Below, piece by piece: positions 1 to 39,371 of a stretch of DNA of 39,371 bases; positions within the stretch are counted from its first letter, which is position 1, and the number at the start of each line of letters is the position of its first letter. The notes beneath the pieces were generated by a model that was not told the DNA's origin, searched no databases, and saw only the letters and a program-made list of their open reading frames with translations. This stretch comes from Magnetococcales bacterium (GTDB taxonomy: Bacteria > Pseudomonadota > Magnetococcia > Magnetococcales > UBA8363). A program made the position numbers and the translations under genes. The DNA lies in NCBI GenBank assembly GCA_002753515.1, contig PEAK01000042.1, positions 1 to 39,371 of the forward strand, given 5' to 3'.

Positions 1-102
1 CATGGCGGCTGGGTTGACGGACCACGCCTGGAGTATAATGGAGCTGCTGAGCTACCAACTTCTTGAAACCGGGTGACGATCAGGCTACAAGAATTAATGA
101 AA

Positions 103-180
103 CTATGGTAGGCCACCAAGCGAAAATGGCTGAGTTGGCAGTTGCCAAGGTTTCTTCGAGACAAAGGGGGTGATCGTCAT
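103..180 (-). CDS. Possible 25-residue ORF after the methyltransferase
   Basis: A short reading frame starts ten bases after the DUF1156 stop codon, with AAGGA a few bases before its ATG, and ends at a TAG after 25 codons. It begins MTITPFVSKKPW and I recognise no family. In antiphage clusters a DUF499 or DUF3780 gene often follows DUF1156, so this could be the broken start of such a gene or a chance ORF. The rest of positions 1-190 shows no feature I can support. Confidence 0.2.
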   Translation of the reverse strand: MTITPFVSKKPWQLPTQPFSLGGLP

Positions 181-190
181 GTTCTTGTCC

Positions 191-3085
191 TTACCCTCCA
201 AGATCCAGAGATATTTGGGTTCCAATACGACCGACTTTCTGGGATTCTTCGGCAATGCTGTGCCAGGAGGTCATCAACTCATTGTAGGCGAGGGCGTCTT
301 CAGCCCATTTTTTTCTCTCGCACACGGTGTACAGGTGGTAAGCCAACTGGCGAATGGTATCAGCACGTTCCGGCATGCGCACAAGCAGACGACCCGATTC
401 CGACTCCCCCAACGTGTTCAATGCCCGGATTATGTGGTGCAACGCCTCCCAGATCGGCGTTCTGTTGTCTTGTTGCGGATCCCAATGAACTGGATACTCT
501 TTCCACGGGCGCAATCGTACCTGGCCACCACCTGACTCGATGACTCCCGCAGCTTTGACCCCTTCGACGCTCGTACCCTTGGCACGGGAAAGGGTATCCG
601 CTTCACCAAACGGACCAGCCTTCCACCCATAGTGATCAAACCAGGTTGAACAAAAAAGAGTGTCGCTGTCAAAACTACCCGAATCCGGGGTCAGAAAGTC
701 AGTAATCACCCGGTTGATCATAACCAGGGCATCATGTACTGACATGGGTGTGCCGTCCTGATTCAGTACGGCTGCATATTTGGAGTAAACGCCCATGCCC
801 GGACCAATAGCGGCTTGCGCCAAGTCCACCGGGGCCACTGGAGAATTTCCTTGGGTGCCGCCAAGCATGGTTTCCAGGGAGATCGGGAGGGATTCGCGAA
901 GTTCACGCTGAAACTCACGTCGGGAGATGGGTGAGGCGCTTTTGTCGCGCTTGCGACAGACCAGGACGATTGAGGAAGCCAGGGCGTTTGCCTGATTGCC
1001 GATCACCCGCCCCTGTTTCTCTGTTCTAACAGGCCATGTACCCGTAATCGCAAAACCTGACTGTATCAATGCCTCCAAAAAAGATTCCCAGCCCGTTGAG
1101 GTCGTACCAACCGCATGAGTTTCTGATTGCTTGAAGCCATAATAGATGGTAACCGGAAAACCAGTGTGCGCCTGAACGGCAAGATTGTGGAAAGCCCGAA
1201 ACATTCCATCCATAAAGAATGTCTCGGCTTTCTCCTTCGAGCCATGACGATAGGGTGTTGCTACCAATTCCTCAATTTTGGGTACGGCTAACGTGGAAAA
1301 AAGTGCTGGATAGATTGATTTCAGGGAGCGCCGTAGCCAAATATAAAAAAAATCCGACAAATCTGCATAGCTTATATTATCAAAATAAGGCGGGTCTGAA
1401 GATACAATCTTGCCTTCCGCCTGCTCTTGTATTGCAGCGTCTGCCTGTACAACGACTCCAGCCATACCAGAGCCAAGTGCAGAAAACCCTTTGACCAGCC
1501 TCGCACAAAGATTATGGAAACTTCCCGAAGAAACACTGAAGGGATTGCTTTCCGCATAATCCCAGACCATGGGAATGGCCTGTCTGGCGAAAACACTGCG
1601 CATTTGCGCATTTACTGAGTTCCAGCCACACACCGATGAAGAATGATTGGCAACTTGGTTGATAAGCAACCCCAAATACACCGCAACCGCATCCCCATAG
1701 GCCCTGGCCCCGATACCACCAGCATCCAACCCCAGATCATCATCGGCCATGCCAGCGGCTTTGGCATCAGCAATCACCTTTTCCCGTGCCCCCTGCACCA
1801 GATCGGAAAAGGTGGTCAACGCCACCAATTGGCGCGGAGTGAAGAGATCCCCGAATTGGGTAAGGCCGTAGTTTGGTGTCTTGAAGTCACGGGGATTATT
1901 CGGCAACGCCATTTCTGGTGACCACCCGGGTCGGACACTGTTGGCTCGTGCGATCTGTTCCAAAGCAGGAGAAATGAAGACCCTCCCGCGAATACCCTCA
2001 GCGATTATGGCCATGAGTCGCTGCCCCATACGCCCGGCTTTACCCTCGTTTCTAATGTAGTTGTAGTCGATGGGTGATTTGGAAAGCAGACAAATAAAGG
2101 CTGCCCGCTTACCGGCTGTTGTTCCATACTTGGAACACTCCGGGGGCTTCCCTGTTTTCACCACAAACTGATAGGTTTTTCCCACCACAACGGGCTCAAC
2201 ATACGCCTCCTTTCCAACCTTGCTGGAAAGAATGAAGGAAGAGACCAGTGGAACATCGACTTGCGAAAAAGCTGGATTCGGGCTTTTCACGGTACGCGCC
2301 CATAACCAAGCGATAACGGTGAGTTTCTGCCCAACGTACCCCTTGAGATCAGGGCGTTCCCTGGCCATTTCACCGATGATTTCCACTTTGGAATACAGAT
2401 GACCGATGCGTTTAAATGCCTCTTCTCGCATCCAATGACCATAGCGACGCACATCCTCGGCCAACCCGGAAGTTCCAGGCCATGCCGATGTCATCCGTAC
2501 CTGAGTTTCACCCCCCGGGACAGGCCCTGCCGGTTCCCTCCCAACAAACCTGGGGGGAATCTCAATCATCGCCTTGTTGATCAACACCGCCACCGGGTTG
2601 ATGTCAGATGCATATGCTTCCAATCCCAAGCGTTGCGCTTCCAGGGGAATGGCCCCTCCTCCCGCAAAAGGATCGTGAAAAGCAGGCAACTTTTCTGCAT
2701 CAAACCCTGGCTGCCCCTTGTTGAGTTCACAGGTTTCCCGCCACGATTTCCAAATAGCTGCACGGGCTTTATTCAACACCTCCTCATTGTTGGTATTTTC
2801 CCATAACACCAGTTCACGGATGATCTGGAACAGCTCCTCCCGTTCGGCGTCCGCTTGAGCCGTGGTTTTTCCAGAATGCCCCCCCCGATCCCCACCCGGA
2901 TCGTTCACCATCTGCGCAAACAACACCGCCCGTGCCGCTGCCAAGGGCCGCCGCGCCCACCAAAGATGTAATGTAGAAGGATGCCCATGGCGGATGGATT
3001 TCTCACGCACTGTCGCCGCATTGATAGCATCCAATGGCAGTGCAACTTCGATCAATTTTTTGGGAGCCTTAACATTCTGGCTCAT
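191..3085 (-). CDS. DUF1156 adenine-specific DNA methyltransferase (COG1743-like)
   Basis: This is a large predicted adenine-specific DNA methyltransferase of about 964 residues. The N-terminus carries the DUF1156 signature ([13 protein letters not shown], then [15 protein letters not shown]). Next come the SAM-binding [17 protein letters not shown], a central [18 protein letters not shown] block typical of COG1743, and a catalytic [13 protein letters not shown] motif (DPPY type) near residue 600. I chose the MSQN start at 3085 because the family N-terminus follows at once and AGGAGG lies 12 bases upstream; a start at 3118 would add 11 residues. The gene overlaps the end of the AbrB-like gene by 17 bases, so the two are probably translationally coupled. 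Homologues sit in antiphage clusters with DUF499, DUF3780 and helicase genes. Those partners are not visible here, although the region beyond base 1 is unseen. DNA modification is inferred from motifs. Confidence 0.88.
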
Positions 3086-3311
3086 CGGTACTGTAGGCCT
3101 CCTCGTCCGCTGTACCATGCCACTCCGACATCGTCCCTTCCAATGCCCGCAGATAGTCCAGGTCTATAGGCTGAACCCGCCGCACCCGCACCGTTCCATC
3201 ATCCAGGGATTCCCAAACAATTTGGTCTCCCGGCCCTACATGCAGCATCTCCCGGATTTCCCGGGGAATCGTGGTCTGCCCCTTGGCGGTAATCTTGGCA
3301 ATGCTGGTCAT
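3069..3311 (-). CDS. AbrB/MazE/SpoVT-family DNA-binding protein
   Basis: An 80-residue protein whose first 45 residues form a swapped-hairpin AbrB domain: [30 protein letters not shown], with the usual KGQ(T/V)TIPxEIR core. The acidic tail has no recognised domain. Such proteins are dimeric regulators or antitoxins. There is no toxin gene next to it; instead its 3' end overlaps the DUF1156 methyltransferase start, suggesting it regulates that gene and itself. GGGAG lies about seven bases before the ATG. A perfect palindrome just upstream is a likely autoregulatory operator. Confidence 0.88.
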
Positions 3312-3324
3312 GGCAATCTCCCAG

Positions 3325-3348
3325 GTAAGGAAGTCATTACTTCCTTAC
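3325..3348. promoter_or_regulatory. Perfect 10-bp inverted repeat, probable AbrB operator
   Basis: The arms GTAAGGAAGT (3325-3334) and ACTTCCTTAC (3339-3348) are exact reverse complements around a CATT spacer. The site starts 14 bases upstream of the AbrB-like ATG, between the candidate -10 box and the ribosome-binding site. This is where an autorepressor of this family would bind. Assignment to the adjacent regulator is inferred from position. Confidence 0.6.
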
Positions 3349-3377
3349 TAATACAATCAATGGCACGTCTTGGACAA
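3348..3377 (-). promoter_or_regulatory. Candidate sigma70-like promoter of abrB-DUF1156
   Basis: On the minus strand TTGTCC (3372-3377) and TATTAG (3348-3353) are separated by 18 bases and end directly against the palindrome, so the operator would cover the transcription start. The boxes are only partial consensus matches. Confidence 0.3.
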
Positions 3378-3510
3378 GCCAATAGACGAATTCATAATGG
3401 ATGCTGACCACCCCGAATTCTTACTCCTGGTGGACGGGGCGTTCCCATAAAACGGCCCAGCACAGATCCCATTAAAGAAGCTTTAAATGTCAATACGCAT
3501 TCAAATTCAC

Positions 3511-3539
3511 TGGATGAATGATGAGAAGTATTTTATAAT
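3511..3539 (+). promoter_or_regulatory. Possible promoter of the prepilin gene
   Basis: A perfect TATAAT (3534-3539) lies 54 bases before the chosen prepilin start, with a weak TGGATG at the -35 position 17 bases upstream. The -10 box is good and the -35 box is poor. The rest of 3349-3593 holds no other feature I can support. Confidence 0.3.
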
Positions 3540-3593
3540 TACAAATAGATGGTCGTCCTGTCAGTTTCCGACATGCACTCTGAGAACAACAGA

Positions 3594-4370
3594 ATGAAGA
3601 AAGAACACGGATTCACCTTGATCGAAATCGCCATTGTCGTGGTCATTATCGGACTGCTCCTGGGAGGTGTTCTCAAAGGACAGGAAATGATCGCCAACGC
3701 CAAGGTACACAGCATCATCGACGCTTCAACATCCCTGAAAGCTTCCATCGCCATGTTCATGGACCGCTATCGTTCCTACCCGGGTGATTACGATAGAGCC
3801 TCCACCAACATACCTGGCCTGACCCCGGGAGGCGACGACGATGGTAACGGCAATCGATTGATCGGCGAGGATCCCACCGTAGCACTCACCAACCCGTTAG
3901 TCGCCACTCAAAGAATCAAAGAAACCATCCTGGCATGGAAACACCTTTCCGTCGCCGGTATCATCGCCGGATCCTACGATGGCAGCACCGCCCATATCGG
4001 CAACGCCGTCGCCGACCCGGACTTCGGCTGGAACTGTGCTACCAGTACATGCCTGCCCAACGGCTTCAACGGCAGCTTTTTTCTGGTTTACGGCAATGAA
4101 CAGTACGGATTTCCCATAAACGGCAACGATGACAATCGCAAGTCGGAACTTTTGTTCACAGGTCGACAAATACCCGTTCAGGTGTTACAACAGATCGATA
4201 TCAAACTGGATGATGGATTTCCCTCGACCGGATTGTTTCGCGCCTCCGATTATTTTGAAAAATCGGCACCCCAGCATTGCACCCGCGTGGCCGATCCTGG
4301 TAGCGTAGCACCAATCATCTGGAATGTGATCGACCAACCCTCCGACTGTGGTGGCGTCCATGTCATGTAA
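3594..4370 (+). CDS. Type IV prepilin-like / pseudopilin protein
   Basis: A secreted pilin-like protein of about 258 residues. The N-terminus MKKEHG-FTLIEIAIVVVIIGLLLGG is a class III prepilin signal: a short basic leader, cleavage after Gly by prepilin peptidase, Phe as first mature residue, Glu at +5 and a hydrophobic helix. I chose the start at 3594 because it gives the normal six-residue leader; an ATG at 3549 would add 15 residues. A DDDGNGN stretch near residue 85 resembles a calcium-binding loop, and Cys pairs occur in the C-terminal half (WNCATSTC and two more Cys near the end). The pilus machinery genes pilMNOPQ lie 24 kb away. Whether this is a major pilin, minor pilin or type II secretion pseudopilin cannot be decided. 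Confidence 0.85.
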   Translation: MKKEHGFTLIEIAIVVVIIGLLLGGVLKGQEMIANAKVHSIIDASTSLKASIAMFMDRYRSYPGDYDRASTNIPGLTPGGDDDGNGNRLIGEDPTVALTNPLVATQRIKETILAWKHLSVAGIIAGSYDGSTAHIGNAVADPDFGWNCATSTCLPNGFNGSFFLVYGNEQYGFPINGNDDNRKSELLFTGRQIPVQVLQQIDIKLDDGFPSTGLFRASDYFEKSAPQHCTRVADPGSVAPIIWNVIDQPSDCGGVHVM

Positions 4371-4400
4371 ACCGGGCAATAACAATCAATCGCCTGTTGC

Positions 4401-5312
4401 ATGATCGTCCCATGTTATAACCTTCTGGCCATAATCGGCGCGACCGCCAGCGGCAAAACCCGCCTTGGCGTCGAACTGGCCCAATTCTTGTCAGGCGAAA
4501 TCATCTCCGCCGACTCCCGCCAAGTTTATCGCGGCCTCGATATCGGTACCGGCAAAGACCTCCACGAATACGGTTCCGTGCCCTACCATCTGGTGGACAT
4601 CGTCGATCCCCAAACCGAATTCAGCGTCTTTGACTTTCAGGGGCACTGTCACCAATCCATCCGTTCCATCACCGAACGGGGCAACCTCCCCTGTCTGGTC
4701 GGCGGCTCAGGGCTCTATCTCGAATCCGTCCTGTTGGGCTACCAGATGGCCAGGGTACCCGAAAATCCAACGTTACGTCTGGAATTGGAACTCCTGGACG
4801 ATCACAGCCTGCAACAACGCCTGGAGTCGCTCAAGCCACGTCTGCACAACTCAACCGATCTGACCACCCGTGCCAGAATGATCCGCGCCATCGAAATCGC
4901 CACGTCAGGATCTCTCATCCCCATTCCGTTGAACCTACAGACGAAAGTCCTGGGCATTCAGTGGCCCAGAACCATCCTGCGGCAACGTATTCAAGATCGA
5001 CTCCAGTACCGTCTGAAAAACGGACTCATCGAAGAAGGGCAACGCCTGCTGGGCCAGGGTATGACACACGATCGCATGGAATCCATGGGTTTGGAATACC
5101 GCTGGGTCTCCCGCTACCTCCGCGAGGAAATCACCATCCAAACACTGCAAACCGAACTCGGACGCGCTATCGCACAATTTGCCAAACGTCAGGAAACTTG
5201 GTTCCGGCGTATGGAACGCCGTGGTATCACCATCACCTGGTTGGAAGGGGGGGACACCCTGACCGAACAAGCCCGAGAAGCTTGCGCTCAAGTCGAGTGG
5301 CTTGTCAGATAA
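4401..5312 (+). CDS. miaA: tRNA dimethylallyltransferase MiaA
   Basis: MiaA transfers a dimethylallyl group to N6 of A37 in tRNAs that read codons starting with U. The P-loop GATASGKT is at residues 13-20, followed by the family motif SADSRQVYRGLDIGTGK and the HLVDIVDP segment. The C-terminal half has MGLEYRWVSRYL and FAKRQETWFRR, which match the end of the family. At 303 residues it is full length. It lies 30 bases after the prepilin gene on the same strand, with no clear terminator between them. Confidence 0.96.
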   Translation: MIVPCYNLLAIIGATASGKTRLGVELAQFLSGEIISADSRQVYRGLDIGTGKDLHEYGSVPYHLVDIVDPQTEFSVFDFQGHCHQSIRSITERGNLPCLVGGSGLYLESVLLGYQMARVPENPTLRLELELLDDHSLQQRLESLKPRLHNSTDLTTRARMIRAIEIATSGSLIPIPLNLQTKVLGIQWPRTILRQRIQDRLQYRLKNGLIEEGQRLLGQGMTHDRMESMGLEYRWVSRYLREEITIQTLQTELGRAIAQFAKRQETWFRRMERRGITITWLEGGDTLTEQAREACAQVEWLVR

Positions 5313-5416
5313 TTCCCTCAAAACCACCTATTGGATTACTTCGATATCACCCCAAAGAAGGATCACGCAAAAATCAGTTATTCAATTGTTTCATGGCAAT
5401 AATGGGTAATACTTCA

Positions 5417-5422
5417 TACAAT
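5417..5422 (+). promoter_or_regulatory. Possible -10 box of the rSAM/ANL/KaiC/SIR2 operon
   Basis: TACAAT lies 45 bases before the preferred start of the first operon gene, in an AT-rich gap after miaA. A -35 box at the right distance (TGGCAA, 5394-5399) is weak. This is the only good candidate in the 5313-5466 gap. Confidence 0.25.
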
Positions 5423-5466
5423 GTGCCTCCATGTGTGTTCAGGTTAGGAAATTTCTCAGCGAAGTG

Positions 5467-6645
5467 ATGCGGCGAATTCGGAAAACAGAGATCGACTGCT
5501 CATCCACAGCCTTGGATTTGGCTCGGGCCGATCTCTACTTCGAGGAAATACGTCTGCACCACCCTGACGATGCGGTCAGGGGATCTTACGTGATGCCCCT
5601 GGTCACACTACGTACCAAAGCTTGTAGCTGGTCGTCTGTTTCTGGATGCACGATGTGCGGCTACCATTTGGGTTCTGCCAAGCAACAGGTTGTAGGTGTA
5701 GACGACCTTCTGACCCAAACTCGCTGGGTCATTCGACGACTTGACCCTAACATTTACCATACCCTGGTGTTCACTTCCAACGGTAGTTTTCTCGATCCCG
5801 ACGAAGTGCCAGACACAGTACGCCCTGAACTTATGAAAATGCTGTATGAGGCCGGTTTCCGTTTCGTAGTGATGGAATCTCGTCCTGGTTTTATTACTCC
5901 TGCCCGGCTGGACGCTCTCATCACAACGGTTCCGTATGGAATGCGGAAGACTGGAAAAATACCCTTTTCCATCTCCTTCGGCATCGAAAGCGCTTCGGAT
6001 TTCATTCTTACCACATGCATCAACAAGGGAGTATGCGTTTCTGAACTAGCCGACGGTGCCGCTATAATTCAAGAACGAAGTATTACCATTGACGGATATG
6101 TATTACTCGGAAAACCATTTCTCACTGCCCAGGAAGATTGCGATGATGCCCTGAGAACCATCCGTTGGGCAAGTGAATTGGGAGCTAACTACCTGTTTGT
6201 CATGGTAACCAACCGAGTAGCCGGAAGCCTCGCCAATCATCTGATCGCCCGCAGGCATCATTCGTTACCGAGCCTGTGGCGGGCGGTTCGCCTGCTGGAA
6301 ATGCTGCCCGCATCTTTGCGGCGTCTGGTGCAGATCAAGGGAATCAGCCATGCCCCCTATCCACCTATAGAATACGCCACAACCTGTCAAGGCTGTCACG
6401 ATCGAATTGTTCGAGGACTCAACTTTTGGAACCAGACCGGCGATTTCGCCCATATTCAGGAATTACCATTCTGCGCCTGTCGGGAACGGTTTGAAACGGA
6501 CGAATGGGCCAATCGTCCTGATCTCTCTCTGCCATGCCGTATCCACAAACACTATCTTCGCCTGGCTTCCGATCTTGATCTCAATCCCAGTATTGTGCCA
6601 CCCCTGACTATGTTGGACATGATGTGGCAGAAGGGACAACCTTGA
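5467..6645 (+). CDS. Radical SAM protein resembling RaSEA (TIGR01210-like), copy A
   Basis: A radical-SAM enzyme of 392 residues from this start (404 if translation begins at 5431; neither start has a good ribosome-binding site). The cluster motif is C-x7-C-x2-C, ACSWSSVSGCTMCGYH, rather than the classical Cx3Cx2C. A long spacing followed by CTMCGY is, as I recall, typical of the archaeosine radical-SAM lyase RaSEA and its relatives. Downstream are a TNGSFLDPDEVP segment, VMESRPGFI and SFGIESASDFI, normal parts of the rSAM barrel. The C-terminus has further cysteines (CQGCH, FCAC, LPC) that may bind zinc or an auxiliary cluster. It is first in a seven-gene operon and overlaps the next gene, its paralogue. 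Substrate is unknown; no archaeosine pathway genes are visible, so RaSEA activity itself is not claimed. Confidence 0.8.
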   Translation: MRRIRKTEIDCSSTALDLARADLYFEEIRLHHPDDAVRGSYVMPLVTLRTKACSWSSVSGCTMCGYHLGSAKQQVVGVDDLLTQTRWVIRRLDPNIYHTLVFTSNGSFLDPDEVPDTVRPELMKMLYEAGFRFVVMESRPGFITPARLDALITTVPYGMRKTGKIPFSISFGIESASDFILTTCINKGVCVSELADGAAIIQERSITIDGYVLLGKPFLTAQEDCDDALRTIRWASELGANYLFVMVTNRVAGSLANHLIARRHHSLPSLWRAVRLLEMLPASLRRLVQIKGISHAPYPPIEYATTCQGCHDRIVRGLNFWNQTGDFAHIQELPFCACRERFETDEWANRPDLSLPCRIHKHYLRLASDLDLNPSIVPPLTMLDMMWQKGQP

Positions 6646-8027
6646 GTTTTCCATCAGATACCAGTGACTATCTAGCCCATGATGGGTTAAAGAAGCGGAT
6701 TCTGTCGATCTCCAGACGGCTACGCCAAGCCCAAACACACCTCCATAAAACGCTACACACCGATCTGACCGCTTTCGCGCAAGCCGATATCTACTTTGAA
6801 CCAGGGCCGGACGGGGATTACCCTATCGTTGCGTTACGTAGTGTTCCTTGCTCCTATTATTTGCATGGCTACTGCACCCCATGCGCCTATTCGGCCCGTC
6901 CAAGACCCTCCTCTGATATACGTCAAGACCCCTACCCAGCGCTCCTTAAGCAGGTGGATAACCTGCTGTCCCGCTTTGATGAACTGTTTTTGCATCGCAC
7001 AAATGGCCAATTGCCCGGGTATCGTATCCGTCAGCGAAAACATGACCGTATCTACATGCTGCAATTGGCTGGCGAAAGCAGTTTTTTCAGCGACCGGGAA
7101 ATTCCCCCTGACTATCGTCGAAATATTCTTGATCGTTTTTTGCAATTTAGCAACAAACACCATGTGGACTGGCATTTGATGTTGGAGGTACGACCAGAAG
7201 ACCTGGTCAAAGCTTCAGAAAGTGGCGAGCTTGATCGTTTGCAGCCCCTACTTGAAACCCTTAATGTAGTGGTCAACATGGGTTTTGAACACGATGACCA
7301 GTTTCTGCGACAAGTGATTTTCGCTAAAAATCTTGATCAGAACGTTTTCTTAAAGGCGATATCCATTGCCAAACATCATGGCTTGGACCCGGGAGTGTTC
7401 CTCTTCGCAGGCGCTTTCATTTTGACTCCCCGTGAAGTCCTGCAACAGATGGCGCACGGCTTGGCATTCCTGGAAACTCAAGGGGTGTTTGTCAACGTCA
7501 TGCTTCCCAACCTCCAGGCATTTACGTTACCTGATTTGCTTTACCACGCCGACCTTTACAACCTGCCAGAACCTACCTGGCTGTTGGGACTGATGCCCCT
7601 TCTGTTGGACTATGCCCCCAAACGGTCGGATGGTGTCACTCCGGGGCACTGGTTCGTAGGGGGTGTGGTTGCCGAACCAGCCCCCGATGGAACCATAGTT
7701 AACCATCCACGCCTGAAATGCCCCCAATCCCTCGCCAATCAGCTTCTCAAACTCACTCATGACCTTAGGCTTGGTGGGGGGCAAGAAATGTTCAAGAAAG
7801 CCTGCAAAAAATTATATCAAACAGCGAAAACTGCATCGATGGCTTGTCATTGCCCAGTGTTTAATGATATATTAAGGGGTTGTAGTCCCTTGGAGGGGGA
7901 TTTACCCGTCCCAACATGGCCACAACGCACCCACCAAGCTCTGGCCATCGCTGAAACACAGTTGGACGCTTACCTCACCAAAAAGAGTGCAGAGGCTCTT
8001 AAAGTCCGGCCTCGCAATATCTTATAA
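6624..8027 (+). CDS. Radical SAM protein resembling RaSEA, copy B
   Basis: A 467-residue paralogue of the preceding gene. The cluster motif VPCSYYLHGYCTPCAY keeps the same C-x7-C-x2-C spacing, and the upstream context (FAQADIYFEP, then IVALRSVPC) aligns with ARADLYFEE and PLVTLRTKAC of copy A. Later parts are more diverged (LQLAGESSFF, WHLMLEVRPEDL, VVNMGFEHDDQFLR). It ends with ACHCPVFNDILRGC, again with spare cysteines. The frame has no early ATG: it may start at GTG 6624, or at TTG 6642, which overlaps the stop of copy A and has GAAGGG six bases upstream. Either choice implies translational coupling. Two paralogues side by side suggest two successive radical steps or a heterodimer; which is not known. 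Confidence 0.77.
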   Translation: MAEGTTLSFPSDTSDYLAHDGLKKRILSISRRLRQAQTHLHKTLHTDLTAFAQADIYFEPGPDGDYPIVALRSVPCSYYLHGYCTPCAYSARPRPSSDIRQDPYPALLKQVDNLLSRFDELFLHRTNGQLPGYRIRQRKHDRIYMLQLAGESSFFSDREIPPDYRRNILDRFLQFSNKHHVDWHLMLEVRPEDLVKASESGELDRLQPLLETLNVVVNMGFEHDDQFLRQVIFAKNLDQNVFLKAISIAKHHGLDPGVFLFAGAFILTPREVLQQMAHGLAFLETQGVFVNVMLPNLQAFTLPDLLYHADLYNLPEPTWLLGLMPLLLDYAPKRSDGVTPGHWFVGGVVAEPAPDGTIVNHPRLKCPQSLANQLLKLTHDLRLGGGQEMFKKACKKLYQTAKTASMACHCPVFNDILRGCSPLEGDLPVPTWPQRTHQALAIAETQLDAYLTKKSAEALKVRPRNIL

Positions 8028-8037
8028 GGATGATAAC

Positions 8038-9273
8038 ATGGTTGCAACAAAAACCAAAATCTTACCAGCAACGCGATGCCATGGTCCTTCCTGGGCTGGA
8101 GAAGTTGTGGCCCGCATGGAAGTCAACAAGCGTTCTGTTCGTGACACACCACGGGTCGACTGCTGGGCCGACCTGCCGGTGATGACACACCTTCCACTTC
8201 TACCACGCTGGCTTGGGGAACGGACGCCATTCAAACGAATTTACCTGAGTTCAGGCACCTCCGGCACACCAAAACGGATCCCTTTCTCTGACCGTGACTG
8301 GCGCGAAATGGTGGCCTGTCGCGCAGATTGCTTAACGGCGCTCGGAATCGATCATACAAGCCGGGCAGTCGTTGTCACCCCCTTTTCCCCCTGGTTTTCA
8401 GGGGATAATCTGAGTGAAGCATTGACAACTATCGGAGCTTCCGTTTTCGCCGCCGGGGCCTATCGACCCCACCTTTCAAGTGCCCTTGCGATCCTGCACA
8501 AACTGGCATCCGATACGCTGATTACCCTGCCCAGCACCGCCATGACCCTGCTCGGAATCCTGGAGGAAGGCCGTGTTATGGGAGTATTGCCCCCACGGAG
8601 TCCACTGCGGCGGGTGATTCTTGTGGGCGAACAGGCGAGTGAAAAACTTCGTGCAACTCTGGAAAATCAATGGGGCGTCACCACCCACATGCTGTTCGCC
8701 GCCAGCGAGGCGGTGATCGGTCATGAAGATCCTGTCCACCCCGGTAGTTATCGATGGAATCGGCAATGGGTCCATCTTGAAGTAAAGCGGGATGATGGGA
8801 GTATCCACGAAAGCGGCGAAGGGGAACTCCTGGTGTCGCGGCGCTGGAGCGAAGCCTCTCCGGTAGTACGTTATGCCTTGGGAGACCGGGTCGTCATGCG
8901 CCCCGCCACAACAGACCGCCCAGAACACTTCATTCATCTTTACCGACAAGGCCAAGCGTGTCAACTTCCCGCCGGAGTAACCATCGATTTCCCGCTGCTC
9001 GAACGCTTCTTGGAAAGTTTGCGCCCTTCGACCACGACCCTTGGTGTTCAGGCCATTCACCATGAGGGAGGTTATACAAACCTTGTGTTGACTGTAAACC
9101 ATATACCAGACGGGCACTCTCTGGACAGTTTGGCAGAACATTTTACTGGTTTTTCCATGGATATTGCCGATGTTATCGCATCGGGCTTTGTCACCCTGCG
9201 TATAACTCTCGATCCTACCCTGGGAACAGCCGGAGGCAAGGCCATCCAGGTTCGTGAAACCGGCTCCTGGTAG
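8038..9273 (+). CDS. Divergent PaaK/LuxE-like adenylate-forming enzyme 1
   Basis: A member of the ANL adenylate-forming superfamily of about 411 residues. The nucleotide-binding loop is YLSSGTSGTPKRIPFS near residue 80. The second core motif, normally YGxTE, is changed to AASEAVIG, and the RYALGDRV motif replaces the usual (Y/R)xTGD. The chosen ATG at 8038 has AAGGA upstream and follows the previous stop by ten bases. Such enzymes activate a carboxylic acid as its adenylate and pass it to CoA, a carrier or a protein. The changed second motif may mean altered specificity or a regulatory pseudoenzyme working with the next gene. The protein seems to lack the zinc-like CPCG segment seen in the next gene. 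Confidence 0.78.
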   Translation: MVATKTKILPATRCHGPSWAGEVVARMEVNKRSVRDTPRVDCWADLPVMTHLPLLPRWLGERTPFKRIYLSSGTSGTPKRIPFSDRDWREMVACRADCLTALGIDHTSRAVVVTPFSPWFSGDNLSEALTTIGASVFAAGAYRPHLSSALAILHKLASDTLITLPSTAMTLLGILEEGRVMGVLPPRSPLRRVILVGEQASEKLRATLENQWGVTTHMLFAASEAVIGHEDPVHPGSYRWNRQWVHLEVKRDDGSIHESGEGELLVSRRWSEASPVVRYALGDRVVMRPATTDRPEHFIHLYRQGQACQLPAGVTIDFPLLERFLESLRPSTTTLGVQAIHHEGGYTNLVLTVNHIPDGHSLDSLAEHFTGFSMDIADVIASGFVTLRITLDPTLGTAGGKAIQVRETGSW

Positions 9274-9283
9274 TGAAACCGTC

Positions 9284-10459
9284 ATGCTAACCTTTGCGGA
9301 GCTTCTCGAAGCAGCCCGATGCTCTCCCTTGTACGACAGATGGGTCATTCAGGAGCCACTGCTCCCGGAACAACCCGGGGATCCCCTCTGGCAAACTTAT
9401 CCCACCCTCAATACAGACCAACTGACCCGCTTTCTGTCAGGACATGGCTACCCCACCCCAGACGGCGCTCGGCTCTTTCTTTCCAGTGGCACCCAGGGCA
9501 AACCAAAAATGATGCCCTTCACAGAATCGGACCTGGAACGGATAGCGGACCTGTGCGGTCGTTTTTCGGTTCTGGAAGGGATCAATGCCCAGTCCCGTAG
9601 CATGGTATTATTGCCAATGGCAAGTTGGACGGTGGGACGGATTACCATGGATGGGCATTGTAAGGCTGGAGCCCAGGTTCATGGCATCGATCTTCATGGC
9701 GGCGTAACTGCCTGGCAACAGGCGTGTGATGCCATCCGGCCCACGGTCATATCCAGCACGCCCAGTGTGTTGGCAGCCTGGGCACCGCATTACAACGGCC
9801 CACCCATGACGCTTCTGGAAACCACTGGAGAACCACTACTGGAGTCCGAACGTCGGCTCATCGAAGCCCGTTTCGGTGCTTTTGTCCATGACGCCTACGG
9901 TCTCACCGAGTGCGTTGTAGGGGTCGAGTGTGCCATGCGTCAGGGATTCCACTACTGGCCGGACAGCGTGTATGTGGAAATCCTCGATCCCGTGAAAAAC
10001 ACTCCAGTGCCGGTGGGAACGATGGGAGAAATCGTTCTGACCAGCTTTCAGCGAGACAGCCTGCCCATTTTACGCTATCGCAGTGGCGATTTGGGTTGGC
10101 TGGTGCAAACGCCCTGCCCCTGTGGGCGTCAGGAACCTCTGCTACACCTTTACGGACGCAAGGCCCCTGCTCTGGCTCTGCCACGGGGTGTAAGTCTGGA
10201 TCGCGGTTTGCTGGAGTGGGCACTACTGGCCTGGGGATATGATCAGCCCCAGGTCATTTGGAAAGGTACCCCGGGAAGTCCTGCCACACCCTTTGTGATC
10301 GATCATTTCCAACCTACGCTGGAGATCACCTGGAATTCAATAACCAACGAAAAAGATGATCCGCTACTCCGCAGACAAATTTTTGACCAATTTCCAGAAT
10401 TGGCTGAATTGGTTCATGAACATGCCCTGAACCTGGTTCTTTCCCTGCGAATGCGTTGA
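9284..10459 (+). CDS. PaaK-like adenylate-forming ligase 2
   Basis: A 391-residue ANL enzyme close to phenylacetate-CoA ligase PaaK. The motifs are, in order, FLSSGTQGKPKMMPF (phosphate loop, with Gln in place of Ser), DAYGLTECVVG (YGxTE), GTMGEIVLT, LRYRSGDLGWL and CPCGRQEPLLHLYGRK; the last is a PaaK-family hallmark just before the hinge. I chose the ATG at 9284, ten bases after the previous stop; a GTG at 9254 would overlap the previous gene. It probably activates an aryl or acyl carboxylate. No thiolation domain or acyl carrier is encoded nearby, so the acceptor is unknown. A good ribosome-binding site leads on to the next gene 17 bases later, which ties the biosynthetic half of the operon to the KaiC/SIR2 half. 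Confidence 0.85.
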   Translation: MLTFAELLEAARCSPLYDRWVIQEPLLPEQPGDPLWQTYPTLNTDQLTRFLSGHGYPTPDGARLFLSSGTQGKPKMMPFTESDLERIADLCGRFSVLEGINAQSRSMVLLPMASWTVGRITMDGHCKAGAQVHGIDLHGGVTAWQQACDAIRPTVISSTPSVLAAWAPHYNGPPMTLLETTGEPLLESERRLIEARFGAFVHDAYGLTECVVGVECAMRQGFHYWPDSVYVEILDPVKNTPVPVGTMGEIVLTSFQRDSLPILRYRSGDLGWLVQTPCPCGRQEPLLHLYGRKAPALALPRGVSLDRGLLEWALLAWGYDQPQVIWKGTPGSPATPFVIDHFQPTLEITWNSITNEKDDPLLRRQIFDQFPELAELVHEHALNLVLSLRMR

Positions 10460-10476
10460 TCATATGAGGAAATGAT

Positions 10477-11535
10477 ATGAGTGATTACAAAAAAGAATAT
10501 ATTAATTGGCATCTTTGGTGGGGTGGAGCATGGGAAAAAAACCATCAGAAGACTCAGCAACAGGACAATCAACCATCAGTTCCCCTGTTCCCATCCTACT
10601 ATTCATACCTTCTGAAATTGGCACCTGGAGTGGGGCTGGTAGACATCTATCCCTGGTTGGCAGAGCTGATGTTTTTCTCCATTGCCGTGGATGGTGATGA
10701 CATTTTGAATGATAAAATAAATATGGCCCCGATCAATATGGTTTCCATCTTCGTGGATGACAACAGAGACAACGTGGCTTATTCCCGTCTCAATTCAGAA
10801 CTCCGGAAAGAATTGGAGCCGATCAACGAATTATTCAAACTGAAACATCTATTATCCTGCTTTACAAACAACAAACCAAGACTATTCATAGTGGACACCT
10901 TTGGTCAATTCAAGGATATTCAACAGGATTCAAATGTACTGACCCAGAAGAATGGAAATGTCTACGCAACCAGTCGTCTGGTAGGGGCAGGAAATCCCAT
11001 GCAGATGATGCGTCGTTTTACCGTCATCGGTGAATTACCCTTGAAGAAGGAAAGCCGACAAAATGTATTTGCAGGGAATGATCTTGGAAATCTTAATTGT
11101 TTCGTGATCAATTCCATCAGCAATCTTTACCGATCCATGGGGGTACGGGATGCCATGTTGCTGGTGCGGGCAATGATGGAACAAGGTGTATGGAAATCCA
11201 CGGGAGAAAAGGAAAAAACGGATACCAAAAAAGAACGTCTGATCGACAACAAAGGCATACTCTTCGCCATATTGCATGAACAAGTGTTCCCCGAAGCGGA
11301 CACCATGTATATCGAAACGTTCTTCGACGGCGTGATCGGCTTTAAGAAAACACCAGATTCCTCTCAACGAAAGGTCTCTTTCTGTTTTGAACGGTTTCCA
11401 CCTCCATTGCCGGGGCAAGACGCCCAGGATAGGCAGTTTCAACCGGATTACTCGGCTTTCTGGACCTATGGGGTCAACGAGGATGGACAGTTGATCATTG
11501 ATGAGGTTCCCAAAAATGAATCAAAAAGCTCCTAA
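10477..11535 (+). CDS. Degenerate KaiC/RecA-fold protein without P-loop
   Basis: A 352-residue protein with no Walker A motif. Its second half follows the layout of a KaiC domain: LNCFVINSISNLYRSMGVRDAM sits where Walker B and the following helix lie (the acidic residue is Asn), then ILFAILHEQVF, an ETFFDGVIGFKK strand pair equivalent to the E..ADGVI element, KVSFCFERFP in place of the K-RG-strand, and a final YGVNEDGQLIID. An earlier LFIVDTFGQF could also be a Walker-B-like strand. I infer an inactive partner of the intact KaiC-like ATPase that follows, whose start overlaps its end by 20 bases. AGGA lies eight bases before the ATG. The family assignment rests on motif order only. Codons are more A/T-rich than in the genes upstream. 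Confidence 0.6.
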   Translation: MSDYKKEYINWHLWWGGAWEKNHQKTQQQDNQPSVPLFPSYYSYLLKLAPGVGLVDIYPWLAELMFFSIAVDGDDILNDKINMAPINMVSIFVDDNRDNVAYSRLNSELRKELEPINELFKLKHLLSCFTNNKPRLFIVDTFGQFKDIQQDSNVLTQKNGNVYATSRLVGAGNPMQMMRRFTVIGELPLKKESRQNVFAGNDLGNLNCFVINSISNLYRSMGVRDAMLLVRAMMEQGVWKSTGEKEKTDTKKERLIDNKGILFAILHEQVFPEADTMYIETFFDGVIGFKKTPDSSQRKVSFCFERFPPPLPGQDAQDRQFQPDYSAFWTYGVNEDGQLIIDEVPKNESKSS

Positions 11536-12763
11536 GAAAACAACACTGAAAATGGTTGGAGGGTTGCCCCAGGGCACCACCGTGGCACTCGTGGGGGATC
11601 CAGGCACCGGTAAAACTACTTTTCTTCTTGAATACTACAAACGAGCCATTCTCAAAAATGGACAAATCGAATTTGAAGAAAATAAACCCCTGAAAAAATT
11701 GGATCATCTCTTGCGCCACAGCAAGCAGAAGCCGGAGTCATCCGACAAGGAGGCTTCCAATAAGGAGGCTTCCAACACTCTACGCTGCTTTGTATCCCTG
11801 GAATCGAGCTTTTCACGCATGGCGGCAACCCATGGCCATTTCTTTCAATCAGAAAATGGACAGGAACATTCAGATAATAAACAGACCAAATCAGATGACA
11901 AACAGACAAAATCAGTTGACAAACAGACAAAATCAGATGACAAACAGCCGCCACCTGATCAATTCATCTTCATTGATGCCACCTCTTTCCTCAGTGGCCG
12001 TGTAGAGGACGAATTGCGCTATCCCCACCTCGCAAGCCAAGCTACAGGTCACAGTAACAATGGCATTAACTTCACCTTGTACAATTTCTCCATGGAGGAA
12101 GAGACCTCCGGCGGTGGCAGTGCCCTACGCTTTCTTGACGAATCCGACAATCATGCCATCCGGCCCCGGGAATTAGGCGAGATCATCGGTTCGTGTACGT
12201 CAGCAGAACACAACCAGCACTGCTCGACTCCCTTCTGCTTAAAACACACATCCCGCGCTTTCATGCTGATGACACGGCCATTACCTGACCCTCGGGTACG
12301 TATCCGTCTGCTCAAAGATTTGTTGGCGGAAATTTTCTCACGTTTCAGGAAATATCAAAAAAGGTTGGTGATATTCGACTCCTTGAGCGCCCTGTTGGAC
12401 AACTTTGTTGGCGAGGGTACAACCTTGGAACCCGCAGGAAGACGCCTGCACATTCTTAACCTGATCCGCTGGTTGGAGGATCTCGGTGTGACCACCCTCT
12501 TTTCCAGCGAAGCGGTACGCGATGACGGACACACCCTGCGACGCCAACCCTTGTTTCTCGGTACACAGGAACGCTATTTAGCGTCTGGCGTTATCCAGTT
12601 GGACTACCACCAATACCGCTCTGGTGACCTGATCCGCTATTTTCGCATTCTGAAAATGCGCGGTGCCAGTCACGACATGCGCCCCCATGCCTACGATATC
12701 AACTCAGAAGGTATTGCCTGGGTGGAACCTCTGTTCGGAGAGCGTGATGAAGAGGGCCTATGA
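11516..12763 (+). CDS. KaiC/RAD55-like RecA-fold ATPase
   Basis: A 415-residue ATPase. Walker A is GDPGTGKT at residues 27-34, preceded by LPQGTTVALV. Walker B is RLVIFDSLSALLD with the acidic residue near 288. Then come TTLFSSEAV and, in the ERYLASGVIQLDYHQ to ILKMRGASHDMRPHAYDI stretch, the KaiC-family pattern K-x-R-G with a downstream His and hydrophobic strand, ending SEGIAWVEP. I chose ATG 11516, with GAGG nine bases upstream, inside the end of the degenerate partner. A charged repetitive insertion lies around residues 75-145. KaiC-like ATPases form hexameric rings used in signalling and regulation. The stop overlaps the SIR2-like start as ATGA, so the KaiC and SIR2 products are probably made in step and may form one complex. 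Confidence 0.85.
   Translation: MNQKAPKKTTLKMVGGLPQGTTVALVGDPGTGKTTFLLEYYKRAILKNGQIEFEENKPLKKLDHLLRHSKQKPESSDKEASNKEASNTLRCFVSLESSFSRMAATHGHFFQSENGQEHSDNKQTKSDDKQTKSVDKQTKSDDKQPPPDQFIFIDATSFLSGRVEDELRYPHLASQATGHSNNGINFTLYNFSMEEETSGGGSALRFLDESDNHAIRPRELGEIIGSCTSAEHNQHCSTPFCLKHTSRAFMLMTRPLPDPRVRIRLLKDLLAEIFSRFRKYQKRLVIFDSLSALLDNFVGEGTTLEPAGRRLHILNLIRWLEDLGVTTLFSSEAVRDDGHTLRRQPLFLGTQERYLASGVIQLDYHQYRSGDLIRYFRILKMRGASHDMRPHAYDINSEGIAWVEPLFGERDEEGL
11747..11775 (+). repeat. 15-bp tandem duplication inside the KaiC-like gene
   Basis: AAGGAGGCTTCCAA occurs at 11747-11760 and again at 11762-11775, a period of 15 bases that encodes two EASNK-like units. It is part of the same low-complexity insertion as the 21-bp array downstream. 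Confidence 0.8.
11873..11947 (+). repeat. 21-bp in-frame tandem repeat (DDKQTKS)
   Basis: Three full 21-bp units (11873, 11894, 11915) and a partial fourth encode the heptad D-[DN]-K-Q-T-K-S. Units two and three differ by one base. The array would form a flexible charged linker between the Walker A part and the rest of the ATPase. Near-identity at the DNA level implies recent expansion and possible length variation between strains. Confidence 0.9.
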
Positions 12764-14079
12764 ACGGCAAAACTATTAATTCCGAATTAAAAAGACATGA
12801 ACTTATAGGCGCACCCGGTACCGTGGTAGTCCTGGGAAGCGGTTGTTCCCTGGGATTGGGAGTTCCCACGTTGACCGGCTTTCTGGACCATGCCTTCGCC
12901 CGATTGATCCAACTGTCAGAGAATAACAACAATGAATTCAAAGATCTGTTCATCCAGTTGAAATGTTATATCGAACGCATTAAAGGATTCGGTGGCTATA
13001 TGCACCTGGACCTGCTTAACATGGAAGAGCTTTATGGTTTGGCTGCCATGCGGGAAGGCATCCTTGATAAGAAAGATAATCCCGAAAAAAAAGATGCCAG
13101 AGCCGTGCTGGCCGCTTTCAAGCGTGTGCTGTTTCTGGTCTATCATAAGGCAGGCATTGAATTTCTTGATATAGATAATCGATTCTCCGGTTTCGACAAA
13201 GAGGGAATCAGAATCAAAAAGATTAAACGGGAAAGCCGTACCGAAGCCCTGGACCACAACGCCCATGTCAACCTTCATACCAACCTGATGGCCTACCTGG
13301 GGCTCGCCTCCTACAAAGATGACGGTGGACGTTTTCCGGCGTTCATCCAGTTCAATTGGGACTTGGCTTTCGACCGGGCATTATGGTTGCTTAAAGTTGG
13401 GAAAGCTCCTGAAGACAACCAGAAACTGTTTCCTTGGACTGATTTCAACACGGTTGAATCTGGTGTAACAAGTAGAGAAAACCATTTCAAGAATGATCCC
13501 CTGGTGATCCGACCACATGGAGGATTGAATTGGATTGAGCTTCCCAACAATAGTAAAGCAGAGGAAGCAGAGGAGATCAAGAAATTGCTACTGCTTGTCG
13601 ACCCAATTTATCTGAATAAAAAGACTTATTGGGATGAAAAGTTGATCTGGGATAAGAAATACATTGAAGAATCCATAAAAAGCACCTTACCTTTCAAAAG
13701 GGGCGAGCAGATGGTATTCGTCCCACCCAGTTGGAAAAAGGATGTCTCACCACTAGCCGGGCAATGGCGGTTGTGTCAGCGCTATCTGGAACGGGCGCGG
13801 CGCATCGTCTTCATCGGTTACTCCATGCCACCAAGCGACATGAATATCCGCTATTTCCTGGCTTTGGCCCTGGCTAATAACAATCTGGTCCCAAAAATTT
13901 ACGTCTGGAATCCAGAAGCAGGCACCCCCGGTAGTGCCGTACGCACCAACTATTTTCAACTTTTCCAGCCTCTGGCCCGCTCAGGGAGACTACTGGGAAT
14001 CCCCTTCAAGTTTGGTCATCCCGGTCTCTTCGACCTGGAACGGGCAATCCAGGTTGCACAACCCATCGAATCCCCATAG
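12760..14079 (+). CDS. SIR2-like NAD-binding protein (putative NADase effector)
   Basis: A 439-residue SIR2-superfamily protein. The NAD-binding glycine motif is VVVLGSGCSLGLGVP (residues 22-36). FIQFNWDLAFD carries the catalytic-site Asn199 and Asp201, and RPHGGLNW carries His253. GYSMPPSDMNIRYFL near residue 350 is the late GYS-x4-D motif common in SIR2-like defence proteins. The deacetylase zinc-ribbon Cys pattern is absent, so NAD hydrolysis or ADP-ribose chemistry is more likely than protein deacetylation. Related domains act as NAD-depleting effectors in Thoeris, DSR and similar antiphage systems. Its ATG overlaps the KaiC-like stop. Its 3' end overlaps the convergent methyltransferase gene by 64 bases. 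Confidence 0.83.
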   Translation: MNGKTINSELKRHELIGAPGTVVVLGSGCSLGLGVPTLTGFLDHAFARLIQLSENNNNEFKDLFIQLKCYIERIKGFGGYMHLDLLNMEELYGLAAMREGILDKKDNPEKKDARAVLAAFKRVLFLVYHKAGIEFLDIDNRFSGFDKEGIRIKKIKRESRTEALDHNAHVNLHTNLMAYLGLASYKDDGGRFPAFIQFNWDLAFDRALWLLKVGKAPEDNQKLFPWTDFNTVESGVTSRENHFKNDPLVIRPHGGLNWIELPNNSKAEEAEEIKKLLLLVDPIYLNKKTYWDEKLIWDKKYIEESIKSTLPFKRGEQMVFVPPSWKKDVSPLAGQWRLCQRYLERARRIVFIGYSMPPSDMNIRYFLALALANNNLVPKIYVWNPEAGTPGSAVRTNYFQLFQPLARSGRLLGIPFKFGHPGLFDLERAIQVAQPIESP

Positions 14080-14768
14080 CCAATCCGCATATCCCGCCAC
14101 CACCAATCCGGCTTTCGGATGACTGGCACCACCATGTGATCCTCCCGCCAATAACAACACCCGTGTGACGGGTGCAAACCATCCACCCGTAGCAAATCAA
14201 TAGCAGGGAAATACCGATTCAGAAGATCACAATGTTCGGCCCGAAACGCATCGCTCTCGTTGGAATAGTAGGTAAAGATGCCGCCAGACTCCAGCAGATC
14301 CCAGGCCAACGGCAAAAATGGATAGTGCCAGCGGTCCCGTTCCGATTCATCCAGCGGACACGTGTCGAACAAAATACCGTCGAATCGGCCTGAAAGCGTA
14401 GGCACAATCTCCTGCCAAAACCCCTCCAAAATGGTCGTCGGATGCTTCTGCCGACCGGCCCATTCCCGGGCCTGAAACGCAATTATCGGATGAGCCTCAA
14501 TGATAACATGGTGCCGACATCCACGCCGTGCGATGGCATCCGCACTCCATCCCAAGCCAAAACCGATCTCCAGCACCGTGCGGTCACCGCTTCCCGCCAC
14601 AATCATCCCGAGCCGCTCCATCAGGGGCTTTTCCCATACTTCAATAACCGGGTAGTCATTGATCCACAACCCCTCCGGCCCTTGCACAACGGGGGATCGT
14701 AACCATTGACAAAATCTTGGGACCGATTCCGGAACAACAATATCGATCTGTCGATCAGAATGCTCCAT
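14016..14768 (-). CDS. GAMT/RMT2-like class I SAM methyltransferase
   Basis: A 250-residue SAM-dependent methyltransferase. Motif I is VLEIGFGLGWSADAI; HHVIIEAHP follows as the adenosine-binding acidic strand; then EGFWQEIVPTLSGRFDGILFDTCPL and LLESGGIFTYYSNE. This run closely resembles guanidinoacetate N-methyltransferase and the yeast arginine methyltransferase Rmt2 (human GAMT has GFGMAIAAS, IIECN, FDGILYDTYPL, GGVLTYCN from memory). AGGGA lies nine bases before the ATG. The substrate is probably a guanidino compound or arginine side chain, but this is inferred. The gene is convergent with the SIR2-like gene and shares 64 bases with its end. Its promoter would lie beside the inverted-repeat element upstream. 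Confidence 0.85.
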   Translation of the reverse strand: MEHSDRQIDIVVPESVPRFCQWLRSPVVQGPEGLWINDYPVIEVWEKPLMERLGMIVAGSGDRTVLEIGFGLGWSADAIARRGCRHHVIIEAHPIIAFQAREWAGRQKHPTTILEGFWQEIVPTLSGRFDGILFDTCPLDESERDRWHYPFLPLAWDLLESGGIFTYYSNESDAFRAEHCDLLNRYFPAIDLLRVDGLHPSHGCCYWREDHMVVPVIRKPDWWWRDMRIGYGDSMGCATWIARSRSKRPG

Positions 14769-14900
14769 GCATGCGTCCCTATTGAATATCTATTTCCACC
14801 TGAATGATGTTGAATCAGTTTGCTACAAGTGAAATAGCTGGTTCACCCCCTCCACGGATAGAATAGCACTAGATTGTTTGATAATCATCCACTTTCAACA

Positions 14901-15052
14901 ACTAAACCGTAGCCATCTTGGAATGTGTAGTTATTGTCATCCCCGCGAAAGCGGGGATCCAGAGGGCATTTCTACTTCCCCTGACTTTCTGGATTCCCGC
15001 TTTCGCGGGAATGACACTGGAAAGCTACGTTTCCCGTGTTGGTTGCGGTTTA
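14901..15052. repeat. Left arm of long inverted repeat around the arsC-like gene
   Basis: This arm matches the reverse complement of 15805-16005 over its length, with scattered mostly transition differences. It contains two inverted REP-like palindromes: CCCCGC-GAAA-GCGGGG at 14941-14956, and the common CTGGATTCCCGC / GCGGGAATGAC unit at 14989-15015. The outer part ATGTGTAGTTATTGTCATCC and the inner part ACGTTTCCCGTGTTGGTTGC are almost identical in both arms. Between this arm and the arsC-like start (15053-15316) I see no gene. Confidence 0.85.
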
Positions 15053-15316
15053 GAAAATTTTGCCAAACCCTGAAAAAATCGTTGCACAAATGAAAGATTC
15101 TTGCAAAAAACAGAATCACTCCTGGCAATACCCAAGGGCTCGCCTTTTGGCCATGGCAACCTGAAAATGTCAAACTGCATAATGATTACTGACCAATTCC
15201 AGCTTCTGTTTCATCACCCTTTTTGATGGTGGCACAGAACTTGTTTTAGGTAGGGTGGCAACCCGGTTGTTGTAAGACCCTGTATTCACCTGATGAACCA
15301 AGATGAGGAGCGCGGG

Positions 15317-15832
15317 ATGGCTGACAAACTCTACCATGTGCTGTTTTTGTGTACCGGGAATTCGGCCCGCAGCATCATGGCCCAGGCAATCCTAGAACGT
15401 GAAGGAAAAGGACGATTCGTGGCCTACAGCGCTGGCAGCAGGCCAATTGGACAGGTCAATCCCGATGCCCTGAGGGTATTGACCATACTGGATCACCCTA
15501 TCGAACACCTGCACTCAAAAAGTTGGCTTGAGTTTTCCCAACCCAACGCACCCCAAATGGATTTTATCTTCACCGTCTGTGACCAAGCCGCCAAAGAGAC
15601 CTGTCCGGTTTGGATTGGGCAACCGCTGACCGCCAGTTGGGGTGTGCCCGACCCGGCCGCAGTGGTCGGTAACATCGCCGAAAAAGCAGCAGCCTTCAAC
15701 GAAACCTACCGATTGCTACTCAATCGCATCACCTTGTTTGTCAATCTTCCTCTGGCTAGCCTGGACCGGCATAGTCTGGAAAATCGCGTTACAGAAATAG
15801 GAATTAAACCGCAACCAACACGGGAAACGTAG
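15317..15832 (+). CDS. arsC: Arsenate reductase / low-molecular-weight phosphatase-like protein (ArsC)
   Basis: A 171-residue protein of the low-molecular-weight tyrosine phosphatase fold used by thioredoxin-type arsenate reductases. The phosphate loop is LFLCTGNSARS with Cys12-x5-Arg18, followed by AYSAGSRPIGQVNPDAL. FTVCDQAAKETCPVW gives further cysteines that could serve as resolving thiols, and SWGVPDPAAV is the late acid loop. I chose ATG 15317 because GAGGAG lies six bases upstream; an ATG at 15293 has no such site. No arsR, arsB or acr3 gene is adjacent, so arsenate is not proven to be the substrate. The last nine codons and the stop lie inside the right arm of the inverted repeat, so the C-terminus (KPQPTRET) was supplied by repeat DNA. 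Confidence 0.85.
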   Translation: MADKLYHVLFLCTGNSARSIMAQAILEREGKGRFVAYSAGSRPIGQVNPDALRVLTILDHPIEHLHSKSWLEFSQPNAPQMDFIFTVCDQAAKETCPVWIGQPLTASWGVPDPAAVVGNIAEKAAAFNETYRLLLNRITLFVNLPLASLDRHSLENRVTEIGIKPQPTRET

Positions 15833-16005
15833 TTTTCCAGTGTCATTCCCGCGAAAGCGGGAATCCAGAAAGTCAGGGGAGGTAGGAAAGTCCTCTGGAT
15901 CCCCGCTGAAGCCTCGTCATTCCCGCGAAAGCGGGAACCTCGAATGCTTTAATCGGGGGCGAGGATGACAATAACTACACATCCCAAGATAGCTGCGATT
16001 TAACT
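15805..16005. repeat. Right arm of long inverted repeat around the arsC-like gene
   Basis: The reverse complement of this arm matches 14901-15052. It is about 46 bases longer because it contains an extra REP-like palindrome (ATTCCCGCGAAAGCGGGAA near 15920) with flanking sequence. Another palindrome of the same family is at 15844-15868. The arm covers the end of the arsC-like gene and reaches to about 56 bases before pstS, so any pst promoter lies in or next to repeat DNA. I could not find a convincing Pho box here. Confidence 0.85.
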
Positions 16006-16061
16006 CAAAAAATTGATCATTGTCTTTCCATTTACCGCTACAAATTCAGGAGATCCACCCT

Positions 16062-17117
16062 ATGATGAGTACAAAAAAATGGCTTTCTTTATCTTGGATT
16101 GCCGTAACAACACTCTGTTGGGTACCAGTGTCTACATCAGCCACCGAAGTCACAGGCGCTGGAGCCAGCTTTCCCGCCCCTTTGTATGCCAAATGGGCCG
16201 ATGCCTATCAAAAAGAAACCGGCCATAAAATCAATTATCAATCGATTGGCTCCGGTGGTGGCATCAAACAGATTACGGCCAAAACCGTCGATTTTGGTGC
16301 CTCCGACATGCCTCTCAAACCCGAAGAATTGGAAAAACAAGGGCTGACACAATTTCCCGCCGTCATCGGTGGTGAAGTATTGGTGATCAACCTGGAGGGC
16401 ATCAAACCAGGGGAACTGCGCCTGACCCCCATGGTGTTGGCCGATATCTACCTGGGTAAAATCACCAAATGGAATGATAAAGCCATCACCGAATTAAACC
16501 CCAAATTAAAGATCCCCGATATCGCCATAGCCGTGGTACGTCGTTCCGACGGCTCCGGCACCACCTTCATTTTCACCAACTATTTGTCCAAAGTCAGCCC
16601 CGAGTGGAAACAAAAAGTGGGTGAAGGTTCTGCCGTTCAATGGCCCGTAGGTCTCGGTGGTAAAGGGAACGAAGGTGTTTCCGCCTTCGTGCAACGCCTC
16701 CCGGGTGCCATCGGCTATGTGGAATACGCCTACGCCCTGCAAAACAAAATGTCATTCGCCCTGCTGCAAAACGCCGATGGCGACTATCCCATACCGAATG
16801 ACGAAAGCTTTAAAGCCGCCGCCTCCCATGCCGATTGGAGCAAGTCGGCATTTTATGAAATCCTGACCAACGAACCGGGCAAAGACTCCTGGCCGATCAC
16901 CGGGGCAACATTCATCCTGATGCAAAAGGCGCAAGAGAAACCGGAACAGGGAGCCGCCACACTGGCCTTTTTCAACTGGTGCCTTTACAAGGGTGCCAAA
17001 ATGGCCCAGGAATTGAATTATGTCCCCCTCCCGGGAAGCCTGATCACATTGATCCAAACATCCTGGGGAGAAATCAAGGATGGTGCCGGCAAACCCGTTT
17101 TTTCTGCCGGTAAATAG
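16062..17117 (+). CDS. pstS: Phosphate ABC transporter substrate-binding protein PstS
   Basis: The periplasmic phosphate-binding protein of the PstSCAB importer, 351 residues. ATG 16062 has AGGAG nine bases upstream and begins a signal peptide ([20 protein letters not shown], cleaved near STSA). The mature start [17 protein letters not shown], then [22 protein letters not shown] and [12 protein letters not shown] are the phosphate-contacting loops of the family. It heads the pstSCAB-phoU operon. A hairpin between pstS and pstC probably lets pstS be expressed more than the membrane genes. Confidence 0.97.
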
Positions 17118-17130
17118 ATTACAATCGGTC

Positions 17131-17174
17131 GGTCCGCGCCAAAACGGAACATTGTTGAAAAAATGGCGCGGACC
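17131..17174 (+). terminator. Intercistronic hairpin between pstS and pstC
   Basis: GGTCCGCGCCA (17131-17141) and TGGCGCGGACC (17164-17174) form an exact 11-bp stem with a 22-base loop. No T-run follows, so it is more likely an mRNA-stabilising or attenuating structure than a full terminator. It would include the ATG at 17163, which argues that pstC starts further on. Confidence 0.6.
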
Positions 17175-17201
17175 AACCCCTCCCGAACCTTGAAAGCGGC
17201 A

Positions 17202-18173
17202 ATGACCAATACCGAAGTTTCCTCATTCACGGACCAAACCAAGCATAAGCTGGGCGAAACTGTTTTCTTTAACCTGACCCGCGCTGCGTCACTTCTGACA
17301 CTGCTTTTACTGCTTGCCATCATCGTCTCTCTGATTCATGGCAGTTGGCCCGCCATCCAAAAATTTGGCTTTGGATTCCTACTCTCTGGCGATTGGAATC
17401 CACCCCTCGATACCTTTGGTGCCCTGATCCCGATCTATGGAACATTGGTGACATCATTCATCGCCCTGCTGATCGCCGTCCCCATCAGCTTTGGTATTGC
17501 CCTGTTCCTCACGGAATTATCCCCCCCCTGGCTCCGCACCCCCCTGGGAACCGCCATCGAATTGTTGGCCGCCATCCCCTCCATCGTCTATGGCATGTGG
17601 GGTCTCCTCTACTATGCCCCCCTCTTCGCCCAATACGTCCAACCCACCTTGAACGCCACTTTGGGCAATCTGCCACTCATCGGCACCCTGTTCACCGGAC
17701 CCATGATGGGGATCGGAATCCTTTCAGCCAGCGTCATCCTGGCCATCATGATCATCCCCTTCATCGCCGCCATCATGCGTGATGTCTTCGCCGTCACCCC
17801 ACCCATGCTCAAAGAATCCGCCTACGGCGTTGGATGCACCACCTGGGAAGTCGTCTGGTACGTTGTCCTCCCCCATACCAAGGTCGGCGTCATCGGCGGC
17901 ATCATGCTGGGACTGGGACGCGCCCTCGGCGAAACCATGGCCGTTACCTTCCTGATCGGCAACATGAACACTTTTAATGGATTTTCCTTGTTTCTCCCGG
18001 GTAACAGCATCGCCTCCGCCTTGGCCAACGAATTCGCCGAAGCGGAATCGGCCCTCTATACCTCCGCCCTGCTGGAACTTGGATTGATTTTATTTGCAAT
18101 TACTTTTATTGTCCTTGCCTTGTCCAAACTCTTGCTCCTGCGTCTCTCCAGGCAGGCTGCCATCAAGCTTTAA
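17202..18173 (+). CDS. pstC: Phosphate ABC transporter permease PstC
   Basis: An inner-membrane permease of 323 residues from this start. It has about six hydrophobic segments, from [19 protein letters not shown] near the start to [19 protein letters not shown] at the end. The cytoplasmic coupling loop reads [21 protein letters not shown] and is followed by [12 protein letters not shown], a PstC signature. An upstream ATG at 17163 would add 13 residues but lies in the hairpin stem, so I prefer 17202. Works with PstA as the channel. Confidence 0.94.
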
Positions 18174-18183
18174 AGGGTGATTT

Positions 18184-19029
18184 GTGGATCTGCATAAAAA
18201 AAGAAAGCTGGTTAACAAAGTAGCTCTCAGCATGTCGTTATTGGCCATGGCCTTCGGACTGTTCTGGTTGGCGTGGGTCTTGGCAACCACCTTGAAACTT
18301 GGCGTCACCGGCTTATCGTGGGAACTGTTCAGCCGTATGACCCCACCCCCGGGGGCCAGCGAGCCCGGCGGATTGCTCAACGCCATCGTCGGATCCCTGA
18401 TCATGATTTCCCTGGCCACCGCATTGGGAACACCCATCGGCATCCTGTCCGGCATCTATCTGGCCGAATACGGACGTCATACCTGGCTGGGCCAGGCGAC
18501 CCAGTTTATCAACGGTATCCTGCTGTCGGCACCCTCCATCATCGTAGGACTGTTCGTCTATTCCGCATACGTCGCCCAAATGGGAAATTTCTCTGGAATG
18601 GCCGGGGTGTTCGCCTTGGCCTTGATCGTCCTGCCGGTGGTGGTGGCCACCAGCGAAAACATGCTGCGCTTGGTGCCCGATACCATGCGCGAGGCCGCTT
18701 TCGCCCTCGGGGCACCCAAACATGTCACCATCCTGAAAGTCACCCTGAAAGCCTCCATGGCCGGGGTCGTAACCGGTATCCTGCTGGCCGTGGCCCGCAT
18801 CGCCGGTGAAACCGCACCCCTGCTGTTCACAGCCCTTTCCAACCAGTTCTGGAGCATCAACCTGAACAAACCCATGGCCAACCTGCCCGTCACTATTTTT
18901 AAATTTGCCATGAGTCCTTTCAAAGATTGGCAGGAAATCGCCTGGGCCGGAGTATTCTTGATCACCCTTGGAATTCTCGGGCTCAATATATTGGCACGTA
19001 TCTTCCTGGGAAATAAAAACAAACAATAA
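18184..19029 (+). CDS. pstA: Phosphate ABC transporter permease PstA
   Basis: A 281-residue inner-membrane permease that pairs with PstC. It starts at GTG 18184, with AGGGTGA just upstream and ten bases after the pstC stop. The family signatures are [24 protein letters not shown], the coupling loop [24 protein letters not shown] and the [15 protein letters not shown] segment. About six membrane segments are visible. Confidence 0.95.
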
Positions 19030-19050
19030 ACACCCTAAACCGCAAACCGT

Positions 19051-19845
19051 GTGGATCACGCAATGATCATCAATGAACAAACGGAGCCCCTGGAAGCCAT
19101 CATCGTTGCTAAAAATCTTGATTTTTTCTATGGCAGAAACCATGCGCTCAAGGATATCAACCTGAATGTTTACCATCGCCATGTCACCTCATTCATAGGT
19201 CCATCCGGCTGCGGCAAGTCGACCCTCCTGCGCACCATGAATCGCATGTACAACCTGTATCCGGAACAACGCGCCACGGGAGAATTGTTGCTCGAAGGAC
19301 ATAATATTTTGGACGATTCCATCGATGTCAATATGCTACGCGCCAAGGTTGGCATGGTGTTTCAAAAGCCCACCCCATTTCCCATGTCCATCTACGAAAA
19401 TATTGCCTTCGGTGTACGGCTGCATGAGAAACTGTCCAAAGAACAAATGAATGAGCGCGTGGAATGGGCATTGAAGCAAGCGGCTCTGTGGGACGAAACC
19501 AAGGATAAATTGGGCCAGAACGGCATGAACTTGTCAGGGGGACAACAACAACGATTGTGCATTGCCCGCGCCATTGCCGTCAAACCCAAGGTACTCCTGC
19601 TCGACGAACCAACCTCGGCCCTCGATCCCATCTCCACCATGCACATCGAGGAACTCATCGCCGAACTGACGACCGAATTCACCATCGTCATCGTCACCCA
19701 CAATATGCAACAGGCCGCACGCATCTCCGATTACACCGCTTATATGTATATGGGCGAATTGGTCGAATTCGGCCTCACCGATCAAATCTTTATCGAGCCC
19801 AAGGAAAAACAAACCATGGATTATATAACCGGTCGTTTTGGTTGA
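19051..19845 (+). CDS. pstB: Phosphate ABC transporter ATP-binding protein PstB
   Basis: The ATPase subunit of the phosphate importer, 264 residues. Walker A is GPSGCGKST, followed by the PstB-typical LLRTMNRM and a Q-loop in [20 protein letters not shown]. The signature is NLSGGQQQR, Walker B is [13 protein letters not shown], and the switch His is in [14 protein letters not shown]. It may start at GTG 19051 or ATG 19063; neither has a strong ribosome-binding site. It is followed after eight bases by phoU. Confidence 0.97.
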
Positions 19846-19853
19846 GGAGAGCC

Positions 19854-20666
19854 ATGAACAAGATCACTCCAGATCACCATATCCACCACGCCTTCGATCA
19901 GGAATTGCGCCAGCTTGACGCCGTGGTTCTGAAAATGTGCGACCAAGTTACCTCTCTCTTGCAAGACGCCATCACCGCCGTCACAACGGGTGATCTGGAA
20001 TTGGCAAGCGCCGTCGTCAAACGCGATCAAGAAATCGATGAGCTGGAATTTTTGGTCAAGGAAAAAACCGTGCAAATTCTCGCCTTGCGCGAACCCAAAG
20101 CCGTCGATCTGCGTTGGGTCATCGCCGCATTGGAATCAGCATCCAATCTGGAACGCATGGGGGATATGGCCAAAAACATTGCCAAACGGGTGGCCATACT
20201 CACCAGTTTCGCCCCCATGGATGGCATCGCGGAAATCAATCGCATGGCACACATGATTATTGATTTCATGGAAAAAATACGCCAATCCTGGGCAGAGAAA
20301 AATTCCACGCCCGCCCTGGAAGCCTGGAATGGCGATGCTTTGGTCGACACCCTGTTTGATGCCCTGTTCAAAAATCTCATGGTGGTCATGATCCACTCGC
20401 CCAGAAACATCACGCAAGGGACCCATCTTTTATTCATCGCCAAGAATCTGGAACGAATCGGCGATCATATCACCAACATTGCCGAATCCATTTATTACCT
20501 TGAAACCGGAAAAAAAATTGGTAGCACCCGCCCCAAAACCGACGACCATTATCGAACTTCCATTCCACTCTCAGCCTCATCCGCCAGCGCCAACAGCGCT
20601 TCTGACACACGGAACAGCGAGCCGGTAGCCATCACGATTCCAAAAGGTACAAGCAGCGCCAAATAA
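19854..20666 (+). CDS. phoU: Phosphate signalling protein PhoU
   Basis: PhoU links Pst transporter activity to the PhoR/PhoB two-component system and lowers Pho regulon expression when phosphate is ample. The 270-residue protein has two PhoU helical repeats: HHAFDQELRQLDAVVLKM to ESASNLERMGDMAKNIAKR, and HMIIDFMEKI to FIAKNLERIGDHITNIAESIYY. The (N)LERxGD metal-binding motif occurs in both. ATG 19854 is preceded by GAGGAG. The C-terminal 40 residues are a Ser/Ala-rich tail longer than usual. No phoR or phoB is in the window. Confidence 0.95.
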   Translation: MNKITPDHHIHHAFDQELRQLDAVVLKMCDQVTSLLQDAITAVTTGDLELASAVVKRDQEIDELEFLVKEKTVQILALREPKAVDLRWVIAALESASNLERMGDMAKNIAKRVAILTSFAPMDGIAEINRMAHMIIDFMEKIRQSWAEKNSTPALEAWNGDALVDTLFDALFKNLMVVMIHSPRNITQGTHLLFIAKNLERIGDHITNIAESIYYLETGKKIGSTRPKTDDHYRTSIPLSASSASANSASDTRNSEPVAITIPKGTSSAK

Positions 20667-20697
20667 AAAGAAAGGGTTCCGATACACTGGAACCCTT
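20661..20697 (-). terminator. Rho-independent terminator between phoU and the secreted-protein gene
   Basis: The stem AAGGGTTCC / GGAACCCTT (20672-20680 with 20689-20697) has an eight-base loop. Read on the minus strand it is followed by a T-rich run (20671 down to 20661), so it best terminates the 20760-21110 gene. On the plus strand it sits six bases after phoU and may also help end the pst operon, but lacks a T-run there. Confidence 0.7.
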
Positions 20698-20759
20698 CCT
20701 CAAGCATCTTAACTTGATCTCATTGCAAAAAAGCGTTCAAAAACCTCTGATTCCACCCC

Positions 20760-21110
20760 TCATTTGGCAGCTTTGCAGGCGCACTTATGCCCAGGGGCCA
20801 TCACCACCTCGTTGACATAACCCGGCACGCCAACATGGACGTAGCTGTCGTACGTACCATAGTAGCCGTGGGAATGGGGAGCGTAGCCAATATTCACAGG
20901 TGTGCCGGTCAGTACGTTGAGCGGGGCCAGGGCAGCACGAACGGGCCAGGGATCATGCCACAGGGTCAAACCCAGTGCGGCACCTGCCAACCAAGTGGCA
21001 ACAACCGCATCAGCCTTGGCGGGTGTAGCCGCAGTCAGGCTCGACCCGACAAAGATGGCACCCGCCAGGGAAAGGGTAGCCAATACAGAAAGCTTTGATG
21101 TCTTTTTCAT
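20760..21110 (-). CDS. Small secreted protein of unknown function
   Basis: A 116-residue protein with a clear signal peptide (MKKTSKLSVLATLSLAGAIFVGSSLTA, cleavage near AKA-DA). The mature part has a Gly/Tyr-rich stretch (GYYGTYDSYVHVGVPGY) and ends CACKAAK with a CxC pair. No family is recognised. The neighbouring secreted protein has a similar Gly/Tyr-rich centre and metal-ligand-rich end, so the two may be distant paralogues. It is convergent with phoU and followed by a good terminator. Confidence 0.7.
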   Translation of the reverse strand: MKKTSKLSVLATLSLAGAIFVGSSLTAATPAKADAVVATWLAGAALGLTLWHDPWPVRAALAPLNVLTGTPVNIGYAPHSHGYYGTYDSYVHVGVPGYVNEVVMAPGHKCACKAAK

Positions 21111-21245
21111 ACTATTACCCCATATTGTAGTTAGAAAAGATCCAACCTGTAAACGGGAATATTAAAGAAACAAACCATCCCGCCGCCAGTATACTTTCAA
21201 CAATTGACGATCCGACACGTCAATTTGCATTTTAGAGTAAACCGA

Positions 21246-21692
21246 TTACTTCTTAGACTCTTCCTTCTCCTGTTTATGCATGTGGTGACCGCTCTTGCAG
21301 GCCCCATCAGTACCGGCACAAGGTTCTTTCATGGCATGATGGTGTTGGCAACCGCACACGCTGGTCCCGGGCAAACCGTAATAACCAGCCACACCATAAT
21401 AATCGACAATATATGGACCACCCAGCCAATAATGTCCATAGAAACCATAAGGATAGATGGCATAAACACCCTTTTCGGGGACATGGAAGCGTTGCGTGCC
21501 AATGCTACCAATTTCCTTATGCCCAGGTTGATTGTGCAACTGGAGCCATCCACCCGACTTCCAAGTAGCCGGATAAGCATAATGGCTACCGCACGCGCAC
21601 CCCTGCCCAACCTTTCCGCAGGCATGTGCAGCGGCAGCAAAACCCAGCGTCAGAACAGCGCTGGCGACAATGGTCACGTAGCGATATTTCAT
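21246..21692 (-). CDS. Secreted Cys/His-rich protein of unknown function
   Basis: A 148-residue protein starting at ATG 21692, with GGAGG five bases upstream. The signal peptide MKYRYVTIVASAVLTLGFAAAAHA is followed by CGKVGQGCACGSHY. The middle is rich in Gly and Tyr (YPYGFYGHYWLGGPY, GVAGYYGLPG). The C-terminus has CGCQHHH, CAGTDGACKSGHHMH and a lysine/glutamate tail. The many Cys and His residues suggest metal binding or disulfide cross-links in the periplasm. I do not recognise the family. Confidence 0.7.
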   Translation of the reverse strand: MKYRYVTIVASAVLTLGFAAAAHACGKVGQGCACGSHYAYPATWKSGGWLQLHNQPGHKEIGSIGTQRFHVPEKGVYAIYPYGFYGHYWLGGPYIVDYYGVAGYYGLPGTSVCGCQHHHAMKEPCAGTDGACKSGHHMHKQEKEESKK

Positions 21693-21707
21693 TCTTGCCT
21701 CCGTCAT

Positions 21708-21961
21708 CGTTCTTTATAGATTATTGGACGAAGACAAATTAACGAATAACGATGAAAAACTCAAGCAGGTAAATTCACATTTTTTAAAGAATCTTCTGTA
21801 TTATTAATGAAACATTAAAAAATGGAACAGTTAATAAAACCCAAAAATTAGATATACTTCTCACCCAGTAATATTGCAAGAAATAATAACCTATTCAACC
21901 TAATCATCTTTTTATCCCATCACGAAATCACACCCGCATCTATTTGCCATATCCTGAAGAC
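21708..21961. other. AT-rich intergenic region
   Basis: This stretch upstream of the Cys/His-rich gene holds no open frame I can support. It is strongly AT-rich, as expected of a promoter region for the minus-strand gene at 21692, but I could not single out one promoter. Confidence 0.4.
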
Positions 21962-22073
21962 AAAAAAAAACGCCTCCCACCCCTCATCCCCCACCCACGT
22001 GAGCATCCACCACCTTCATGGCAGACTGCTTGTGCGAGCGGGGAACGAATCAATCCCAGGGTACGGAGGCGTT
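21962..22073 (-). ncRNA. Candidate structured RNA or 3' UTR ending in a terminator
   Basis: On the minus strand AACGCCTCC (22073-22065) pairs exactly with GGAGGCGTT (21977-21969) and runs into nine T residues. A second short stem inside it (ACCC with GGGT) extends the helix, enclosing about 75 bases of mixed G/C-rich sequence with further pairing potential. The T-run gives an intrinsic terminator, but the loop is far larger than a normal one. It may be a small RNA of about 110 bases or a structured 3' UTR of the 68-residue secreted-protein gene just upstream. I could not match it to SRP RNA, 6S RNA or tmRNA. Confidence 0.45.
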
Positions 22074-22108
22074 CTTTAAATTTCGGGAAAAAAAACTCCC
22101 GAGAAAAT

Positions 22109-22315
22109 TTACTTCTTGTCCTTGGGGCCACCATCCTTGACGCACTTCTCAATGGCCTTTTTGGCATCTTCGGGGGACAGCTTGGTGTCTTTTGCCACAG
22201 CACCCTTGCAAGCTTCCATCACCTTCGGATCAGCCGGCTTGTCGGAAGCCAGAGCTACACCACTGAAACCAACACCGACAAACATAGCCAGGACAACAGG
22301 AACCAACTTTTTCAT
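22109..22315 (-). CDS. Small periplasmic protein of unknown function
   Basis: A 68-residue protein with a signal peptide (MKKLVPVVLAMFVGVGFSGVALA, cleavage before SDK). The mature 45 residues are lysine-rich with two cysteines (MEACKGAV and IEKCVKDG) 21 residues apart on predicted helices, which could form one disulfide in a helical hairpin. The spacing does not give CxxCH, so it is not a cytochrome. No family is recognised. A structured RNA/terminator follows it. Confidence 0.75.
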   Translation of the reverse strand: MKKLVPVVLAMFVGVGFSGVALASDKPADPKVMEACKGAVAKDTKLSPEDAKKAIEKCVKDGGPKDKK

Positions 22316-22544
22316 TTGTAAACTCCTCTCAAAGAAAAATATCGTTGTTTACTACCCAAATTGCGAATACGTACCCCCTACACTAATGGGGCCACAACCA
22401 CCTGACACCGATGCGCTACCAACCGAATGCCAGCATTCGTGAGGAATCCTAGCTGAGTTTTGCCACTATTTCCACAAAAATTATCGCATGTCACGTCCTA
22501 GAAGTGCATTTTTTTAGGCAACGAAGAGTGGACAATACCCGTCA

Positions 22545-23564
22545 TCACTTCCCAATAGCCCCCTGGACTTGTTGTAGAACCGCTTCCAGGATCTTTTGGG
22601 CAACAGCAGCATCAACCAAATCCTTGGCGACACCCAACCTCGCCGTCACACTATTCACAAATTTGGCGTGGTTTTGGCTGTTTCCCAGTTCGGGATCATA
22701 GTCAAAATCCAAGCGACTGAGATCAAAGGTCACGGAACGTTCCGTGTCCACGGCGCCACGCATGGCCTCACTGATCACCAAACGCCCGGGAATGGAATGA
22801 TCATCCAAACTCAAAAGAATACGTGACAAATTCACCACCCTGCGATCCCCCGTATTGCGCGTGTCAAAGACTTCCAGGGGGGAAATCCGGGATTGCGCCA
22901 GTACGGCGTCCGCAACAAGAATCCCTTTCGTATCGTCACCGCCCAGATAAAACGTCACGCGATCCCCGGGAAAATACTGGAATTGTCCCCCATTCCCGGT
23001 CAATCCCGTCACGTCACCCGGCATTGTCTTGTAATAAACACCATCCGCTGGTACAACTCCGAATACACCGATCAGAGTACCCATCCGTCTTTGCGTGCCT
23101 GCGGGAAGAGTCCCACCGCTGGGGACCGAGCCATTTTTGGCCCCGCTCATCATAAATTTGGTCGTAACCCCGGTAGCCGATGCATTCACAACACCCGAAG
23201 TGGTAATTGTCCCGGCTGCCGTGCTACCCCGCGAAGAGGAAATATTCAGTACCCCGGTTTTGTCAACCGTGCCCACCCAGGTGTCCCCATTGCTCCCAGA
23301 GCCACCGGTCGTAGTCAACGAGACCACACCCGCATCATTGATTGTCGAGGTCCAGGTGCCAACGTCTTGGACCGCCCCGGTTGAAATGAGAATGATCGAC
23401 CAGGTACCACTGTAGGTGGAAGCATAACTGGCAACCGTCCGCTCTGTAGTAGCCGTATCCCCACCACCACGACCACCACCACAGCCAAACAACAACACCG
23501 ATAACACCATGATCAGGCCGCTCGCCTTGAATTTGCGCAACATGCTGTGATGGACACGCTCCAT
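22545..23564 (-). CDS. Putative secreted lipoprotein with beta-rich repeats
   Basis: A protein of about 339 residues from ATG 23564, which has AAGGGG six bases upstream. The N-terminus has a basic region, a hydrophobic segment and the lipobox LLFGC followed by a Gly-rich linker. The first half is Thr/Ser/Gly-rich with repeated strand pairs (GTWTSTINDAGVVSL, DTWVGTVDKTGVLNI, GTITTSGVVNA). The second half (GVYYKTMPGDVTGLTGNGGQFQYF, GDRVTFYLGG, ISPLEVFD, NLSRILLSLDD) matches a layout seen in many proteobacterial surface lipoproteins of unknown function. It lies downstream of plsC on the same strand. Confidence 0.72.
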   Translation of the reverse strand: MERVHHSMLRKFKASGLIMVLSVLLFGCGGGRGGGDTATTERTVASYASTYSGTWSIILISTGAVQDVGTWTSTINDAGVVSLTTTGGSGSNGDTWVGTVDKTGVLNISSSRGSTAAGTITTSGVVNASATGVTTKFMMSGAKNGSVPSGGTLPAGTQRRMGTLIGVFGVVPADGVYYKTMPGDVTGLTGNGGQFQYFPGDRVTFYLGGDDTKGILVADAVLAQSRISPLEVFDTRNTGDRRVVNLSRILLSLDDHSIPGRLVISEAMRGAVDTERSVTFDLSRLDFDYDPELGNSQNHAKFVNSVTARLGVAKDLVDAAVAQKILEAVLQQVQGAIGK

Positions 23565-23690
23565 TGGCATCCCCTTCCCGTTATGGATGAGCTTTAAGAA
23601 TATGAAATATACCCATAATTGGGCAACACCGGAAAAAGAATGCATAATCGAGACCACCAAACCAGGCAGACCCCATGCCAAAAAGCGTCT

Positions 23691-24437
23691 TCACCCGTGT
23701 TCCGATGCTTTTTGGATCACAGCCATCATCCCTTCGATGCTGTTTTTCGCCTCTTCCAACACCCTTTTACGCTCTCGTTTATCCAACCCTTTGGTTTCAA
23801 TAGCGCGCCCGATGCGAATCTGAATCACCCCCGGCTTTTTCAAAAAGGCCCGCCTCCCCCAGAAAGAGCCCGCATTATGCGCCACCGGTACAATCGGAAC
23901 CCCAGCTTCCATGGCGAGCGCAATACTACCCGCATTGTATTTACCGACCTGCCCCGGAGCCACTCGCGTCCCCTCGGGAAAAACCACAACCGAAACACCG
24001 CGTTGAAACTCCTCCAATCCGCGATCGCGTACGACATGCATGGATTGCACCCCAAGGCCGCGATCAATGGCGATCTGCCCGGTAGCCCGCAAGGACCAGC
24101 CAAATATCGGAATATGTAACAGGCTTTTCTTTAGAACAAGAACGAAGGGGGGAAACAAGGCATGCAGCACCACCGTCTCCCAAGCGGACTGATGCTTTAC
24201 AAGCAGCAGATACGGCGGTGGCGGCAACAACTCCCCACCTTCCAGATGATCGCTCAGGCCACAACTCCAACGCAGCACCCATCGGTTGTAAGCCGCCCAT
24301 TTCCTGGCCACTTCGCGCCGATAACCCAACGATGCCACAGGCCAAACCCCAACGATCCATACGGTAAACACAACAATCCCGATTACCAGAAACAGGAAAA
24401 AAACCGATGAACCAAGAAAAGCCCTGATCGTTCGCAT
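23691..24437 (-). CDS. plsC: 1-acyl-sn-glycerol-3-phosphate acyltransferase (PlsC family)
   Basis: PlsC makes phosphatidic acid by acylating lysophosphatidate at the inner membrane. The 248-residue protein starts with a membrane segment (FFLFLVIGIVVFTVWIVGVW). The catalytic H-x4-acidic motif is KHQSAWET, with Glu where many members have Asp. IPIFGWSLRATGQIAIDRG, VVFPEGTR (block III) and GVPIVPVAHNAG (block IV) follow. The ATG at 24437 is preferred over a TTG at 24452; ribosome-binding sites are weak for both. It follows mrcA by 73 bases on the same strand. Confidence 0.92.
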   Translation of the reverse strand: MRTIRAFLGSSVFFLFLVIGIVVFTVWIVGVWPVASLGYRREVARKWAAYNRWVLRWSCGLSDHLEGGELLPPPPYLLLVKHQSAWETVVLHALFPPFVLVLKKSLLHIPIFGWSLRATGQIAIDRGLGVQSMHVVRDRGLEEFQRGVSVVVFPEGTRVAPGQVGKYNAGSIALAMEAGVPIVPVAHNAGSFWGRRAFLKKPGVIQIRIGRAIETKGLDKRERKRVLEEAKNSIEGMMAVIQKASEHG

Positions 24438-24510
24438 CACCTGACCACCCAAGCCAACATGCCCCTCCCGTCACGCGAGAGGCTCAAGTCCACCAGCAAA
24501 CCAACACCTC

Positions 24511-27297
24511 TTAATAAAGACCGTCACCAATGCCCGGCGCACTGCCACCACCGGAGCTTCCTGGAGGTCTGCCCGGACTACTGCTGCCTGGACTACCACC
24601 AGTGTTTCCAGGAGGCCTGCCCGGCGGCGTGCTTGTTCCACCGAAATTCCCCGGAATCCCGCCAAAACTATCCGGAGTACCCGGGAAACTCCCGGGAATA
24701 CCATTAAAACTCCCCGGAATACCACCAAAACTCCCCGGACTTGAACCAAAATTTCCCATCCCCCCACCAGGAACTTCCGAATCACCAGTCCCCCCATCAC
24801 CAAACGGGGCACCGCGAAATTCGGGACTCAACGGCGACTGCCCCGGCTTGAATGCCTCCATGACCATCCCCTTGTTGTCAGGTTGGGCAAACTCACCCGT
24901 CTCTGCATTGATCGGTTCCAACTGAATCCCCGCAGGGACGGAGAAGTCGGTCGCTGGCTGCTCTTTCAGCGCTTCCCGCATGAAATCCATCCATATGGGC
25001 AAAGCCGCCATTGCCCCGGTTTCCGTACCACCCAAAATGCCATAATCGTCGTAACCCACCCACACCCCTGCCACCAAAGCGGGGCTGAAACCAATAAACC
25101 AGGCATCGCGCATGTCATTGGTCGTCCCAGTCTTACCCGCCAATGGCCTGCCCAACGACACCGCCTTGCGTGCCGTTCCATGGGTCACCACCCCCTTGAG
25201 CAAATTGGTCATCTGATAGGCGGTGGGGGGATCCAAAACCCTCTTGCCAAACAACGTCATGGGTTTTTGCGACTCGTCCTGGGTATCGTTCGATTTCAGA
25301 ACGATCGCCTTGGGCTCCTGGTGGCACAACAGACAATCCCCCCCCCGATGACGATACACCGTTCGTCCATAACGATCCTGGATACGGGCAATGTACACCG
25401 GCTCCACCAGCTTGCCACCATTGGCAAAGGCACAATATCCCGTCACCATCTGCAACGGTGTGAATTCATATGTTCCCAGAGAAACCGACAAATTACGTCG
25501 CTCTGGGGGAATGTCCAGGCCAAACCGGCGTAACAAGGGGATGATCTTGGACAAGCCGATGCGTTTCACCAACCGGATGGTCACCAAGTTGCGCGAATGA
25601 ACCAGGGCGGAACGGAGAGTGGTCGGTCCATAGAATTTGTGTTCGTAGTTTTCCGGACGCCATTCGCGCACCTCCCCGGTGGACGGGTCGGTAAAGGCTA
25701 TCGACAAGGGGCTGTCGTCAATACGCATGGTGGGACTGTACCCCCGGTCAAAAGCGGCGGAATACAGGAAGGGTTTGAATGCCGAACCCGGCTGTCTGCG
25801 ACTCTGCGTCGCGCGATTGAATTCACTCCTGCCAAAATCGCGCCCACCCACCATGGCCAACAATTGCCCCGTGTGCGGGTCCATCACCACCATGGCCGCC
25901 TCGGCCAAAGGTTCCTGAGCCAACTTCCAGGTATTTTCCTTCTCACCGCGCTCCACCCAGATGACATCCCCGACGCTCAACACATCCTCCACCTTGGTGA
26001 TCGCCGGACCCAGAGTTTTTTTGTCGCCAACCTGCTTTCTGGCCCATTGCACCCCCTCCAAGGTCAACAGGATTTCCCGTCCTTCCTCGACCAGGGAAAC
26101 GGAAGCGCCAGCATTCTTTTTGGCAACCGCAGTCACCACCCCCTTGACATAACCATTCACACTGCGGTTTTCATCCCGATGCTGAGCCACCCAGGCCAGC
26201 AATGCCTCGCGCCGGGTATTGTCCAGGTGTTGTACCGGCCCGCGATAGCCGTGACGGCGGTCATACGCGGCCAATCCATCGAGAATCGCCTTGTAGGCGG
26301 CACGCTGCAATCCCGGATCCAGGGCGGTATACACGTCCAACCCCCCGCGATACAGCTGACCATTACCCCATTCACTCTGAATGTTGCGGCGCACATGCTC
26401 CAGGTAGTGCGGTGCCACCTGCTCCAAAGGACGCTCGGGACGCGTTAAACCAAAATCCCGCTCCGCCCACAAATCAGCCTGTTCCGTGGTGATCAGCCCC
26501 ACCTCCACCATGCGCCCCAACACCAATTTTTGTCGCGCCCGTGCCCGGTCCGGATATCGCCATGGGTTGAGACGGGTCGGTCCCTTGGGAAGCCCCGCCA
26601 GCATGGCCATCTGGCCAATATTCAACTCAGAAACATCTTTATCGAAATAAATCCTCGACGCCGAAGCCACCCCGTAAGCCCCCGCCCCCAGATAAATCTG
26701 GTTGACATAAAGCTCCAGAATCTCGTCCTTGGTGAATTTTTTTTCAATGTTCAGCGCCAGTATCATTTCCTTGATTTTACGATCCACGGTACGCACGGAA
26801 CTCAGCAAAAATGTACGCGCCACCTGCTGAGTGATGGTGGAAGCACCCTGCGTCACCCGACCAGCCAACACATTGGCGTACATCGCCCGCGCAATGCCCA
26901 CCGGGTCAATACCGTAATGTTCGTAAAAGCGGGAATCCTCCACCGCCAGAAACGCCTTCACCAACATCGGCGGCACATCCTTCATCGGTACGAATTGCCG
27001 CCTTTGAATGTAGAATTCCCCGAGAAGTTGATAATCCCGGGCAAAAATACGTGTCACCAAGCTCGGTTGATAGTTGGTCAATTCATCGAGCGTCGGCAAT
27101 TCCCGGGCATGGTGACGATACAGCAACAATGTCAAAACCCCGCCCGCCAAACCCAGCAGCAACATCAAGGCAAAGAAATTGAACAAACTTTGCAGAAATC
27201 CCCCCTTACGCACGGGTGGCTTGCCGGATGCCGGGCTCGTAGCCTTCCGGTTATTCTGCTTGGGTGGCGTCTTGTAACGATTCGTTCTGGAAACCAT
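24511..27297 (-). CDS. mrcA: Class A penicillin-binding protein 1A (bifunctional)
   Basis: A 928-residue inner-membrane peptidoglycan synthase. After a basic cytoplasmic tail and one membrane segment (LFNFFALMLLLGLAGGVLTLLLY), the GT51 glycosyltransferase has EDSRFYEHYGID with the catalytic Glu near residue 120, then GASTITQQ and KIKEMILALNIEKKF. The transpeptidase has GSAFKPF (active Ser near 500), SRN as the SxN motif and KTGTTND near 720. A CLLCH pair lies in the region where E. coli PBP1A also has a CxxC. The last 90 or so residues are an unusual Gly/Pro/Ser/Phe low-complexity tail (repeats like GGIPGSF). It is divergent from pilM, the classical arrangement in many proteobacteria. Confidence 0.95.
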   Translation of the reverse strand: MVSRTNRYKTPPKQNNRKATSPASGKPPVRKGGFLQSLFNFFALMLLLGLAGGVLTLLLYRHHARELPTLDELTNYQPSLVTRIFARDYQLLGEFYIQRRQFVPMKDVPPMLVKAFLAVEDSRFYEHYGIDPVGIARAMYANVLAGRVTQGASTITQQVARTFLLSSVRTVDRKIKEMILALNIEKKFTKDEILELYVNQIYLGAGAYGVASASRIYFDKDVSELNIGQMAMLAGLPKGPTRLNPWRYPDRARARQKLVLGRMVEVGLITTEQADLWAERDFGLTRPERPLEQVAPHYLEHVRRNIQSEWGNGQLYRGGLDVYTALDPGLQRAAYKAILDGLAAYDRRHGYRGPVQHLDNTRREALLAWVAQHRDENRSVNGYVKGVVTAVAKKNAGASVSLVEEGREILLTLEGVQWARKQVGDKKTLGPAITKVEDVLSVGDVIWVERGEKENTWKLAQEPLAEAAMVVMDPHTGQLLAMVGGRDFGRSEFNRATQSRRQPGSAFKPFLYSAAFDRGYSPTMRIDDSPLSIAFTDPSTGEVREWRPENYEHKFYGPTTLRSALVHSRNLVTIRLVKRIGLSKIIPLLRRFGLDIPPERRNLSVSLGTYEFTPLQMVTGYCAFANGGKLVEPVYIARIQDRYGRTVYRHRGGDCLLCHQEPKAIVLKSNDTQDESQKPMTLFGKRVLDPPTAYQMTNLLKGVVTHGTARKAVSLGRPLAGKTGTTNDMRDAWFIGFSPALVAGVWVGYDDYGILGGTETGAMAALPIWMDFMREALKEQPATDFSVPAGIQLEPINAETGEFAQPDNKGMVMEAFKPGQSPLSPEFRGAPFGDGGTGDSEVPGGGMGNFGSSPGSFGGIPGSFNGIPGSFPGTPDSFGGIPGNFGGTSTPPGRPPGNTGGSPGSSSPGRPPGSSGGGSAPGIGDGLY

Positions 27298-27414
27298 CCT
27301 GGACCCTAGATGAACAATGACAAAAACAATGACAAGAAAGCTTGTAAGCCCGCTTCCAAGTCAGCTATATATGGGCGTTACCGTAACCGAAAAGCAATCT
27401 TGCGGAAAGTGAAC

Positions 27415-28602
27415 ATGCCCCTGCTCGGCCCAAAATATAAACCCATTGTCGGCCTGGATATAGGGACTTCGATGGTCCACGCCATGGAAATTCGTCCTTC
27501 CGGTGCCACCTGGAAGCTCCATAAATGGCACCAGGCACCTCTGCCACCCGCTTTCCTGGGCGACGGCAAAATTAAAAAATCAGACGAAGCTGTTCAATTT
27601 ATTAAAAATTTTCATAAAGAGGGCAAATTCTCCACCAATAAAGTGGCCCTCTCTGTCGGCGGTCCTTCGATCATCTGCAAAAAAATCCTGGTGGATAAAA
27701 TGACCGAAATGGACCTGGAAGACCAAATTTCCCTGGAAGCAGAAGAGTATATACCCTTCGACCTCGAAGAAGTCTTTCTCGATTTTCAAATCCTCGGTGA
27801 TGCCGATGATAAAATGGCCGTGCTGTTGACCGCTTGTAAAAAAGATTTTGTCAACGATAAACTGGATATTTGTCGCCAAGCCGGGCTGACCCCTACCGTG
27901 TTGGATCTGGATGTTTTTTGCTTGGCCAACGCCCTGTCCGCCTTCGAACCCACACCCAAGGCGGCTAAAAAAAGCTTCCTCTGGAAAAAAAATAAACAAA
28001 AAAACACAAGCCCGATACCCAATACCGCCAACATCAATCACATCCCGCCCACAACCGGGAGCAATAAAGCGGATACCAGCAAGGAATCTACCGATAGAAT
28101 CATTGCCGTCGTCAACATCGGCAGCCAAAATATGAACACCATCATCCTGGTCGGCAACACAATCGATTACACCAGAGACCTCGCCTTTGGTGCCAAATCC
28201 ATGATCAGCGATATTATGGAACAGACCGGACTCTCACAAGACGAAACACAAAAATCTTTGCAACATCCCCCAGATCAGTCAACACCGGCCCCGTTGCAAG
28301 ACGCATGGGAAACCATCGTCAAACCTTTTGAGGAAAAATTGGCGCAACAAATCCGTCAATCCTTGGATTATTTCCAATCGACACGCCTCCACAAAGAACA
28401 ACCGCAGCAAATCCTGTTGTGCGGTGGGGGTGCCGCCATTGCAGGAATCCACCTCCGCATCGGGCAATTTTTAAGCCTCCCTGTCGAAGTTTTCAATCCC
28501 ATCCTGAAACTCAAACGTGGCCTGGGACAAAAAGGCCCCGTAAGCGAACAAGCTTCCGGGTTCACCGTCAGCCTGGGCTTGGCTTTACGCGGGGTATCCT
28601 GA
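27415..28602 (+). CDS. pilM: Type IV pilus assembly protein PilM
   Basis: PilM is the actin-like cytoplasmic member of the PilMNOP alignment complex and binds the PilN N-terminus. The ATG at 27415 gives the usual family start (MPLLGPKYKPIVGLDIGTS, the first phosphate motif) and has GGAAAG five bases upstream; an ATG at 27310 would add a basic 35-residue tail. Other motifs are AVVNIGSQNMNTII (second phosphate loop) and ILLCGGGAAIAGI (adenosine motif). A lysine-rich insertion (KKSFLWKKNKQKN and following) interrupts the protein near residue 185. Confidence 0.95.
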   Translation: MPLLGPKYKPIVGLDIGTSMVHAMEIRPSGATWKLHKWHQAPLPPAFLGDGKIKKSDEAVQFIKNFHKEGKFSTNKVALSVGGPSIICKKILVDKMTEMDLEDQISLEAEEYIPFDLEEVFLDFQILGDADDKMAVLLTACKKDFVNDKLDICRQAGLTPTVLDLDVFCLANALSAFEPTPKAAKKSFLWKKNKQKNTSPIPNTANINHIPPTTGSNKADTSKESTDRIIAVVNIGSQNMNTIILVGNTIDYTRDLAFGAKSMISDIMEQTGLSQDETQKSLQHPPDQSTPAPLQDAWETIVKPFEEKLAQQIRQSLDYFQSTRLHKEQPQQILLCGGGAAIAGIHLRIGQFLSLPVEVFNPILKLKRGLGQKGPVSEQASGFTVSLGLALRGVS

Positions 28603-29247
28603 ATGATTGCCACCGTCAACCTGCTGCCCTACCGCCCTGCACGCAGACTGAAAAAAGCCTATCTCATCCTGGCCTCCTGGGGTGGTACCGCCATCCTTAC
28701 CGCTGGGATCCTGCTCCTGGTACACCTCCAGTTCACTTCCTTGCTGGACGAAAGAAATGCCCTGGAAAAGCAAAATGAACAAACCATCGCCGAGTTGGAC
28801 AAACAATTGGGTGAGGTCAAAAATATACGCGATATCAAATTGATTATTGAAACCAAGCTCAAAATTATTCAAGAGTTGAAACAAGCCCGAAACCTGCCCG
28901 TCCGCCTTATCGACGCCATCATCCACGCTCTGCCGGAAAAAGCTTGGCTCAAAGATATTACGACCCAAGGGCAAACACTTAAACTGAAAGGGATGGCACA
29001 ATCCAATGCCGTAGTCGCCATGTTCATGAACAATCTGAGTGCCTCACCACTAATCAGCGGCGTTAAATTGGACCAGGTGGCCCTCAATACCGGAACCAGT
29101 GCCATCAAAGCCTTTTCCCTCGAAGCCCAATTTGGACCCAAAAGCGACACTCCACCCGGAACCAATGCCGCACCGAACACCACCGCTTCCCCCAAACCAG
29201 CCAACCCAAAGCCTGAAGGCGATGCTCACAAGAAGGGGGGACACTGA
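28603..29247 (+). CDS. pilN: Type IV pilus assembly protein PilN
   Basis: A 214-residue inner-membrane protein. The conserved N-terminal INLLPYR box appears as VNLLPYRPARR and is the PilM-binding segment. One membrane helix follows (GGTAILTAGILLLVHLQF), then a coiled coil and a ferredoxin-like domain (LPEKAWLKDITTQGQTLKLKGMA). The C-terminal 35 residues are Pro/Ala/Lys-rich. The ATG directly follows the pilM stop, and the stop overlaps pilO as TGATG. Confidence 0.95.
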   Translation: MIATVNLLPYRPARRLKKAYLILASWGGTAILTAGILLLVHLQFTSLLDERNALEKQNEQTIAELDKQLGEVKNIRDIKLIIETKLKIIQELKQARNLPVRLIDAIIHALPEKAWLKDITTQGQTLKLKGMAQSNAVVAMFMNNLSASPLISGVKLDQVALNTGTSAIKAFSLEAQFGPKSDTPPGTNAAPNTTASPKPANPKPEGDAHKKGGH

Positions 29248-29852
29248 TGGACCTCGGATTTGACCCCGTCGCCATTCTACGGATGCCCGCCAAAAAAAAG
29301 GCCGCCATCGTCATTGGCATCATCGCTGTTCTGGTGGCCGGTTATTGGTACTTCCTCCTCCAGGATGTCCTGGACGCCATCGAAGCAGTCGATAAAAAAA
29401 TCGTAGAACAGCAAGAAAAGATTAATACAAAGAAGGCCATGCTCGCCAGTCTGCCCAAACTGCGGGCAGAACTGGCTGAATTAAAAAAACAGGAGGAAAA
29501 AGCGGCACGTAATTTGCCTTCCAAACAAGAAATCCCGGCACTGTTAACCAGTATTTCCGAAGCCGGACACGAAGAGGGACTCGAATTCGTCCTTTTTGCA
29601 CCCAAACAGGAGTTGCCAGTCGCAATCCATGCCGAGGTTCCCGTTGATGTCAATGTGCGCGGTAGTTTTCACGCCATCGTTGTCTTTATGGATAAAGTGA
29701 CCCGCATGAATCGTATCGCCACATTCTCCAATCTAACCATGACTCCCGATCTTAAAAATGAAACCATGACCACCGTGGCGCGCCTGACAACCTATCGGTT
29801 TCTGGAAGTGAATGATGCCGGCTATAAATCTCCTCTCGATAAGAAAAAATAG
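29247..29852 (+). CDS. pilO: Type IV pilus assembly protein PilO
   Basis: A 201-residue bitopic protein that pairs with PilN in the periplasm. It has a short cytoplasmic part, one membrane helix (AAIVIGIIAVLVAGYWYFLL), a coiled coil (VDKKIVEQQEKINTKK to LKKQEEKAARNLP) and a periplasmic domain (SISEAGHEEGLEFVLFAPKQE, VNVRGSFHAIVVFMDKVTRMNRIATFSNL) typical of PilO. The start overlaps the pilN stop by one base. Confidence 0.95.
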   Translation: MDLGFDPVAILRMPAKKKAAIVIGIIAVLVAGYWYFLLQDVLDAIEAVDKKIVEQQEKINTKKAMLASLPKLRAELAELKKQEEKAARNLPSKQEIPALLTSISEAGHEEGLEFVLFAPKQELPVAIHAEVPVDVNVRGSFHAIVVFMDKVTRMNRIATFSNLTMTPDLKNETMTTVARLTTYRFLEVNDAGYKSPLDKKK

Positions 29853-30330
29853 CCTCATGTCCTTTGTTCTTATCCTGCTAGCCATTCTCATTGCCTCTGC
29901 CGAACCCGTTCTTGCCGAAGAGAACATCGCATTGGACGAGACCGTGTCCTGGAGTTACAAAAAAGCCAATAAGAGAAATCCGTTTCAGCCCCCACCCGAA
30001 CTGGCCGCCATGGAGGCGGCCCGCACAGGCCCGGCCCCAGAAGAAAAACCGAAACGTGTCAAAGAGTTCCTGGAATCCTTTCAGATTGACAGCCTTAAAC
30101 TGGTCGCAACCGTTTTCAGGATTGAAGGCCACGTCCCTGTCGCCATGGTGGAAGATCCCATGGGGGTTGGTCACTTGGTGCAACCCGGACAGTACCTGGG
30201 GACCAACGAAGGGCGAATCATCGAAATCAGTGACGGTACCGTTATCGTCGAAGAGCGCCTTCCCGACCCGAATGCACCCAAACCCACACGAACAGTGACA
30301 CTCAAATTGCCCAGTGAGGTCAAGAAATGA
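29812..30330 (+). CDS. pilP: Type IV pilus assembly protein PilP
   Basis: PilP joins PilNO to the secretin PilQ. The 172-residue protein has a hydrophobic export signal (SFVLILLAILIASAEPVLA). It lacks the lipobox Cys usual in PilP, so it is either a cleaved periplasmic protein or is held by its signal helix. The beta-sandwich domain is visible as RNPFQPPPE, then LESFQIDSLKLVATVF, GHVPVAMVEDPMGVGHLVQPGQYLGTNEGRIIEI. ATG 29812 overlaps pilO by 41 bases and gives a basic n-region; ATG 29857 is a possible shorter start. The end overlaps pilQ as ATGA. Confidence 0.93.
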   Translation: MMPAINLLSIRKNSLMSFVLILLAILIASAEPVLAEENIALDETVSWSYKKANKRNPFQPPPELAAMEAARTGPAPEEKPKRVKEFLESFQIDSLKLVATVFRIEGHVPVAMVEDPMGVGHLVQPGQYLGTNEGRIIEISDGTVIVEERLPDPNAPKPTRTVTLKLPSEVKK

Positions 30331-32783
30331 GAATGATGCGAACAGTCGGTTGCCAAACCTGTTCCATGATCATCCTGGTGTTCCTGGTTTTGACTGTCGT
30401 GGCGCTCCCCCGAGTCTCCCGAGCAGCCGCTGGGGATGCGGAAAACCTTGCGGCCAAACCAGAGCCTCCAACGGTTGAACAAACCGTGATCGAGCGCATT
30501 GAATCCAGCCCCACCCCTCGTGGCCACATGGTCACCATTGTCGGCTCACGCCCCTTACACTACAAGGTCTTCAACCTTGCCGACCCCCCCAGGTTACTCT
30601 TGACCTTTGCCAGTGCCCGTCTGGGACCCATGGTGCAACCCATGCTTTTGGAAGCGTCCGATATCGTTGGGATCTTTCCATCTCAGACCGAAAATGGCGA
30701 AGTCAAACTGGAAATCGGCCTGAAAAAAAATTTGACTCCCGATATTGTCGCCGAGGGTCACCGAATCGTCATCACCATTGCGCAATCCAACCCTTCCGCT
30801 TCATTCCTACCCGAAGCCCAAGGTGTCGAAACCTCCGTCATGGAGATGCAAACCACCGTCCAGATCAAAGGGATTGGACCCGGCCCCAAACCCAAGGTCT
30901 ACAAACTGCTCAACCCACCCCGGATCGTCATGGATTTGGCGGGTTTTAAAGGGCCAGCCAACAGCAAAACGGACCATGTAACCTCTCCGGAAGTCAAATC
31001 GGTCACGCTGGCAGCCGATCGGGAAAAAACCCGTCTTATCGTCACCTTGAAAAGCCCCGATATTCGCTATGAGCTGACCTCCATACAGGGCCTGCCCGCA
31101 CTGATCTTGTCACAACCCAGGATCAACGCCGATCCAACCCCGGGTCAAGCATCGCAAGTGGAGGATGTCAGCTTTGAACGTGATGGCAATAATGCCCTCA
31201 TCCACATTGCCACCTCCTTGAGAAAATCAGGGATTCAAACCAGCAGGGTCGATGCCGACCTCAAACTGCTCCTGCCCAACATGCAACTTCCCCAGCGCCT
31301 GAGCCGGCGTATGGACGTCACCCAGTTCGCCAGTCCGGTCAACGCCATCGATACCTACGCCAAAAATAACGCCGTTCACCTGACGGTTCGTCTGGCCCAC
31401 CCGGCCGCACTTCACGAAGTCGTTGAAACACCCCGGGAAATCCTGATCAGGGTTCGACCGCAGAAAGCATTGGAAACCGACAAAGGAAACCAAAAATTTG
31501 AGTACACCGGCAAAAAAATTTCCATGGATTTCAAGGATATCAATATTCACAACGCCTTGAAGCTCATCGCCGATGTCAGTCAACTCAACATCATCCTGGC
31601 CGATACCGTCACCGGTAACCTGACCATGCGTCTGGTGGAAGTGCCTTGGGATCAAGCCTTGGATTTGATCCTGGCCGCCAAAGGCCTGGGTAAGGAAGTG
31701 CAAGGCAACGTCGTCCGTATCGCACCCCTCACGGAAATCCAGACAGCGGCGGATGCCAAACGTAAAACATTGGCCAGCCAGCAACAATTGGAACCGTTCG
31801 TTACCGAGTTGATCCCGGTAAGCTTTGCCAATGCCGCCGATATCGTGACCCTCCTCAAAGAAGGCGTCAACAATGAGCAACAAAATACCCGCCTTCTCTC
31901 CGCTGGAGGATCCGTCTCCTTGGACACCCGCACCAGTACGCTGATCATCAAGGACATCCCCAACAATATTGCCAATATTCGGGAACTGATCGCCAAACTG
32001 GACAAACCTACCGCCCAGGTGTTGATCGAGGCACGTATCGTGTGGATCAACCGCTCCTCTGGAAACAGTCTGGGAATCAGTTGGGGAGCCGCATTCAAGC
32101 CCAAGGCCAACAGCACCTTTGGCATCGCCGATACCGCCGATAATGCCTCGACCGTCTATCAAGCCACAAGTTCCTCGGCGGTCATGGCCAAATCCACCAT
32201 GGTCAACCTGGGAGGTACTGCCAGTGCCCCGGGAAAAATTGGTTTCCACATGGGCACCTTGTCACCCCTCCTGGATCTCGATGTGGAATTGGCCGCCCTG
32301 GAAACCTCCAACAAAGCCAAAACCATCTCATCACCACGTATTTTAACCATGGATAACCAACAGGCCAGCATTACCCAGGGCACCAAAGTCCCCTACCAGA
32401 CCCAATCCTCCAGCGGTGGCACCACCACGCAATTCGTCGATGCCTCCCTGAACCTCCAGGTCACCCCCCATGTGACCCCCAACGGTTACATATCCCTGAA
32501 AGTTACGGTTACCGACAACTCGGTTGGGTCATTCGCCGCCGGCTCCACCCCGCCCATCAACACCCGGGAGGTCACTACGCAAGCGCTGGTCATGAATAGC
32601 GAAACCATCGTCCTCGGAGGCATCTTTACCAAGAGTGATACTGTTGATAATTCCTCCATTCCCGGGTTTAGCAAAATACCTGTGCTTGGCGACATGTTGT
32701 TCAAGTCCAATACCGAAACAGACGGACAATCGGAACTCCTTATTTTCATCACCCCACGCGTTGCGCAATCGGGAGCCTCATGA
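30327..32783 (+). CDS. pilQ: Type IV pilus secretin PilQ
   Basis: The outer-membrane secretin through which the pilus passes, 818 residues. A signal peptide (MIILVFLVLTVVALPRVSRA) is followed by AMIN-type beta domains (for example HYKVFNLADPPRLLLTF, KVYKLLNPPRIVMDL). Then come an N0/STN domain (KISMDFKDINIHNALKLIADVSQLNIIL), an N1 domain (VSLDTRTSTLIIKDIPNNI) and the secretin core (VPYQTQSSSGGTTTQF to QVTPHVTPNGYISLKV, IVLGGIFTKS, IPVLGDMLFKS, LLIFITPRV). Length and order are normal. The stop overlaps the aroB start as ATGA. Confidence 0.97.
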   Translation: MRMMRTVGCQTCSMIILVFLVLTVVALPRVSRAAAGDAENLAAKPEPPTVEQTVIERIESSPTPRGHMVTIVGSRPLHYKVFNLADPPRLLLTFASARLGPMVQPMLLEASDIVGIFPSQTENGEVKLEIGLKKNLTPDIVAEGHRIVITIAQSNPSASFLPEAQGVETSVMEMQTTVQIKGIGPGPKPKVYKLLNPPRIVMDLAGFKGPANSKTDHVTSPEVKSVTLAADREKTRLIVTLKSPDIRYELTSIQGLPALILSQPRINADPTPGQASQVEDVSFERDGNNALIHIATSLRKSGIQTSRVDADLKLLLPNMQLPQRLSRRMDVTQFASPVNAIDTYAKNNAVHLTVRLAHPAALHEVVETPREILIRVRPQKALETDKGNQKFEYTGKKISMDFKDINIHNALKLIADVSQLNIILADTVTGNLTMRLVEVPWDQALDLILAAKGLGKEVQGNVVRIAPLTEIQTAADAKRKTLASQQQLEPFVTELIPVSFANAADIVTLLKEGVNNEQQNTRLLSAGGSVSLDTRTSTLIIKDIPNNIANIRELIAKLDKPTAQVLIEARIVWINRSSGNSLGISWGAAFKPKANSTFGIADTADNASTVYQATSSSAVMAKSTMVNLGGTASAPGKIGFHMGTLSPLLDLDVELAALETSNKAKTISSPRILTMDNQQASITQGTKVPYQTQSSSGGTTTQFVDASLNLQVTPHVTPNGYISLKVTVTDNSVGSFAAGSTPPINTREVTTQALVMNSETIVLGGIFTKSDTVDNSSIPGFSKIPVLGDMLFKSNTETDGQSELLIFITPRVAQSGAS

Positions 32784-33874
32784 TCCGTCAATCACTCACC
32801 GTCGATCTCGGACCTCGCTCCTACCCCATCGATTTTGGCAATGGCCTCATGGATCACATCGGCCAGCGCCTGCAAAGCCTGGGCTTCAAGGGACAAACCG
32901 CCGTCGTCACCAACGAAACCATCGCTCCTCTTTTTTTTGCCAGGGTGGAAAAATCTTTACGGGAAGCCGGTTATTCGGTACTGCCCATCGTCCTTCCCGA
33001 TGGGGAAATCCACAAAAACCAAGCCACCCTGCAAATCATCTATGATCGCCTCCTGGAACAACGTATGGAACGCTCCACCATCCTCCTGGCATTGGGTGGT
33101 GGCGTGGTCGGCGATATGACCGGTTATGCGGCGGCCACCTTCCTGCGTGGCGTCGATTTTGTACAAATTCCCACCACATTGCTTGCCCAGGTTGATTCCA
33201 GCGTCGGTGGTAAAACCGGCATCAATCACCCTTTGGGAAAAAATTTGATTGGTGCCTTTTATCAACCTCGATTGGTCGTCTGCGATCTGGAGACCCTCAC
33301 CACGCTCCCCGGGCGCGAGTTTGTCGCCGGCATGGCGGAAGTCATCAAATATGGTTTGATCCGGGATCGGACCTTTTTTTCGTTTATTCAGGATAATCTG
33401 GACGCTATAACCCATTTGGAACCCGATCCCATTTTGAGGATGCTGCACACCTGCTGTGCCATCAAGGGAGAGATTGTCAGTGCCGATGAACACGAGAGCG
33501 GCCAACGTGCCCTGCTCAACTTTGGCCACACCTTCGGCCACGCCATCGAAGCATTGACCGGCTACGACCAATGGCTCCACGGAGAAGCGGTCGGGATAGG
33601 AATGGCCATGGCAGTTCAACTGTCACATCGCATGGGCTGGCTGACTGAGGAGGAGCGAAATATTTCCGTCAGTTTGCTGCAAAAAACCGGCCTGCCAACC
33701 AAAGCACCAACGATTGAAACAAGCCTGTTCCAGGAAGCCTTTTCTCGGGATAAAAAGGTTGAAGGTGGTCGCCCCCGGTTCATCCTGCTCAAAGGAATCG
33801 GCCACGCTGTCATCACCAAAGACGTTCCGCAACAACTTCTCGATGACGTCATCCGCGATCACATCGCAAGCTGA
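32780..33874 (+). CDS. aroB: 3-dehydroquinate synthase AroB
   Basis: AroB converts DAHP to 3-dehydroquinate, the second step of the shikimate pathway, using NAD and a divalent metal. The 364-residue protein has LALGGGVVGDMTGYAAATFLRG (NAD loop), IPTTLLAQVDSSVGGKTGIN, the metal-binding stretch FGHTFGHAIEA, and HGEAVGIGMAMA. It is coupled to pilQ by a four-base overlap. In many proteobacteria aroK lies between pilQ and aroB; it is absent here and must be elsewhere. Confidence 0.97.
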   Translation: MIRQSLTVDLGPRSYPIDFGNGLMDHIGQRLQSLGFKGQTAVVTNETIAPLFFARVEKSLREAGYSVLPIVLPDGEIHKNQATLQIIYDRLLEQRMERSTILLALGGGVVGDMTGYAAATFLRGVDFVQIPTTLLAQVDSSVGGKTGINHPLGKNLIGAFYQPRLVVCDLETLTTLPGREFVAGMAEVIKYGLIRDRTFFSFIQDNLDAITHLEPDPILRMLHTCCAIKGEIVSADEHESGQRALLNFGHTFGHAIEALTGYDQWLHGEAVGIGMAMAVQLSHRMGWLTEEERNISVSLLQKTGLPTKAPTIETSLFQEAFSRDKKVEGGRPRFILLKGIGHAVITKDVPQQLLDDVIRDHIAS

Positions 33875-33934
33875 AAAAAACGGGAAAGTAATGTCTTGCC
33901 ATTTTAATGATTCCACGATAGAGTTGGTGCTGTG

Positions 33935-33955
33935 AGTTAATATTATTATTTAACT
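33935..33955 (+). promoter_or_regulatory. AT-rich inverted repeat upstream of the nitrilase region
   Basis: AGTTAA (33935-33940) and TTAACT (33950-33955) are exact inverse copies around a nine-base AT spacer that includes TATTAT. It lies 42 bases before the ATG at 33998 and may be a promoter with an operator. This is inferred only from symmetry and composition. Confidence 0.3.
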
Positions 33956-33997
33956 AATCAACACAGATTCCCTGTTTCATGATGGCGAGATATATTC

Positions 33998-34102
33998 ATG
34001 ACTGAGTTCGACCGAATCCAAGAGTTGACCAATGAGATGGTCTCCATTTGGGCTTGGTGTTGGGAGAATGTGTCGGATTTTATGGATTTGGACGAGGAGT
34101 GA
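33998..34102 (+). CDS. Short ORF in frame with the nitrilase-like gene
   Basis: A 34-codon frame (MTEFDRIQELTNEMVSIWAW onward, acidic end DLDEE) closes with TGA at 34100-34102. The same frame then runs open through 20 codons into the ATG at 34163 of the nitrilase-like gene. GGCGAG lies eight bases before its ATG, a better site than anything before 34163. It is most simply the original N-terminus of the nitrilase-like protein, cut off by a nonsense mutation or read through. It could also be a separate small peptide. Confidence 0.4.
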   Translation: MTEFDRIQELTNEMVSIWAWCWENVSDFMDLDEE

Positions 34103-34162
34103 ATCAACAATAACGATGAGACAGAGTGGGATCGTCGGGTTTGTCAATTAAAAAATCAATTA

Positions 34163-35272
34163 ATGCTTTATTTGGAGAATGGTCATACAACACTGGACAA
34201 TTTGATAAAAAGTCATCCCGACTCGCAGCTTGTTTGGCTGGCAGCATTGGATTGGGCATTGAATAAGCGTCACGCAGACTTGGCTGGGGATAGAGAACCA
34301 GTCACCATGGTGTCTCATAACGAAGTGAAATGGACGGTGTTCCAGCGTCATCGCCCTTTGGGTCCGATCGTTTACCAAAAACAATCCTATCATGTACGTA
34401 ACTATTTGAGCTACCATTGCATTATCCCCGAGATGGAAAGGCAGCGTGAGGTTCGTGTAGTCATGTCTCCCCCGTCCTTGCGGATAGCCTTAAGATCTTT
34501 GGTTGCCAGTCAACGTCCACTGAAATGCTACTTGGGGAGTTTTGCCGATGGTATCCACCTCTGTAAGAAGGTTCTGCCGGGTGAAAAGTGTAGCTGTCCC
34601 AAGTTGAGTGATTGGAAGGGCAGACGTAAAAATCTGTATCAAGCGCTGGAAGAAGCGCGTTCCCTGAATGCGGATGTTGTAGTGTTCCCAGAGTTGAGCA
34701 TCTGTGCGGGGTTGTGCCAGGAATTAGGTGCTTGGTTGCAGGACAACACTCACCCTTTTTGCATGGTGGTTCCTGGAAGTTTCCATGAAGAACCAGACTC
34801 GATGGGGAAACCGATCAATCGTACCATGTTGCTGGACGGCAATGGACGTGAGGTTTTTAGCCACGAAAAAATGATTCCCATGGGAACAGATAAAGCTTGT
34901 TATGAGGTGATCAGGCGTGGAAAACGCTTGCATCTCCTGAAAACCCCTTTGGGTTTGGTGGCCTTGGCCATTTGTCGAGATTTTTTGGAGGATGATCTAT
35001 CAATCAGCCTGCCATGGCAACAAATTGCCCCTGACTGGGCCATTGTTCCATCCATGACTGCTATCCAGGGCATCCGAGCCCATAAGGTTCGAGCCAAATC
35101 TTTGGCTAACTGTTGTGGAACACGATCATTGGTACCTAACCAGTGCCCTTACGGCATCTTCGTGGAGAATAGCCACGGTTTTGCCAGTTGGCCAGACGGG
35201 AAGGGGGATTTTCACGAACACATTATCGACCCTTCGTCATGTGAGGGACGTTTGGCTAGAATCCCCATTTGA
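34163..35272 (+). CDS. Nitrilase-superfamily (carbon-nitrogen hydrolase) protein
   Basis: A 369-residue protein. Residues 1-115 are an unrecognised N-terminal part. From about residue 120 it has the nitrilase fold with the full catalytic triad: Glu177 in VVFPELSI, Lys236 in SHEKMIPM and Cys271 in LAICRDF. The domain hydrolyses C-N bonds of amides or nitriles; the substrate is unknown. ATG 34163 lacks a visible ribosome-binding site, and the frame is open upstream to an in-frame TGA with a 34-codon ORF beyond, so the true gene may begin at 33998. CN-hydrolase domains are used as effector or processing enzymes in some NTPase-based conflict systems, and the KGGVGR ATPase gene downstream fits that context. 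A repeat-rich 278-base gap separates it from the next gene. Confidence 0.8.
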   Translation: MLYLENGHTTLDNLIKSHPDSQLVWLAALDWALNKRHADLAGDREPVTMVSHNEVKWTVFQRHRPLGPIVYQKQSYHVRNYLSYHCIIPEMERQREVRVVMSPPSLRIALRSLVASQRPLKCYLGSFADGIHLCKKVLPGEKCSCPKLSDWKGRRKNLYQALEEARSLNADVVVFPELSICAGLCQELGAWLQDNTHPFCMVVPGSFHEEPDSMGKPINRTMLLDGNGREVFSHEKMIPMGTDKACYEVIRRGKRLHLLKTPLGLVALAICRDFLEDDLSISLPWQQIAPDWAIVPSMTAIQGIRAHKVRAKSLANCCGTRSLVPNQCPYGIFVENSHGFASWPDGKGDFHEHIIDPSSCEGRLARIPI

Positions 35273-35340
35273 AGCGGGAACGGCACCCTGCCATAATGCT
35301 GAAATGTGTAGTTCTACTCTGCCACATTGGAACGTACGCT

Positions 35341-35424
35341 CTGGATTCCCGCTTTCGCGGGAATGACTGAGCAGGAAGTCCGATGGAAAAATTAACGGTC
35401 ATTCCCGCAAAAGCGGGAATCCAG
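35341..35424. repeat. Pair of inverted REP-like palindromes
   Basis: The 27-bp unit CTGGATTCCCGC...GGGAATGAC at 35341-35367 is repeated in inverted form at 35398-35424 with one change (CAAAAG for CGAAAG). It is the same family as the palindromes around the arsC-like gene, and the nearby ATGTGTAGTT (about 35303) also matches that element's outer arm. The pair could fold into a large hairpin in the transcript after the nitrilase-like gene. Confidence 0.85.
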
Positions 35425-35455
35425 AACCCGACATTCCCACAAGTGCCTAAAACGA

Positions 35456-35467
35456 GGGGGGGGGGGG
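35456..35467 (+). repeat. Poly-G tract of 12
   Basis: Twelve consecutive G residues lie 83 bases before the ATG of the next gene. Tracts of this kind are prone to slippage and, upstream of a gene, can alter promoter spacing. It could also be an assembly or sequencing artefact in length. Confidence 0.85.
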
Positions 35468-35550
35468 AAGACCACAAACTCCGAGCTGGAAATGTGACAA
35501 AGTAGAAATGAACACGACAACCTACAAGGGGTTACGGATCTTTAGCGGCT

Positions 35551-36267
35551 ATGGAATTTGATCTTAATAAAGCGGCTCCCGCTTGGCTGGCCCTGGTGCC
35601 CAGTCTTCAGGATATATTGAAAGCGGTAGATACCATACAACCTGGCCAATGGCATGAACGACTGGCCGAGCTTTTGGATTTTGCCTATCGGGTTCGCTTT
35701 GCCAGGATTATGATGAATCATCCTTCGACCGAGGAGATGGAGGCATTGGCCCTGCATCTGGAAGATATAGCGGATGACCCGGGTCGAGCGGCAAAGCTGG
35801 ATGCTATGGAAATGCCGTATGCCTCCCGTTGGCGCATGTTGCGCAATGTGTTGGAGGATCGGTTGGCCGTGCGAGAACTGCCTGTTCCAGAAATAGTCAG
35901 CCAACGTCGTAAAATCCGGGATATCTTGGAAATACTCCGCAAAGATGGACGTTTGTCCCAACAACAATTAGAGAATGACTTTCAGTGGGCAGATGCCGAA
36001 TTGTCGCGCATTCTCGGCCTGTTGGAAGGGTGGGAACTCGTGATGCGCGATAAGATGGCAAAAGAGCAATGGTTGTTCTTGGGTCCGCGAGCAGGTGAGG
36101 TTATCAGTTTAGCGGAAATTGTTGTCAACGTTGAATTATTACCTTCTCAGCAGACAAACACTAAACAAAATCCCCAACGTGCTGCTATTTTCCAACCTGC
36201 CTTTATTCCAAATTCTACGAGACAATCCATGGATGATGTTTTGCAGGATACCCGACAATCACCATGA
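35551..36267 (+). CDS. Hypothetical protein with likely C-terminal winged helix
   Basis: A 238-residue, mostly helical protein of unknown family. Residues 1-120 are helical (LQDILKAVDTIQPGQWHERLAELLDFAYRVRF). Residues 120-175 look like a winged-helix unit: IRDILEILRKDGRLSQQQLENDFQWADAELSRILGLLEGWELVMRDK, followed by a strand (QWLFLGPRAGEVI). The last 50 residues are Gln/Pro/Asn-rich and probably disordered. The gene overlaps the KGGVGR ATPase start as ATGA, so it is likely a dedicated partner, such as an adaptor or regulator. The function is inferred from position only. Confidence 0.68.
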   Translation: MEFDLNKAAPAWLALVPSLQDILKAVDTIQPGQWHERLAELLDFAYRVRFARIMMNHPSTEEMEALALHLEDIADDPGRAAKLDAMEMPYASRWRMLRNVLEDRLAVRELPVPEIVSQRRKIRDILEILRKDGRLSQQQLENDFQWADAELSRILGLLEGWELVMRDKMAKEQWLFLGPRAGEVISLAEIVVNVELLPSQQTNTKQNPQRAAIFQPAFIPNSTRQSMDDVLQDTRQSP

Positions 36268-39059
36268 AAATACTGACTTTTTACTCTTTTAAAGGTGGTG
36301 TCGGGCGCACAGCTCTGTTGATGCATTTAGCCATTCAATGGGCCGACCGCGGACGAGTGGTGGCAGTGGTGGATATGGATCTTAACGCGCCTGGCTTGAG
36401 CTTTCATCCCAGGTTGGCTCCCCACGAAAATAAAGATTTTCAGAAATATGGCACCAGCAATTTGTTGGCCACCTTTTATGCCAATCGTGACCTTGACGAA
36501 GGAACGTTTGATTTTTTCCCCCCGAGCAAACTATTGTGCGAATTTCTCCCGGAGGAGGGTGACAAATGGGGCAGTGGTGGACGTTTATTAGCGTTACCGG
36601 CCGGCACAACCAGCCTGCCCCAAGCGGCGACATTTGACGATATCTTCAAACACGAGATACCACCACCCTCCCCATCATCCGTAGACGGGCAAGAAAAACA
36701 GGAGAATCCCGAGCAACGTTCCCTGCGGGCTTTTGCCAAACTGTTTCGTAACGATTTGGAAAAATTCAAACCCCAGGGTAGCTCTCGCACTATCGACTAT
36801 CTGCTCATCGACTGCCGCACCGGATATCCCGAACTGGCGGATTTGGCCATGGGGTATCTGGCGAATCGGATCATTTTGGTCTCTGGTCTTAACGAGCAAA
36901 ATCTAGAGGGATTGTCACGGACCCTGGCAACATTACGACCGGGACGCATCCCGCCGGGACGGTTCGCCACGGATACCCTGGTTGTTTTTTCGCCGATACC
37001 GGCTCATTTGTACGATTCACCGGAGTCCATGGCAGCTATTGATAAGGGGATAAAAATACTTGAAGGTGCCCGGGAGCCAATGGGGGATCAGGAACCCATT
37101 GAAAAATTGCCACCTGTTTATACCTTGCCCTATACACCACATTTAGCGGTGTCGGATATGCCGGTCTCCCGTAAGAAGGTTTTGGGACGTACGCACCGTT
37201 ACTGGGAGGCGATTTATGAGATTGCCGCTGTATTGGTTCCCGAGGATCTACCGGAGGAAATAACCTCTGATCTTAACCGGAAGCTTAACCTATTAGTGGG
37301 TTTGGATATTTTCCAGATCCTGGCGGATCGGCAAAAATCAAAGGCGTTATCGCAGGGAAAAGAGGCATTGCTATCCCCTGCATCGGGAAACCTTCCACTG
37401 GCAGAGGTAATGCGCGTACCTAAGTGGCATTGGCCATTGGCTGGCAATCAGGACAAAATTGACCAATGGTATGCCAAACTGTCTGAAAAACTGGAGGAGG
37501 AACCGGAACGGGAAAGGCATCTGGATAATTTATGTGCTTCAATCTCCTTGGCGTCTGAGGAGAAACTTACTATTATTAATAAATGGTCGGAATTGAGCAA
37601 GTTTCAGAAAGATTCCCTGTTAGAGATTTTTTCCGAGGAACAAGTAAAGTTTGCTTCTTTAGACACCCACCATGGTGAAGAGCTTCTAAGAGTGTTGGCT
37701 CGGGGTCAACATGATTGGGCCAGATTGGTTTTGGAGGATAAGGAGGCGGGTGACCAGGCCATGTTGCATTGGCCCCTGGAAGGACGCCAAATTTTTGCTG
37801 TTTGGGAATCTTTTCCGGAATATTGGTTTTGGTTGGTGGAAACCTTAACGGAAAGTTCGACGGAAGGCAGTGGGTCATCCGTTGATTTGTTGCGTACCGC
37901 CATGCTCCGTGAAACCTTGCCTCCCTGGGGGCGATGGGCGGCGTTAACCAAGTTGGAGAATGTTACCCATGACGAGATTGCGACGATATTAAAACTTGTA
38001 TTAGATCATCCCCTGCCGGAACTGCTAAAAGTGTGTCTCGATTTGGTGCGTTTTATCCAGCAACGCAGCCCCGCTTTGATTACCATGGTCGAGCCGGTAT
38101 TAATGCATCTTAAGCGGTTGGCAGATAAGGATTCCTCCGGTAGTGTCTGGAATAGCCTTGGCAATCTGTTGTGTGATTCTTTAGCTCGTTATGATGAGGC
38201 GGAAACTGCTTATCTTAAGGCGTTAGAGTTGGATGCACAGAATGCCATCATCCTGGGCAACTTCGCCAACTTCATGTGGAACGTTCGCCATTCTAACGAA
38301 GAAGCGGAAAAACTGTATCGTCAAGCCATCGAAGCAGACCCGAAGCATGCTGGTCACCTGGGCAACTTCGCCAACTTTATGTGTGACGTTCGCCATTCTT
38401 ACGAAGAAGCGGAGAAACTGTATCGTCAAGCCATCGAATTAGACCCAAATGATGCTACCATCCTGGGCAACTTCGCCGTCTTTATGAAGAATGTTCGCCA
38501 CAATAACGAGAAAGCGGAGAAACTGTATCGTCGAGCTATCGAATTAGAACCAAATAATGCCAATATTCTTGGCAACTTCGCTGTCTTTATGAAGAACGTT
38601 CGCCACAATAACGAGGAAGCGGAGTGGCTGTATCGTCGAGCTATCGAATTAGAACCAAATAATGCCAGTATCCAGAGCAATTTTTCCTGGTTCTTGTTGG
38701 GTCAGGGGCGTCGCGAGGAGGGGTTGGTCTGGTTGGAGAAAGCTTTAGCACAACTGTCCGAGGTACCCTATCCCTCTGTGGAAGCCGAGTGCCGGTTTTA
38801 CCAGTATGCCCTGGGGCCGGATCAGCAACGTCACGAAGCCCTCACCAGGTTGCGGCACCTGTTCGACCAGTCAACCATCCACTCCCCAGAATGGGATTTT
38901 TCCGCCATCATCCAACAAGCCCAGCAGAATGGACACCCTGAAGTAGCGTGGCTCAATCGTTTGGCTCAGGTGATCAGCAATAACCACCCCCCCGCATCCT
39001 TGGAACCGTGGCCCGACGGCAATGACGTGTTGACACCCAAAGGAACGGATTGCAGCTAA
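36264..39059 (+). CDS. KGGVGR-variant P-loop ATPase with TPR repeats
   Basis: A 931-residue protein. The N-terminus is a MinD/ParA-like (SIMIBI) ATPase with the variant Walker A FKGGVGRTAL at residues 9-18 (Arg where Lys-Thr/Ser is usual after the second Gly pair), VVDMDLNAPGL as the A' strand and YLLIDCRTGYPELA near 175. The middle (residues 350-640) is helical and unassigned. The C-terminus carries about six TPR-like units, of which four are 35-residue near-copies (ILGNFANFM...EEAEKLYRQAIELDPN). KGGVGR-motif ATPases are, as I recall, a named class found with effector-associated domains in bacterial conflict systems. It is coupled to the gene upstream. Its codons are richer in T/G-ending forms than the pil genes, consistent with transfer. 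Confidence 0.83.
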   Translation: MKILTFYSFKGGVGRTALLMHLAIQWADRGRVVAVVDMDLNAPGLSFHPRLAPHENKDFQKYGTSNLLATFYANRDLDEGTFDFFPPSKLLCEFLPEEGDKWGSGGRLLALPAGTTSLPQAATFDDIFKHEIPPPSPSSVDGQEKQENPEQRSLRAFAKLFRNDLEKFKPQGSSRTIDYLLIDCRTGYPELADLAMGYLANRIILVSGLNEQNLEGLSRTLATLRPGRIPPGRFATDTLVVFSPIPAHLYDSPESMAAIDKGIKILEGAREPMGDQEPIEKLPPVYTLPYTPHLAVSDMPVSRKKVLGRTHRYWEAIYEIAAVLVPEDLPEEITSDLNRKLNLLVGLDIFQILADRQKSKALSQGKEALLSPASGNLPLAEVMRVPKWHWPLAGNQDKIDQWYAKLSEKLEEEPERERHLDNLCASISLASEEKLTIINKWSELSKFQKDSLLEIFSEEQVKFASLDTHHGEELLRVLARGQHDWARLVLEDKEAGDQAMLHWPLEGRQIFAVWESFPEYWFWLVETLTESSTEGSGSSVDLLRTAMLRETLPPWGRWAALTKLENVTHDEIATILKLVLDHPLPELLKVCLDLVRFIQQRSPALITMVEPVLMHLKRLADKDSSGSVWNSLGNLLCDSLARYDEAETAYLKALELDAQNAIILGNFANFMWNVRHSNEEAEKLYRQAIEADPKHAGHLGNFANFMCDVRHSYEEAEKLYRQAIELDPNDATILGNFAVFMKNVRHNNEKAEKLYRRAIELEPNNANILGNFAVFMKNVRHNNEEAEWLYRRAIELEPNNASIQSNFSWFLLGQGRREEGLVWLEKALAQLSEVPYPSVEAECRFYQYALGPDQQRHEALTRLRHLFDQSTIHSPEWDFSAIIQQAQQNGHPEVAWLNRLAQVISNNHPPASLEPWPDGNDVLTPKGTDCS
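38255..38674 (+). repeat. 105-bp tandem repeats encoding TPR units
   Basis: Four units begin at 38255, 38360, 38465 and 38570 with an exact period of 105 bases (35 residues). Units three and four are nearly identical in DNA, and all share the GGCAACTTCGC core. This indicates recent duplication and possible copy-number change. Confidence 0.9.
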
Positions 39060-39075
39060 GCCATCTTAGCCCCTG

Positions 39076-39209
39076 GGCACTGGGCTACTACCATTCCCCT
39101 TTGGGGATGATCTCAAATAAATCAAGGCGTTGTGCGAATTGGCCTGTAAACACAACCAATTGTTTTTATTGGTTTTCCCGTTTCCACAGAATGATAGTAG
39201 CCCAGTACC
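39076..39209. mobile_element. Short element bounded by 21-bp inverted repeats (MITE-like)
   Basis: The ends 39076-39096 (starting GGCACTGGGCTACTACC) and 39189-39209 are inverse copies matching at 19 of 21 positions, both differences being C/T. The 134-base span has no gene. It lies directly against a transposase remnant, so it may be a miniature element or a piece of an IS end. The same sequence would fold as a long hairpin in RNA. Confidence 0.55.
39154..39174 (+). terminator. Possible terminator hairpin after the KGGVGR ATPase gene
   Basis: AACCAAT and ATTGGTT form a 7-bp stem around TGTTTTT, followed only by TT and a mixed sequence. It is weak and AT-rich but is the only small hairpin after the gene at 39059. 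Confidence 0.3.
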
Positions 39210-39371
39210 AAGATTGTTTGTACCACGGAAACAGTTAACCTTCCAAGTCGTGAATCCAGCAGGATTATCGAGACATGGAATTATCGTTGGTCCATTGAAA
39301 TTTTTCATGAGTTCAGCAAGCAGCAAACTGGATTGGAATCTGCTCAGTTGCGCAATCAGGATGCGGTCGAA
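39201..39371 (+). pseudogene. Partial IS4-like DDE transposase, C-terminal region
   Basis: An open frame from 39201 to the window edge reads ...REsSRIIETWNYRWSIEIF, then HEFSKQQTGLESAQLRNQDAVE. The RWxIE-x-F-H-x-x-K-x2-x-GLE-x-x-Q-x-R pattern is the glutamate region at the end of DDE transposases of the IS4/IS701 type. The frame is closed by TAG at 39198-39200, and the upstream transposase part is missing, replaced by the inverted-repeat element. It is therefore a broken copy, or one interrupted by that element. The 3' end is beyond the window. Confidence 0.65.

Follow-up and report, generated by a model that had tools for sequence, protein, structure and literature searches.

Two neighboring genes of a Magnetococcales bacterium were found to encode the radical SAM proteins rSAM-A and rSAM-B (hereafter A and B), whose homology to the archaeosine lyase RaSEA is near certain from their sequences, and which belong to a rare eight-gene mobile cassette that is strongly supported, though from two genomes. 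The cassette consists of a seven-gene operon (A, B, AL1, AL2, X1, KaiC-like, and SIR2-like) and an eighth, convergent gene for a GAMT-like protein (Table 1), and it is the main clue to the function of A and B. The window analyzed here, 39,371 nucleotides in length, is a single contig (C104) of a 4.3-Mb genome (G000).

Table 1. Location of the cassette genes, the inserted segment, and other bacterial RaSEA relatives. Positions are those of the window unless a locus name precedes them.
Feature	Position	Strand	Basis or content
rSAM-A, 404 aa, RaSEA-family radical SAM protein	5431..6645	+	TIGR01210 140 bits, E 8e-41, cut-off 212
rSAM-B, 467 aa, diverged RaSEA-family paralogue	6624..8027	+	TIGR01210 46 bits, E 3.6e-12
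AL1, PaaK-like adenylate-forming enzyme	7987..9273	+	NCBIfam and Pfam below cut-off; alignment, motifs
AL2, PaaK-like adenylate-forming enzyme	9254..10459	+	AMP-binding 57 bits; NF045666 137 bits, cut-off 300
X1	10477..11535	+	Pfam, NCBIfam, and PADLOC gave no substantial match; G007 orthologue 65% identical
KaiC-like ATPase, Walker A GDPGTGKT	11498..12763	+	PF06745 84 bits; PDB KaiC-domain proteins, best E 6e-13
SIR2-like protein, GSGCS, FNWD, and PHGG motifs	12760..14079	+	motifs by inspection; profile matches weak
GAMT-like (guanidinoacetate N-methyltransferase homologue)	14016..14768	-	PDB phmmer E 5.7e-25; G007 orthologue 4.8e-29
Inserted segment, 9,757 bp	5313..15069		blastn of G001:C122 (L142) against the window
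Gene row assigned to Dojkabacteria	L066:907-3548		ACP, RaSEA-like radical SAM, KAS-like, and NadE-like genes in a row
L108 gene group	L108:350-15300		two RaSEA-like, third radical SAM, NadE-like, AMP-ligase, KASIII-like, PLP decarboxylase-like, and UvrA-like genes
Rhodobacteraceae gene run (G338)	L041:7237-16566		uninterrupted genes for RaSEA-like radical SAM, NodU-type carbamoyltransferase, possible ATP-grasp, and histidine kinase
Streptomyces plasmid RaSEA relatives (pFRL3/pFRL5)	L109:11803-12918 and L110:11803-12918		C-x4-C-x2-C, not C-x7-C-x2-C

Cluster motif and homology of the two proteins

The open reading frames of A and B overlap on the plus strand, and their cluster motifs are C65-x7-C73-x2-C76 and C76-x7-C84-x2-C87, respectively. 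Both motifs are kept in the orthologues of a congener (G007), which agrees with the earlier note that two adjacent radical SAM reading frames with C-x7-C-x2-C lie here. In A this motif is placed in the context C-x-W-x3-SGCTMCGY, as in RaSEA. The start of A is most likely ATG 5431 (404 residues) and not ATG 5467, because homology with the orthologues of G007 and of a third genome (G040) continues upstream of the latter. TIGR01210 (RaSEA, archaeosine lyase) was the sole strong HMM match of each protein, though both scores are under its curated equivalog cut-off; the G007 orthologues scored 133 (A) and 59 (B) bits. The likeness to RaSEA proposed in the earlier note is hence a real homology, and neither copy had its best match in another radical SAM family of known chemistry. 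A shares 24–33% identity with its archaeal relatives and 21% with B (BLASTP E 1e-7 for the pair). The two proteins called paralogous are thus homologous to one another, while their duplication within this lineage was neither shown nor rejected, as a clade of A plus B costs 0.06 log-likelihood units (p-AU 0.415).

The same spacing of cysteines is not unique to RaSEA, and has been reported for the B12-dependent radical SAM methylases PoyB and PoyC (PMC5682303). A and B differ from these two in that no B12-binding domain was matched, and the candidate identity as a B12-dependent methylase was rejected on the absence of a cobalamin-binding Pfam domain (no Pfam domain at all for A, and none relevant for B). 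An AlphaFold2 model of A (pLDDT 90) gave its best fold matches to Elp3 structures (E 7e-8), but the identity to Elp3 is 13–16% and A exhibited no acetyltransferase domain match. The model of B (pLDDT 73), in which approximately residues 330–430 were poorly modeled, also matched radical SAM folds. A sequence search for relatives of A or B with solved structures gave none.

Extra C-terminal cysteines had been ascribed to both copies. A carries the set C319-x2-C322 ... C348-x-C350 (CxxC...CxC), and an alignment of A with 35 relatives exhibited invariant cluster cysteines and the presence of C319, C322, C348, and C350 in 33–35 of the 36 proteins. This indicates that the C-terminal cysteines are a feature of the RaSEA family rather than extras of A and B. 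The description suits A, which has all four, but only half suits B, which holds the second cysteine of each pair (C366 and C394), the first being replaced with R363 and K392. Further cysteines of B at positions 408, 410, and 420 are absent from its G007 orthologue.

Together with these cysteines, A retains E125, E149, E186, and K199. B was said to have diverged in the barrel yet to have kept its three cluster cysteines, and the alignment bore this out; these cysteines and E159, E188, E222, and K235 are retained in both orthologues, those of G000 and G007. The losses of B comprise the Met of C-T-M-C, the two C-terminal cysteines, and one otherwise conserved Asn, and B sits on a long branch in a smaller, careful tree. 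These changes would fit a B that has decayed into a structural or regulatory subunit of an A–B heterodimer and no longer acts as a catalyst, and the neighboring AL1/AL2 and X1/KaiC pairs also look complementary and partly degenerate. The residues kept in both orthologues argue against this role, which we regard as possible but doubtful, and which fits either of the system-level readings described below.

Archaeosine and the bacterial RaSEA relatives

To our knowledge, RaSEA is known for archaeosine only. A, together with B, might be an archaeosine-type enzyme proper, producing a 7-deazaguanine amidine in the tRNA or DNA of this bacterium, and the homology to TIGR01210, the intact cluster and C-terminal cysteines of A, and a bacterial-type Tgt encoded on another contig of the genome are consistent with this. 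However, no ArcS domain (PF17884) was detected in the G000 genome, whereas three archaeal controls were positive, and RaSEA acts in complex with ArcS when it converts a lysine adduct (preQ0-lysine) to an amidine (PMC11298593). The scores below the family cut-off also speak against such an enzyme, and no preQ0 gene was seen in the cassette. Furthermore, K227, P228, N258, H317, and N318 (A numbering) are near-invariant in the archaeal relatives, and A has G, K, M, T, and T at these positions. Of the positions that hardly vary among 29 archaeal relatives, A keeps those of the radical SAM core and has changed many of the rest, and most other bacterial relatives have also lost several of the five named residues. 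Given that A has lost residues specific to the archaea and that ArcS is missing from the genome, neither A nor B is likely to be an archaeosine enzyme, and the probability that they make such an amidine here is estimated to be very low. A role in archaeosine or queuosine formation was therefore rejected. The remark that neither tgt nor arcS is nearby held true within the window, and the expectation of a different substrate, that is, one other than the preQ0-lysine of tRNA, is well supported by the absence of ArcS, the lost signature residues, and the other partner genes.

In summary of the comparison with RaSEA, A and B resemble it in the cluster motif and its sequence context, in the four retained residues, and, for A, in the CxxC...CxC set. 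They differ from it in scoring below the equivalog cut-off, in the missing ArcS partner and archaeal residues, in occurring as two side-by-side copies, and in a cassette that contains ligase, KaiC-like, SIR2-like, and GAMT-like genes. Other bacterial relatives (L066, L108, L041/L107, and those of Streptomyces pFRL3/pFRL5) also compare with A and B; they are of the same family and likewise below the cut-off (115–173 bits), and which lie beside genes of activation, carrier, or other biosynthetic enzymes (Table 1). L108 also has two copies, one of which is without the C-terminal cysteine set; this locus comes from a viral collection and reads as a bacterial biosynthetic cluster. The Streptomyces plasmid relatives adjoin P450, SHMT, glycosyltransferase, carbamoyltransferase, and RfaE2 genes. 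Partner genes in all of these loci are different from those of A and B, and the Streptomyces copies also differ in the cluster spacing. The KAS-like gene of L066 and the decarboxylase and UvrA-like genes of L108 were named by reading their translations and not from a profile. The gene row of L066 is unusual for the reduced Dojkabacteria lineage.

In a quick tree of 70 proteins, the Magnetococcales A sequences were placed with those of Rhodobacteraceae, Dojkabacteria, and L108, outside the archaeal set, with a modest support of 82. In the smaller tree, a split with a support of 95/93 set the archaeal proteins and the Streptomyces pair apart from A, B, and the remaining bacterial sequences, with an unsure deep order among its long branches. 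Grouping of B with the cysteine-poor L108 copy was rejected (p-AU 0.002), suggesting that the cysteines were lost independently. Among named records, Magnetococcales MAGs contain the closest relatives of A, and a scan of approximately 85,000 species, which rests on two short patterns, located close relatives of A only in Magnetococcales.

An inserted eight-gene cassette

The boundaries of the inserted segment were obtained by comparison with another congener (G001), which has an empty site consisting of 49 bp between the matching flanks; its positions 3003 and 3053 correspond to 5312 and 15070 of the window. The miaA gene and a low-molecular-weight phosphatase gene that flank the cassette in the window are neighbors in G001. 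The same eight genes were found in G007 in the same order and orientation, with 60–72% protein identity, but in a different neighborhood, and miaA of G007 is on another contig. In G040, of another family of the same order, only the first part of A is present (L009:98-652), after which the sequence is unrelated and runs into a stop close to where the contig ends, and B and the SIR2-like gene are absent; this A gene is probably a broken copy of the cassette. B, the SIR2-like gene, and a strong GAMT-like match were each detected in 2 of 61 genomes, and X1 in 2 of 249, which are always G000 and G007. The evidence of conservation is thin, because the cassette is known from these two genomes and the broken A gene of the third.

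None of the genes in the inserted segment matched an integrase or transposase, and no direct repeat marks its ends, each of which was examined separately. A was absent from phage records, and on plasmids it was represented only by the distant Streptomyces relatives. B, X1, and the KaiC-like, SIR2-like, and GAMT-like genes were absent from plasmids, as were X1, KaiC-like, and SIR2-like from viral contigs. On these searches, spread of the cassette by phage or plasmid was rejected. REP-like palindromic repeats (GTCATCCCCGCGAAAGCGGGGATCC) were noticed at 14935-15016, 15841-15937, and 35340-35426 of the window, both close to the downstream boundary of the insertion and at other places. The miaA gene that adjoins the cassette (4401-5312) may be one of two in the genus; five of seven congeners have one close (64–88%) and one distant (approximately 31–33%) MiaA match, and the other two have the distant one only.

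Downstream of A and B, the operon genes are separated by overlaps or an 18-bp gap. AL1 keeps the SSGTSGTPK motif and a C-terminal GGKA lysine motif, with YGLTE changed to FAASE, while AL2 keeps SSGTQGKPK, YGLTE, and RYRSGD and is without the C-terminal lysine motif; a profile of the two matched PaaK in the PDB (E 4e-29). By eye, X1 resembles a KaiC-type ATPase core that lacks Walker A. The SIR2-like protein gave a weak PADLOC SIR2 match (E 2.5e-5) and a sub-threshold Pfam SIR2_2 match, and no match to PDB sequences. The GAMT-like protein contains a FDGIL(Y/F)DT motif that aligns with GAMT structures, of which the Asp presumably has a catalytic role. GAMT methylates a guanidino nitrogen. Between G000 and G007, seven of the eight genes exhibited strong purifying selection (dN 0.22–0.32, dS at least 1.8), and B gave a dN of 0.26 with saturated dS. 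Each of the pairs A/B, AL1/AL2, and X1/KaiC appears complementary, in that motifs missing from one member are kept by the other, and putative heterodimers are plausible.

Candidate pathway and rival readings

We tentatively propose that the cassette serves the biosynthesis or modification of a small nitrogen-rich compound of amide, amidine, or guanidine type, other than archaeosine, while holding this reading with low confidence. AL2 and AL1 would adenylate a carboxylate and hand it over to an amine, from which an amino-acid-type adduct would result. A would form the 5'-deoxyadenosyl radical at its C-x7-C-x2-C cluster and cleave a C–N bond of this adduct so that the product retains the nitrogen, by analogy with the action of RaSEA on preQ0-lysine, and B may be a second radical SAM enzyme or a partner subunit. 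The GAMT-like enzyme would then methylate the nitrogen left by A, and the KaiC-like pair and the SIR2-like protein would use or control the product as regulator, sensor, or effector. A pathway of ligase, A, and methyltransferase is suggested, rather than shown, by the amidine chemistry of RaSEA (PMC11298593), the N-methylation by GAMT, and the biosynthetic neighbors of the relatives. The points counted in its favor are the RaSEA homology, the kept residues, the conserved operon, the GAMT homology, the co-occurrence of the genes, the purifying selection, and the neighborhoods of the relatives. On the other hand, we identified neither a substrate nor a carrier protein nor an amidinotransferase, the gene for the GAMT-like protein lies outside the operon and runs toward it, and AL1 and AL2 are each without a motif kept by the other. 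SIR2-like and KaiC-like genes are also atypical of biosynthetic clusters.

A rival reading is an anti-phage or mobile-element conflict system, in which infection would be detected by the KaiC-like ATPases, NAD+ would be depleted by the SIR2-like protein, and the radical SAM, ligase, and methyltransferase genes would make a signal or a protective modification. The cassette is patchily distributed, was inserted cleanly at one site, and occupies a different site in the congener, which, along with the active-site motifs of the SIR2-like protein, is in line with such a system. Matches to the PADLOC entries SIR2, mad8, and mad2 (mad2 E 1.6e-15 for the G007 methyltransferase) point in the same direction, but those in the cassette are either weak or confined to a single domain, PADLOC gave no match for A, B, AL1, AL2, or X1, and the gene set of any known anti-phage system in PADLOC was not found within the cassette. 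A gene for an HmaB-type DNA-adenine methylase with DUF1156 was observed at the contig edge (191-3118 of the window, minus strand; PADLOC 1,616 bits). Its location 2.3 kb from the cassette could be taken as a further sign of defense; however, the empty site of G001 is likewise adjoined by sequence that matches the beginning of this gene, and HmaB is therefore a neighbor and not a part of the cassette. We consider a defense function rather unlikely on this balance. Still bolder is the combination in which the paired RaSEA-like enzymes, the adenylating enzymes, and the GAMT-like protein of a mobile conflict system would produce a signal or toxin of amidine or guanidine type, with the KaiC-like ATPases and a SIR2-like NADase as its readers, constituting a previously undescribed radical SAM small-molecule immunity unrelated to viperin; this joint claim is judged to be improbable.

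A limited literature search on bacterial RaSEA, C-x7-C-x2-C, radical SAM with SIR2, and KaiC with SIR2 defense gave no description of such a cassette. RaSEA relatives occur in several bacterial lineages in biosynthetic-type clusters, twice as pairs within one cluster, and one of these pairs is now tied to the eight-gene mobile cassette. In this cassette, SIR2 and KaiC modules are combined with radical SAM chemistry, and its defined extent and empty-site control make it a bounded unit on which the substrate range of RaSEA-type C–N cleavage can be tested.
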